Source of the DNA: Craspedostauros australis
Taxonomy: Eukaryota; Bacillariophyta; Bacillariophyceae; Mastogloiales; Achnanthaceae
DNA: 64,000 nt
Assembly: GCA_026770025.1 (NCBI GenBank)
Contig: JAMXDE010000034.1
Span: 62,001-126,000 of the forward strand
Reading direction: 5' to 3'
Shown: positions 1 through 64,000 of the stretch, piece after piece
Numbering within the stretch: the first letter of the stretch is position 1
Layout of the letters: each line of letters begins with the position of its first letter
The notes under the pieces: generated by a model
Seen by the model: the letters and a program-made list of their open reading frames with translations, nothing else
Told to the model about the DNA's origin: nothing
Databases searched by the model: none
Made by a program: the position numbers and the translations under genes

Positions 1-1127
1 TGGTGACGTAAAGAGGGTTTTCCGAGAGGACAAAAATGGTCAACGTTCTGCAACCGCCGTGCATAGTCAACGAAGCGATGCAACTGCTCTGCATCTAGAT
101 CATGTTGGGTGGGCAGAGATTGATAGACACAGAAGCACTGTCGGTTGCGGTCCCATCTGCATTCGTGGTGCTGTCTACCCAGCCTGTGAGCTGCGCCATC
201 GCTACACCCGTGGCTGTTCAGAAAGAGGCAACAATATTGAGACGTACACAGTTCGCCAAGTCGATAGGTACACACCCCAGAGATTCAGCCATCAAGCACA
301 CAGTCAGCCCGCACATCAATACAACGAGCGAACGCCGTAGCCCAACACGAGTACTCTTCAAAGACTGAGTTTCCACTATCCAGCATTCAGCATCCAGCAT
401 TCAGCATCCAACAAGCCGATGATTCAAATCACGGTGCTGAAAGTGGCAGCTAGATCCGCGACTCCATCCATGGCTGCCGGCGCCCCCACTGTGGTGGAGA
501 CAAGACACACTCTCGAATTGCACACGTTCTCCACCATCGCCGGCGAAATCCTCCCCGCCACGACGACAGCGAATACGGGCCCCATGCCAGGATCGAGCGT
601 TTCGACTCTACCTCTGCTTTCCTCGCAGCGACTGTCACCCGCCTCCAAATTCATCTGTTTGGTGCCTGTCGCACCATGACTGGCCTCACCTTCCCATTTG
701 TGTCAACTTCAACAGCTCAAAGCCAACAGCAACGATGGCAGTCAGGGCAGTCTGCAGCTGACTTTTTGGAAATGCTTCGCCTATGCACGAATAAAAAGCA
801 TCGAGATAGCTAGAGGGCGTGACAAAGGCAAGCACAATCTTGCGGTGGACTTGTACATACAAGCATGCGGAGTGGAGCAATAGATCGTGAGGCGAGAAAC
901 AAAGCAGGGGAGTCCGTTTTGTGGTGTGTACAATAGAGCAGAATATCACAGCGAAGAAGTGCAATTAGAACAATAAGCACATAGAGAGTAGAGCAGAGCC
1001 CGAGTTTGCGTTGGAACAAGTAGTCGTATGCACAAGTGCGGTATCATGATGAGATCAGACTGGTGCGCATAGAATGACGAGCGAGAGGGGAAGGCGCCCT
1101 TTGGGTGCTTGCGTGCATTTCTGGAGC
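1..1127. other. left-edge region, no gene resolved
   Basis: I see no gene I can defend here. On the minus strand about the first 110 bases read in one frame as LDAEQLHRF, then CPLGKP, and run off the left edge. This could be the end of an exon of a gene lying outside the window. CPxGxP faintly recalls the CPHGRP motif at the end of MutL-type mismatch repair proteins, but the other frames there also look protein-like, so I do not call it. A short direct repeat of a CAGCATTC/CAGCATCC type lies at about 380-412. Frames at 419-679 (+) and 424-654 (-) overlap each other and neither has a recognisable motif. Confidence 0.3.
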
Positions 1128-1132
1128 AAAAA
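1128..1132 (-). terminator. candidate Pol III T5 terminator of the permuted tRNA-Cys gene
   Basis: A run of five T on the minus strand begins five bases after the last base of the tRNA 5' half (1137). This is the usual eukaryotic RNA polymerase III stop and is placed where the trailer of the permuted gene should end. Confidence 0.6.
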
Positions 1133-1136
1133 GAAA

Positions 1137-1214
1137 CTGCAATCGAACGCTCTACCACTGAGCTATATTGACTTGGGCAGTCAACAACGTGAGTCGAACA
1201 CGTGACCATTCGAA
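1137..1214 (-). tRNA. circularly permuted tRNA-Cys(GCA) gene: 3' half, 6-nt linker, 5' half
   Basis: Read on the minus strand, the 3' half comes first (1214 down to 1179), then a 6-nt linker (1178-1173), then the 5' half (1172 down to 1137). The 5' half gives acceptor GTCAATA, TA, D stem GCTC/GAGC with loop AGTGGTA, G26, anticodon-stem TTCGA and loop start TTGCAG, so the anticodon is GCA. The 3' half gives anticodon-stem TCGAA, variable loop TGGTC, T stem ACGTG/CACGT with loop TTCGACT, acceptor TGTTGAC and base 73 = T. The halves complement each other: 27-31 with 39-43 is 5 of 5 Watson-Crick, and the acceptor is 7 of 7 with one G-T pair. U73 and GCA are the known identity elements of tRNA-Cys. 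T8-A14, G15-C48, G18-G19 and T54-T55-C56 are all present. Exact cut points around position 37/38 are inferred. Permuted tRNA genes are known from the red alga Cyanidioschyzon, prasinophyte green algae and some archaea. Confidence 0.9.
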
Positions 1215-1823
1215 TGGTGCTTTGCGTGTGATACTACGGATAAAATTGACGTTTAAATACTCTCAACTCAACGGAAGAACGCACAAATTGTTTCGAATCA
1301 TCCCAGACCTTCATCCATCGGAAATACAGACTCTGTGGAACACGGTTAGATCAAACAGACTTGACCAGAGAATAGTAGGAATCCATAATATTCTATGATT
1401 TCACATTGTTCTCTGTAGAGAGCATGTGGCTGCTTAATTTTCTCGACTGCTTCCTCACCACGTATGGTATTATCGTCAAGTTCCAATGGCGTGGTCCGTG
1501 CCGGAGACATCTCTGCACGAGGATAGCCGGCACCCTGCAATGCTTCCGAAAGTTGCTTTGCAGACGCCGGCGCACGCCAAGCAAAGGCATCAAACAAACA
1601 ACCCCCCAGAAACTTGAGAGGAAGGTCCATCAATGGAGTGCAACCTTCTGTGGAGGCGAGGTGGTTGCGGATGTGAGACTAACCAGGGGGCGCACGATAC
1701 GCGTTTTGGTAACACTCACGAGAACAGCCAGTTCTGCGTGGCACAGAAGCAACGAGAAAGGCCTCGAGAGAAAACAAGGAAAAATAAATTATGAACTTAA
1801 GTTCTGATAATTCCGCAACAACA
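1215..1823. other. spacer between the two tRNA genes, with one weak minus-strand frame
   Basis: Positions 1215-1226 are the leader of the permuted tRNA gene and contain GCAAAG, which can pair with its trailer. On the minus strand, 1633-1346 is an open frame of 95 codons that starts MMDLPLKFLGG and contains ELDDNTIRGEEAVEKIKQ. Its composition is protein-like, but I recognise no family and the opposite strand (1406-1807) is open over the same bases. I see nothing else. Confidence 0.3.
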
Positions 1824-1896
1824 GCCTAATTAGCTCAGTCGGCAGAGCGCACGACTCTTAATCGTGTGGTCGAGGGTTCGATCCCCTCATTGGGTG
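1824..1896 (+). tRNA. tRNA-Lys(CTT)
   Basis: This is a standard 73-nt cloverleaf. Acceptor GCCTAAT pairs with ATTGGGT (two G-T pairs), the D stem is GCTC/GAGC, and the anticodon stem is CACGA/TCGTG with loop CTCTTAA, so the anticodon is CTT (lysine). The T stem is GAGGG/CCCTC with loop TTCGATC, and the discriminator is G. There is no intron and no encoded CCA. A run of four T lies at about 1904-1907. It lies 610 bases from the permuted tRNA-Cys on the opposite strand. Confidence 0.97.
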
Positions 1897-2750
1897 CGTT
1901 GACGTTTTGCCTCTGGCGACCATCGGCGCTGCACCAGCCTCGCCAGTCCTCATTTGATTTTGCCATCGTGCCTCTTTGAATGCTGTCTTCTGTGCTGCTC
2001 TACTCGAGGGTGCTCCACTATTCTTTTCTTGCAGCGGATGTTGACAGATATCACATCTCCAGTCAACCCACCAAAATGCAGAATCGGCGCACGCTTTAGC
2101 ACGGCAGAGCTAAGATTCTATCTGCAGATCGGACAATCCGCTCGCGAGGACTATCACCTTGGACTCCGTGCTGTATCCAGATCCTTCCACGTCTCCGCTC
2201 TTCTGTGGACTGTCTGTGTTCATAATCCTTCTTCGCTGCGATCATTTGATTCGTTGCTTGCGTGGAAGATGTGATCATGAGCCTCGACTCCACGAGCACA
2301 TCGATTCGGCACAGCAGGCCATAGTAGTCGTACGAGTATCATAGTCGTCGCGATGGCGACCAACGATGCACGATACATGAGGTGCCGCAAACTGCACAGA
2401 GACCGGTCACCACAAGGACGAAAGAGGGAAGCGTGTCATGTGCACGTTCCAACAAATGCCAACGTGTTGTGCGTCGCTCGCATTAATTAACTGAGAAGAC
2501 TGCGACATTTCGAGTGTCTTTCGCCGAGTTGCTGAAAACTGGTGATCAAGACGGCGACAAGAGTTTGGCGCCACGATGAGCATCCACGCTCGTACTTTGC
2601 TCCCTGTCTATTATACCGCACTCCAACACACGCTCCACATCACATCACATCACAATCGCAACCAGCATGAAGCTCGAGCCCGATTCCAAGTCTGACTTTG
2701 AAGGATAAAGCTCAAGATCAACCTCAAGATAAAGAGAAGGAGGCACGAGG
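1897..2750. other. intergenic, 5' flank of the first LRR gene
   Basis: I see no gene. Short overlapping frames on both strands have no motif. Just upstream of the LRR start the DNA turns rich in C and A, with a CACAT-type direct repeat at about 2636-2653. This resembles the C/A-rich leaders seen before several other starts in this window. Confidence 0.5.
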
Positions 2751-5700
2751 ATGGACAGCCCTCCTTCCTCCCATGATGCGACGCAACGCAATGACAGTAA
2801 CAACGACGTCGAAAGTGCAGCCGAGACCAGCGTTGACCACGATGTTCTGGAAGCCGTAGATCTGTTGAACGAGGTGCATAGACAGAGGCATGGAAAGATC
2901 CATGGGCGCACCGAGTTGCGAGTAGATGACCGTGGTGCTGGCTTTGATCACGACGATGCTGATGCCATTGACGACGATGCAGCCGTCAAGGATGCAGCAA
3001 TCATGGAGAAGGAGGTTACCAAGTCCAGAACAACAAGTACAAGTGCGGTCGATGCGGCTGCTCGAAGCAAGCATGCTGTCGGAGCGAGAGCACGGCAAGG
3101 AACACGATCCGCCAACGAAAAGATTATTTCACGCCCACTCATGTTGACATCCGCATCTGGAACATCGCTTCCAATGAAGCAGGGCAAAGCAAGCTGCAAG
3201 CCAGGTTCCACGGCTGGCACAGCACGATCGTTGCGACCGACCATGCGGATGGAGATCAAACTGGCGAACGATATAAATCCGGAACGTTCTGCAGATTTGT
3301 TGATGCCTCAGGTGCTTGCATCAAACCAAGCAAACCAATCAAATGCGCTTCGCAATACAAGTCGAGCAAGCCGGGCGGGTGGATCGGACTGCAACAATGA
3401 ACTCATCGATCTTAGCGATCACACTGGCGATCACATCGGCGATCAGACCACGGATGGTGTCAATGGAGATGCGGGCGATCACCCAAATTCTCCTTTTGCC
3501 CAACAACAACAACTGCAACCACAACCACAACCACAACAATTGCCGTCTGGAGACTCCAATGGTACATCACCTCACCAAGCGAATGCTCATGTCAGTACGC
3601 ACCACGCTTCACCCCGTGAGCCATTGTTTGAAGCCACCTTGGTCGTGGATGATCCGGATGACATTGAAAGGCAAGCGGAAGAGCGCCTTGAGGAGCTGGA
3701 ACTCCGCGCCCTTCGTTTGGAAACAGAACGAGCAAGGTTGCTGGGCCAGGATCGTGCACATCTTCATGCGCGCGACTCAAGCAACGTTCCGACGCTGAAC
3801 ACGTCCGCCTCATTTTCTGCCGACCCCAGCTCCACCGGGATGCTCTTTGCGTCCAGCGAATATGCTGCTCGTACTTCTCACGAGTCACCGGGACAGTCGC
3901 AGTCGCAATCACAGCCGCAGTCGCAATCACAGTCGCAACCACAACATGGACTTGGCAACGACGCCGGCACCGCCGATTTCAAAGGCAATAGCAGCGACTT
4001 CATAGCAAGCAACCAAAAAACGATCATTGCAAAGGCAGAGGTCATGTCTCCGGAGAACAAGGTGTGCGGCTTCACTCGGAACTCCTTGGTCTTGATTCTT
4101 GGTTTAACCTTGCTACTCATCGCGGGCGCGGTGGTTGGAATCGTTCTCGGCACGCAGGACAGTAGTAGCAATAGCAAGAGTTCCAGCAGCAATACCAGCA
4201 ACGAAGATGGCCGCGAGGAGCCAACTATGACCATTTCCTCGCCGTCCCCAAGCGACATGCCCGCGATGAATCCTGCGTCATCCGCGACACCGACACAAAA
4301 ACTGACACCGGCTCCAACTTCGTTGCCAACGGTCGACACTGAAACCTTGCTGGAGGAAAGGTATCAGCAGCTCCTTGATATCATGATCGCCGACGAGTCG
4401 CCCAACGCCATCGAAATCATTTCAGATTCGTCTTCAGCAAACAGCAGAGCCATTCGGTGGATGGCGCGAGACGATCCGGCCCAGCTCGACTTCTCCACAT
4501 TCCCTCGCCGCAGGCTCAAAGAACGATACGTGATGGCCTTGTTCTACCTCCACCATCGTGGCAATCAATGGTTTACGAGAGTTGGCTGGATGTCGGAATT
4601 GGATATTTGCTTGTGGGAGGGACTGTCCTGCATCGGTGCCAGCCAAACTATTTCTCAAATCGAGGCCGGTACGTTCCATTCTGTGCGACATCTCCTCTAT
4701 TCTACGCGCAAGTGCAAGTGCTCCGATTCTTTCATTTTTCGCTTTCCATCTCACGCATTCCCACACGTTTCCCATCTTGCACTCCCAACCAACAGGCAGC
4801 AATTCTCTGCGCAACAACCTGCTGACAGAAATAGGGACGCTTGCTGATCTAAGAACGCTCGATGCGAGTAAGTTACGATAATTGTCGATGGAGTCTGACA
4901 GAGTCTGCACACCAGCTATACGCACCAACTACAAACCATGCACGTGATGTCATCAGCGGATCGTAGCCTCTCATGAACCTCACCATCGTTGCCTTTTATT
5001 CATTCTCACTGCGATTGCTTTCTCATTCACCCATCCATTCACGCATCTACCTCAGGCGACAATCTGCTAGGTGGCACACTCCCTTCGGAACTTGGCATGC
5101 TGTCCGAATTACGCAAGGTTGAGTTATGTAAGTAGCGCAAGCGGCAGGAGGAGACTAAACGATTGGCGGATGCACTCCATCGATCTCTGTCCTTGCTTTC
5201 GGTTGTTTCCACACAAAAAGAGTGAGAACGGACGCTGCATCACGATTCTCGACGAGTACGATCTCTCAATCCTCACAGAATCAGGACCGGGGACTCCGCT
5301 TCATGTTGCCGCTTCATTGCCTTGCGTCTTGCGATATCGATCGATGCAGGGTCATGCGAGCGGGAATGCTCTCTCGAGGTCTTCAAACTCACCGCTTCCC
5401 CCTCACCATCACGTACTTTGATGACACGAAATGACACGAACCGCAACATCGTGAAATTCCACGTTATCCTCATCTGTCGCTTTGCTCGTACCACTCCAAA
5501 AAGCAGATGATTGCGGACTCACCGGAACAATACCCACTGAGATTGGTAGTCTCATAGACCTGAACTATCTTGATTTAGGTAAGCCTTGCATGCGGCGACG
5601 GGAAAGATGGCGACGAGATTGGTCTGCACATCGTGTGGCGCATATCTCCCGCAATACGCGTAGAAGACATCGCTCGTCTCAACAGCATGCGATACGTTTC

Positions 5701-6152
5701 ACCGCTGTTCACGATGGTGGTGATTTTGTCGTCGTCGTCGTCGTTACCAACATCACACATATGCTTGATGATTCGCACTCACACTTTCCGGCCGCACGCT
5801 TTTGCTTGTTTCTTCCTTGTTCTGGGCTTTCGCCATTAACCAAATTCTAGAATTCAACCTCATCAGCGGCGCCTTCCCCACGGAGCACATGTCAGAGATC
5901 AGCATTAGCGAACTGTACACCGTGGAGATGGGGAATGTGACGGGCAATCTCAACCCGTGGCTGTGCACGGGGTTGGACAACAGTATCCCCCGAAACGGAG
6001 GGCTGTTCGCAACAACGACATGCCTTGGCGCCAACCCAAGCATTCGCTGCGACTGTTGTGCGATTTGTTGCGATGAGAATGAATGCTGCGGCGAGACACC
6101 GACAGGGAACGAGTGCGTACCCCTTGTTGAATATGAAAACCTCGTATGCTGA
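2751..6152 (+). CDS. single-pass LRR membrane protein, five exons
   Basis: Proposed exons are 2751-4668, 4796-4867, 5056-5127, 5507-5578 and 5851-6152, giving 811 residues. All introns are GT-AG and phase 1. Residues 1 to about 440 are polar and low in complexity, with Gln/Ser runs and the repeat DHTGDHIGDQ. A hydrophobic helix (LVLILGLTLLLIAGAVVGIV) at about 444-467 is followed by a Ser/Thr/Pro-rich stretch. After that comes the capping region typical of diatom LRR membrane proteins (FYLHHRGNQWF, then CLWEGLSC) and plant-type LRRs such as LTGTIPTEIGSLIDLNYLDL. Exons 2-4 are each exactly 72 nt, one 24-residue LRR each. The C-terminus is Cys-rich (RCDCCAICC). It is probably a cell-surface receptor-like or adhesion protein with its N-terminus in the cytoplasm. 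No kinase domain is seen. Ligand and role are unknown. The larger gene at 58435-63163 has the same plan. Confidence 0.85.
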
Positions 6153-6740
6153 GCGCAGACACGCGGCTCTCATTGGCGTTGGAGTTTTCGTTCAAAGAGT
6201 CAGGGCAGTCCACCAGAACCACCCGGCTCCTGCGAGTTGCCGCTCCTCAATTCTTTCCGAACAGTCAACCAACCAGGGCTCAGCGCCCGATGCCGCAGCA
6301 CCAAGCATCACATCGATGCTTTGAAATACATTGCGAGAGTTGAAGTTGTGCACACACTTTTAGTCATGCGATTCTGAATCCGAGTACCCGCACAGGACAC
6401 AGCGTGACACTCCACCCAACCACCATTGGGATGGAGTGATCTGGCACTGGGACGAGACGGTTGCTTTGAATGCGCACAGGAATAATCATTGCATTTTATC
6501 CGAATATTAGTATCAGACAGTTGAACACAATAGTGCAATTGAATATTATACAATACACATACATGCTTACTCAACGGCACTATCAAACGGCGTAAAGCCC
6601 AGCATTTCACTCTCACGAAGTGCTATCCTATTATACCCTCTTCTCCATCTGTTCGTTCTCCGCACGCAACCAAAGGTCGCTCCGGGCAGCATCTGGTGCG
6701 CCTCACGCAGCCGACGATCATCCACCAAACTGGCATTGAT
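6153..6740. other. spacer between convergent genes
   Basis: This holds the 3' flanks of the LRR gene (+) and the coiled-coil gene (-). There is an A/T-rich patch with TATTATACAAT at about 6540-6560. I see no gene. Confidence 0.5.
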
Positions 6741-8252
6741 TCAAAGTTGGGACCGCTTGTTTGGTCGGAAGGTTTGTGGCATCGCCACTTTTCTCTTGCG
6801 ATCGCAACGGGCACGGATCACACGCTGCGACATCCAGCTCGTTGCGAGCGTGTTGCTCTTGGCGTCAGCCCTTGGCTTTTTTGCGCCACCCAGCGCGCGA
6901 AGCCCTGTGGCGCCTCTGACCTTGGTGACACATGGATGGACAGTTCCACTTCCGGCCGGGACGCTGAGAAGCATTCGGGCCGGTGCTCGGACGTTGGTTC
7001 GGTTGGACATACCGAGGACACTTCTGTTGGGGCCGCGTCGGGTTCGATCGACACAATCGCCAACGGTTGCGCGACATGGCTGTTGCCCCTGATACTGCTG
7101 CTGCTGTTGTTGCCCACTTCCTTGGCCTTCGTTTACTTGGTCGTGAGTTGGCACCAAGCGACCCATGTCATGCCGTTGCATCCAACCACTGAGCGTGCTC
7201 ATCTGATGCTGCAGCTCCATCTCCTGGTGCGACACGGATGTGAGCTTGCGCAGCAACGTGTTCTGCGAGTTCATGAACTCGAACTGCTGGCGTAGGAAGG
7301 CGTCGTTGTTGCGATCCATTGCATTGTTGTTCTCCATCTGCGCCGGCTGGGACCCTGGTTCCCAAAATCCGAGCTGCTTGTCCAAAGTCCAACCACCATC
7401 ATGGGTGTCCACCATAGCTGGTTGTTGTGGCGCCGGGAAGAAGCGGCTTTGATGCATCTGCATGATGGCCTTGCGCAAAGCCACGTTGTTGGCCTCCGTG
7501 AGTCGCATGGACTGATTGAGCTGCTGAACCGCGCCCTGGAGCCGTTCTGTTTCGACCTGAAGGAATCGTACGTACTCCATCATGGCTGGATTGTCGCGCA
7601 GATTGCTGCACGCGTCCATCGAATGGCGTTTCGTTCGGTGCTGCAGATCGCCACGATCGCGCAGACGACCAGCGACGTGCACGTCGCCCAAGACAGCATC
7701 AGCGTATCGGAACAGCGAATCGCGAGTCGGATCCTTGCCAGTGGCAAAGGCAGGTCCATTGGATCCGGTGGCTACCTTTCTTCTGGCGGCTGCTACTGCA
7801 GCAATGCTACTACCACCGCCCTCACCAACATCCTTGCCATCGCTGATACGATTGTTGGACGCAACAGCATCCGCGACTGCGCTCGCCTGATTCATGGAAG
7901 CGATACCCACAGTCCCAACCCCACAGCCTGCTCTTGTGCCCATTATCGCTTGTCTTGGTGTGACTGTGGCTGCTGCGAGGTTCGCCACTCCAGCTGATCC
8001 CTTTGCTGTTCCTTCGGTCAGAGATGGGAGCACCCCAGAGGTTGGATCCTTAGTCAGTCCCTTCAAAGCTCTCGATCGGCCTCCCTTCACAACCAAGGGC
8101 CCCTGTTGAGGATCACCCAACACAGCAAGACTTGATGCTCGGGTTGGCATCAAATTTGGATTCGCAGATGATCGGAAGGAAGTTGCCTCTCCGCACCTTC
8201 GCTTCTGCCGTCTCTTGCCTGCAACGATCCGAGGCATCTTGTTGTCATGCAC
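6741..8252 (-). CDS. low-complexity protein with a central coiled coil, unknown function
   Basis: A single open frame of 503 codons. I recognise no family. Residues 1-220 are Ala/Gly/Arg-rich and basic. About 225-270 is a convincing coiled coil (EYVRFLQVETERLQGAVQQL onward) with leucines in heptad spacing. About 280-370 is rich in Asn, Gln and Met, with a Gln run near 380. The tail (about 390-503) is Arg/Lys-rich, for example RCDRKRKVAMPQTFRPNKR, which could be a nuclear localisation signal. There is no clear basic region directly before the coiled coil, so I do not call a bZIP factor. The coding call rests on frame length and residue pattern. The opposite strand also has a 199-codon frame, which I take as its shadow. 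Confidence 0.6.
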   Translation of the reverse strand: MHDNKMPRIVAGKRRQKRRCGEATSFRSSANPNLMPTRASSLAVLGDPQQGPLVVKGGRSRALKGLTKDPTSGVLPSLTEGTAKGSAGVANLAAATVTPRQAIMGTRAGCGVGTVGIASMNQASAVADAVASNNRISDGKDVGEGGGSSIAAVAAARRKVATGSNGPAFATGKDPTRDSLFRYADAVLGDVHVAGRLRDRGDLQHRTKRHSMDACSNLRDNPAMMEYVRFLQVETERLQGAVQQLNQSMRLTEANNVALRKAIMQMHQSRFFPAPQQPAMVDTHDGGWTLDKQLGFWEPGSQPAQMENNNAMDRNNDAFLRQQFEFMNSQNTLLRKLTSVSHQEMELQHQMSTLSGWMQRHDMGRLVPTHDQVNEGQGSGQQQQQQYQGQQPCRATVGDCVDRTRRGPNRSVLGMSNRTNVRAPARMLLSVPAGSGTVHPCVTKVRGATGLRALGGAKKPRADAKSNTLATSWMSQRVIRARCDRKRKVAMPQTFRPNKRSQL

Positions 8253-10309
8253 GTACTACAACAAGTATTCTATGCAGCAGTAGTGCCCCTTGTCGCTCTG
8301 CTCTTACTCACCTCTCTCTCTCTCTCTGTGTGTTTGTGTTAGCGAGTGTTTCCTGCACTTTGCTTTCGCTTTCATCTCTTCAACAAACTCAACCCCCACC
8401 ACACAACGCCAAGATGCGACTTGCCACACGAAATCATGTGCGCAGAAAGTTGCTTCCGACAAGCGCAGCAAGAAAGATTCCCAGCGCCACAAGCAACAAA
8501 CAACGAGAACAACACGACACACGCGACCAACATGAATGAAAGTGTCGTATTCGATTTTTGGCGCGAAGTCAGATCATCCATTCACGAATTACCCTTAAAT
8601 CACGAATATTCATAGACACAGCCACGGAACTGACAGCCATCATGCACAATCGATCATTACGCACCTAATATTCGGACAGCCGCATAAAATTGACTGACTG
8701 AGGAACACGGAGAACACAAAAAGGTCCATTCAGTCCTTCCGGGAATCTCCCATCATGCGCAATCACAGCCAACCGGTGGGCAACCTTCGCCATTCCTCAT
8801 GTTGGGTGTAAATGCGTCGCACTTGCGTTCTTTTTGTCACGACGAAAATGGACAGCATTCACTTTCGCTGGTGTTCTTCTGACCGTTTTGATTGGGCTGC
8901 GCGCACGAGGCGTATCTCATCGTCGTTTTGGCACAGCGGCAGACATCTATTTCCGTTTGCGTTGTTCTGCAAGCACAGCTATTCGCGCTGTTCTTGTTAA
9001 CGTTCATCGAATGACCTGATGGAGTACATGGAATACTCCGGATTCTCACAAAAGAACGAGTCGACTGCGCCACGGCGGCTCTCCGTGGAACACGTCTCTG
9101 CGTGTTGGGGCATACTAGATGTTGTTCCAACGTCGGTTCGGTGATGTGCTGCAATTTGTTGTTGGGTCTGTTTGTGAAGGATTGTTGCTCGTGATTTTGT
9201 TGGTGTGATGAATTGCCGGCGAATAGCAGTTCACCTGGAAACCCCCAATCCCAGTTGGGTCAACCGGTGACGAACGAACATGGCACAAGTGAGGCGGCTA
9301 AGTATAGCCTCATTCAGAAGCAAACCGGATGATCTCACTTATGGGCCCCCGTGTTCACAACAGCATCGGCTTCGCCGACGGCGACGTTGACGGTCATCGG
9401 CGTGTAAAACCACCCCATTCGAGCAAGTGAACGTTAAGTATTGTTTTCTTTCAGGTTGAAGGCGTATTCTTGGCTCGTGGTGACAAAATAACATTTTGGA
9501 ATTGTGGCGCGGCGTTTCCTTCCGTGGCTTCAAAACAATTGCCTTGCGCGGCCACATCTCCGCTTTGTTCGAATGCGCCCCGTTCTTCGGTTCAACAATT
9601 TGTATCAGTATTCCCATTCACGTCATCCCATCACAAGGCGGTACCCGTGCCTCACGATTACACACATACTCGTTCGTACTTCCGCACCAACACGGAGAGC
9701 GGAGTTTTGCGCTTCGGATTGTTTTCACAACTCTTGTTCGCCAACCCGAAAAGGGGTTATTCATTGGCATTCGTTGGCAATAGCGACACGCACAAACTGG
9801 TCCACAGTCGCATTGATTGTCCTCTCTTGTGACCATGCACCCACACAAACTTGCAACAAAGTGAGGAGAACACAGGTGCAAACGAGATAACATTACACGC
9901 ACAACAACCGTGATTTTTGTTCCATCCCCACCAACGTTGCCCTGAACCCATCATACTCAGCCGATCCTCGTTGGATAGAGGATCGCACCGCAAACGAATA
10001 CACGTACGAGCTGGAGTCATACTTGCAGAAGGACAAACAACCGATCACAGTCTCATAAAATACATCCTCTCTCAGCAGTTGCCCCCAAACGCCTTCATCT
10101 CAAGTCCATCTCATTCTTCCTTCAATTTCTCTTCAGCAATCATCTCGAGACCCCAACACTGTCGTTGCTATCACCGCCCACAGTCCGAGCTACACCACAA
10201 CCACAACCACAACCAATCAGCCACTCCCAATCGCACAAGCAGTCAATTAGCTACAACATACAGCATACAGCATACAGCATACAACATACAACACACAACA
10301 TACTCAACA
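8253..10309. other. long intergenic stretch, no gene seen
   Basis: This separates the divergent coiled-coil (-) and HA-domain (+) genes. It contains a CT run followed by TG repeats at about 8311-8340 and many short overlapping frames (for example 9470-9890) without motif or consistent frame. The frame of the HA gene stays open upstream to 9917, but that part reads like translated leader. At 10250-10300 there is a CATACAG/CATACAA tandem repeat. I see no RNA gene. Confidence 0.5.
10253..10300 (+). repeat. 7-bp tandem repeat in the HA-gene leader
   Basis: Several copies of CATACAG or CATACAA lie just before the start codon at 10310. They are part of a C/A-rich, G-poor leader, which supports placing translation start after it rather than at 9917. 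Confidence 0.7.
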
Positions 10310-12094
10310 ATGACGAACGCCTTCCTTGATGCCTTTTCCCGATCGGCTCCCGTTTCTACTTCTGCAACAGCAACAGGCATAGCCGTGGCAAACGCAGAAG
10401 CATGCTCTGCTCCTTCCTTCTTCCGCTCTGCTCTCCAGGTTGGATTGATGCCAAACTTTGGCATGAGCATGGGGCAGAGCATGGGGCAGAACATGGGGAT
10501 GGGCGCCGCCACGACCACAGGGTACGAGCATGGTCCCAATAACAAGCATGGCGCTCAAGCCAACAGCACAAGCCAGACCACAAATCCCAATGCGGTCATG
10601 AATTCCGCTCAACAACGCTCTTTGGGTGACGTTCGACAGAACATCGACCGCATCCTCTTCAATCTCGCCTCCTCCTCCTCCTCCTCGTCGTCCACCTCGA
10701 GTCAGGTGCCCACCACCAGCAGCATTGTTGACGATGTGGGTGCCATCATCGATGACGACATCTTCTCGGTGGGCGACACGTCCGAAACAGCTGGCGAGCA
10801 TGGCGAAGCTTACGGGCAGCTCCATGGCTTCACTTCGGCATGCGTGTCTCTCTCTTCGTCTCTCAATTCGGCTTCCGCATCGACTTTATCGTCCATGTCT
10901 TCCTTCTCCTCGTCGGTGGCCATGTCGGCACCATCGCAGGCATTCTCGGACAACGCCACCACTGGGGACAATCTGCAAGCACCTCCTGACGTAATCGCAT
11001 CCCACTACCAGCAGGATGCAACGATGAGCTTCGAACCATTGCCCATCGACACCAGCCGGGTCACCATCGTTCCCAAGCTGAAGTCAACGGCCGTCTTCCA
11101 GGACAACTCCCTGATGGATTTCTTCGATCTCCTTCGAACGAACGGACTTGAGACAGCATCGACCACACAAAGCAGCGGTGACGACAAGATCAACACCGAC
11201 AGCTCCAGCAGCATCAAGCAAGTCGAAGAACCAAGGCAGAAGAGACGAAAGACTGCCGACCTGTCGGCTTTTGCAAACGCGCAGTTCGACTTCCAGCTTG
11301 GATCGCGGGGTGTCGTCTTCGCCCAGCAGCCGCTCGCCCATGTGTTGAAGGAGGCAACAGCAACTGTATCAGCGCAAGAAAAGGAAGATGCCAAAGCATC
11401 GACGAACCCATCCAGCTCATCCAACCCGTCGAAACAGACACTTTCACCAACAAGGGCACCATTGGCAACCACCAGCCAGCAGAACAAGAAAAGTAGCAAG
11501 GGCTCTCGCAGAACTCCGCCCGCATCAGCATCAGCCACCGCTAAAACCCAGAAGAGTGGCAAACCGGCAGCCAAAAAGGAACTCAAACGCAAGCGGTCAA
11601 CAAATGGCTCGCTGGGATCCACCAAGATCCGTTGCTACCAGGAGCTCCAGTGGGAGCAACGCTTCACAGAGCTCACCGAGTACAAGAACGAGTTCGGGCA
11701 TTGCTGCGTGCCGTACGGTTACCCACAGAACCGCGTCCTCGCGCAATGGGTGAAGCGACAGCGGTACCAGCTTCGGTTGAGGTTGGAAGGGAGGCATTCC
11801 ACCATGACGATGCAGCGGCAGCAGAAGCTTGACGACGTCGGCTTTTGCTGGGATTCGCATGCCGCACAGTGGGAAGAGCGCTTCCAGGAACTGCTGTCGT
11901 TCAAGGCCGAGCACGGTCATTGCCTGGTTCCTGTCCGGTACAGCACAAACCAGCAACTCGCTATCTGGGTCAAGTGCCAGCGCCGGCAGTACAAGCTGCT
12001 CAAGGATGGTAAGCCATCCAACATCACCGACAAGCGCATCACAAGGCTCAACCAGATGGGGTTTGTCTGGAGCCCAAGAGGCGGCACAAACTAG
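10310..12094 (+). CDS. helicase-associated (HA) domain protein with two HA repeats
   Basis: Start taken at 10310 (MTNAFLDAFSRSAPV), after a C/A-rich leader, giving 594 residues. Residues 1 to about 430 are Ser/Thr/Gln/Met-rich and probably disordered (for example repeated MGQSMGQNMGM). A basic patch precedes the folded part (KKELKRKRSTNG). Two helicase-associated domains follow in tandem, about 447-514 and 518-587. Each begins W-E-x-R-F and has the family pattern of conserved Gly-His-Cys and V-P (FGHCCVPYGYPQN and HGHCLVPVRYSTN), then the W-V-K-x-Q-R core. In diatoms such proteins are numerous. A role in DNA or RNA binding is commonly assumed but not shown. No helicase motor is present. Single exon. 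Confidence 0.85.
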   Translation: MTNAFLDAFSRSAPVSTSATATGIAVANAEACSAPSFFRSALQVGLMPNFGMSMGQSMGQNMGMGAATTTGYEHGPNNKHGAQANSTSQTTNPNAVMNSAQQRSLGDVRQNIDRILFNLASSSSSSSSTSSQVPTTSSIVDDVGAIIDDDIFSVGDTSETAGEHGEAYGQLHGFTSACVSLSSSLNSASASTLSSMSSFSSSVAMSAPSQAFSDNATTGDNLQAPPDVIASHYQQDATMSFEPLPIDTSRVTIVPKLKSTAVFQDNSLMDFFDLLRTNGLETASTTQSSGDDKINTDSSSSIKQVEEPRQKRRKTADLSAFANAQFDFQLGSRGVVFAQQPLAHVLKEATATVSAQEKEDAKASTNPSSSSNPSKQTLSPTRAPLATTSQQNKKSSKGSRRTPPASASATAKTQKSGKPAAKKELKRKRSTNGSLGSTKIRCYQELQWEQRFTELTEYKNEFGHCCVPYGYPQNRVLAQWVKRQRYQLRLRLEGRHSTMTMQRQQKLDDVGFCWDSHAAQWEERFQELLSFKAEHGHCLVPVRYSTNQQLAIWVKCQRRQYKLLKDGKPSNITDKRITRLNQMGFVWSPRGGTN

Positions 12095-13191
12095 AATAGA
12101 CACATATTTTTCTCTAGAGACAAGCATTCTACCATGCCATACCATACTGCGCATACCTCTCTACACGCAGGTAACATTGCCCAGAGCTATTAGTGCGTCG
12201 CCTTACCATTCATAGCTCCTAGTACGCTGGCACTCACAAACACACGGATACAAATCAATCGCCTGTGGAGCGGAGCAGAGCAACCTCCCTACCCACCTGC
12301 ACGCGCAATGGCTGCACCAGAGAGTACGAGGATGTGTGTTACTTTGTGTGTCCTGGTTGCTGAGCACATGTGCTGCCGCCCTTTGCTCCACATCACCATG
12401 ACGAGAATGCCCTTGCAGAAATGGAGCGTTTTCGCATCTCTTGTTTTGATCTTATTCTTTCGCGCTCATGTCTGTGTTCCTCATCTTGCTGCATTTTGTG
12501 GCTGCAGTGGGTTGTCCATCCGCGCACTGTGCGATCTACTCGTCCCGCGCCCTGCCATCATCGTGATCCTTCTCATCGTTCTTCGTGAGAAAGGTGCGAT
12601 TCGCTACACGTACAAGACCACTGCCACTGCGGCACCCACCGCTGCCGCGAATGCCACAAGAACAAACGAGAGGCGGAGCGAGATGCCAACTTGTAGCCGT
12701 ATGGCATTTCGTACCTGTGGCTTTCTCTATTGCTTTGGTTTGCGTTGCTTTGCATTATGCTTGTGCTTGTGCTTGTACGCGTCACTTAGTCTTAGAGAGT
12801 AGAATAGGAGTATCGGCGTGGCAGAGTTCTCCTCTGCGGATTTCTCTTCCCTTGTTGTCATGTACCTGTGAATGTATCCGTATCCTCTCTCCACAGCGCA
12901 CGAAGGTATCAAAGTCCGCGCCGGGATAGTTTATCAATGTTCGCGCAGGCGGAAGAAATGGTCGGCAAGACTCCGTCGGAGAACATGCAACCATCGATGC
13001 CGAAGCTGACGCACAAGGGCATCACCGACAGCGATCATTGCGGAATCGTATCGGTGGGTCATACCGACGCACCACCCCACCTCGGGGCGGCGCAGAGCTC
13101 AGATCAACCCAACCCAACCCAACCCAACCTGCATCCCATCTCGAGTAAACCGCGACCCGATACAGATGGCTGCGTGCATCCCTCTGGTCAT
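12095..13191. other. spacer between convergent genes
   Basis: A 164-codon frame at 12308-12802 (+) is hydrophobic and Cys-rich, without family resemblance, and I do not trust it. Four copies of CCCAA lie at about 13105-13130. Nothing else is seen. Confidence 0.45.
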
Positions 13192-16100
13192 TCAATGGCC
13201 GTCGTGGAATGCAACGATCTTGTCGATGCACTTATTCAGCTCTTTGCCATCCCTTTCGCCCTGAAAGGACGATACTGCGAGGGCAACAGAATGGCCCAGT
13301 TTGTATTGTCGGTGATTGTCCTCGATCCATTGCATGACATCCTGTTCGCGATGGAATGCAGCAGAGCATTTGATGGATGCAGAGTAATTCGGGTTCGTAG
13401 CTCGTAGTAGTACGTGTATCACACCAGTGAGGCATGCGCAACCAAAGCAGCGGCAGCACATCCAAAGCAACATTGCGATGATACAACACAGAGAGAACGG
13501 TAGCAAGAAGTGTCAGCCAAGAGCGTGTCTTTTACCACACGTTTCGATTGCGCATGACCACGCCGATGTCAATGAGTACCGCCATGATCCAATCCCACTT
13601 CTTCATCTGCTTCTGCCTCTGCCTCTCCCTCAGACAAAGACAAGTTGTTGCGCGCCGCGTCTCACAATCGCTCCCCAACGAGAAAGCCAAACATCAAACA
13701 CCAGACAGACGTACCTCGCGAGGAAGATAATGGACCTTGATGTACGTGTCGACGTAGGCAGCACCGTGACTGCTACCGTGCGATGCAAAAGACGACGACG
13801 GCATCGCCGAGCCCGGGTGCTGGTCTGGCTCAGTTGCTGCGGGCGTGCCTGATGGAAGTTCCGGAGGCATGCGGAGACAAGGGATGCCGTAGTTCTCCTC
13901 CAGGCGAGCCGCGACAGCGTTTGCCGATGTGCCAGATCTCAAGCACGCGACGTCCATGCTCATGAGAGACCGGCCTTCCGTCGAGCAGTATCGCAACCTC
14001 GAAAAGCCTTCCAAGAGGATCAAGTGGGCTGCGTCCAGCAACGACTCCCAGCTGTAATCAATGGCCTTGGCACCGAGTCGATTGCCAGAGCTCAGCGTGT
14101 ACCAAATGCATGCGCAGAATTCGCACAGATTGTCGACGTAATCGTTTGCATGTTCGTGCAGCACCTGCTGGCCCCATGTCGGGCTCATCGTGATGATCTG
14201 CTTTGTCCGAGTATATGCGACGGAGCAATGGTGTGGGTATGGTATTATAGATCGTACAATACATCAGCATGTACGAGTGTGATCAATTTATAAATCAGAC
14301 ATGCGGTTGTGTGAATAGTTCGAGGTGTGAGCATGCGTACATACATACATACTCGTACGTACGTTAACAACGCCAAAACGCCGTGAAACACACGTCCACA
14401 CATGGACCAGCCAACAACCAACAAGGTTACGTTGCTGCGCATCAACCGAAGCAACAACACAAAAGAGCTTACCTCTTGCAGTATCGATTTCGCATTCAAT
14501 GCTCTGACTGCGCTCATGCGATTCGCAACTGCCAGGAGTTCCGGAGCCACGCGCGCAACCTCATCGGCGTACGTTTCGAGCTTCTTCAAGTCTCGCGCGA
14601 TGCTCGCCGTGTCAGTCTCGCCGTTCGCATCATCCGTGTTGCTCCGCTCAGCATCTGCACTTGTGCCGTCTCCGTTTCCGTCCCCATCGCTATCGCCATT
14701 GCCACCACGGCGATCGATAACAAAGTATGCCCGGCCATTTGAGCTCATTGCGGATGTAAGCGAGATGATCTTGACCACGAAGACGCAGCTCCATGCCGCC
14801 GCAATTCTCTTTTCAAGCACACGGGCCACTTCGCTCGCGTACTCTAGAACCATGTCCGTTGACGAGGAAGACTTCGGATCGATGTCGGGCACCCACTGAT
14901 CAACCAAATCAAGCTTCACCACATCCACGAGCCTCCTTTGCGCGTCGAGGATGAAATCTCGCAATCGCTCTCGGTCCATCTTCTCGTTTTTGAAAGGAGA
15001 GCAAATCTCGGCATCGATCTGTGCTGAAATTGTTGTCGGCGCCCCGCCTCCTGAAGATGCCGCTTTGGATGAATTCCTTGACTGTCCGTTCGCATCGCCC
15101 ACGCCGCCAGACGCAGCGCCATGCTTGGACTTGCTGACAGACCTCCGTCGGAAGCTCAGCAGGGGAGAGCTGGGACGTTTCGGTGGACGTGGTGGGACGG
15201 ATGCGGTAGACAATGCCGTGGCCCTTCCAGGATCGTCGATGCCCAGCAAAATTCGCTCATTCTTGGCGCTTCCCGAACAGAGACGGAACACCGTTGTGAG
15301 GTAAAGATCGTTGATGTTGCTGAGCGCACGGACAGCGTCATCGGCAACGGATGGAATGCGGTGCAGAACCTGGAGGAGTCTCCAGGACCAGGACAGGAGG
15401 CCATTGCGAATGGAATCTGGGATCAGCGGCGCGCTTTCCAGGTTCTCCACGTCGCAATAAAGCTTCAGCAACGAGACGCGGCCGTCGAAGGATGATGAAT
15501 CACCAATGAAATCGGCGAGGCTTGGAGCGGTGGCACCGTTTCCTGCTGGTTGCTCAGTCTGCCCCGGCATCGCCGTTGCTACCTTCGCATCCTTCTCATC
15601 AGCATCGTTACCAATGCGACTATCGTTTGATGTGATTTCCAACAAGAATGGATTTGTCTTCATCACCACATTCGATTTCATGGTTGTTCTCACTGCCTCT
15701 TCCGCTGCTGCTGTTGCTGCTGCTACCGTTGCCACCATTGGCATTCCGAGTGGATCATTCCTGCGTGCGCCATGTTTGTGAAATGACATACCTTCAACCG
15801 GCCGTTGCAGTCGATTCACAAAGGCTTGGTCGGTAGGAAATGTAGCGGTAGAGCGAGATCCCAACGGTTTACGCGAGTCCCATGATGCCGCGCCCGCAGC
15901 GAAACCGTCGTCGTTGTTCGCCACCGGTAAGGGCGACAGCGCCCACGTTTCCTTCCACAGCATGACGCCGACCGTATTCATCGCTTCCACATGCACAGAC
16001 CGGATGTGCTGCTTCTGCAATGTCGACACCTTCGCCCAGATACTCTCTTGTATCGCGGCAGGGCCCGATAGTGGCATATCTTGTGTGGACGATGAGCTCG

Positions 16101-19100
16101 ATTCGCTGTCTTCCGGCTTACATCCGAAGTGCAGGTAGTCATCCTGCAACAAAATGTACAACCTCGTCAGCTGCTCAATATCCTCCAGTGCGACAAGGTC
16201 ATTTTGCCACACGTCATCGATCACCACTCTCTGTCCGTTCTCCGCTTCCCTCTTGTCGAAGAGGATCTTTCTCGGTGCGAAGCGAAGATGCTCCTCAAGG
16301 CAGGTGTCCATCACCTTGAGGGTGTGATTCCAAACGCTCATGCGGTGACTTCCAATCTGCTTCAAGCATTGGGCTGAGATCCCCTTGAATGTGACTTGAC
16401 TCGCCCCAATCTCGCTGCTTGACAATGGCGTTGCTGCATCCACTGTCACTGCTACTACCGCCGCCAACTTTGATTCTTCTTGATCGTCCATGTGACGATG
16501 GGCACCATCCCCGCTGTTGTTGGCACCGTCGTTCACGGTATCGCCATCGCCATCGTCGCAATCGGACATGACACTTTGCTGATGCCAGGCGAGGATCATG
16601 CAGTGGGCGCGGATAATATTGGTCAACAGAAACAGCAGTCGGTGCCACACGCCGGCGATGTGATGCTTCGTGGTTCCTTCCAGGTCGAAGCGTATGGTGA
16701 TGAGATTGTACAGAATGGTTTGCATGGCAGCAGAGTTTCCCCAGTGCTGCTGCAGCTCTGTGTTCAGAATACCGAGCTCCTTTTCAAAGTCAGGTAGGGC
16801 GTTGTCGGGCAAATCTGTCGAACTGGATGAGCCCATGCTGCCCCCACCATCGTTTCCACCGAGCTTGCCGTCGGATGCTGCATCGCAGCGCTCGCGATAG
16901 CTGTCATCCCGAGCGCGTCCTTGAACGTCTTCATTCCCTGCCTTTGACTCATCCGATGCATCTGCGGTCAACGTGGATGGGTCCAATAAAGCAAACGCGA
17001 ATGCTCGGTCAACTTCCACAAGCAATGCCGTTTGGATGCTGGTGGCCCAATGCCGCACCATGATAGATACATCATCCGGCGAGTTGCATCCCTCGCATTC
17101 GCAGAGGAGTTTGAATACCTGCATCAATGTTTCGTATTCGTAACCATTGAAGGCGGACCGATCGGCGCCCGTGGTGGATGCCACGTCGCAAGCCCGGACG
17201 ATGTTGGATTCGAGCAGTATGCATATCCTAGTGAAGAACGTCGACGCGAGAATCGTGCCGCATCGCTCACGAGATGCTTGCAGGCATTCCAACCGACCCA
17301 GTGAGGAATCTGAAGAATGAACGGCATTCCTCCATCGCATGGCCAGGTTGATGATTTCACGGGCGGATCCAAGCACCGTGCTGCGTGTCACATTGCGAAC
17401 GGTGAATCGTTCGATGCGACGATCTAGCTCGATTTCCAGATCAAAAATCTCCCGTAGCTCTGCGAGAATGCTGGACAGATCTTGGTACGAGGACTGCTGA
17501 TCCCAAGCATTGAGCAAGTCTAATCCACCGAGCAATCCGCTCCCGTCGGCCTCATCACCTCGTGCCAAGCGAATGGACTCCTTCGAACGCTCCACGTATA
17601 CCTGCGACAGCTTGGTGCACTTCATGAGGTCGTGCGTTGTGATGTTCGCATGATGCAGCGTGTCCACGTGCGGTTGGATGGTGTTCAACAATCCGATCTG
17701 GATCGTTTTGAGAGACTCGTCCAAATTGCACAGCCTCGACGTGATCTGCTCATGAACCAGCGGGATGTTCGATTCCAAATCCGCAAAGTCAGCCGTGCTG
17801 ATGACGGATGCATTCCCGCTTCTCGGGCTGGTTTGAGGGCTTATGCCTCTATTTCCTGCCACACGATCGCCATCAGCCTCAGCTGCATCGCCAGCGTCAA
17901 AATTGGCGATCATTGGAGCATAGAGCAGATGGGGAGACTGCCAAAACGGGATCCATTCCCACGCGATGCTCTTCAGGGTTGCGACGGTATCATCGAAGTC
18001 CTCGTCGTTGAAGTATCGCTTGGGCACATCGACGATCTGCTCAATTTCATCCGTGTAGCTGAACCCAGCCGGTCTATGCGCGTGCCCAGTCCGAGGGTCG
18101 GGACCATCAAGTCGCCGTCGTGCTTGCGATAGTGAATTGGATGCAGCCATGTCGTCCATTCCCGCGACGGGAACCGTGGCGGATGATTGGCGACGCAGCT
18201 GGAAACGTCCTTCCGGACTATCGAAGTTTGCAGTGGAGGAAAGGACGGGAGGCATCGAAGTTGAAAACGACATCGGCCGCCGGAGTTGGGAGGGCGTGGT
18301 CAGCGTGCGTTCTGGGGAAGGCATGGCTCTCGCTGTCATGAGCATTATTCCTGGTCCCGAATTGGAATCAATGTCGTGTTGGCCCTTTCTATTCTTCCTG
18401 GATTTAGATACCACGCGGATTGTGCTTGGAATCTTGATCCCGTCCTTGTTATCGTCGTGTAGCTTCGAGGTGAGCTTCGGTAGGGACTTCGATCCCAGGC
18501 CTGTGCCAAGGCCAGTGCTGCTGTGGAGATCATGGGTCTGCTCTTCGTCCGCGGTCGGATGCCATGAATCGACCACGGAAGGATCGGCTCGCGAGGAGTG
18601 CTGAGATGATGGAACCGCGGCATGCTTGGTTGGAGATTGAGGTCGGTGAGTTGATTCGTTGATCTCCGCGTTGGATTCTCCAACCTCTTCCGCGTCGATC
18701 TCCGTTTCCGTTCTTTCAGATGTTTCCTGCTCTGTGAATTCGATTCGATTCTTTCGGAGGGGAGAGTCGATGGCATCCGAACGACTGAACGATGCCGCGT
18801 GATACGTGTCATGGTGGATTGCAGCGACACCAGCTGGTGTTGATTCTTCCTTCTTCTCCTCGAAGGCTTCGTGTGACTCGTCTTCTCGATGGCTGTATTG
18901 ATCGTGCACAGGGGACATGGTATCATGCTGTCGTTCTTGCTGCTGCTGCTGCTGCTGCTGTTTTGCTTGCTTCGATGAACCATCATCACTGGGTGCTTCC
19001 AGCGGCGTCTCCTGTTGTGCTACCTGCACCTCTTGCGTTCCCGATGCGCTGATCATGCCATCAAAATTTGCCCAATCAACAGAGGCATCATCATTTGGCT

Positions 19101-20601
19101 GTTCACCGGGAGCGTCATTGGCTGCATTGACTTCAATTCCAACTTCAGCCACCCGCGCAGTCTGTCCATCCGATTTCGGAGGTGTGAGATTTCCATCTTG
19201 ATCGTTGTCTTGCGTGTTGGGAAGCGGAGGCAGCTCCACGATTGTTGGCCCAGTTGAGAACTGAGGTGGTACTCTTGCTGCTACTGCTGCCGTTGTTGAT
19301 GTCTGTACCTGCGTGCCGATGCTAGCATCCGTTGCGGTGCCTTGGAATGTCGAGAAAGTGAGGAGCGATACGTCTGTGGAGGAGGGTGCATCAAAGCCAT
19401 CCGCGAACTGGTACTCTTGCTGACCGATAAGACCGGCCTGGAGACGCAGCTGCTCCTCCAACACCTCCCAGGAAGAGTTGTGGGTTGGAGAGGTTCCATC
19501 GAGTTCCTGCAAGAGCTCCTCCGTCCGTCTTGCCTGCTGCTCCCACTCTGCCGGGTGCCCGTCGAGTATCCAGTCATGCAGCGTGGGCGGTTGGATGGAT
19601 CCCATGATGGTGGCGCTGTGCAGCTGTGCGATCTCCGACTTGGAAAGCTGCTGCGAGATGGGTGTTGCAGGCAGCAGAGGCGCTGCATCCGCGACGCGGG
19701 CATTGCCATCGTGGGACACGCGGGGATCTGAATACGAATACATCTGATAACACTCGGGTCTCGAAAAGGAGATCAACGCGTCATCAACGTTCAAGTACGT
19801 TGGGCAGTCGGAGCCGTCATCAGGCTGCTGCTCTTGATCCATGCCTAAGGCTCCGGCCGAAGGTAAAATCGATTGCCTTCCACCTTCGGAGTTAGATTCT
19901 GCGCCATCGCTGCTTCCAAGCCTCTTCGCGCCAACCTGATCCATTTGATTGCGATTCTGGTCACTGGTGCCATGGCGAACATTTGCTCCAACTCTCACTC
20001 CAGCTCCTGCTTGATTTGTTGGGTCCGTGGCGAGAATGGCAGTATTTGCTAGGCCATCCACCGAGATGAATTTAGATGAATCGCTGCTGCCAGCATTCTC
20101 TGCTTTGCGTTTTGGCGTTGGCGGATGATTGTTGAATCGTCCAAACTTGAATCTCAACGCCGTTGGTGGATGCGTATTGTCAGTGTCAGTGTCAGTCACA
20201 GTTGCCTTCGTTTGCGACCGCTCAGCCGCGTTCGGTTGACCGATTGCAGCAGATGCGACGGCCGCCTGCTTGTGCTGCGGTTGCGACTTCGTTTCAAAGA
20301 TGGCATCGTGTGACGCAGATGTTGCCGCCAGGACGGATTGCTTGAGCGAGACATAGAGTCGTCGCGTGCGCTGCCTCGTCTTCGACAGGACGTCGTCTCT
20401 CTTGTGGGTGGATCCTGGAGTCGCGCGAGGTTGGGATCGCAACGGAGTGGACAGCGGTGTCCGAGTGGGCGTCTGAGCAGCAGCAGCAGCAGCAGACCTT
20501 GCGGATGGCCCACCTTCTGCCGGGACACTCGATCTCGTTGGGGTTCGAAAGAGGGAGCCGCTCCGCTTGTCACCGCCGCCGTGGCTGCCGATTCCGCTCA
20601 T
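13192..20601 (-). CDS. VPS50: VPS50/syndetin-like subunit of the EARP (GARP II) tethering complex
   Basis: Three exons on the minus strand: 20601-14473, 14197-13715 and 13341-13192, phase-0 GT-AG introns, 2253 residues. The C-terminal exons match the syndetin C-terminal (DUF2451-type) region: EGFSRLRYCSTEGRSLM corresponds to the family's EGYANVKKCSNEGRALM, YVDTYIKVHYL to FVETYIKAYYL, and DVMQWIEDNHRQY to DMERWIKEHREYS. About residue 850 begins the Vps54_N-like region with VPKRYFNDEDFDD, followed by long helical stretches. Family members are near 950-1100 residues. The excess here is an N-terminal part of about 850 residues that is polar, repeat-rich (a Gln run near 18940-18963) and probably disordered. 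The complex tethers endosome-derived vesicles for recycling. No other subunits are in the window. The first exon alone reads into the intron for 75 codons, so annotation without splicing would lose the conserved tail. Confidence 0.88.
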
Positions 20602-21174
20602 TCTTCGTATTGCCCTGCCCTACGTTGCCCTGCCTCGTTGGGATGTATCGGATGCCAGTGTATGGCCACGTACGTATTATATGATGCTATTCTACTATAC
20701 TAATACTTCCTTGAACAATGTGAGGTGCCAATCAAGAGGGGGTGGACTATTAGCAACCATGAAGTACCTACCTGCGACTACTATGGTCAAGTGGGTTGGA
20801 TGCACCACACCTGCTCATCCTCCCAGAACGTGCCCGTCCAGCACGGGATGAATGTTCGTCTTCTGCCTCCACGATTTTCGTCGTTGGTTGTGATGTTCGG
20901 GGCGCATGTGTCCACGTTGTTGTTGTTTCCGTTGATCTTTGTCGAAAAGTGAAGATTAGTCGCATGAATCAAAAATCGTCTTGTCGACTCGTATGAATAA
21001 ATATCCACGAATAAAACTGTGATACCCAATTCACCAATCACATCGCGAGGCGCCAAAAGTCATTCTCGGTGGCTTGTGGTCCATGCTTGCGCAATCCATC
21101 ACCGTCGATACCATCCATCGACACCATCCGTGGCATCTCTGCTCCGCGAGAGAGCCCACCCCCTGCTTCTGCCC
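20602..21174. other. divergent intergenic region
   Basis: This lies between the VPS50-like gene (-) and the exostosin gene (+) and must hold both promoters. It has a short A/T-rich patch (TATTATATGATGC) near 20675. The exostosin frame stays open back to 21019, but I prefer the later start. Confidence 0.5.
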
Positions 21175-22923
21175 ATGCGATCACAATACAGTAGAGGAGG
21201 ATGGGATGGCGTTGCCAATGATGATACTCGTGCCATACTCAAGAGTGCTGGCGCTGACGACACAGTGCGAGAGCCTCGTGAGGACAAGGAGGGGGCATCA
21301 AAGGCGATGCTGATGCAAGAGAAGGTGCAAGGCCTGGAGCACACCGCGGGTGGTGTCGGACGCAGCACCAAGAGCGTCCTGGCCCTCCTGCTTGTTCTGG
21401 CCATCGGGTCGCTGTTCGTCGACCAGAAGGCTTTGTCCACGGTCGGTACTGCTTCATTCACCTCGCATTATCAAGCAAGCGAAACTGCACATGGACCTCA
21501 AACTCAGTCTCAAACTCAAGGGAAGACGGCAGGCATTGGTGTGGATACGAGCACCAGTGCAACCACCAGCATGCCTATCTCTACTTCTACAGTCGCAACT
21601 GAACCAGCAACCATGATACCAGCATCTAGCACAGCATCTAGCACAGCATCTAGCATAGCAACAACGAACACAGCAACGGAGAATGGCATCAATATCAATG
21701 CAGATGGTGGGAGTACCTCTTCAAGTAATGCTCCTCATACCAGTACGAATGCGATCGCTGCAGCAATCCAAGAGCCCGCAAAGAAAGCAGCACCCAAGCG
21801 CGGTCCAGGGTTGGAGTGCTACAAGGCCGAATTCGATGCCCCGAAGGTGGTCACGTACGATGCGAACTTCACATTTGAAACCAAGGTCCCGTTCTACGTC
21901 TACGACAACGAGCTCAGCATGCTGGATATGACCACGTGCGGAGTGCCTCTTAATATTACGGAGTACACTTACTTCAAGCATTCCGACGACTACTGGTTGC
22001 TGCAGAGCGCGCTCGGCCATCCCATGCGGACCAAGGACCCCGAAGAGGCCAAGCTCTTCTTCGTCCCCTTTCTCATGAATGCCATCGCCGACGGGTACGA
22101 ATGGAGGAACCGACAGCTTTGCATTCAGAACGACACGGTGTGCTTTGACCCATCCAGCGATGCGGACGCGACGGTCAACTGGACGGACATCCAGCTCTCC
22201 AAGTCCGAGTACTTCCAGCGCTCGAACGGCAGCGACCACGTCCTCGTCATGTCCCATTACATGATGCAGCGCAAGTTTCATCAGTACCACGTCTACCCCA
22301 ACCTCCTGCGTTGCAACCGCGTCGTGTACCAGAACTTCCCCCAGCGCCACAAGCACGATAAAACAACTCCGGATCGCATCGAGATCCAGAATCTCTACGT
22401 CGCTAATCTGAATGGCTGCCAACCCACGACGCCGGGCAACAAGACCACGGACTTCGCCATGATCGCCTCGATGAAACGCACGCGGCCGAACTTCCGCGAT
22501 CGCTTCAACATCTGCACGTGGATGAAGAGCGGGAACTTCTCCTATGATGTATGCGGCAAGGGAAAGATGTGTCCCGCGCTGGCCGACGCGCGGTTTGGCT
22601 TCCACGCCCGCGGCGACGATCTGGGCTCGAATCGGCCGTTCGACATCGTCGCAAGCGGGACGGTGCCGCTGTTTACGCGGATGGGGCAGTACGATATCAT
22701 GCCGGACTTCGCGCCCTTCCGCAACATGAGCTACTTCGTGGACGTGTCGTCGCCGTCCGCCTTCCGTGAGACGATGAGGGCGGTCGCGAACGTGACGAAG
22801 GAGGAGTACGATGCCAAGCTGACCATCGTGAAGAAGTACGCCAACCGCGTGGACGTGAAATCTGGGGAGCCCTTCGATGCGTACATGGCTATGTTTGCGA
22901 GGAAGCTGGGGTTGCAGGATTGA
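21175..22923 (+). CDS. exostosin-family (GT47) glycosyltransferase, type II membrane protein
   Basis: Start taken at 21175 (MRSQYSRGG), giving 582 residues. An in-frame ATG also exists at 21019. A membrane anchor (SVLALLLVLAIGSLFV) lies about 65 residues in, which fits a Golgi type II enzyme. A Ser/Thr-rich stem follows, with SSTAS repeats near 21630. The catalytic part begins about residue 225: FYVYDN, then DPEEAKLFFVPFLMNA, HVLVMSHYMM, FGFHARGDDLGSNRPFDIVASGTVPLF and YFVDVSSPSAFRETM, which follow the exostosin fold's sequence of blocks. The late GDDxxSNRxFD and G-x-x-P-V/L-F segment is the usual donor-site region. The sugar and acceptor cannot be told from sequence; cell-wall or mucilage polysaccharides are plausible. 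Single exon. Confidence 0.85.
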   Translation: MRSQYSRGGWDGVANDDTRAILKSAGADDTVREPREDKEGASKAMLMQEKVQGLEHTAGGVGRSTKSVLALLLVLAIGSLFVDQKALSTVGTASFTSHYQASETAHGPQTQSQTQGKTAGIGVDTSTSATTSMPISTSTVATEPATMIPASSTASSTASSIATTNTATENGININADGGSTSSSNAPHTSTNAIAAAIQEPAKKAAPKRGPGLECYKAEFDAPKVVTYDANFTFETKVPFYVYDNELSMLDMTTCGVPLNITEYTYFKHSDDYWLLQSALGHPMRTKDPEEAKLFFVPFLMNAIADGYEWRNRQLCIQNDTVCFDPSSDADATVNWTDIQLSKSEYFQRSNGSDHVLVMSHYMMQRKFHQYHVYPNLLRCNRVVYQNFPQRHKHDKTTPDRIEIQNLYVANLNGCQPTTPGNKTTDFAMIASMKRTRPNFRDRFNICTWMKSGNFSYDVCGKGKMCPALADARFGFHARGDDLGSNRPFDIVASGTVPLFTRMGQYDIMPDFAPFRNMSYFVDVSSPSAFRETMRAVANVTKEEYDAKLTIVKKYANRVDVKSGEPFDAYMAMFARKLGLQD

Positions 22924-23207
22924 ATGCTTGTGGCATATCCGCGACAGCTGCTTCTGTTGCAACACATTCTAAAGTATAATACAATACCGCAATGCGACAC
23001 GAGCCCAGTCATACTATATGGCCAATGCTCGTGGAGTGTGTACGTATAATAGGAGAATAGAATATTATATTACTCTGTATACGTGTACAATTGCGAGTTC
23101 TTCGTAGAGTTGAGTCCTCCAACAACTTGGCGATGAACGATACAAGAGTGCTCGCAGGGTGATAACAATGAATTGAAGGAATACAAAAAATGCAACGCTG
23201 TTGGACA
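22924..23207. other. short spacer between convergent genes, A/T-rich
   Basis: The 3' flanks of the exostosin gene (+) and DUF6824 gene (-) meet here. It contains TATAATACAATACC and AATATTATATTACT-type runs around 22975-23070, likely 3' untranslated and polyadenylation DNA. Confidence 0.5.
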
Positions 23208-24629
23208 TCAATTGGTGCGTCCTTTGCGAGCGAGGTTGCGGAATCCCATGGCCACCTTCTCCCTGGCGATGTCATCATCGACGACGTACCAGCCAATCTC
23301 TGACTTGTCCCGCTTGAGGAACCTGGTGTTGTGCAGCTGCTGCATCTTCTTGACGACGTTGACGGAGATGGCGGTCTTGGCCACGCGCGAGGAGGCCCGA
23401 TCGTGGTCCGGCTTGGAGGCCTCCACCAGGTGCTGCAGCTGGACGTTGCCTGGGAATTTCTGGTAGGGGCTGCCGCGGCCCAGGACCACGTCGTGTTCGA
23501 GGGGGTAGGGTGTGAGATCGCCCAGCACCCTGGCGTGGGCCTCCTCCTCCGCGTGCTCCTGATCGTGCAGTTCCCGCAGCCTGCGATCGAAGAGACCAGG
23601 CTTGAGGACGCCGTCCGATTCGAAGGGCAGGGTCTGCTGAGTGATGCCGTAGGAGTTGAGCGCGTACTGGATCTCCACGTGAGAACCGAAGTGGACGCGC
23701 ACGCGGAGACGGTTGGGCTGCGGATGCGCGGCCATGAAGGTGGAGACGATGGGCTTGAAGGTGAGGTCCCCGACGCAGATCTGGATGGCGGCAACCCGGA
23801 AGGGAAGGACCTTCTCGAAGTCCTGCTGCTTGGACATGCCGGTGGAGCGGAAGAAGTTCTTGATGGTGGTTCCGAGCGTGTAGGCCACGATGACGACGCC
23901 CTTCCTCTGGATCTCGTCATCGTCCTGAACGGCCGACATGAATGTGTACCACATGGCGCGCAGGTGGTTGGCCGTGGTCTTGTCCCTGCGGTAGGCGTAG
24001 GTGTTGAAGAAGAGGCCCCTGCCCGTGGTGTCCTTGGTGAAGAGCTGGGTGGCGCCGGTGGAGACGGAATCCCGGTCGTCCTGATCCAGGTCCGTCCATC
24101 GGATCTTCTTCCCCACGCGGTTGTAGCCAAAGAGCTTGAACTTCTCGTCGAAGTGGTTGATGATGCGGCGCACGGCCTTGGAGACCTGGTAGTTGTCCGC
24201 CCTCAAGAACATGAGCCTGAATCCCACGTCCCGCACGTACTTGGGACACGCGAAGACCGCCCTGTCGTAGCCCACCTTCTTGCGCACCGCGGTGAGCTCG
24301 CTGTCGAACTGCTCCAGCAGCGCCTCGAGGTCGATCTGGGCCTCCTCCAGAGGCTTGGCGACCCCGTGGATGTCATCGTACACATTCTCGCGTTCATGCA
24401 CGGACAGATCCCGCATCTCCTTGGCAAGCAGCAGCTCTCCATCATCCGTCGAGTTCTTCTTCGGCTTGGTTGCTCGTCGCCCGGAAGGTCTCAGAGGAGA
24501 GAAGAAGCACATGGATGCGCAGCCGCCGCTAGTGCCGCTGTCGCTATCACTCCCGCTCGCGCTGGTGCTGTCGCAACTCCTCGTGGGTCCATAGTCATGC
24601 TCCGAGTTCACCGCCAAGGGTCGCTTCAT
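23208..24629 (-). CDS. CRAL-TRIO-like region plus C-terminal DUF6824 domain
   Basis: Single exon, 473 residues. Residues 1-60 are Ser-rich. About 100-320 resembles the CRAL-TRIO/Sec14-like lipid-binding proteins of diatoms: RLMFLRADNYQVSKAVRRII, then GVVIVAYTLG, LPFRVAAIQICVGDLTFKPI and RLRVRVHFGSHVEIQYALNS. About 378-468 is DUF6824, recognised by HDVVLGRGSPYQKFPGN, a basic helix region, and RFLKRDKSEIGWYVVDDD followed by AREKVAMGFRNL. DUF6824 is abundant in diatoms and has been discussed as a possible DNA-binding or regulatory domain. Its function is unproven. The pairing suggests a lipid-responsive regulator, which is inference. The opposite strand carries a 474-codon shadow frame rich in Leu/Val/Glu, which I reject. 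Confidence 0.85.
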   Translation of the reverse strand: MKRPLAVNSEHDYGPTRSCDSTSASGSDSDSGTSGGCASMCFFSPLRPSGRRATKPKKNSTDDGELLLAKEMRDLSVHERENVYDDIHGVAKPLEEAQIDLEALLEQFDSELTAVRKKVGYDRAVFACPKYVRDVGFRLMFLRADNYQVSKAVRRIINHFDEKFKLFGYNRVGKKIRWTDLDQDDRDSVSTGATQLFTKDTTGRGLFFNTYAYRRDKTTANHLRAMWYTFMSAVQDDDEIQRKGVVIVAYTLGTTIKNFFRSTGMSKQQDFEKVLPFRVAAIQICVGDLTFKPIVSTFMAAHPQPNRLRVRVHFGSHVEIQYALNSYGITQQTLPFESDGVLKPGLFDRRLRELHDQEHAEEEAHARVLGDLTPYPLEHDVVLGRGSPYQKFPGNVQLQHLVEASKPDHDRASSRVAKTAISVNVVKKMQQLHNTRFLKRDKSEIGWYVVDDDIAREKVAMGFRNLARKGRTN

Positions 24630-27600
24630 CGTGGTACTGTTGATTGTATTTGTGTTTGTGCTGTTGCGATCTTCCCAAGATCTTGGAGTATGAAGAGTGG
24701 GGCCTACTCCACTCCACTCTACTCTACTCCACGACTATGTATCAGTAGATCGTAACTGTGTTCGGCGCGTTCTTCCCAAGAAGTGATCCTCACGAGAGGA
24801 GGTCGTTTGGTGATCTTCCAGAGATGACTCGGATGTCCGGTCTGCGACTTCGGCAACTTGCCTCCAACCTTGTCTCCAACCTCGTCTGTGTCTCCGGCTT
24901 GACTCTGTGTTCACTTTGATGTTCTGGGGTGTTGGAGGTAGTCGTAGGCCGTGCTCCAACTCGAACGTGTACGACAACTATTATAGAATTTGATATTATA
25001 TGTTGGAATATGTGGTCTACTCGGATGCGGAGTACGAGAATTGTATTCTGTGTGATGATATAATACAATATAACAGAATAGGTCGCATCGAAGAGAGAGG
25101 TTGTGTTGTAGTGTCCTGGCAGGCAGCTCTTGTGATCGGACCACCTCTTCGTTTCGGTTGGAACCTCTTCGGAGTTTGTTCTTTCGTCGTCCTCTTCTTT
25201 GTGGTCTCCTCTTTCCGCCTTTGCCTTCACTCGTTGTTGATGCCGATCTGTCCCCCCTGTTGATTGCCGTGACTTTACCAAACCAGTGGTATTGCCATCA
25301 CAAGTGTAATTGCAACGAGCATTGATACGAAGAGACCAGAAGAATGAGAGCAGATGACAAGGACACGGATAGGCCGTATGGATGCTGACGTCGACAGCTG
25401 TTCCCTCTCATTTTGCTGCTTGTCAACCCTTGTTTGTCTTGGTGTCTTTGACGCAATGATGTTACCAACAGTCACGACCATCACCACAGCAGCGACAGTG
25501 ATGGTGGTACCACACGCAGAAGCACAGCGGCTATTTTGGACTCGCGAGACCCCTTGCTCAGCGGATGGACGTGGCCGAAACAAATCATCTTTCTGTGTCT
25601 GGACCAATTGCCCGCGACTCGTGAAGATGTTTGCATGACTGCGCATTGCACATGGGCCCGATGTCTCGGCGAAACGATGTCACACGGTTTCTTTTTACTT
25701 ATTGCAGTTGGCCATACCGGGTTTCGTGTTCCTGGAGTCAGCAGCTTTCGCGTTGCGTCGGTTGATAAGTTCCTCCGTGTCGTTGTCGTCTTGTGAAATC
25801 GACGGAACAAGGTTTGTCGCATCGAAACATGTAGCCAGCGGTTGACGTCAGACGTAATATATGCCAATTTGTTTGGAGCTCTGTTTGAGAGTGTCCCTAA
25901 TGTAATGTTGGCAACGAGTCGCAACGAAGCGGTGAAAACGATGGGAGAATAGATGTCGCAACGAAATTAGAGAGACACTGTGCTCCACAACAAGCCTCTA
26001 TGTCGCCTTGTCGACCAACTCCAAAGCAGAGCACACTTTGCCCAACATATCACTACTTGAACGAGCTACGGTAGATAGGAATAGAAGAGCTGCAACAACC
26101 GCCGCTGTCTGATACCATCCCATACCATTTCACATTGCAAGTCTCATGGTATCCTACTATACAAGATAAAACAAAGCCACGAAGAGGAGAGAGAGGGATG
26201 TGCGTTGCGTGCAATTCAGAACACACCCAATAACGATCCCACTACTATATCCTCTTCTCCCAACACGTGATGCGATAGCATGCAACAGAACATTCAGACA
26301 AGAACAGCCTAAACTACTATGCAACATTGTTTCACAGAAAAGAAGCTGATCGAGCCAACTCCATCGTCCCTTTTTGCAGGTCACAAAGGAGTCATGAGTA
26401 CCAATGTGACATGAGCCGGAGGGTGTGAATGTGAAATGTGATGCCCTCAATTCTCTGAGAGACAGGGCAGGAGTGACCTCTTGGATGACACTGTGTTCCC
26501 ATCACACTCGTACACGTCTTGGCACGACCATGCACGATCTATGGTACTCTCTGTTTGTGTGTCCGCCGACTCCGGCCATGCGCCAACTCGATGTCTTGAC
26601 GTTGGATGCGTCCGGGGTGAAGCCCGTCATGGCCACTGTCATGTCTTGCATATGTACGATCGTGCTCCACGAACCAGAGCGGAGTTCCGCACACAGTTAT
26701 GGTGCAGGCAGGCTATGTGTGGCCGATCATGTTTCTGGCATGCGCTGCCTTCGTTTTCTCTCTCCATCTGCGGATTGGATGGGAAGGTCGTTGGCGTTGT
26801 TGCCGCTGCGACTTTCGTTGAGTCGGTGTCTGTCAGAATCCTTCACGGAACTTGGAAGAGTGCAGCCGGGTGCAGCTGGGCGGAGGACTTCCTTGCCTAT
26901 TGGACGAGCGTTTGAAGTCAATGACATCAGAGGGCAGCCGTTCTGTGGAACATCATACACCCTTCAGCGACTGCCAAGGCAAGAGCGTGTGATAGCTGGC
27001 AGCTCGCATCGGATTGCTATGGCTCGCACTCTTGCCTCGTTGCTGTTCTGCAACATGAGCAACTCGCGGAGTAACGATGTTGGCTTTCGCGCCATTCTGA
27101 ATTTTTCAGTGAGCGGACTGGCGCGTACTCTTCGCGTACGTATTGGCATGTGGCAGTCGGCATCAGTGTGTGCTGTACTTTCACAGGCTGCTCCCTCTCA
27201 TACGGCGACTCGTGAACGAATGATGCATGAACAAAGCGCCACTTGCCTGTTGGACGAACCTTTTCTGCCTAACGATCCGAACAGAGGAGCGTCCAAGTTG
27301 AGGTTGGGCGTGTCTCAAGGGACTTACTGTTCTCAGTATCGCTGCAGGGATGGATAATTGTTGCGTTTTCCGGGACCGCAAGCTATGACTCTTAGGGCTT
27401 TCTGGTGGGTCGCCACAAAGTGCGCCAGACACGGTACGGTATTCGTTTCCCAAACAACGACACTCTCCAAGCTTTCGCGGCGTTCGTCGTTGCCGCACGC
27501 TTCGCTTTTTTGCCAGCGTGATTGCCAAAACAGCACAAGGGAACAGCAACAAGACGACAACCGCACAGCAAAACAACAATAAACACGGGACCAACGAAGC

Positions 27601-28207
27601 ACGATGTCAACACAACGTGCTTTGCACTTGCGAAATGTGAACATCGTGTGAGGAACCACCGCCAGCAACGACGGTCTTCCCGTTCCGCTCGCGCATATTT
27701 GTTCCCAGCAAAGGCCTTCGTGCAGAATCTTCGCCTTTTCAGACGTCCGCATTCCCAGAGTCGGCCGAGAGGTCACGACACCCTTGGACATCGGCGCACT
27801 CATGTCCAACGCCGGTTCTACAGGCACGCAGTTCCCACGAGCAACGGTGCTCGGCGCTTAATCGTACAGTATGTGCGGTTGGCGAGTGCGGTACTCAACT
27901 GGCATTCGGCACGAACCAGGAACAGAAGACGGTGTCCATTTGGATTGTAATTGTCTTGCCGCCACAGAGTTGTTGTCATTCCTGCACATCACAAGTCTGC
28001 TTTGTTCGCACGTCCCTCCAAGGTCTATTGGTGCTGTCTCACTCGCATCTCCCAGCGCTTCGTCGTCTGAGCACCTTCATCCTCTCATAATTTGAGATCA
28101 TCTCCTCACTCGACCATCTTCCCCACCAACCAACATCAATTACATCAATTGCATCAACCAAAACACAATCCAACATCAATAAAGACAACAAACATCGCAA
28201 CACGACC
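24630..28207. other. 3.6-kb stretch without a convincing gene
   Basis: This holds a CTCCACTCTACT-type tandem repeat at about 24708-24732 and A/T-rich patches near 24975-25080. An open frame of 310 codons at 26425-27357 (+) has random-looking composition and no motif. A minus-strand frame at 27594-27181 opens with a hydrophobic signal-like segment but continues as basic, unremarkable sequence. From about 28120 to the start at 28208 the DNA is C/A-rich, the leader of the next gene. Confidence 0.4.
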
Positions 28208-29365
28208 ATGACGATGGAGATGAAAGCAAAGATGACAGATACGGCAGAGACACTGCCCACACCCCCACCCAGGTTCGTGTGCCCCATCACCAACGTCGCC
28301 ATGAAGGATCCCATGCTCAGCCGACACGGATTCCACTTCGAACGCGAGGCGATCCTGCGGTGGCTTGACGAGGGACACTGCTACTGTCCGGTCAGCCACA
28401 AGCCTCTGCGTCCCTCCAACCTCGTCTCGGACAAGAACTTGGGCTGCAAGATCAAGACCTGGGCCAAGGCAAGCGGCTACCGATGGCCCAAGCAACACAG
28501 CTCGGCCGAACCTCACGCCGAAGTTGGTGGAGACGGTCCGGTTGCAGGAGCGTCAGCATCCTCCTCTCAGCAGGATCAGCAACAGCCCATCGCCACTCCA
28601 ACCAATGACGAGGACAGCAGCAGCCTCAGCAGCAGTAGCATCGAATCCAACAGCGATGCCGACGATCTTCCGCAAACCTGCGGGTACGTCTCCTTCGTCC
28701 CGCAGCGCTTCGTCTGCCCCGTCACGGGCAGAGCAATGGAGGATCCCGTGATGGCACGAACGGGGCTGAACTTCGAACGCAAGGCCATTCTCGATCACAT
28801 GAAGACCAAGGGCAACTATTGCCCAGTCACGAAGAAGCCGCTGCACCCATCCGGGATCGTCGCCAATTGCAAGCTCAAGCAGGAGATCGCGCAGTGGAAC
28901 CTGCACTACGGCGAGTCTCCCAACAGCAAGTCCTCCTTCGGCAAGTTGTTCTCCGCGAACGCTCCCAACCAGCGGGGTCTTCACAAGGCCGAGCGGAACA
29001 CGTCGGTCAGATGCGATCATGATTGCGGGTACGGATACGGCTATTCGTACGGGCCAATCAAGGCCAGCGGCAACATCCACAAGGATAGTGTTGATGATAA
29101 TGTGAGCGGCAGCGAAAGTGCGCCTGCCAGCAACAGCAACAGCAAGATTGACACCAACAGATACATTGGCAAAGAAAAGACATCCGGACCATCCACCAAA
29201 TCCTTGAATCTCCCAAGGAAGCCCTTCGTGGGTGCCACGACGGGAGTGCAGACCACGGACCCAGTCAGCTTCTTCCACGCGGACGGGACGCTTGTGGGAG
29301 TGACGAATGGACAGGGCGACCTTTCCGGCGTTCTTGACGATGTGCTCAAAGCACTTCGCACCTAA
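28208..29365 (+). CDS. protein with two U-box domains, probable E3 ubiquitin ligase
   Basis: Single exon, 385 residues, with the start after a C/A-rich leader. U-box 1 is about 20-90: RFVCPITNVAMKDPMLSRHG, FEREAILRWLDEG, CPVSHKPLRPSNLV. U-box 2 is about 164-235: RFVCPVTGRAMEDPVMARTG, FERKAILDHMKTKG, CPVTKKPLHPSGIV. Both have the family's F-x-C-P-I/V-T, D-P-V/M, E-R-x-x-I-x-x-W-like and C-P-V-x-x-x-P-L signatures, so both look functional. They are probably an internal duplication. The C-terminal 150 residues have Tyr-Gly and Ser runs and no known substrate-binding repeat. U-box proteins recruit E2 enzymes through this fold. Two boxes in one chain is unusual outside some algae and protists. Confidence 0.85.
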   Translation: MTMEMKAKMTDTAETLPTPPPRFVCPITNVAMKDPMLSRHGFHFEREAILRWLDEGHCYCPVSHKPLRPSNLVSDKNLGCKIKTWAKASGYRWPKQHSSAEPHAEVGGDGPVAGASASSSQQDQQQPIATPTNDEDSSSLSSSSIESNSDADDLPQTCGYVSFVPQRFVCPVTGRAMEDPVMARTGLNFERKAILDHMKTKGNYCPVTKKPLHPSGIVANCKLKQEIAQWNLHYGESPNSKSSFGKLFSANAPNQRGLHKAERNTSVRCDHDCGYGYGYSYGPIKASGNIHKDSVDDNVSGSESAPASNSNSKIDTNRYIGKEKTSGPSTKSLNLPRKPFVGATTGVQTTDPVSFFHADGTLVGVTNGQGDLSGVLDDVLKALRT

Positions 29366-31023
29366 TTCGTTGCGGCACGAACGAAGCAACAAAGGAAGGA
29401 CGAGGCACCGGGCAGTGGCGCAATTTTGGAGAGATCCACAGTGCGGCAGGAAGCATCCGCAATACGATAGAGGCAGGAGAAGACGGGACGCAGAGCACAC
29501 GCCATCGAGCCGTGCCGTACCGTCCTGTGCCATACAAAGCGTTAAAGATAATAAACTAGACGAGAAAGAATACTGTTACACCCTGCGGCTACTCTGTGAG
29601 AACCAACGCGCATTATCGTGCAGATGGTGGAATCATTGAAACGGGAACAGATAGAAACGACAACAGCAGCAACAGAAAGAGCAATCGGTTGAGACCAAAG
29701 CAGGATGCACGCAAGCAATAGCACGCATTAGCACAACGCTTCGCAATGTGGAATGGATCTTAGCGTTCGTGACGCATAAGCGACATGGCACGGTTGCATG
29801 CGCGATGGCGAGACCCAGAAACCAAGATTCGCAGAGTCACAAACCAATTCACACGCACAAGGACCGTTCACAAAGGACATCACACGAATGGCGTCACGCA
29901 GAGAGCATCACGTTTCAATTTTGATCATGACTGTGGGTGATGCCACCAAACATTGTTGCATGAATACTCCAGAGAATGCGACTGCTGTCGCTTGATCCGC
30001 CAGGTTGATGTCCGTCGCGAACTGATGCAGAGAGAAGGAGTCCCAGTGACTGTGGCACCTTCGTGTCCTCATGTGGTCTCATGACGGCGCCAATCTGCAA
30101 CCTCCCATTCTCCAGCCATCGACGCCATACCAAACGCTTTCCTTTCCATTCCTATCGTCTGAATGAAACCAGCGAGTGGATCAGTTGTTGGCTCATGGTG
30201 TCCCATGGTGTGCTCTGTGCAGTGCTCTGTGCAGTGCTCTGTGTGGTTGTGGCTTGTGAAGAAGGAGCGTGAAAAAAGTGACCGTTGAGTAATGCGGGGA
30301 AAGTGGATCCCGAGTACTTTTCGTCGGGACTGGACGAATGTATGACTGTTTGGAACGAAGTATTGAATTCACCCGATCGATTCCCAACTTTCACACTCGG
30401 AAAGCTCATTATTTTCTGATTTACGACGGTCCACGCTGGGGATAAAGGCTGAATTGTCGATTTTCCCAAGATGAGAAAATTTGTCCAGAGTGACACGACA
30501 AAGGAAGACACACGACACAGCACACCAACAGAACAGCGCGTGGAAAGACCCGACCATGGCGCGGTCGCCGCCGGAAAGGACCGCCAAGGAAGGCACCACC
30601 AAGAACACCTCGAACCCCACTGTGCGGAAACGAGAGAGGGAGGTGCAGAAAGCAAAGAAAGGAACCCTGTCAGCACGCGTACCGTACCGCGACATACATA
30701 CTGCGAAGTAGGTCGTCCTGTTCCCTTGCGACTACATAGAGAGTATCGTGAGAGCCACAACAAACACGCAACACCACCATCCATCCACATTGGCGCGATC
30801 GTCATCATCATCATCATCATCATCACCAACACCAACATCATCAGCAAGGGAGAAGCAGCCACTTTGCAACGATTGCGCACAAACAGGACAGCCAGTACAC
30901 AGTACACTCCATAGCAAGAGCTCTGGGACCATTCTATATCATCATATTCTATATACTATTCTATTATTCTACTATTCTAGAATATATAATAGAGTATAAA
31001 ATAGGTCAGAAAGGCGCAAAAGC
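29366..31023. other. intergenic, with a candidate promoter at its right end
   Basis: I find no gene. It contains a GTGCTCTGTGCA tandem repeat at about 30208-30242 and an ATC run at about 30800-30825. A minus-strand frame (30907-30152, 251 codons) is partly translated repeat and I reject it. Confidence 0.45.
30945..31003 (+). promoter_or_regulatory. A/T-rich candidate core promoter
   Basis: A strongly A/T-rich block with TACTATTCT repeats and AGTATAAAATAGG lies 20-80 bases before the start at 31024. The TATA-like string is well placed for the propeller gene. Similar A/T blocks also occur at 3' ends in this window, so this is only suggestive. Confidence 0.3.
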
Positions 31024-33597
31024 ATGAGACCGAACACAAGCCGCAGGCGAACGCCTCTGTGGCTGCAAGTCTCGGTGCTTGTGATGGCATATGAGTGCCT
31101 GCAGTCTTTTCAGAGCCAGCACCGCAACAGCCATGACAGCTGGAGCGCCACAATCATCCCTGGAGCCAACGCCATCAATCTGGCATCCTCAGGACTGCAG
31201 ACAGGGCCCAAGGCTGCTCCCTACTATGCCGGCGGCATGGCCTACGATCCGCTGAGCCACTTGGTCTACATCACCGGCGCGACGTTCATGCAGCAGGACG
31301 ACACCACCGTCTCCCCAACCTCCAACTGCTTCGTCAGCATCCTGCGGGCCCCCTCCGTTGCCACGAAGGACCAGTTCCAGCTCATCCAGGAGCAGGAGAT
31401 CGGAACGGCGGCTGCCAACGAGGCGTGCTTCGGCATCACCATCAACCCTCGCATTCCCAACGACGATCCAAGCAACGATCCAAGCAACGATCCAAACGGA
31501 AATGCCAACAACGGCCCCATCGGCGCCACGCAGGACAGCCAAGTTCCCACCACGCAGAGCGCGTACATCCTGGGCACGTCGGAGGAGGGAGGCGTGCTCA
31601 CCGATCTCAGAAACAAAGGCTCCGACAAGGTCACGCAGTACGGAACCATCCTCAACTTGGGCTTCTCGGGGTCCGGTCAGGGTCGTCTGTACGGCGGCCA
31701 TCTCCTGCACGGATCCCCCGTCAGCTACCCCGTCGCGGCCGTGGCCGACAGATCGGCAGCCACCGAGACCACCACCAAATACGTCTACGTCGTCTCCATG
31801 ACGTCCGAAAGCAACAAGATCTCGGCGCACTACACGCGCGACGTCGACGACGAGACGCAGTACCCCAATCTCACCAGAGGCGGCCCCACGCCCAAGTTCG
31901 GCACGGACTTCGAACTGCTCGTGGAGCGCATGCAAGTGGAGGAGACCCGCATCGACAACGGCGACACCAACGAGATCGAGACGCTGCTTCCCACGTGGCG
32001 CAAGCCATTGGCGACGGCCAAGTCCTCCGTCCTCGTCTCGGGCATGATCCAATCCTCCCTGGGCTCCAACGCCCTCATCCTCGCGGGTTCGGCCAAGGGG
32101 GCCAGTCCCTTGATCGGGCCCACGCCGGATGGCCTCTCGCCGGACAGGTGGAGCGGGTTCCTCCTCCTCCTCGATCCCAACGACGGCACCAAGATTCAGA
32201 GCCAGAGATTTGCCACCACCGACGATGAGCACGTGGAGATCCTGGGCATCTGCAACAGGGATGGCAACGGATACACCAGCACCGCGCCCAGCGCCAACGA
32301 TATTGGCGACTTCGTCTACCTCGTCGGTGCCACATCCGGCACCATGGAGAATTCTGGAAAGACGCATCCGCCGACGGAGAATCAGGTCGATGCCGCCGTC
32401 ATCAAGATCAAGGTCTCCACGCTAGAGGTGGAATGGGTGCAGCAGTTCCGCGCCGCCGATTCGAACACACCCACGTCGCAGGAGACCGACCTTATCGAGA
32501 CCTTCGCGGTCGACTGCGTCGTGTCCAACGATGGCAGCACCGTCTTCGTGGGCGGCAACGTCGAGAATGACATGTACATGGTCGACTCGGATGTCACGGA
32601 CTCTGCAGGATGGGACGATGTTTGGATCGCGTCGCTGCAGACCGCCGACGGAAACCTCAACTGGATGAAGCAGATGGGAACATCCTGGACGGATCGTCTG
32701 GCGCGCGGCGGTGCCCTCATGGTAGATGAGAATGATCATGTCATCGTGTACGGCGACACCACGGGAGGCTTCTACCGCAACAGAGACGAAGGCGAGCCCT
32801 TGGTCAAGATAGACAAGTTCCCGGAGGACAACACCTACATCTCAGACATCTTCCTCTTCACCATCGACGCGAATGGCAATTACCTCAAAGTCACCGAGCA
32901 GACGGGTACCGAGGGCCAGAATCATCATGACACCCCCACACAACCGCCCATCATCCTCGCGACCGATCCTCCAATCGCGGCTCCCACGGACACCTCCGAC
33001 GATGCCAACAACAACAGCAGCAACAACAACACCAGCGATGGTGATGACGAAGTGCCAACGGCACGGTACCGATTCATGGTCGTCGCGTTTGTCTTCGCCT
33101 CCATCCTCGCTTGCGTGGCTTTCATGTGCGCGCGCCGAAGCCAGCAGGAGAAGGACAGCGTCACGGAGCGCAGCCACGTCTTCGCCTACCTGCAGAGCTT
33201 CGACGTCGAGGATGTGGATCTGAGACATTCCGCCACGGGGGGTTGGCACGGGACCTACGTCAACAACCTCGCGCACGGTGTCAACAAGGCGGATCCCAAC
33301 GACGTCGAGCGTCTCGGCCAGCGATACGAAACGTCGCCCCTCACGCATTCCAGCGTGGTGCGTGATTCCCTCTTCATGGACGTGGATTCGCGACCCAGCC
33401 TCGGCGGCACCAGCAGCGAGGACGATCTCGACAACGACATTGACATCAGCATCGATCCCGATCTAGATGACGACGACGATGCCAGCGCGGGATACGACAG
33501 CCTCGTCGGCGCTTACAACGATCTGCAGCCGAGGTCGTACCGAGATCGCAAGGCGAGCCTGTCGAAGGATAAACCATGGGGGAAGGACATTGTCTAG
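31024..33597 (+). CDS. predicted secreted-type beta-propeller protein with one C-terminal membrane helix
   Basis: Single exon, 857 residues. A hydrophobic N-terminal segment (LWLQVSVLVMAYECL, about 12-27) fits a signal peptide. Up to about 640 the chain has repeated blade-like units in the style of SBBP/beta-propeller repeats: GGMAYDPLSHLVYITGAT, GDFVYLVGATSG, DCVVSNDGSTVFVGGNV, DDVWIASLQTADGNLNWMKQ and GGALMVDENDHVIVYGDT. Near 145-160 there is a DPSN repeat from a 12-nt DNA repeat. A Thr/Asn-rich linker is followed by a helix (FMVVAFVFASILACVAFMCA, about 683-705) and an acidic cytoplasmic tail of about 150 residues ending near YDSLVGAYNDL. Probably a cell-surface protein with extracellular propeller. 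Ligand unknown. Confidence 0.8.
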   Translation: MRPNTSRRRTPLWLQVSVLVMAYECLQSFQSQHRNSHDSWSATIIPGANAINLASSGLQTGPKAAPYYAGGMAYDPLSHLVYITGATFMQQDDTTVSPTSNCFVSILRAPSVATKDQFQLIQEQEIGTAAANEACFGITINPRIPNDDPSNDPSNDPNGNANNGPIGATQDSQVPTTQSAYILGTSEEGGVLTDLRNKGSDKVTQYGTILNLGFSGSGQGRLYGGHLLHGSPVSYPVAAVADRSAATETTTKYVYVVSMTSESNKISAHYTRDVDDETQYPNLTRGGPTPKFGTDFELLVERMQVEETRIDNGDTNEIETLLPTWRKPLATAKSSVLVSGMIQSSLGSNALILAGSAKGASPLIGPTPDGLSPDRWSGFLLLLDPNDGTKIQSQRFATTDDEHVEILGICNRDGNGYTSTAPSANDIGDFVYLVGATSGTMENSGKTHPPTENQVDAAVIKIKVSTLEVEWVQQFRAADSNTPTSQETDLIETFAVDCVVSNDGSTVFVGGNVENDMYMVDSDVTDSAGWDDVWIASLQTADGNLNWMKQMGTSWTDRLARGGALMVDENDHVIVYGDTTGGFYRNRDEGEPLVKIDKFPEDNTYISDIFLFTIDANGNYLKVTEQTGTEGQNHHDTPTQPPIILATDPPIAAPTDTSDDANNNSSNNNTSDGDDEVPTARYRFMVVAFVFASILACVAFMCARRSQQEKDSVTERSHVFAYLQSFDVEDVDLRHSATGGWHGTYVNNLAHGVNKADPNDVERLGQRYETSPLTHSSVVRDSLFMDVDSRPSLGGTSSEDDLDNDIDISIDPDLDDDDDASAGYDSLVGAYNDLQPRSYRDRKASLSKDKPWGKDIV

Positions 33598-34154
33598 AGA
33601 GAGAGTAGAGAGTGTGTGTGTGTGTGTAGAGCCAGGGTGGATTGATGGCGGAACATCGTTTAAGAAAAACGTCGCTCCTGCAGAGAACAGATCATCTTGG
33701 GCGATGAATGCAAGCATCAGAAGCCACCAAATGTGGAAACATCAGACACAGGCACGGCACAAGCCAAGCCAAGCAAGAGCGCACCAACATGCATACAACG
33801 CGTGCGCAATGTACAATACTCAATCAATTTGAACGAATACGAATATAGAGAACAGAATGTTTCAAACATTACTCGCATGCCGTGAACATGCGGTTGGCAG
33901 AGTGCACTGTCTTTTGCTCCATCATAGATGTTGCGAATGGTGCAGGACATGTGATTGCGTTCGCTGCCATCAAATAAGTGAAACATATAATAGCATTCTC
34001 AAGACATGGTCAGAGTAGAGAAGAATAGGTTGGGATGATGGTATGAAATACGACTACTAATCGTTGTTGCTTATTGGTACTGCTCAATGCTGGGTACGTG
34101 ATCTGCATACTCTTCCGCATAGTTTCCCTCCTGCTCCGCTCGATTTGGAATAGT
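33598..34154. other. spacer between convergent genes
   Basis: A short GTGTGTG run follows the propeller gene at 33612-33626. An A/T-rich patch lies near 33825-33860. No gene is seen. Confidence 0.5.
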
Positions 34155-34799
34155 TCATGACAAACCCATGAGAACGAGAAGGATGAAGAGGACGAAGAGA
34201 CCAGCAACGGTGAGCTGCAATCTCCAGACGGACTGATCTTCCCGCAGCTGCGCCGCGCGACGCGTCTCGGCATCCAGGCTGGCGTGGGCGCTGTCGAGAT
34301 TGGTCTCCATGTCGTTGAGCAAGCGGTTGTGCAGGTTGGTCTCGTCCCCGATCATCTGCGTCTGATCCTTGAGACGTCCCATGCCGACGGCCAGCTCGTC
34401 GATCATATTGTCCTGCTGCTGCATGGCCACCTGCATGCGCGATTGTGGTGCTTGGGCGGCAGGTGCGCCTCCTGGTGCGGCGTTGTTGCCGCTGCCCGGT
34501 GGTTGGTACGACATGCTGGCTGGGTCGTTGGTCGAGTTGTTGGAATCTGTCTTCACGAAGACGGCGTCGGATGAGGATGGATTCTGGAGATGCAAGACAA
34601 GCCGGCGACGTCGTTCAAATTCGTTGAGAGACAGTGGGAGAGAGCCGAGAGAGGTTTGCAAGCGTGAGAGACCCTGAGACAAAGCCCGGTTGCGTTCCGG
34701 TGATTTCATGCTGCCAGGCAAGCCGGCAGTTCGCTGCTGGGATGCGGCCCGTGCCAAGCGAGCGTATTCATTGTCCCATGCCGCGATGCTTTCCTGCAT
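34155..34799 (-). CDS. tail-anchored Qc-type SNARE (Bet1/syntaxin-8/SYP5 like), zero-layer His
   Basis: Single exon, 214 residues. The N-terminal part is helical with a Pro/Ser/Ala-rich linker at about 80-120. The SNARE motif lies at about 125-185: MQQQDNMIDELAVGMGRLKD, then IGDETNLHNRLLNDM and SAHASLDAETRRAAQL. A C-terminal anchor follows (LTVAGLFVLFILLVLMGL). Ungapped comparison with remembered syntaxin-8 (IGNELDEQNEIIDDL), SYP51 (NEELTLQTRLIDDL) and Bet1 (IGHEVKNQNKLLAEM) puts His157 (codon CAC, 34331-34329) at the ionic zero layer, where Q-SNAREs carry Gln. Function is in membrane fusion of the endomembrane system. I cannot place the compartment. The chain is complete. Confidence 0.83.
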   Translation of the reverse strand: MQESIAAWDNEYARLARAASQQRTAGLPGSMKSPERNRALSQGLSRLQTSLGSLPLSLNEFERRRRLVLHLQNPSSSDAVFVKTDSNNSTNDPASMSYQPPGSGNNAAPGGAPAAQAPQSRMQVAMQQQDNMIDELAVGMGRLKDQTQMIGDETNLHNRLLNDMETNLDSAHASLDAETRRAAQLREDQSVWRLQLTVAGLFVLFILLVLMGLS

Positions 34800-35918
34800 C
34801 TTGCGTCCGCCTTTTGGCTATTGCTATTGCTGTGGTTGTTGTTGTTGTTGCTGTTGTTGGTGGTGGCAACAGTAGTCCTTGTGGCAACAGTAGTCCTTGT
34901 GGCAACAGTAGTCCTTGTGGTGGCTTTGCCTGATTTCCCAATGCCAATAGGACACTGATACTACTATCACACGAGGATAACAGGTGCGGTTCCTCCTTCA
35001 AGTAGAAAGAGCTGGTTGGAATCTGCGACAGCGCACGATGCGACTCGTACGTGCAGGTAGGTATGGCAAGCTGTTGATTCGGCTGTATCAATAAACGTAT
35101 GCCTTCCCTCTTGCAGTCTCAATCGCTGTACGATACTCGTATGAATGATACCTCTCCACGAGTACGAGGATAGTATTATACGAGCGTAGGCTCACACCAC
35201 CACCAACACCACCAACACCACCAACAGATGGCGAAATGGCGCAAGCGCGAACCACGACTTGATCTCCCGCTTCTGGCAACGAAATTGATCAGAGGCAAGC
35301 GGTTTCCTGTAGGAACCTGCTCTGCTTCGTTGCAATCCGTTCGGCTCTGGCGATCAACTCTGAATGAAGCAAGGCGCCGAGACTTGCTCCTGCTCTTGAC
35401 GATGTTATTCCTGTTGCTATTGCGGTTGCGCACAAGGTACGAGTATGGACATGGCAAAGCAAGAAGCAGGCAAAGACGCGACGAAAACAACGGGCGGCCA
35501 TGCACGCGAGCATCTCCTCACCTTGCTTCCTTCGTTTGTTTTTGTGTGCACAACACAGAACGTGAGGCGCTTCGCCGTGTTGTAGTGGTATCGTGTTTGT
35601 CCACGTTGCTTCTTCTTGGCGTGTGGTTTGTGCGCTGTCTTCGCAGGCGTTCTCCTCGCAGCGAAGTTGCGTCCAATGACCAAATCGATTCAACCAAGAT
35701 GAGTATACACGACTAAACGATGCATTCAATCCCACCAACACACCCTCACGAAATCCCACACACAAACAAGAAAACGAAGATCCAAACTTGTCACACAACA
35801 TGAACAACAACAAGAGGAGATGCAGGTTGTAAGCAAACAGATCAACAGATCAACAGACCAATCTTCGTGAACCTAGAAAACGTACTACTACTAGTATCAG
35901 GAGAGGCGACATCAAGAA
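34800..35918. other. divergent intergenic region with an 18-bp tandem repeat and a weak frame
   Basis: Next to the SNARE start lie a TTG run (about 34835-34860) and three exact 18-bp repeats. An open frame at 35228-35716 (+, 162 codons) encodes two hydrophobic stretches (LLLLLTMLFLLLLRL and VVVSCLSTLLLLGVWFV) between Arg-rich parts. It could be a small membrane protein but lacks family resemblance. A minus-strand frame over the same bases is equally long. Left uncalled. Confidence 0.4.
34865..34918. repeat. three exact 18-bp tandem repeats
   Basis: The unit GGCAACAGTAGTCCTTGT occurs at 34865-34882, 34883-34900 and 34901-34918 without mismatch. It lies 66 bases upstream of the SNARE start, so within its promoter or leader. 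Confidence 0.95.
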
Positions 35919-37334
35919 GTGCAGTCTTCCTCATTGCACAAGAAGAAGAGGTCGAATAGGACAAGCAAATCCATCATGGAACGCGGCACGGTCCGCAGCA
36001 CTGTCAGTAGCACTGTTGATATCGGTAGCAACAATTCTGGTGGTACTCGTGCGAGGATGAACGATGGGAATGGCGAGGGACGCTTCTTGTACGACAACGA
36101 CTGGCGGCGGAAGAAGGCCAAGAAAGCACGTGAGCTCCGCTTGGCGACGCTGGAGGCGGCCGTCAGAGTGCGAGACGAGGCGGGATTGCACGAGGTCATC
36201 ATCGGAGCCGAAGAGTGGCAGGCTCTGATCCAAGATGGCCTCACGGGCGATGAATTTGCAATATTCATGAAACGCCATGCTGCGATCTGGATAGGATTGC
36301 TTCTGATCACCAGGAATGGCGAGTATTCCCATCATCGGCGCATCGTTTCCCTTTCCCACTTCGTCTGCATCCGTTGTTTGCGCTTAAATGGCCTCACTCC
36401 GGCAGGTGTCTCAACTGTCGCACAGCTTGCCAAGCTGTACAGCTCTCTCAGCATCGATGCCGATGACAGGCAAATCACCGTCAATCGAGCCCCACGTGTC
36501 ATTCATCCGCTCCTAGATGCGATGTGCGACGGCGTGCAATTGGAGAAGCTCGATCTCATCTGCTGCAGGTCTCTGGATGACGAAACCTCCCGTTCTATTG
36601 GGCAACTCAGGTGCAAGGAGATCATGTTCTGGACGTGCTCCTTCTCGGATGTGGGGCAGACCTTCATGGAGACCCTGTCTCTGTCTTCCAATCGCGCCAT
36701 TCTGCAAAAACTCAGCTTCAACCGAACTTCCATCGCGGACATCCGCGGGTCGCGGGACAAGCAAGCGATCGCGCCCCGCATCTTCGCCAACGACTCGATG
36801 GAAAATGCTCCGGAGCAGCAAACGCAAGATTGGTTCTTTGGTGCGGTGCGTGCCTGCGAGCATCTGCGTGAACTTGTCGTCACAGGCATGTTCGATCGAT
36901 CCGCGTGGAGGCGACTGCTGCTGGGGATCCTTCAAACGCGATCCTTGACGCATGCAAGGCTGCGTCGGTCTCCTAAGCTCGGTGAGGATTCGGGAGAGGC
37001 AGAAGGAATACACGACATCGACATCGACAACGACATCATCCCACCGTTCGATAAAGCCATCATGGATGCGTTTCGGCGCAACACGTGGTTGTTGCAATTG
37101 CGTCAAAAGCAGCTGCCACCCGCAGCGCAGCAGTTTCTGCGCAACATCGAGCAGAGAAACAGCAGCGCATTGCAGGCTCGCGCATTGGTCACGGCCATCG
37201 AATCGGGGACGATCGGTGTCTCGGTCCTTGCCAGGGTTCTGTCGCAGAACTGCTGCTTGGGGCAACATCCAACGAGCGTCTACGATCTGCTCTGTCGATA
37301 CCATCACATGATCTGCCAACGTAGACAATCGTAG
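35919..37334 (+). CDS. RNI-like leucine-rich-repeat protein of the diatom type
   Basis: Single exon, 471 residues if the first ATG is used. Later in-frame Met residues at MERGTVRS or MNDGNGEG are possible starts. The N-terminus is basic and Ser/Thr-rich. About 60-110 is helical and charged (DWRRKKAKKARELRLATLEA). About 195-400 has irregular RNI-type leucine-rich repeats (QLEKLDLICCRSLDDET, ILQKLSFNRTSIADI, HLRELVVTGMFDRSAWRRLL). The end, with FLRNIEQRNSSALQARALV followed by SVLARVLSQ and SVYDLLCRYHHMI, matches in layout the C-terminal helical part common to diatom RNI-like proteins, as I remember them. No signal peptide or membrane helix, so probably cytoplasmic or nuclear. Partner unknown. 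Confidence 0.75.
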   Translation: MQSSSLHKKKRSNRTSKSIMERGTVRSTVSSTVDIGSNNSGGTRARMNDGNGEGRFLYDNDWRRKKAKKARELRLATLEAAVRVRDEAGLHEVIIGAEEWQALIQDGLTGDEFAIFMKRHAAIWIGLLLITRNGEYSHHRRIVSLSHFVCIRCLRLNGLTPAGVSTVAQLAKLYSSLSIDADDRQITVNRAPRVIHPLLDAMCDGVQLEKLDLICCRSLDDETSRSIGQLRCKEIMFWTCSFSDVGQTFMETLSLSSNRAILQKLSFNRTSIADIRGSRDKQAIAPRIFANDSMENAPEQQTQDWFFGAVRACEHLRELVVTGMFDRSAWRRLLLGILQTRSLTHARLRRSPKLGEDSGEAEGIHDIDIDNDIIPPFDKAIMDAFRRNTWLLQLRQKQLPPAAQQFLRNIEQRNSSALQARALVTAIESGTIGVSVLARVLSQNCCLGQHPTSVYDLLCRYHHMICQRRQS

Positions 37335-38007
37335 ATTGTTCGTACGGTGCCTCGTGGGATGTAAAGGACGCAAACACTGCGTTGGATGGATACTACTCAT
37401 ACCGTACAAGCGCAAGTACCACCATGAATAGAAGAAATGCATCCCTCTTTGGAGCTTGTTTCACGTGCAATATTGGTATGCCTGTCCTGCAACCATTATG
37501 GTCGTGTTTTGGAATAATAGAGAGTGATCGCTTGTGACTATACTGACTTCCAGGGTACAAGATAACCTGATACGGATATTTTTCGGAAGGGGAACAAAGG
37601 GCCACTTTGGGACTCCTATTTCACACGCCATGTATCTCCAACAGTCCCACAGTAAGATATTATATAACATTATACATCATAACACCACCACCATCGTCTA
37701 TTATTCTACAATATAGCAGAGTATCTGTGCGCGGAACTTGCCAACAGCCACGGCACTGAGTTACTACAAGCAGGACTCTGTCACGAATCAGTCCTGTGCA
37801 GCTTCAGTACTCGAGACTCAACAGAAACTGTGACATGACTCAAGGGAGCTGATTGCGAAACCCTCTTTGAGGACACTTTTTGACTACACGCGGATTCGAG
37901 TCGCAAGCAGAATGTCTGAAGGACATGACAACCAAGACTAATTTAATCGCAATCGTGACAATCGCTGTTCGTCAGTCCGTCAACAATTCTGTCCGACTTC
38001 TCCTGTC
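37335..38007. other. intergenic, ends at the transposon insertion site
   Basis: A/T-rich patches (GATATTATATAACATTATAC near 37655) follow the RNI-like gene. No gene is seen. The right end abuts the CAG target duplication of the first transposon. Confidence 0.5.
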
Positions 38008-38010
38008 CAG

Positions 38011-38036
38011 GGAGCCATCGTAAAAGTTACAAAATA
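38011..38036 (+). repeat. left terminal inverted repeat, element 1
   Basis: Pairs with 44290-44315 (reverse complement), 23 of 26 identical. The outermost bases are GGAG. Confidence 0.88.
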
Positions 38037-38233
38037 AAACGTTTTGTATTTAGGTCACGAATTATCAACGTTTCGTTACAGTCGAGTAAATCGACAACGG
38101 CAATCCCTTTGGTGGTCGGATGGTGACTGTGGCAAGTCAGGTTTGTTGTGTTCGTTCCTGTTGCTACTATCGGTGTTGGCTTATTCTAGTAGCGCACTGA
38201 CTTGGTTCTGTTTGTTTGTGGGTGTTGTTGTTG

Positions 38234-38366
<133 letters not shown>

Positions 38367-38458
38367 GGTTGGTTCTCATTTGTTGCCCATTGTGCGCTTT
38401 TCACTGCCTGATGTGTTGTTGAGCGAGCATCCTCTTGCAACATGAACTTGGTTGGGGC

Positions 38459-40626
38459 TCATGTATGCACTGTTGATGCAAGTCCATCCTCAGAGACAGC
38501 AGCTGAATGACCTCCTGTTGTGACAGAGATTGGAATGCCATCCATTCGTTGGTGTACGGAATCGTTTCGGCTCAGCACATTGTCATTCTCGCGACGATGG
38601 ACAAACCCTGCAGTGGGGGCTTGTGGCATGTCCGAGATCGAGAAGGTGGTGTTATCAATGTTGGTTGCTGCTGCGCGCTGCTGCTCCACCATGCGAGCAT
38701 ACTCGGCCTTCTCCTCCTCAAGATCTCTCATTTTCTCCACGAGACGAGCATTGTGAGCTTGCGCAGCACAGACCTGCGCTTCTGCCTTGGATGAAGCTCT
38801 CTGTTGCGCCAATTTTGTGCGAGCATTTGCCTGCTCAATGAGCGCTCGGGCTTCCTGCTCTGGCTGGCGACAACAGGCTTCCTCCTGTTGTGCATGAGCC
38901 TCTGCCGCTTGGCTGCATGCTCCCTCCTCCTTGTTCTTGTGGCGCCCAATAGAGCACAGTGCGAAGTTTGCAGCTCCTGGCATGTTGCCAAAATGGCTTG
39001 CTGCTCCTTGCTGTCCTCAACCAAACCCTTGTTGATGTGGCTGAGTTGGGGTTGCAAATGGCTGTGTGCCAAACCCAGCAGCAGCGAATCCATGCCTGTT
39101 GGCAGCGACACCATGGTGTCCTGAGAATGCTGGGGCTCCTGGTGATGGAGAGAAGACGCTGGGCGCAAACCAGTTGTGGCTGCGTTGTGTAGTTCCAAAC
39201 GGTGCTCCACCAAATGTGTTGTTTGGCTCCATCCCCTCGTTAGTACGTGAGATGGCGTGGCCAAGTGGAATCGCCGCCTTCTGCTGCCGCTCAAAACAGA
39301 ATGCCGCAATGGTGAATGACCCAAGACTGTTGTAGATGATGTGGTACTGTGCAGACATTGGCATCTTCATCACAGCATGCCAGAAGTTGTTGTCTATCTG
39401 GAAGTCAACACTTACCCTGCGCATGACTGCAAGTTCACTGTTCTCATCGGCTTGCAACTGTGCTATTGAGCAAAGTGCTTCTTGTCCCTGACAAAGGCCA
39501 ACGGAAATTGAGGACAATCCGTGAATGGCCCATAAATGCTGCTTGCAGAGCAATAAATCACTGGCAGCTTGTATGCCAGTTTAATGCTCCACCTGTCATC
39601 CTTGCTGGAGGAGCAAATAGATTCTGGGTTGACAGGAGGCTCGAGCACAAAGAAGATGTGGACTCCATGATGGTTGCAGATCAGAATGCCTCCCAACACT
39701 GGATCCAGCGCATTCTCTTGAAACGATCCTTGCTTGACCATGTTGGCGCTCGAAGTTGTCACGATTTCCTCGTTTCCTTTCACATGGTTGATGTTGAGGC
39801 TGCGCATTGCTTCTTCAATGTTGTTGTTGTTGTTGCGGATAGGCGTTGTGCTCTTTGGTGTGGTGTTTGGTGTGAACTTCGTGGTTTTGGGCACTGTGGT
39901 ACAATGAGGCATGATGAATGGTGAAGTGGCAAGGCTGAGATTGTCGTCAATGAAGTTGGGTGACAGTTGATCCATGGAAGCTCCGTCCAATTTGGAGCCA
40001 GCAAATGAGAAGCTATTGCCAGTGCTGTTGCTGATGTCGTTGGTACCGCTGGCTCGGTTGGAGTGTGGTGCACTTACAACTGTTGGTGAATTAGAAAGCT
40101 TCTCCTCATCGTCACAGCTGGCATTGTCCTCATCTTTGTTGTTGGGTTCAAAATCCTTGTCATTCGTGTCATCGCTGTTGTTGTGGCCTGATGGGTGGTA
40201 CCAGAGAGTGTCTTGACGTTCTTTCGGCAAATCGCTGTAATTTTCAGGCATGCTCAGCCACACTTGGCACGAAACTTGAGTCCAAACCCTGAAAGCAAAA
40301 AGAGGATATGAGTGGTTGTGGTGAGCAACACAAAGCCAACATCAAACCACCATCAGATGCTCTCAGTCAATGCATACCTTTGCCAGTTTGCAGGAACTTC
40401 TGCAAGGCTTGTGACAGCTTCTGGAGTTGCGTTGGAGGTTCTGCTTCATGTACTTAGCTTGCCAATCGGTGTGCATTTCCCAGAAATGGTTGAGTCCTTC
40501 GACGGAGGGATGGAAGTGTGGAGGTGTTTCGCTGAAGTCTTTGATTGTGTACGTTGCGTGGTTGCCTGTTGCTGACCAGCAGCCATCGTCATTTCGATTT
40601 TGTGGCATCGTGCATGATTTGTGCAC
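38459..40626 (-). pseudogene. decayed transposon accessory gene, element 1
   Basis: Fragments on the minus strand. The first piece (40626-40363) contains FWEMHTDWQAKYMKQNLQRN, which lines up with VWKENPDLAFLSRRNFARN at the start of the accessory protein of element 2 (W at the start, Q/R-N-L/F-x-R-N at the end). After an apparent intron comes an Asn/Ser/Thr-rich part (40263-39463), then VSVDFQIDNNFWHAVMKMPM, then Gly/Phe/Pro-rich and coiled-coil stretches (38983-38459, for example ARLVEKMRDLEEEKAEYARM). The frame changes near 39500-39470 and is interrupted by an in-frame stop near 39017, so it is broken. Homology beyond the N-terminal motif is not certain. Confidence 0.55.
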
Positions 40627-42508
40627 ACATGACGATCCGCATCGATTCTACAACAACAGCATGAGTTGGGAGGAAAATAGATGGATTGAAACGAGCAATC
40701 CAAGAGTGTTATGCTTGCAAGTCAGGGTCAGCACATTCACAAGTTCTATCGAGCGAGCGCACCTCTGATGTGCAGAGAAGGCAAAGTCACCCAAAGCCAC
40801 AAACGACGAATCGCTACGACTTGTTTGTACTACAACTAACAGCAAGGTTTGTAACACTATGATCTGGAGCACTCAAGTATTCAAACAGGCTCATCGTGGA
40901 ACATCATCGCACTATTCATCTCTCGCCATTTGCAGTTCGAGGAGGAGGACACTCGTTTTGTGGCGCTGTTGTGCTCATTTCGTGATTGAGTTTTGTTTGT
41001 GAGAAGCTGCGCGGCCGCGGTTGTTGTTCAGTTTTTTGGTTTGCGGAACGGACACAAATCATGTTGATGTGATCACGTGTTATCGGTGACGACAACTCGA
41101 ATTCTTGTGACGTCGTCGTGCCAAAATCGTCCGACAGGACGCATTTTTTGTCCGACAAAGCAAACCTTCAAGTCGTGTCGTATTATCAACGAAACGTGAA
41201 CGCAAGCCGGTTCTCGGTAGAACTCCAGTAGGAACTGTTCGTAGGATCTTCCCTCAGAGAGGTTTTGTTCCCCAAATAACGACAAAACAAAACACAACTC
41301 GCCAAACACCGTTTCAAACAGAAATGGGAGGAAGGCCCAGTGCGATTCTTGTCTGTCGTCAATTTATTTTGCGATGTCGTCACTGTATTTTGATTTGTCG
41401 TATCGGACGGCAGGGATTGTCGTTGTGACAATGGTTTCCGTTTGATGGAACGAATCCAACTGTTTGATGCTGGCCATTGCAGTCCCGCCTCGCGCTCTGT
41501 TCACATGGTGCTGTGTGCGCGTGACGGTGCTGGATGCGAGATTTGCGTGGTTCTGATTCGTGCACGCTGTGTTTCCTGCCAGACGTGTCAACCCAGCGTT
41601 CGATTTTCGTGGCGGAGCAACTTCCCGCCAAAAGCCGCACAGAGGAATGAACCAACAGCAACGCCTGTGCGGGTTGAATTGCGATCGGCACCTCTCGAGT
41701 ATCACAGCACATCACATCGACCATCAAACGTGGCCCCCTGCTTCTCGTCTCTGCACCACGACGCCTGGAATCCACGCAAGAGGCACTCAACACAACAAAC
41801 AACGCAAGCCTGCTTGGCGTGGCATTTTGTCGCCAGATACGATCCTGACAAGTTGCGGTTGGTGTTTTGCCTGACAGTGCGGTTTGTTATCGAATGGTGT
41901 TGGTTGCGAGACATGCGTATGATACAAACTTGGTGAGGAGTAGTACATCATCCTGTACTGATGGTGAAGACGAGCTTGGCACGGTTTGCATGTACTGTTT
42001 ACTCTGCCATCATTGTCTCTTCGTTCTACTCTTGTTCGTCCAAGAAGTCCGTCATTGTGATCTGTGCTCAAGAGGATCATGGTCCGCACAACTGAATACC
42101 TAGTGTATTCACTGCCGTGACAGTGTTGTACGCAATGGCTCGTCATCGCTCATCAAGCTTCGTGTGGAGTATTGCAATTGCATACCATGTCGCCTGCAAT
42201 ATTGCATGGAACAGAAACCATAAATGCAGCATGTCCGGTATCAACCGACTCGATGAGTTGGCTCACACAACCTCCATGTGATCAATCGCGCTATCAAGAT
42301 GTTTGGAGCGAACAATGAAATGAATACCGCGATGTGGAGCATACTACTTGCACTTGCAGTGGCTCCTATTAGAGCACATCTGAATAGAATAGAGACAAGG
42401 TGTGATACCATGTGAACTTGGTTGCTCTCAGCTGATACTGTGCTACTGATGGAACAGATCGAGCCCATCTTTGCCGTTGCTATGAGCAGGTGAATGGTGA
42501 ATGATGTC

Positions 42509-43582
42509 TCAGTATGTGACATGGAATGGCTGATTGCCTGCATCGATCTGAATCTGAGTGATTGTGGCAATGGCCTTGAGCGTATACTTGTGTAGGTTGC
42601 AATCATGGAGGAAGCTCTTCTCAAGGATCTTCCGGTTCTTGAACCTGCCAATAATGGTCTTGTGTCGTGCTCTTGCAATGCCCTTGGCCCTCTTCTCTGC
42701 CATGGAGACGAAGTTGCCAGATGTTCTGATGCATTCATCGCCGCGATATCTGCGATCATCCTTGATCATCTTGCCATCGTCAAAGTAATTCTTGAGACCT
42801 AATTGAAAGATCTTGAGGTATAGATGAGACCCACAAGGGAAGGACCCATTGATCCAAACAATGCCGCCACGTTGGATGGAGATCCCAACTTCATATTGCA
42901 ACCAGGCCCACAGAATTTGTGGGAGTACCACTTCTTGTTGAATGAGGTTGGCCCTGCGATCTGGAAACCTGTGCCATCCACCGTAACCTTGCATGAGAGG
43001 TCAACTTGGCCAAGGTTACAGTGCTCCCACACAACCTGAAAAGGAATATGCACAATGAGTGTGAGTGTGCTCATTTGGAATCGAGCAATTGCACATTGTC
43101 ACAGCAAAGTAGACTCAGGCAGACTTCATGTGAACTTACCACAGTGTAGAGCTTCGAAACAATCTGCTTGATGACTTGCCATATGTATCTCTTCAGCATC
43201 CAATCTGCCACTCCAAGGAAAAACAAGCCATGTGCACAGTGGGATAGTGATGCAAATAGTACAGTATCCACAACAGATGCTTGGGCTTGAACAGAGCAGC
43301 AAAGTTGCAGTGCTCCCAGATGCAAAGGCACAAGTGTGGATTCACACCGAATGTGGATGTGAAGCTCTCTCCAAACTGTGACTGCGCAAAAGGGTGGTTG
43401 CCATTTCTGACTTTCAGAGAGATGTTCATCAGAAACTGACCAAAGATCACAAGTTGCCAACATTCACATTGACGGAGTCGAAACAAGATGTCATGCTTGT
43501 GTTGATGTGTGATGAGAATTGCGATGGCTTTTGTTTGATCAAATTTCAGAACGTATCCGCTTGATGATGATGTTGGGTGCAT
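42509..43582 (-). pseudogene. decayed DDE transposase, element 1
   Basis: Minus-strand fragments align along the transposase of element 2. FGVNPHLCLCIWEHCNFAAL with FKPKHLLW corresponds to FGTHPDIVHILWNELCHARA with AKPKHLLW. VDGTGFQIAGPTSFNKKWYS corresponds to VDGTDMRITEPKPFSHKWYS. GGIVWINGSFPCG corresponds to GEIVWANGPFPCG. At least two frame changes separate the pieces (near 43200 and near 42950). The Asn-Asp pair after FPCG is replaced by Leu-Tyr, and the Glu in RHETVNRR is Lys (RHKTIIGR), so key acidic positions are lost. An intron seems to sit at the same place as in element 2, after the helical region. Confidence 0.75.
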
Positions 43583-44289
43583 GTTTTTGTCTGTGGTTGT
43601 TGTTTCAGTGCCAGGATGGCATCATGGAGATCTTTTGTGGCTGCCAACCTCAGTTAGCTGGATTGTATCAATGCACAAATGAGGAGAGGGAGATCAATGG
43701 CATGGGAATCAACATGGAATGCAGATTGAGGAACCCACATTTGATCCAATTGCTACATAATGCATCACAACAGCAAAGACTGACACCACTCATCCTTGAT
43801 GTGCTTGTCATGATGAGCAGTGGGATGATAGCAATGACACTCGAATCAAGGATTGTTAATGGCAGCGATGGTCAGAGGAGCAAACCTACCAAGAGGAGTC
43901 AAATATTCCATCAGCTTGCTTGGAGTAGTTTCATCTTGTGAAAGACATGTGAGTTTTCATTAGTGGGATGTGATGTGATGGGATGTGTGGCAACTGGTTG
44001 TTGATCACGACTTGATGTAGGGGACGGAACACACCACACCGGCGCGCCAGCATTGTTGAATTGAAGAAATATAGCCAAATTAGAACCTTCTGAGGAGGAA
44101 TATTCAAAGTAGCCATCTCACTTGTTCTTGATGTTCGAGCAGATTGTTGGTGTTGAGGCGGATTGTGTTGTAGTTTGGCCGAGTGGGTCGATTGTATTCG
44201 TGTTGATTTAGTCGAAGTGGTCGTTGTGTCCTCAGCTCTTCTGTGCTCTTGTTATGGGACCCGTGATGTCAGCAAAAAGCAAATTATAG

Positions 44290-44315
44290 TTTTTTGTGAC
44301 TTTTACGATGACTCC
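44290..44315 (-). repeat. right terminal inverted repeat, element 1
   Basis: Reverse complement starts GGAGTCATCGTAAAAGTCAC and matches 38011-38036 with three mismatches. It is followed by the CAG duplication at 44316-44318. Confidence 0.88.
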
Positions 44316-44318
44316 CAG

Positions 44319-44859
44319 AAGGTTACGGGAAAACCTGGAGCATTCTGGAGTTATCGTGGGTGCGTCGAACACGATCCGCGGCTGAAGATGCGTCGTGGAT
44401 GCTCAAACACGTCTCCATCGACCACAAACCGCAGCAGCATACTATTCGTACTCATACTACTACTCGTGCCCTCCGACACTTGCCTGACCTCGCCCACTTG
44501 GCCAATCCATCATCTATCATTATATTTCCCATCGAGGGTCTCCCTTGCGTTGTCTCGTCTTCTGTTTTGTTGTCTCGCCCTTCGAGAGCGAAGAATCGAA
44601 ACCCGAGGCATCCGCAGCCCGCAAGCGCAGTACCAGCAGCGACGGTCCTGCCTTTCTCTCTCCCTCTCTCAGCAGTGCCATCCGCATTCGCAGCTCGTAT
44701 CAGTACAGCACTCCCACATCGACTTCGACAGCGATTCTGGTGAGACATCAGTCTTTGCAGGACGCAACGTTGATACCAACACCCACAGACCCAGCCATCA
44801 AGCACGCAGCCAACCCGCCGATCAGCAGCAACAGAAACAAGCACACCCAACCACGAACG
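44319..44859. other. short 5' flank of the Crinkler-like gene
   Basis: The coding frame stays open upstream to 44545, but the translated part is Ser/Thr/Arg-rich and reads like leader. C/A-rich sequence immediately precedes the ATG at 44860. No separate gene. Confidence 0.5.
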
Positions 44860-47688
44860 ATGGCATCAGCAGCAGCGCTATCCGCAGCAACAGCGCAAGC
44901 TGCGATCCCACTCGACGTCAACAACTACAAGGACATCTTCAGCGACGCCAGCTTCTGGGACCCCAAGTTGGATGACGAAGACGTCATGAAACTGCTCGAT
45001 AAGAGAGTGTTGGGAGAAGGAAAGTCTGGAGGTGAACTATGGGGGCCGTTGGTCGATACACGAACGGAGATCATTGGTTACGTCAACGAAAGTGGCGATG
45101 GCGCTGCGGTTCGTATGCGAGACTCCGCGAGACGTTGGCAGAGAGAAGAGGATTCAGCCAAGCCCATCCTCCAATGGATCGCGCGGAGAGATAAAGGCGG
45201 TGCAGGCAAAGCACAGGATGTCGTTGCCAAGGTCAAGGAATCCCTGCGAGGCCCACCAAAGACTCTCGACGACTTCATCCAAAGGGAACTCAGCAAAATG
45301 CGCGATGCAAAAGCCCGAAAGCTCAAACATGCCGCAGGTGAGACCTTTTTTGTTGGCAGCGCCAACTTTCGACACAAGGGAGTGTCTTTGGAAAGCCCGG
45401 GAAAGATCTTCCTGGATGAGGTGAATATGCAGAGAGAATCCACCACCGTATTCGTCTACTCCTCAGAAAGTGGCAGCGGCAAGACAGTTGAGCTCGCCGC
45501 AAGCGCGTTTGTGCGAGATTGCGCCGTCAGCATGGTTGATATCGTTCCAAAAGAGGCTGACTTATCCAAGACACTGACAAAGGAACAACGAAGCCGCGAG
45601 TGCGTTGCTTTACTCAAGAAACGGTTCGATAACCTCGCGAAAAACAACACAGAAGTCTTCGAAACCATTCTCCAGACAATCAACGACTGGGAGGAACCAA
45701 ACAACAATGATTCACCAGTTGTGAGGATCGTCTTCTGCATCGATGAAGCGTCTTCATGCCTCAACTTGGTGCAGGTGATCATCAGTGAGTATGAAGCACT
45801 TTACAAAACCATGGGGAAATACATCGCCAGTGGATTTGGCGGCGTGCTAGACAAGAAGTTCAAAACGAAACACCCCATCGGTGTTGTGTTCTCTGTCGCC
45901 GGCACAGGAGCATATGGGGCCACAGTTGGATCCAAACAAGCCCACTACAAGTACCTCAAACCCAGCGGCAACACAGTCACCGAGGAGCTGTACGATACAC
46001 TCAGATCCGAGTACAAACCGGGCACTTATGGATACAAGAACATCGCAACATTCAAGGATCTGACGAAGCAGACATTCCTTGGGCTCGTCGTCACAGGCAA
46101 TGCACGGATGGCTTCCATCTTGATTGCTGAAATGTTTCGCAAACAGCTCCGGCACAACGATCCAAATGATGAGATCCGACTGATGTATTCGGTTTTCGAG
46201 AAGTTCATTGAATCCAATGGAATGGACTCGCTGTTACTCAGTCATGAAGGCTTGAACAGATATTCCGACATCGACGATGACGCTGTGGCAACGGACCGGA
46301 TGGCTGCATCATCGCAAGCCTTTGCGGTGCTTCTCTATCCAGAGCCGTTCAACTTACCAGCGGATGACGCAGAAGCACAGTCAAAGGTGCTGACGCTCGA
46401 CTACGGCCCTTCATTCCAGGCCTTCGGCGCCGATAAGCGTGCCACTGCTCCTGCCAACGAGGACAATCGCTTGCTAACGCCTATGCAGCGTCTCGTTCGC
46501 AAGTACGGGATCATAATTCCAGCAGAGTTCGATGGCGACACGACACAACCCCAAACACTACAAGAGCCATTCAAAATGAAAGAGGTGATGCAACTGCTGT
46601 GCCTCTGGCTTGCAAACAGTGGAAAACGGTTGAAGGGGGATGACGTAATGTTGGGAAAAAATTCATTTTCGTACGAGGTGCTGTCAACTCAGCTTGTGAG
46701 TTGTGCCATTTCAGCAGCCATGATCATCAAGGAGGAGGAACGCAAAGACCTGCGCTACATCTTGACAAACAGCCTCAACATGTTCCTGAGAAGTTATACC
46801 TACACAAACGACGACATCACCGACGACATCGCCGAACATGTTGATGCGGACATCACAGCGGCGTGGGGGGCACTCGAAGGTGTGATTCCTGTCTCAACCG
46901 AGTGCGATCTCGCCTTGGATGGCATGTACTATCAGCCAGCCCCAATGTGGTTAAACAAGCGAAGCCGAGACGGGACCCTTTCGAAAATGGGCCCCTGGAA
47001 GAAGGCGAGGGTAATCCGGGTCACACCACCAGAGAATGGTGATCCAAGCGACCTCTCCAACGTGAAACAGGAGGATATTACTGGTACGGACGGGGCAACG
47101 GACAATTTGAACACCCTGTCCATCAACAAATATGTGTGGCAAGGTCTTGAAGAGCTGGCAACCAACAAAGGGATTGAACCAACCAAGTTCTTCCCCACCC
47201 TTACGACTGTGGCAGAGGGTAACAGCAATCTCGCAGATGGATATGTCTCATTCATCGGTGCGAAGTGGAATGAAGACAACTCAGAGTTGGTAGATCACGC
47301 ACTGTACACCATCTTCATCCAAGCCAAGGACTACGACAAGAAAACCAGTCTCAAGTCCGATGATATCCGCAAAACCAAGGAGCTAGTGTGCAGTGAGGAA
47401 CTCAAGCTTCATTTCGGGAGGAATGGTCTGTACTGCTTGGCGTGCAGCAAGGAGAAACTCTCACGTGTGTACAATGAGAACGTATTGAACACAGAGCTCA
47501 ATGCTGATCAGAGGAGGGAGATGGGGTGTGCGCCGTATGTCTCTTTCCCAACCAACCAGATGAGGATCCTGCCTCATTTGATGGGCGAGATTGATGGTTC
47601 CCGCAAGCGGCACGACAAGATGGACGCGCACAATCACATACTTGCCTTTAACGACAACAACAACAACAACGACAACGTAAACAACTAA
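44860..47688 (+). CDS. Crinkler/RHS-like protein: P-loop NTPase with C-terminal nuclease-like region
   Basis: Start taken at 44860 (MASAAALSAATAQAA) after a C/A-rich leader. Intronless, 942 residues, uninterrupted. Residues 1-190 are mixed helical (NNYKDIFSDASFWDP; TLDDFIQRELSKMRDAKARK). Walker A is SGSGKT at 204-209. Walker B is IVFCIDEAS near 290-298, with D295-E296. A helical winged part follows to about 700. Near 800-860 is VSFIGAKWNEDN, then DHALYTIFIQAKDYDK, with D812 and Q821-x-K823 resembling the D...(D/E/Q)-x-K core of the restriction-endonuclease fold, then GRNGLYCLACSKEKL. The tail is poly-Asn/Asp. This NTPase-plus-nuclease plan is that described for Crinkler (CRN) and RHS families of stramenopiles and other protists. 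Family and nuclease call are from motif memory. Host role unknown. It starts 545 bases right of element 1. Confidence 0.7.
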   Translation: MASAAALSAATAQAAIPLDVNNYKDIFSDASFWDPKLDDEDVMKLLDKRVLGEGKSGGELWGPLVDTRTEIIGYVNESGDGAAVRMRDSARRWQREEDSAKPILQWIARRDKGGAGKAQDVVAKVKESLRGPPKTLDDFIQRELSKMRDAKARKLKHAAGETFFVGSANFRHKGVSLESPGKIFLDEVNMQRESTTVFVYSSESGSGKTVELAASAFVRDCAVSMVDIVPKEADLSKTLTKEQRSRECVALLKKRFDNLAKNNTEVFETILQTINDWEEPNNNDSPVVRIVFCIDEASSCLNLVQVIISEYEALYKTMGKYIASGFGGVLDKKFKTKHPIGVVFSVAGTGAYGATVGSKQAHYKYLKPSGNTVTEELYDTLRSEYKPGTYGYKNIATFKDLTKQTFLGLVVTGNARMASILIAEMFRKQLRHNDPNDEIRLMYSVFEKFIESNGMDSLLLSHEGLNRYSDIDDDAVATDRMAASSQAFAVLLYPEPFNLPADDAEAQSKVLTLDYGPSFQAFGADKRATAPANEDNRLLTPMQRLVRKYGIIIPAEFDGDTTQPQTLQEPFKMKEVMQLLCLWLANSGKRLKGDDVMLGKNSFSYEVLSTQLVSCAISAAMIIKEEERKDLRYILTNSLNMFLRSYTYTNDDITDDIAEHVDADITAAWGALEGVIPVSTECDLALDGMYYQPAPMWLNKRSRDGTLSKMGPWKKARVIRVTPPENGDPSDLSNVKQEDITGTDGATDNLNTLSINKYVWQGLEELATNKGIEPTKFFPTLTTVAEGNSNLADGYVSFIGAKWNEDNSELVDHALYTIFIQAKDYDKKTSLKSDDIRKTKELVCSEELKLHFGRNGLYCLACSKEKLSRVYNENVLNTELNADQRREMGCAPYVSFPTNQMRILPHLMGEIDGSRKRHDKMDAHNHILAFNDNNNNNDNVNN

Positions 47689-49903
47689 GATAAATAAGAC
47701 TGTATTCACGATTACGACGCCAGAACACGAAGACGGTGGGTGCGATGAGTAGAGTACTCGAATGCAATACGCAGTGATGCACTTCCCAAGAGTTCGCGTA
47801 TGACGCTCAAGGGTTGGTTGAGAGGTGTCACCGCGACGGGTGCTGCAGTTGCTTCCGTTGCTGTTGAATGTACCGCACCTGTTGCGATTATCAATGCTGG
47901 TATACTCTTGCGTCCAACTGCTTGATGGGAGGCGTGGTTGGCTCCATTCGCCACGGTAGAGCTGTCGATCCCAATGCTCGTCATAGCGATGATGACGATG
48001 ACGGTGTTTTGAGATGTCTTGTCGGCGCGGGCCTACCGCTGGCGCTGTTGTGGCCGCTGGTGCGCTTGCCGATTCTGTTTGTATGGATGTGCTCGACGGC
48101 GCACCAGGACTGGCCTTCGTGGTCGCCACAACTGAACCAGGTCCCGCAGTCGTCATGGGCCCAACTGGCGTGCTCAAATGCTGATCCTTGGCTTGTTGAC
48201 ACGCCATGAGCAACAGTGCAAGCGGCTGCTCGGACTTGACCGTGATTCTCCCGACGTCGAGGCGTACGCTCGGCGGAAGCAGATCCTGCGTGTTCACGTT
48301 GCATGATACAATTTCGTGGTGCAATTCCGTAGTGCAATTCCGTAGGTATGGAGCAGTCAATCGCATGATCCAAAGAGAGGGCCGCGAAGGATGTGCTGCG
48401 GAACACAATCACATCGGCATTCGCCGGCCTTTGTCAGCACGAACGCTGCCTCCTCAAGGCGCTCGTATCGGTGCTCGACAGCCTGCGCGCGTGGTTGCCT
48501 TCATCGAACAGCAGAGCCTTCGGTGCGACCGCATTGCAGCATCCCCGACGGACAGGCACTTGGATATTTGGGCGCATGGCGGATGCTGCGCTCGTTCGCT
48601 GCGAATGCCTCGCATGTGGCGCGTGGGAGGAGTTTGGTGATGGAGAGTGATTCCATCGCATGGTATGAGTATGGTACGGGCAAGGACTGGTGGACATTGT
48701 GCTCTTGTGCCTGTGTCTGACTATACATGCACAGGACAGTCGTTGCCATTGTCTTCACCGTCGCCGCCGTCGTCGTAAGAATCCAAGTCCATGTCCGAAT
48801 CTTCATGGGGCATAGAGCGCACTTGAAGAGCCCAACACGGCCGTGGGCTTCGATGGGCCGTTCCGCCAGTGCGTGCAATTGGAGTCGTCGCTGTTCTACA
48901 CGTAGGTGATTATGTCGACTATTGGAACACGGCGAGGACAGCATGGCCAGCGTTCGGTGTCGGAGCGTTGGGAATACTTTCTGGAGGAGGAAGGGAAGCC
49001 AGAACTGGTTGGCTGCACCAGTCAAGGGAATTGCTGCGGACGACTCCGTGCGTGGATGTGATCTGGATGATGACCATGGTGGTGTCGCCCTTGGCGATTC
49101 TGTTGTTGCACCGGCTAAGCACTCCAACTTGTGCAGTGTGTGCAGATTGTCCAGCTTGTGCAGCGCCTCGTTGCGACAGATCAATCATGGATTGGCTGTG
49201 AAGCCAGACGTAGGCACGGGGGACGTTGATATTGATGTTGACACGGACACGGACACGGACGCTAACGTTTGTGTGGATCACTCCTTCACTGCGGAGGCTG
49301 CAAGCGACGGCAGGCTCATGACAATCACAGCATCTTCGACTTCTCCGACGATGGTCAGAAGCTGGTTGTGCTACGCCCACCCTGTCTGAGGGGACCGTCG
49401 GATGGAGAGACACCCAAGGCAGACGAGGCAGTGGAAGAGGAGGAGGCAGCGAACAGGCCGCAGGGTCGCCAGCGTTGTGGGATGTGATCCCATGGAGGCA
49501 GAGGCAGAGGCAGAAGGGATCCAAGGAATTTCGTTTCACGACCGGACATCGTGACGGAAGCAAGTTTTGGCGACTTTGGGAATCTGGCCGTTCAATCAAC
49601 ACATCGACAAAATCAACAAAATCAACACATCAACACATCACAACAAGAGAAGAGAAACAGGGAGAGCTCACCAACATCTTTCTCCTCATCTTTCCATTGC
49701 GACTTGCCCATTTTCCATGTTCCATGAACATGCTGAAGATCAGACCTGCAAAGGCCAAAGTCGACAGTGACACCCACAGAACCCAACAACATCAACAACA
49801 AAAGCTACGACATAGGCTACATCATAGCACGAGCAGTACGCAGAACCACGGTTCCCAATCTCGGTTTTGCTGTCTACGACTTTGCAACAGCTGCTGTGCG
49901 AGA
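47689..49903. other. unresolved region, possible small minus-strand gene
   Basis: Several minus-strand frames have protein-like stretches but change frame: 48408-47990 with EIVSCNVNTQDLLPPSVRLD and ITVKSEQPLALLLMACQQAK, 47984-47712 with NQPLSVIRELLGSASLRIAF, and near 48800-48728 an acidic DSDMDLDSYDDGGDGEDNGN. They could be exons of one gene running leftwards, but I could not place splice sites consistently, and plus-strand frames are also open. I recognise no family. The last 300 bases are the C/A-rich leader of the hydrolase gene (CAACA/CATCA repeats near 49600-49650). Confidence 0.35.
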
Positions 49904-51499
49904 ATGACCGCATCCAATAGACGATTCTTCATCAGCGCTGCTATAGTAGCTGCTGTTGCCATCGCTACGGCATGCTATCTCTCCGCCATGATGGTCCTTG
50001 TACCATCCGATTCCATCCATCCGCTGCAGCAGCAACAACAACAACAACACCAACGAGAGAGCGTTGCGGACGCTGTCGCCTCGGTGTCACATACGCTTCA
50101 GTCCATCACAAAAGAAGAAGAAGAAGGCGGACCAGCTTCATTGCAAGCAGAGCAGGCTGAGACGTCGCTTCCACCCTTGGAGGCAACCACAGCCACGACG
50201 GCAGCATCAGCGATGGAGGGAATTGCAAACGCAGATGGGAACGATAATGGCATCGGCAGCGATGCAAATGCCAACACAATGATGGATGTGAATGATGATC
50301 ACGACAATGCCGATCAGAGCCAACAAGAACTGCAAAGCGACGGAGAACAGCTCCAAAAACAAGCATCATCAGAATCAATAGCATCAACAGGACCACGGCC
50401 GCCAGTATATGGTGCTCTCGTGCCCAAGATGCTCAACGCCAACGATGCCCCAACGGCATACTACATGCTCCCACCAAGCGGATCACCAACGGCAGTGCTC
50501 TTCTTCTTCCACGGCTGCAGGCACACTGGCGTCGATTTCTTTATTCTACCGCAAGACCGCATCGTTGCCCATGCGGCGCTGAGGCACAACCTCGCCATCA
50601 TATCCTTCACGGCATCGAAACCATCCGGCTGCTGGAGTCACAGGGACATGCCGTTGGTTCAGAAGCAGATTGACGAATTCACCAGGGTCACGGGGTTCAA
50701 GGTGCACACTGGAAAGGAACAGGCAGATGCGGATGCTACTCACGGAGAAGAGAATGCAAGCGGCAAAACCAACGGCAAAACCAACGAAGACGATGACGAA
50801 CGGAACGCGCTCCGCATCCTGGCCACGGGCATGTCCATGGGCGTCTCGGAGGTCTTCTGGTTGGAAGATGAGGACTACGACTTCGCCGCCATGGCGTTGT
50901 ACTCCACCTACCACTATATCGACGACGTCGACAACCTCGCCAACATTGACAACACCACCGCGTACGCACCATCGATATGGATTCACATGCCGCGCGATTC
51001 CAACACGCACGAGAACATGGAGGACAATTATGAGATCCTGGATCATACCAACTCCATCCACGAGGAATTCCGGATACATCCAAGACCATTCACGCCGCAG
51101 CGTTGCGAACAGTACCTGCCGGAATTGGGCAACAAAGGATGCCGACGGCTCATCCATGAATTGCAGGAAGGTGGATTCGTGGGCGACGATGACTACCAGC
51201 TGATCCAACGTCCCGATCGCTGGCTCATCGATCCCATCCTGAAGGGCCTGGGGTACGACCACTTGCCCATGCTGCAGGACGGCGCAGAGCTGAGCATTCC
51301 ATCCAATGTCTTCCTCGACATGCACATTGCCCATTCCCACAAAGACGAGAGGTACACATCATGGCCCCGCACCAGCTTCGCGCATCACACTTGGCTGTGG
51401 GCGTGTGTGGAACAGGAACTCGCGATTTGCTACGCGCATCATGAGATGGTCTCCGATCATCATGACGCGGTGATGCAGTTCCTGCTGCGGTACGTGTGA
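49904..51499 (+). CDS. membrane-anchored alpha/beta-hydrolase-like protein
   Basis: Start taken at 49904 (MTASNRR), giving 531 residues. An in-frame ATG at 49724 would add 60 residues. A signal-anchor (FFISAAIVAAVAIATACYL) lies at about 8-26. A low-complexity Gln/Glu/Asn stretch follows to about 165. The catalytic part has TAVLFFFHGCRHTG (oxyanion-hole HG near 202), the nucleophile elbow ATGMSMGVSE with Ser311 in G-M-S-M-G, and a late His in HHEMVSDHHDAVMQFL as candidate for the triad. An insertion with GKTNGKTNEDDDE sits before the elbow. The pattern is that of esterase/lipase-like alpha/beta hydrolases in the secretory pathway; substrate cannot be told. Single exon, complete. Confidence 0.75.
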   Translation: MTASNRRFFISAAIVAAVAIATACYLSAMMVLVPSDSIHPLQQQQQQQHQRESVADAVASVSHTLQSITKEEEEGGPASLQAEQAETSLPPLEATTATTAASAMEGIANADGNDNGIGSDANANTMMDVNDDHDNADQSQQELQSDGEQLQKQASSESIASTGPRPPVYGALVPKMLNANDAPTAYYMLPPSGSPTAVLFFFHGCRHTGVDFFILPQDRIVAHAALRHNLAIISFTASKPSGCWSHRDMPLVQKQIDEFTRVTGFKVHTGKEQADADATHGEENASGKTNGKTNEDDDERNALRILATGMSMGVSEVFWLEDEDYDFAAMALYSTYHYIDDVDNLANIDNTTAYAPSIWIHMPRDSNTHENMEDNYEILDHTNSIHEEFRIHPRPFTPQRCEQYLPELGNKGCRRLIHELQEGGFVGDDDYQLIQRPDRWLIDPILKGLGYDHLPMLQDGAELSIPSNVFLDMHIAHSHKDERYTSWPRTSFAHHTWLWACVEQELAICYAHHEMVSDHHDAVMQFLLRYV

Positions 51500-51849
51500 C
51501 GCCGTGCCATGGTCGATTGGGAGTCAACAACGGCTTCGAGTGCGCCATGGCAACTTGGCTCCAGCTCCACTCAGCCGCATGCATGTCATACACGTACGGC
51601 GGGTGATAACAATAGGTGGCTAAATTGGGGGCGCAGGCAACTGACCTTGGTCTTGTGGTCTCCTCTCTACCTGCACTGCCTGCACGTACCAGTTTCGCTC
51701 TAGCTTTGAGCCACCCGGATTTCAGAGAATCTATTCATGCGAGTCCAACTCGACAATCTCAATCGTGGGAGAAAGCGAACACCTGTTCTGCGACATGAAT
51801 GTGGACAATCCGTGCAGCAGTTCGCCAAACACGCTGATTTGTGCGGCGT
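51500..51849. other. spacer up to the second transposon
   Basis: 3' flank of the hydrolase gene. No gene seen. It ends at the CGAG target duplication (51850-51853). Confidence 0.5.
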
Positions 51850-51853
51850 CGAG

Positions 51854-51868
51854 GGAAGCGCGGTAAAT
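51854..51868 (+). repeat. left terminal inverted repeat, element 2
   Basis: GGAAGCGCGGTAAAT, a perfect inverted match of 57930-57944. CGAG precedes it. Confidence 0.9.
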
Positions 51869-52939
51869 GCCATATAATGGTCGGTTTTGCTTTCTTCACG
51901 CTTGAGGCATGTTGCGCGGTTTTGGGATCCGTAAAGTCATGCACAAATGGGACTACTTGAGCACGCCTTTCCCGTGTCGACATGACGTCGAGCTCATTTA
52001 CGCACGTGCTCGACATGTCCTGCACTGTGTGCCAATGACGGTGATGTCCGCTTTGCGCTCGTTCCACCCCTGTCGCGTCTGCTCCAACACACGCAAATTT
52101 CCAGACCCACGACCCATGGCATCGCCCCTTTCCTTCATCATCGCCGTGGGACACATTTGCCCCTTTCTTGTCGGCGAGATGTCCTCAGGTGGACATCGTC
52201 TTTCCAACTCGTACGTTTCTTCGCGCGGGGTAACTTTTGTGCCTTTGTCCCAGGCGGTTCCATCTCACATTGCTGTTCAGATGCATCACGGTGGTCGTAC
52301 AACATACACAGAATAATGCATCATACTCTGCAGTTCAATCAACGCGTTCGTCCACTGTCACACTCCGCCCACGCAAAGTCGTTTGTTTCCTCCACCATCG
52401 TTCTTGTTTCAAGGCAGCACAATCAGTTCGCGTGCTGTTCGTCATGTGCGCTGCATCAGTTGGTGGTGGCAACAGCGTTTGTGTCTCTCCTGTCCCCGGT
52501 GGTGGCGGTGGTGGCGGTGGTGCCCCATGCGCCCAACCACCTCCACTCCGCGTCCACGGGGTTCCACGGCAACCTGGTGTTTCTCTGATGTATTCACTGT
52601 ATCGTAACAGGACTCTCTTGCGTACAAGTTCGTGTCAGGTTGCCTAGTCCATCCTCTTTGGATCAAGGAAGCATGTCACCCCATGGGGACGAACGTCCTT
52701 ACCCGTTCTCCACACTGCACTGTCAGTGGGTCCGAGATGCATTGTTGACAAATAGTGTTCCCCACAGTAAAGCACAGCACTTACACGATGAATCAGTCAG
52801 TGCGATGCTGTGCTTGCCTTTTTTCAAACCAGGACACCAAACACGAACTCACTACAACAGACAAGGGAGGACATCTACGATTATAATTTTATGCTTGTTA
52901 AATTCTGGCTATTTGTTTGTACTAGGTGGGATGCGCTAA
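51869..52939. other. left arm of element 2 without a recognised gene
   Basis: Frames at 51909-52316 (+, 135 codons) and 52207-51998 (-) have no motif I know. A GGTGGCGGTGGT-type repeat lies at about 52496-52525. It may hold subterminal binding sites. I can show nothing specific. Confidence 0.4.
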
Positions 52940-54229
52940 TTAGTGTGTGTGTTGTGCATCTGCACGGGCGAAGGCACGTTCGCGTGCTTCTTGCATCGCG
53001 ACAACCACGTCAAACGAGGGGTAGCCGTTGCTCAATTCAATTTGGGTGAGGATGGCAACCGCGTTGAATGCAAGGCGATGCTTGTCCACGTGGTGCCGCC
53101 ACTTCAGGTGCATGCATTGCCAGTGCTTGATTCGCCTGTTGACCGTTTCGTGGCGGCACCGCATGATGCCATCCGCGCGAAAAGTTGGGGGAAACACACA
53201 AGGGTCCCCACGGTATCCGGCATCTGCAACGACGACTTCGTGCTGTACTAATTTCGGTTTCAGTCCCAGGCGGAAGATCGAGAGATCGTTCAGCAGGCCA
53301 CACGGAAAGGGCCCATTCGCCCAAACGATCTCACCAGTGGAAATCGCAACAGCCAACTCATAGCGCACACCAGAAGCGCGAAACTTGAACGAGTACCACT
53401 TGTGGCTAAACGGTTTGGGTTCGGTGATTCGCATGTCAGTCCCGTCCACAGTGACAAGCGCTTTTGCATCGTGACTTGCGCCAACGAAACGACGGTTCCA
53501 GACAATCTGTCAATTGGAGCGGTACCAGGAAAAATCAGAATCATGTGTGAGTGAATGCAGTGAACAGAATTTTGTATCGTAGTTCGTGTGTGCGAATAAA
53601 TTAGTACTTACAATGCGATCCTTAACGGTTTCAACGGCTGTCATCATCAGCCACATCCATCTCCGAAGTGTTTTGGCCGAACACTTGCACATGGTGGCCA
53701 GAGCAGTCTCAGACATGTACAGACGAAGAAACGCGCACGTCCACAGGAGATGTTTTGGTTTCGCCGCGCGTGGCAGAGCTCGCGCGTGGCAGAGCTCGTT
53801 CCACAAGATGTGCACGATGTCAGGGTGTGTTCCGAACACGGATGCGAACTGTCGCAGTGCCTCCCTGGAAAGGTTGTTCGTGTCCAAGCCTCTTGGGCGT
53901 GACCCAATCAGCCCGAACCCCACGGTGGCAAATGTTCCACTTGGTAGAAGCATTCTCATGTTGTTGCGAATTATGAGATCTTGTGCAACTAGAAATGTCA
54001 AAATGAGGCGAAAAACAACAATGTCAACAAGTAACCGTTGAACTAGTACTAATTGTGCGCAAGTCAACTGCGACTTGCCAATGACGAAACGAGCGTTCTT
54101 GTGGGGCTTCGCATGCTCTCCAGCTACAGTAGTTGTTCCGTGCTTTGCTGTGGGGGAGCCAATCAAGCGAGGGCGCTCTTCCGCGGTAATCGCAGAGAAG
54201 GCGGACAAAGTGTACTGTTGTCCTCCCAT
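52940..54229 (-). CDS. DDE transposase of element 2 (PIF/Harbinger-like, DDE_Tnp_4 type)
   Basis: Two minus-strand exons, 54229-53612 and 53506-52940, with a 105-nt GT-AG intron in phase 0, giving 394 residues with no break. Residues 1-110 carry the N-terminal part. About 125-206 is a helical DNA-binding-like region (FGTHPDIVHILWNELCHARA; SETALATMCKCSAKTLRRWM). The catalytic part begins VDGTD (D227), then WYSFKFRASGVRYELAVAIS, GEIVWANGPFPCG, ND (D280), VVVADAGYRGD (D301) and RHETVNRRIKHW (E326). D227, D280, D301 and E326 are the acidic candidates for the triad. The pattern is common in transposases annotated as DDE superfamily endonuclease in diatoms and fungi. It is divergent to the accessory gene. 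The helix-rich segment resembles an HTH but was not tested. Confidence 0.88.
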
Positions 54230-54670
54230 GCCGCGCTCAGTTGTGCATCACTGTGACCAAGGTGCCGAGGAAGGCAGGATTCAACGGACGAAAGAGCGAA
54301 ATAATTCCTTCGTTGCCGTATTAAGTGTAATGATCAGAGCACATCCACGACTTCGTGGGAGGCTCTCTTGAACGAAGGTGCGCGCTGCTCCGTTCGCCCA
54401 GGCACTGCAAGCAAGCACGCTCTGGAAGGGAAGGAAACGTGTATCAAGCTGAATGTCCTCCTGTGTGCTGTATCATTCTTGCACGCGTGCTGCTGACCTC
54501 TGTCTGGGGAGTCCAGAATTGACCTTGCGCTCAACATGAACAATCATGGACATGCAGCCATGAATACACAACATCGGACCGCGCACTGTCGTGGAGTCTT
54601 ACCCTTGTCGTGAATCGGTCTTGTACTAGTCGTGCTCACGTCGTGCTCACGTCGCGCTGAAGTCGCGTTC

Positions 54671-54737
54671 CTTGCTCGTCCCTTGCTCGTCGCTTGCTCG
54701 TCCCTTGCTCGTCGCTTGCTCGTCGCTTGCTCGTCGT
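54671..54737 (+). repeat. 11-bp minisatellite array 1 (GCTTGCTCGTC)
   Basis: About six units of GCTTGCTCGTC or CCTTGCTCGTC in tandem, followed by a T run. Same orientation as array 2. Confidence 0.9.
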
Positions 54738-55033
54738 TTTTTTGAAAAATCGACATGTCGCTTACCGCACTTTACATATAGAGAGATGTCGCAGTATCGT
54801 AGGTGATCAGTCTGGAGACGCCGCGATGCAAACCTCTGTTATCAACTGTGTTTCAGAATGATGTTGCAATCCAGATCAAATACGTGCGCTACCATGATGT
54901 AGATCGTGCGCTTACATTCATGCATTCTAATTTTTAAAACGTGCACTCTATCGCCCTTGAACATAAACTAGACTAGACACCGTAGTATGGCCGTTTTCGC
55001 AGCATGTCACAGTGACAAATCCACGGTAATTTT

Positions 55034-55093
55034 GAGCAATTTGCTCGTCGCTTGCTCGTCGCTTGCTCGTTCCTTGCTCGTCGCTTGCTCGTC
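55034..55093 (+). repeat. 11-bp minisatellite array 2 (GCTTGCTCGTC)
   Basis: About five units, including one TTCCTTGCTCGTC variant, about 300 bp from array 1 in the same orientation. Unit length is close to one helical turn. Confidence 0.9.
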
Positions 55094-55802
55094 GGTGCCG
55101 ATCCTGCGCGGTGTCTGTCGCATGTCCATGTCGTGCTTGTCGCAGGTCCATGTCGTGTCGATGTCTATCCCGACGTGTTGCACTTAGAAGCACATGGTGA
55201 AGCGGACGCGCACCTCGCATCATTGTCTGGTCGGCGCCCCACAAACGAGCTCCCCATGTCGTTCCTCACGAAGCAGTTGGTGAAGAGCCAACACATGCGC
55301 GTAATTACATGTGTATGTAACGGCCCAGTGTCTCACATGACAGAAGACCCATGTTTCTCCACAGTCGTCGACTAACAGGAGCAAATCAAAAAAGATACGT
55401 TGAGCGTTGAATGTAGACGAACGCTAGATATACACTTATACTCGTAGGGGTATAGTTCTTTATGATCTAGGAAACAGCTATGTTCATTCAATGTATACAT
55501 TAATTGGAAACAAGTATATCAAAACAGATGTACTAAGGGAAAATCGAAGGCAAAACGGATGCGTTGAGCTCTAGTACTGTATAGTAGACGTCTACGTATC
55601 CCGTATTTTTGTGTTTCGGTTTATCACGCTGCAACGCGCTGGTCCATTGCTCCGCCAATCCTGTCAGCGTCGCAAGGCGCCAGTTCATCGCGCGTCGCAC
55701 ACGAATGGTGGGTTGCATCGGAATGGAAGTCTTTATCTCACAAATGACGTTGATACAAAATCGATCCCTGGTTCACGATTCACAAGTAAGTGCCGCCGCA
55801 AC

Positions 55803-57746
55803 ATGCCGAGGAAGGCCGCTCCGGCGAAACAAGACAGTTCCGATGGAGCGGAGTGGAACGAGCAGCTGTACCCTCAGATCCGCGAGTTGAGGGCGAAGAT
55901 CCAGAGCGGCGAAATTCCGATGGAGAAGACCCCGGGGAATGTGTGGAAAGAGAATCCCGATTTGGCATTCCTGTCCAGGCGCAACTTCGCTCGGAACCTT
56001 CGGAATTTGCGCAGTACCGTGAAGAGAAACCGCGCGAAGAAGGCGACTAAGGCCGGTACGTGATTACGCGTGCATGCCTACAAGTTATCAATTGTTACTC
56101 GTTTATTCACCGCATCATTCTCACCCTTCTCAGTGCGCATGGATACAAAATTCTCTCCCAACGTTTCCGATCTTGTCGCGAACGCAACTGCGTACAAAGA
56201 TCAATTTGACAAAGCGATCAACAAAGTATCAACGCAGCAACCCGAAGACGCGAAGGAAACCATGGACGCTTTTTCGCGCATGGCCTACAGCCCGGCACCC
56301 ACTGCTCCAGCCGCGATGCCAACAACAGCCCGTCCCTCCGCCGAACCAAACACGGCGCACATGGCATCGCCCATCCCCACCCATCCATCACCAACCCCAA
56401 GACCTCTCTACAACGCCATGGACACGATGACTGCTGCTCGTACTGAGCCCTCGTCTGTTCATGCCCCTCCACCGCATGTGGCTTCTCCTCCTGCTGCTCC
56501 TCCTGGCGTTGCTGCAAGTCGTGGCATGCTGGTGACGAACACTGTAACTGGGACACCCTTGCAAGAGGGCCCCAGTCGTGCGCGTGCGATTGAAACGTGG
56601 ATGAACAAGAACACCGAAATTTTCTTGCCCGCTGTGCGCCACGCGTACTCCCCAGCCGGTCGTGGGGAGGTGTTCGAAATCACGTTTGAGCTGCCTGGCG
56701 GGACTTGCTACGGCGATGTCAACGTGCTGATCAAGGAGCATGGGCGCGTGTTGGAGGTCAAGCTCGATCAGAACCAAGAGCTCGCGTCATCCGCCGCCAC
56801 CGACAAGGAGCTGCTTGAGCGCCTCAACGAAACGGTTCCTCCGCACCTCAAGATTCGTTCTTTCCGCGGGCAACGAGAACGCAGCGAATCCTACGCGCTT
56901 GCTGTTCGCAACATGTGTCGCGGCCACCCACGTCCTGTCCGCGTGCACAAGGAATTTCTGCCGATCCAAGTCAGTGACCGGTTTGAAATGACTGTTGACC
57001 AAGCCATGCATGGGATTGATTTTATCAATCCTTCTGTTGGCATCAATGATCGGGAGAGCGATGTGCACACTGATGCGCCCCTGCTGATCGTGCGCATGGT
57101 GCCGGTCTACAGCGCGAGCCCGGTCACCCATTGCGCCACCAACTTGGCGCGTTACGGGCGAACAGAGAGGCGTAGCAAACTTAAGCTCAACAATCGTGCT
57201 CACCGTACAGAGGATGACTACAGTTCATCCGATGACGAATGCACATTTTCCCGTCCTGCTCCTGTTCGCATGACAGTTGCTCGTGGTCGCCGAGCTACCG
57301 GATCAGGACATTCTGCAAGAGTAAGTGTTTTCGTTACCGGTTTCGTCTTCTGTTCTTCACAACTCCCACTTGTTCACTCACACATCCTTGGGTTCTTTCT
57401 TTTCACTGTGCAGTCCGCTCGTCAATCATCTCGTGTGACTGTGGGTTCGATGGACACGTCTACTCGTGCTTCCCGCCGCGCTGCTGCTCGCAGACGTGCT
57501 CGTCGCGCTGATATTCCTGACCCCGTCGTGGTGCCTTCCGCTGTTGTCTCCAGCGCGAGCACTCAGCGTTGCGCCACAGTCATTCGCAGGATTCGTGTTG
57601 CTGAGTTGATTAAGATTGACTGCGAGTCGGACGACGACGAGGAGGAGGAGTACTACTGGCCGCCGGTGAGCCCCAAGACCGAGCAGGTCGACGCACCACC
57701 GGAGAACCCCGACACCAAGGAGGGCGAAACCACAGAGACTGAGTAA
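55803..57746 (+). CDS. accessory protein of element 2, unknown fold, acidic/basic tails
   Basis: Exons 55803-56055, 56134-57320 and 57414-57746 (GT-AG, phases 1 and 0), 590 residues. The second intron (93 nt) is open in frame, so an unspliced reading is also possible. Residues 20-80 hold a short basic helical motif (WKENPDLAF, then RRNFARNLRNLRS), also found in element 1. About 90-225 is Pro/Ala/Thr-rich. About 235-420 looks globular: TWMNKNTEIFLPAVRHAYSP, GEVFEITFELPGGTCYGDVN, KIRSFRGQRERSESYALAVR, DRFEMTVDQAMHGIDFI. The end is Arg-rich (RRAAARRRARRAD), then acidic (DCESDDDEEEEYYWP). I do not recognise the central domain. Harbinger elements usually carry a second, Myb/SANT-like gene whose product helps transposase bind DNA and enter the nucleus. 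By position this could be its counterpart, but I see no clear Myb signature. Confidence 0.78.
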
Positions 57747-57929
57747 GACTGGAGTGAGTCCCATGCAGCACGAACAACCAACATAACATAACTAGTGACC
57801 AACCGTAATACCATGTTCACACTACGTCGATGAACTGTCTATGGGAGTACCTTCTAGATTGTGAATATGTTATACGATGACTGCTTGGACTACCAATGGA
57901 GTCCCATCGGAAAACGACGCCGAAAACGT

Positions 57930-57944
57930 ATTTACCGCGCTTCC
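57930..57944 (-). repeat. right terminal inverted repeat, element 2
   Basis: Reverse complement of 51854-51868 without mismatch. CGAG follows at 57945-57948. Confidence 0.9.
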
Positions 57945-57948
57945 CGAG

Positions 57949-58434
57949 CGACAAGAGACAGACGACTGGATTCGACACGATCAGTCCATTCATTTCGCGT
58001 TCGTGTGGTTCGCGCGTCCTGCGATGTGTCAGTGTGGCGGCCATGGCGGGATCTTTGCACAAGACGGGCATTCAGCATCTGAGGTGTTGAGGTGCCGAAC
58101 TCTCTTGGTCCTTGATCTCCGTCTTCACGTCATGCCAATGTGCATCCTGATGAATACTATGCGAGGACATTGACGTTGACGTTGACGACAGATACCGAAG
58201 ACTAACCAAACGATCGCACCAGCACAGAGCAGTGTTCTGGACTCCAACTTCGGAAGTGCCTCCGACATCACCTCCTCTGCCATACCGATATCAATAGTAG
58301 TACCAATAGCAGCACCAATAGGAGTACCAACACAAATACCAATATAAATATAACCACGGAGGCCCACCGAAGTGTTCAGGTGCAAGCACTGCCATACTAA
58401 TACTCAGTCGCGAAAGCGAGCAAACACGGACAAC
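57949..58434. other. spacer and leader of the second LRR gene
   Basis: Frames at 57861-58173 cross the transposon end and have no motif. ACCAATA-type repeats lie at about 58295-58345 in the leader. The LRR frame is open back to 58372, with another ATG there. Confidence 0.5.
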
Positions 58435-61400
58435 ATGAGCGACCTTGATGGGGAAGACCGCATCGCAGATGGGCACAATGAGGAGCAGCACCCACTATCA
58501 TTCACGGAGGTGCCTGCCACCGCTCACAATCAAAGTGCAGATCGTGACAATACGAGCGAGGCTCTTGTCGATGCCAATCCACGCGGTCATCAGCAGGAAC
58601 ACGAGATAGTTTTCGAGCAGGAAGAGGCTGCTGCTGCCAGCGAGGTTGTCCAGGAAACAACTTCGGAAGCCGCACATGTGGATGAGATTGAAGACTATCG
58701 TCCAGTCTCCACGAATGTACTAGCTCCAGTCCCGGCATTGTCCATGCCACCTGCACTCGGATCCTTGGAGCAAGATCTGCGAGCCAAGGCGCTTGACTTG
58801 CCACCTGGGCAAGCTTCTCAGAATGCCGTTGTTCCTGGCGCAGTTGCAGTCGCGGGTCCGTCGTCTCTCAGTCAGCTAGAGCAGGATCTGAGGGCCAAGT
58901 CGATTGACGTACCATCCCAGCAGCCACCAGTGACATCGTCGGTACCACCATCGTCAGCAACAAACGCAAAAGCAAACACAAGCACGAACGCAACAACTGA
59001 GGCTCGCATGCCATCGAGCTACGCCATGTTGGAACGCGATGTCATGGCTAAAGTCAACGTGCGGCCAGCCTCTGATGGTGCAGTCCGTCCAGGTGCGGTG
59101 GCAGTTTCTGGAACTGGCTCCTCCACTATTCACAACCATCGACGGGTGTCGCAGGGAACCGGCGCCCAATCTCGAGCGCCGGGTGCAAATCCCTCGCAGC
59201 AGAATATCGAGCAAGATATGCTGTCCAAGCTAAAGTTCGGAAAAGATGACGGCGAAGCAACCATCGCACGGTCACCCGCCTCGATGCCGGGCGCATTTCG
59301 AGCAACTGCAGACAACTCAAAGTCGGGCCAAGCGGTTTCCAACCACGCGGCTGCAAATCACAACCTATCGCAGCTCGAACGTGACCTCGTTTCCAAGTAT
59401 TCGCCAAGCGTAGCTCACGCACGCACGAGTATGCCATCCGCGAACATCAGCGCAAGTGGAAATACAGGAAAAGACACAAACGCAGACGCCAATACCGATG
59501 GATCCGCAGCAGCACCTGGCGCTCAAGCAGTTTTCCCCGGTGCAGTCTCGGTGGCCGGTCCAACCGCCTCGCTTCAACAAATGGAACAAGATGTGGGTGG
59601 CAAGCCCGGCGTCTTCGTTGTTCCTGCTGCCGCTTCCAATCGACGAAAGGATCCGCCTCCTGGCTCGAGCGATACTTCATCAAATGATATCCAAGGCACA
59701 GCAGCAGCGGCGGCAGCAACAGCAACACCGATGCGTCCTTCGTTTACCAACCCCATCTCCAAACCTGCTGGACGCAGCTTGATGCAACTCGAGGACGATG
59801 TCATTGCCAAAAACATGGCAAACCTATCTGCTCCATCGCATCCGTATCCAGGAGCAGCCGCCGTTACTCCTCACAACTACGCCACCACTGCTAATACCGC
59901 CAACAGTGCCCACGTCAACGACAGCTCAATGCTTCGCTTGGAGCAAGACGTCATGGTCAAATCCAGAGCCATGAATGCGGTTAGTCCGCAGTCCGCAAAC
60001 AGGCTTCAGCAGCTCGAGAGTGATGTGCTGGTCAAGTCACGCGCAAGCGGCACGCCAATGACCCATGCAGCAACCCTGCCTGGTGCGATCCCGTCGCACG
60101 CTGCGAACGAACGTGCCGAAGCATCGTTGCAGCATCTTGAGCAGCAGCTGACAACCAAGATCATCGCCGAAGACCGCACTGCCGTTGCGGCTCATCCCTT
60201 GACCAACAATCCAGCGTCGCACGGGCGTGCCTCGAATGCGCATGGACAGTACCAGCATGCTCCCCAGACTGGTGCCGCTGCAAGTCCCAGACAGTACAAT
60301 GACCTCAATCGCATGGAACAGGAGTTACACTCCAAGTATCAGCAAGCAACATCCCCATCCAGCGGAGGACGAACCCCCGGTGCGATGTCTCCATCAGAGA
60401 TGTCCTCGTCTGATACCGCAGCACTCCGCGCTGCGGGAAACAGCCCTGGCTTCGGCACGCCCTCCGCAGAAGGTTTTCCTCGAAATGCACTCCGCAGTTT
60501 TGACGGAATAATTGTCCAACATCAGCATGGTGCTGGCCATACCCAAGCAACAGACATGGAGGGTGGCCAGTTGATCAATTCGCTGTCGGCGTTGCAGGAA
60601 CTAAGTCAGGATCGATATTATTCGCACCCACCTACTGGTACGGACCGACAGATGTCGCCTGAAGCGGCCATGAACTCCCAATATGGACACAGGGAGGACT
60701 TTCAAAGCGGCTCAGATCGCGGCGATGCCAACACTGCCTCCAATGGGCCGTCATCAATCGTCGATCCGGAGTCATCAAGGCCACCAAATCCACCAGAGAG
60801 TTCTCCATCTCCGGACACCGGCATCGAAGCGTTTGTAGCGGATACAGTCATCGCAGCAACAAGCGCAGTCGTCGTGGATGAGGAACATCTCAAGCGATAC
60901 AGACGTGAAAGGATGAAGAGGTTGCTTTGCTACATCGCTGTGGCAGTCGTCTTAATTGTTATCGTCGTTGCAATTGTGGTCACGCAAGTGGGCGGCGATA
61001 GCAAAAGCAACATTGAAGACGATAGATCCCAGTCCGGCATAACGCCCACACCAACCGCCACCAGCATAGATCCTCCCACCAACGCTCCGACAACCGAGGT
61101 ATTCGGCGATCTCGTTGAGATGTTGCTATCGGTATACAAGAGCAACGATCTGCATGAGGATGCCTTTGGGCAATCCAAGGCGACCCCCCAATATCAAGCT
61201 CTGCTGTGGGTCAGTGAGGAGGATATCATCACGAAAGGAAGCACTGAAGTCGACGAACGACTGCTGCAACGATTTACTCTCGCCACCTTTTACTTTGCGA
61301 CGAAGGGCGACGAATGGTTCACTTGCTCGCGCACTGCAACCTCGTGCAGTGGGAATGGAAGGGGGGAGCGATGGCTACAGCCTAACATTGATGAATGTGA

Positions 61401-63163
61401 CTGGCTCGGGGTGACTTGCCAAGACGGGACCAGCACTATCCAAAGGATCTCCATCCGTAAGTCTGACTCCGTAATGCCCAACGGTGCATATTGCGCAATG
61501 ATGTGCTGCTGTGTTGTTGCCCTGTGTTTGGGCACGCCCTCTCGTCAAGATCATATCGTTGTTCTTGATCTGATCGCGACGAGGCGAGGCGAGGCGAGGC
61601 GAGACAATTTCCTGCACTCCTCCAATACTGTGCTCTACCACACTACGAGTCGTACTCACCATTCTCCCGAGAACACAAACAACACGCCACCACGTTTACC
61701 ATCTTCGCATGGTCCACGCAGCATTGCCCGACGCTATCAACAACGAGGGCATGCAGCTAGATGGATCGTTGCCATTCGAGATAGCGTTCCTGACGGGCTT
61801 GTCTTCATTCATCGCGCCACATAATATCCTCCAAGGATCCATACCATCGTCATGGGACCGCATGTCATCATTGCAGGTACTGCGATTGAACCACAACAGC
61901 CTCACTGGCCCCTTCCCTTCGTCCTTGTTGACGAACAATCCACAGCTACGGGTCTTCGAGGTGCAATCGAACCAGATGACCGGCATCATTCCGCCGGAAG
62001 TTAGCAATCTGGAGCTGAGAGACTTCCAGGTGGGAGGAAATCGGTTGCGCGGGGATATCCCTGATGGCGTGTGGCTCATCCCGACCCTGCGTAAGTCTTA
62101 TGAATATCTTCAGCCTGCGTTTGTTTTGACTGCATCCATTTCGATGGCGCCTCAAGGACAGCCACGGGACTGCAAAAGACGCGCTCCTCGCGCATGCATG
62201 CGTGCGAGTGCCCGTGCACACACAAACAGGCGCCCACGGAATACATTCGCTCATCGATCTTTTGATGCCCGCTCGCCCACCCGCCTTTCCTTTGTTCCCT
62301 GTAATGCTTTTGCGACATGATGCATCCAAAACGCCCACCACAATCTTCGCTTTGAAAAATGGCACAGAGAGCCTTGACTTGAGCAATACCGAGGGTCTTG
62401 TTGGCGAAGTCCCAGCAGCACTGTTCAACAACACTGGTCTGAAAGAAGTAGACGTTTCCGAAAATCCGAATATCACAGGTGTCATTCCAGAGAGTGTGGG
62501 CGACGTGGCATCGCAGCTGCAAACGCTGAGCATTGGACACACAGGAATGGGTGGGACGATCCCATCGTCGCTGTTCCATTTGAATGAACTCGTGGTCTTC
62601 AACGTCTCGGGCGCTGGCTTTCATGGGAACCTGTCCGAGTCATTCAGTAATCTCAGCGGCCTCCAACAACTGGCCTTGGACAACAATCGCTTCTCTGGGC
62701 CGATCCCGGTTGCATTCGACACATTGCTGTCACTGAGTAAGTGCAGAACCGTCTCCTCGGCTCCTTCGCTGCCTGGTTGCCTGGTACCTTGTTTCATCCG
62801 TTGCGCGGCTGTTCATTGCCAAGGCACGAAGCCGTCCTCTACTCTATTCGCAATGGTGCACAGGCACTTTATGTACCATCCTTGACGAGAACTTGTGCTG
62901 ACTCCAATCCCAAGCTGCAAAACTGTCCATGCTCGATCACACTCAACACCAACCCTCTGCAAATACCAAACAAACCAAACCATATCTCAAAAGAGCGCCT
63001 CACTTTGGTGGGAAATAAGCTCACCGGCACCATCTCGGATGCCATCTGCGAGCAACGCGGCGTGCTTGAGTCCGACATCCAGTTCCTCAGTGCGGACTGC
63101 GATGGCCCGGATCCCCCAGTGACGTGCGATTGTTGCTCGATGTGCAAACCTGAGACACGATGA
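58435..63163 (+). CDS. large single-pass LRR membrane protein with an 11-fold cytoplasmic repeat
   Basis: Exons 58435-61456, 61722-62090, 62368-62736 and 62994-63163, all GT-AG and phase 1, 1309 residues. An ATG at 58372 would add 21 residues. The cytoplasmic part (1 to about 825) has eleven copies of a motif like LEQDVMVKSRA between about 110 and 635, often preceded by PGAVAVAGP-like segments. The membrane helix is at about 830-851 (CYIAVAVVLIVIVVAIVV). Outside come a Thr/Pro linker, a cap region (FYFATKGDEWF, CDWLGVTC) and plant-type LRRs (LTGPFPSSLLTNNPQLRVFE; MGGTIPSSLFHLNELVVFNV). The C-terminus is TCDCCSMC. Exons 2 and 3 are both exactly 369 nt. Same architecture as the gene at 2751-6152. 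Probably a surface receptor-like protein; no kinase. Confidence 0.87.
61580..61606. repeat. GAGGC pentanucleotide repeat in intron 1 of the second LRR gene
   Basis: About five tandem copies of GAGGC/GCGAG inside the first intron (61457-61721). They keep the reading frame open through the intron to 61824, which could mislead an ab initio call. Confidence 0.85.
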
Positions 63164-64000
63164 CAGGTGCCGATCCAACGAGGGCAAGTCGGGACTGCCA
63201 TCGGGATGAGATTTGCATTTTGGGATCGTAGTCGTGCACCACAGTGATGAGCTCTAATTTCGTTTTTCTAGACAAAGCGATGATCGAAACGAGAACACTC
63301 GACTACATTGATTACAAAGGTGAGAACGAAAAATGATGACGACTGGCGACTGGAAAACAAACATCATGATGGTTGTGAAACTGTCCGTTTATTGCAACAA
63401 AGGCAACAACACATTCTCGGACAGTTAAACGAAGCGAACGCGAACAAAAAAGAACAATCCAGAATCCGGCATTTGTACTCGAAGGAGAGAAGGGAGTGCT
63501 CGCAACATCTGTCCGCAACCAAGACTGTGTGTGTCTGTTCTGCGTCTCGGAAGAATGTCACAGCTGCCCCAATGAGTCAACAGTGGTTATGTATTTCAGT
63601 TCGATGACGTCACGCGGAATGTGATCTGCCTTGTGGAGAATGGTGTCTGCTGAGATGTCAATTTCAGTGTGATTTGGGTGGTTGTGAATCCAGGAAAACG
63701 AAGCCGCAGATCCGTACCGCACAGCGCATGATTAGGTAGATCGAAGTCGTACCAATCAGTCCGAACTCCTTTTCACGCGCCATTTATCATCCAGTATCCC
63801 TCTTGGCGTTTGTTTACGGGATGCCACCTGCTTGTGCTGTGCTTTCGATCTTGTGCCGAAACATTCCTCGTTCCCACTCACCTTGCTCAAGCCATTCCGT
63901 ACAGTAGAGGGTGCAGGAATAGTCGCACGGATAGAGTCACTTGACATAGCTCGTACCCTTGCGTACTCCACGCAGTATAAGTACTACTGCCCGAGTGGTT
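63164..64000. other. right-edge region, no gene seen
   Basis: 3' flank of the LRR gene, then short frames on both strands (for example 63308-63607 + and 63971-63756 -) without motifs. No tRNA or repeat is noted. Confidence 0.5.

What the first reader, a model, noticed from the sequence alone, without database searches (positions are those of the whole stretch)
1137..1214. Circularly permuted tRNA-Cys(GCA) gene
Read on the minus strand, a complete tRNA-Cys is present but its halves are swapped: anticodon-stem 3' strand to base 73 first (1214-1179), a 6-nt linker (1178-1173), then base 1 to the anticodon (1172-1137). Acceptor (7 bp), anticodon (5 bp) and T (5 bp) stems all pair, and U73 and GCA are tRNA-Cys identity elements. 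Expression would need circularisation of the precursor and a cut in the linker. Such genes are known from Cyanidioschyzon, prasinophytes and a few archaea. I am not aware of a description in diatoms.
Basis: partly seen in the sequence, partly recalled or inferred. Interest (0 to 1): 0.95.

Follow-up and report, generated by a model that had tools for sequence, protein, structure and literature searches.

The report
Swapped-halves tRNA-Cys gene, probably diatom
An alga, almost certainly a diatom, carries three copies of a cysteine transfer-RNA gene whose two halves are in the wrong order, and no ordinary version was found in its nuclear DNA, so its cells probably make this essential RNA by first closing it into a circle.

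Summary
On the minus strand, 1214-1137 holds a complete tRNA-Cys(GCA) in permuted order: bases 38-73, a 6-nt linker, bases 1-37. All 21 cloverleaf pairs form; no hit in 1500 resampled windows reaches 20. The joined halves align without gaps to tRNA-Cys.

The same 74.8-Mb genome has two more copies, an inverted pair on another contig. Halves are 35-36 of 36 identical; linkers (2/6) and upstream flanks (13-14/40) have diverged. Assembly error is thus very unlikely, and selection on the permuted form likely. Searches for an ordinary gene found only these loci and one ordinary tRNA-Cys on the plastid contig, so these genes are probably the only source of cytosolic tRNA-Cys.

Each copy has an AT-rich box upstream, a T5 run and a splice-site-like helix at 37/38. 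The genome has intron-bearing tRNA-Tyr genes and a tRNA-splicing endonuclease domain.

This is a type II permuted tRNA gene, known for Cys(GCA) in prasinophytes. I saw no report in diatoms. Expression is untested.

The parts
1179..1214 (-). 3' half of tRNA-Cys, bases 38-73 (U73 discriminator included), placed first in the gene; carries the B box
   Evidence: 36 of 36 identical in all three copies
1173..1178 (-). 6-nt intervening linker joining base 73 to base 1; to be cut out at the acceptor end (inferred)
   Evidence: same length but 2/6 identity in each pair of copies
1137..1172 (-). 5' half of tRNA-Cys, bases 1-37, with A box and anticodon GCA
   Evidence: 35-36 of 36 identical between copies, the one change being A5 to G opposite U68
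1218..1220 (-). leader GCA (-6 to -4) that can pair with U33, G34, C35: central helix of a bulge-helix-bulge-like motif; the fourth pair, U32 with -3, is U.C here and U.G in the other two copies
   Evidence: energies
1252..1259 (-). TATTTAAA, AT-rich box starting 45 nt upstream of base 38 (promoter role inferred)
   Evidence: AT run of 6 or more starting at -50 to -30 in 3 of 3 permuted genes and, counted by eye from the table, in 10 of 19 upstream regions of ordinary tRNA genes
1128..1132 (-). T5 run just after the 5' half, likely RNA polymerase III terminator (role inferred)
   Evidence: CTTTTT after all three permuted genes; also after the three tRNA-Tyr genes

Best explanation
The locus is one of three functional, circularly permuted nuclear genes for cytosolic tRNA-Cys(GCA), type II (junction 37/38), in an alga that is almost certainly a diatom. 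Proposed route: RNA polymerase III starts downstream of an AT-rich box and stops at the T run, giving leader, 3' half, linker, 5' half, trailer (inferred). The precursor folds with the anticodon stem as its outer helix and the acceptor stem as a hairpin closed by the linker (the pairs are there in sequence). The tRNA-splicing endonuclease cuts off leader and trailer at 37/38 as it would an intron, and a ligase joins the ends into a circle (inferred). RNase P and tRNase Z cut out the 6-nt linker and CCA is added (inferred). Shown here: the permuted order, complete pairing, three diverged loci with conserved halves, no ordinary nuclear gene found, and an endonuclease domain and intron-bearing tRNA-Tyr genes in the same genome.
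For: Complete cloverleaf in permuted order, unmatched in 1500 resampled windows. Joined sequence is tRNA-Cys. Two further copies. Across copies the halves are 36/36 and 35-36/36 identical, while the linker between them is 2/6 and the leader from -60 to -21 is 13-14/40. Gene conversion alone would not spare the linker in the middle, so selection on the halves is the simpler reading. The joined 72-mer finds only the six half-matches of these three loci. A Cys 5'-half pattern with up to 3 mismatches gives 10 hits, of which the 3 exact ones are these loci and none of the other 7 is a tRNA-Cys. A pattern for the middle of an ordinary tRNA-Cys gives 14 hits; the only tRNA-Cys among them lies on the plastid contig C90, which also shows that the search can find one. 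Three tRNA-Tyr genes have 19-20-nt introns in the anticodon loop, and a PF01974 endonuclease domain is present.
Against: No RNA data. The central helix of the splice motif is 3 of 4 pairs in the window copy (4 of 4 in the others). The intended structure is less stable than the predicted minimum by 5.6 to 7.8 kcal/mol in the three copies. GCA also occurs just upstream of several ordinary tRNA genes, so its conservation is not specific to splicing. An AT box stands before only about half of the ordinary tRNA genes looked at. Of two PF01974 matches only one is over the cut-off, and it covers profile positions 7-50 of 85; a second frame of that locus, which I guessed to carry the rest, did not match. 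No RtcB ligase was found, and the test for a Trl1-type ligase was uninformative because its control rang nowhere. The search for an ordinary gene cannot see a tRNA-Cys that is missing from the assembly or very diverged.
Confidence: 0.88

Rival explanations
1. Permuted pseudogenes: rearranged remains of a tandem or inverted pair of ordinary tRNA-Cys genes, not expressed, while an ordinary gene supplies tRNA-Cys.
For: Several tRNA genes of this genome lie as inverted pairs (Lys, Thr, Trp), which could breed rearrangements. The assembly may be incomplete.
Against: All 21 pairs intact, with near-identical halves beside diverged linker and flanks in three loci; no ordinary nuclear gene found; each copy keeps an AT box and a T5 run.
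Confidence: 0.07
2. A repeat or mobile element carrying tRNA-like halves (for example a tRNA-derived SINE), with the order of halves a by-product of its structure.
For: More than one copy, on two contigs.
Against: Only three copies found. Similarity between the window copy and the others is limited to 107 nt around the gene, with no shared body in the 3-kb loci; the pair on C2 shares only 177-187 nt.
Confidence: 0.02
3. Assembly artefact or chance resemblance.
For: Any single unusual order in an assembly invites this (a general caution; no call supports it here).
Against: The order repeats at three loci on two contigs with different linkers and flanks; no hit in 1500 resampled windows reaches 20 pairs.
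Confidence: 0.01

Closest known systems
Permuted tRNA-Cys(GCA) of the prasinophytes Ostreococcus lucimarinus, O. tauri and Micromonas pusilla (Table 1 of Soma 2014, PMC3978253, read; first described by Maruyama et al. 2010, not held)
   Same: Same isoacceptor, same order, same junction 37/38 (type II), no further intron.
   Different: Linker is 6 nt here against 26, 38 and 12 in that table; three gene copies here; host is almost certainly a diatom, not a green alga. Their letters were not available, so sequence kinship is untested.
[quoted passage not shown]
   Same: Upstream TATA-like sequence, T-run after the 5' half, processing through a circle shown there experimentally.
   Different: C. 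merolae has several junction types and 11 genes, none for Cys in the table. Here one isoacceptor was found; other isoacceptors were not searched exhaustively.
Permuted tRNA-Ser genes of chlorarachniophyte nucleomorphs (Bigelowiella natans, Amorphochlora amoebiformis)
   Same: Type II junction with a 5-nt linker (B. natans); occur in a secondary alga (passages of PMC4494063).
   Different: They lie in the relict green-algal nucleus, not in the host's own nucleus.
Permuted tRNA genes of the green alga Auxenochlorella (PMC12633428)
   Same: Missed by a first tRNAscan-SE search and found afterwards (passages).
   Different: Green alga; the isoacceptors are in a figure that I did not see.

Membership tests
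Circularly permuted tRNA gene, type II | Sequence of the 3' half lies upstream of the 5' half on the same strand | tested here: met
   also in the two other copies
Circularly permuted tRNA gene, type II | Halves together give a complete tRNA with eukaryotic consensus bases (U8, G18G19, U33, UUC in the T loop) | tested here: met
Circularly permuted tRNA gene, type II | 3'-terminal CCA not encoded (eukaryotic cases) | tested here: inconclusive
   Base 73 is followed by GCC in the window copy and CTC in L003, but the linker of L002 happens to begin with CCA
Circularly permuted tRNA gene, type II | Intervening sequence between base 73 and base 1, 1-74 nt in known cases | tested here: met
   6 nt in all three copies; range
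Circularly permuted tRNA gene, type II | Bulge-helix-bulge motif at the 37/38 junction | tested here: inconclusive
   Central helix 3/4 pairs in the window copy and 4/4 in the others, against 3/4 in each of the genome's three tRNA-Tyr introns; but it is not the predicted minimum-energy fold
Circularly permuted tRNA gene, type II | AT-rich or TATA-like sequence upstream of the 3' half and T-run after the 5' half | tested here: met
   As sequence only: AT-rich box at -45, -42 and -39 in the three copies and T5 after each; their function was not tested
Circularly permuted tRNA gene, type II | Circular RNA intermediate and mature, aminoacylated tRNA | not testable with these tools
   needs RNA from the organism
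tRNA-splicing machinery in the same genome | tRNA intron endonuclease and tRNA introns | tested here: met
   PF01974 at C12 (over cut-off, partial) and C14 (below cut-off); three tRNA-Tyr genes with introns
tRNA-splicing machinery in the same genome | tRNA ligase | tested here: inconclusive
   RtcB not found; PF09511 not found but its control rang nowhere
Ordinary tRNA-Cys gene | 5' half followed by 3' half, with or without an intron | tested here: not met

The most novel reading that the evidence does not exclude
All cytosolic cysteine decoding in this diatom, and perhaps in a wider diatom clade, passes through a circular tRNA precursor. The gene shares isoacceptor and junction with prasinophyte permuted Cys genes because it came from a green alga by endosymbiotic or lateral transfer and then replaced the ordinary gene.
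Probability: 0.2. Interest if true: 0.85.

Novelty: new member of a known kind. Interest (0 to 1): 0.66.

Why it matters
In the review read here, permuted tRNA genes are listed for one red alga, four prasinophytes, one nucleomorph and one archaeon; a diatom would add a new major lineage, with the gene in the host's own nucleus. Three copies and no ordinary alternative would make an essential tRNA depend on RNA circularisation, which can be tested by sequencing. The isoacceptor shared with prasinophytes makes the choice between independent origin and gene transfer answerable by surveying diatom genomes. It also shows that standard tRNA scans can make a genome seem to lack tRNA-Cys when the gene is only rearranged.

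Tried and rejected
Rfam tRNA search of the genome as proof of absence: rejected, because only 63 of 1610 candidates were scored. Doubled-segment ARAGORN scan as a detector of permuted genes: it missed the known locus and gave 7 other calls, so I replaced it by a direct pairing scan. That scan of 89 fetched, partly overlapping loci (256,863 bases) found the Cys loci (L002 is not printed because its halves equal those of the window copy) and two hits at 18 of 21 pairs, in L015 and L018, the latter using the T arm of an ordinary tRNA-Lys. The control rate at 18 pairs is 172 in 1500 windows, so about half a hit was expected and I take neither as a gene. Initiator tRNA-Met, permuted in several algae, is ordinary at the three places found (loci L090 and L092, which cover all three, read). 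Patterns in viral contigs (two scans) and prokaryotic genomes (one scan) gave nothing. Precursor folding energy gave no support. A PDB search with the endonuclease piece gave one weak match, an EndA-like tRNA-splicing endonuclease (E 0.001). Mitochondrial tRNA-Cys was not looked for. Species identification was not reached.

Full report
Observation. Reading the minus strand gives, in order, TTCGAATGGTCACGTGTTCGACTCACGTTGTTGACT (1214-1179), GCCCAA (1178-1173) and GTCAATATAGCTCAGTGGTAGAGCGTTCGATTGCAG (1172-1137). A scan for permuted cloverleaves, anchored only on a T-loop motif, found this as the only place in the window with 18 or more of 21 pairs; it has 21, G-U included. In 1500 windows resampled from the dinucleotide frequencies there were 454 hits with 17 pairs, 172 with 18, 32 with 19 and none with 20 or 21.

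What it encodes. Joined in mature order, the halves make a 72-nt RNA that ARAGORN names tRNA-Cys(gca). U73 and GCA, identity elements of tRNA-Cys (recalled), are present. In its genomic order the locus is not called by ARAGORN or by Rfam's tRNA model at gathering score; both call only the ordinary tRNA-Lys at 1824 in this window.

More copies. The window is part of a 74.8-Mb assembly of 90 contigs. Two more copies lie on contig C2 about 4.2 kb apart in opposite orientation. Position by position, the 3' halves are 36/36 identical in all three comparisons and the 5' halves 36/36, 35/36 and 35/36. The single difference, A5 to G in L003, keeps a pair with U68 as G-U. The linkers are all 6 nt but 2/6 identical; that of L002 happens to begin with CCA. 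Leaders agree at 14, 13 and 14 of 40 from -60 to -21 and at 10, 9 and 12 of 20 from -20 to -1. Trailers agree at 14, 14 and 18 of 20 up to +20 and, beyond, at 15 and 16 of 40 between the window and the C2 copies and 38 of 40 between the two C2 copies. So the C2 pair shares a later duplication and its split from the window copy is older. Identical halves on both sides of a diverged linker point to selection on the RNA rather than recent copying.

Is there an ordinary gene? The joined 72-mer finds only the six half-matches of the three loci. A pattern for the Cys 5' half, which would also catch an intron-bearing ordinary gene, gives 10 hits with up to 3 mismatches: the three exact ones are these loci, two are one tRNA-Asn present on contigs C83 and C89, and in the five others ARAGORN finds no tRNA. 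A pattern for the middle of an ordinary tRNA-Cys gives 14 hits. ARAGORN was run on 7 of their 14 loci and the tRNA-Cys model R1 on all 14: one is a tRNA-Cys, on C90; the others are Phe, Lys and Arg genes, except the C8 hit, which neither program calls. C90 carries psbV and frames that I read as plastid dnaB and clpC; C83 and C89 carry frames that I read as mitochondrial nad genes. No ordinary nuclear tRNA-Cys gene was found. The Rfam search scored only 63 of 1610 candidates and cannot show absence. A gene missing from the assembly or very diverged is not excluded.

The host. PF03842 silicon-transporter matches are abundant (88 matches). The plastid PsbV matches best the PDB entries 8iwh, 6jlu, 6j3y, 7vd5 and 8j5k, the first five of 16, which I recall as diatom photosystem II. 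A diatom is therefore very likely; the species was not identified.

Expression signals. Each permuted gene has an AT-rich box starting 45, 42 or 39 nt upstream of base 38. A comparable run (6 or more A/T starting at about -50 to -30) stands before 10 of the 19 ordinary tRNA upstream regions examined, as I count them. Each has CTTTTT within 10 nt after base 37, and CTTTTT also follows the three tRNA-Tyr genes. With A and B boxes in reversed order, an upstream box would have to do more of the work, as discussed for C. merolae (section 5 of PMC3978253); this is inference here.

Processing. A tRNA-Tyr 5'-half pattern gives 23 hits, the three best-ranked of which are tRNA-Tyr genes with 19-20-nt introns. 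I read these at the canonical 37/38; ARAGORN prints the boundary one base later. So the organism should splice at that place. PF01974 domains occur at C12 (44.6 bits over profile positions 7-50 of 85, cut-off 27) and, weakly, at C14 (25.2 bits and 21.7, below cut-off). In the register expected for a 37/38 splice site, bases 32-35 pair with leader -3 to -6 at 3 of 4 positions in the window copy and 4 of 4 in the other two, against 3 of 4 in each tRNA-Tyr intron. Against this: the intended fold is not the minimum-energy one (-19.0 against -26.8, -20.6 against -26.9, -17.6 against -23.2 kcal/mol); precursors do not fold strikingly better than shuffles; and GCA also stands just upstream of several ordinary tRNA genes. 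No RtcB was found, and the PF09511 search is uninformative. [quoted passage not shown]

Comparison with the known. Table 1 of Soma 2014 (PMC3978253; abstract, sections 5, 6 and 8 and part 1 of 2 of section 4 read) lists 34 permuted genes. Among them are type II Cys(GCA) genes in O. lucimarinus, O. tauri and M. pusilla with linkers of 26, 38 and 12 nt. The present gene has the same plan with a 6-nt linker. Later reports seen as passages: nucleomorph genes (PMC4494063) and Auxenochlorella (PMC12633428).

Literature on diatoms. The searches were: permuted tRNA alone (45 papers, 40 listed); with diatom (6, 5 listed); permuted, tRNA and Phaeodactylum tricornutum (10, 9 listed); permuted-tRNA terms with stramenopile (17, 16 listed); PlantRNA, tRNA genes and diatom (5, 4 listed); permuted, tRNA genes and Thalassiosira (4, 3 listed); and tRNA-Cys and diatom terms (18, 15 listed). 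I looked at passages of all five papers listed and of PMC8007984; apart from these, the Soma review and PMC4494063, I saw only listings. None of what I saw reports a permuted tRNA gene in a diatom. Maruyama et al. 2010 is not held, and subscription journals are mostly outside the library.

Verdict. A real, very probably functional, type II permuted tRNA-Cys gene family, a new member of a known kind in what appears to be a new lineage. Expression and the circular intermediate remain to be shown.

Noticed in passing
own genome, 88 matches on many contigs; one at C32:150184-151785, outside the window: Silicon-transporter domain PF03842 matches 88 places (some are pieces of one gene); 27 score over 800 bits, 25 of these without a stop. 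This looks like a large expansion.
   Followed up: no
own genome, e.g. L016/L017 on C5, C2:1329433 and 1334321, C12:1445528 and 1451022, L065-L067 on C4: Several ordinary tRNA genes lie as inverted pairs about 0.7 to 10 kb apart (Lys, Thr, Trp, Phe), as does the Cys pair on C2.
   Followed up: partly
L080, L081, L082: Three tRNA-Tyr(GTA) genes with 19-20-nt introns of varied sequence in the anticodon loop.
   Followed up: yes
L002, linker after base 73: The 6-nt linker of this copy begins with CCA directly after U73, unlike the other two; probably chance.
   Followed up: no
L048:2477-3286: Between the two inverted Cys copies lies an array with a 102-nt period over about 810 nt (six overlapping 300-nt copies, 66-82% to the reference), followed by a repeat at 3371-3532 that I read as possibly coding.
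   Followed up: no
window 1824-1897: Ordinary tRNA-Lys(CTT) gene about 610 bases from the permuted gene, on the opposite strand.
   Followed up: no
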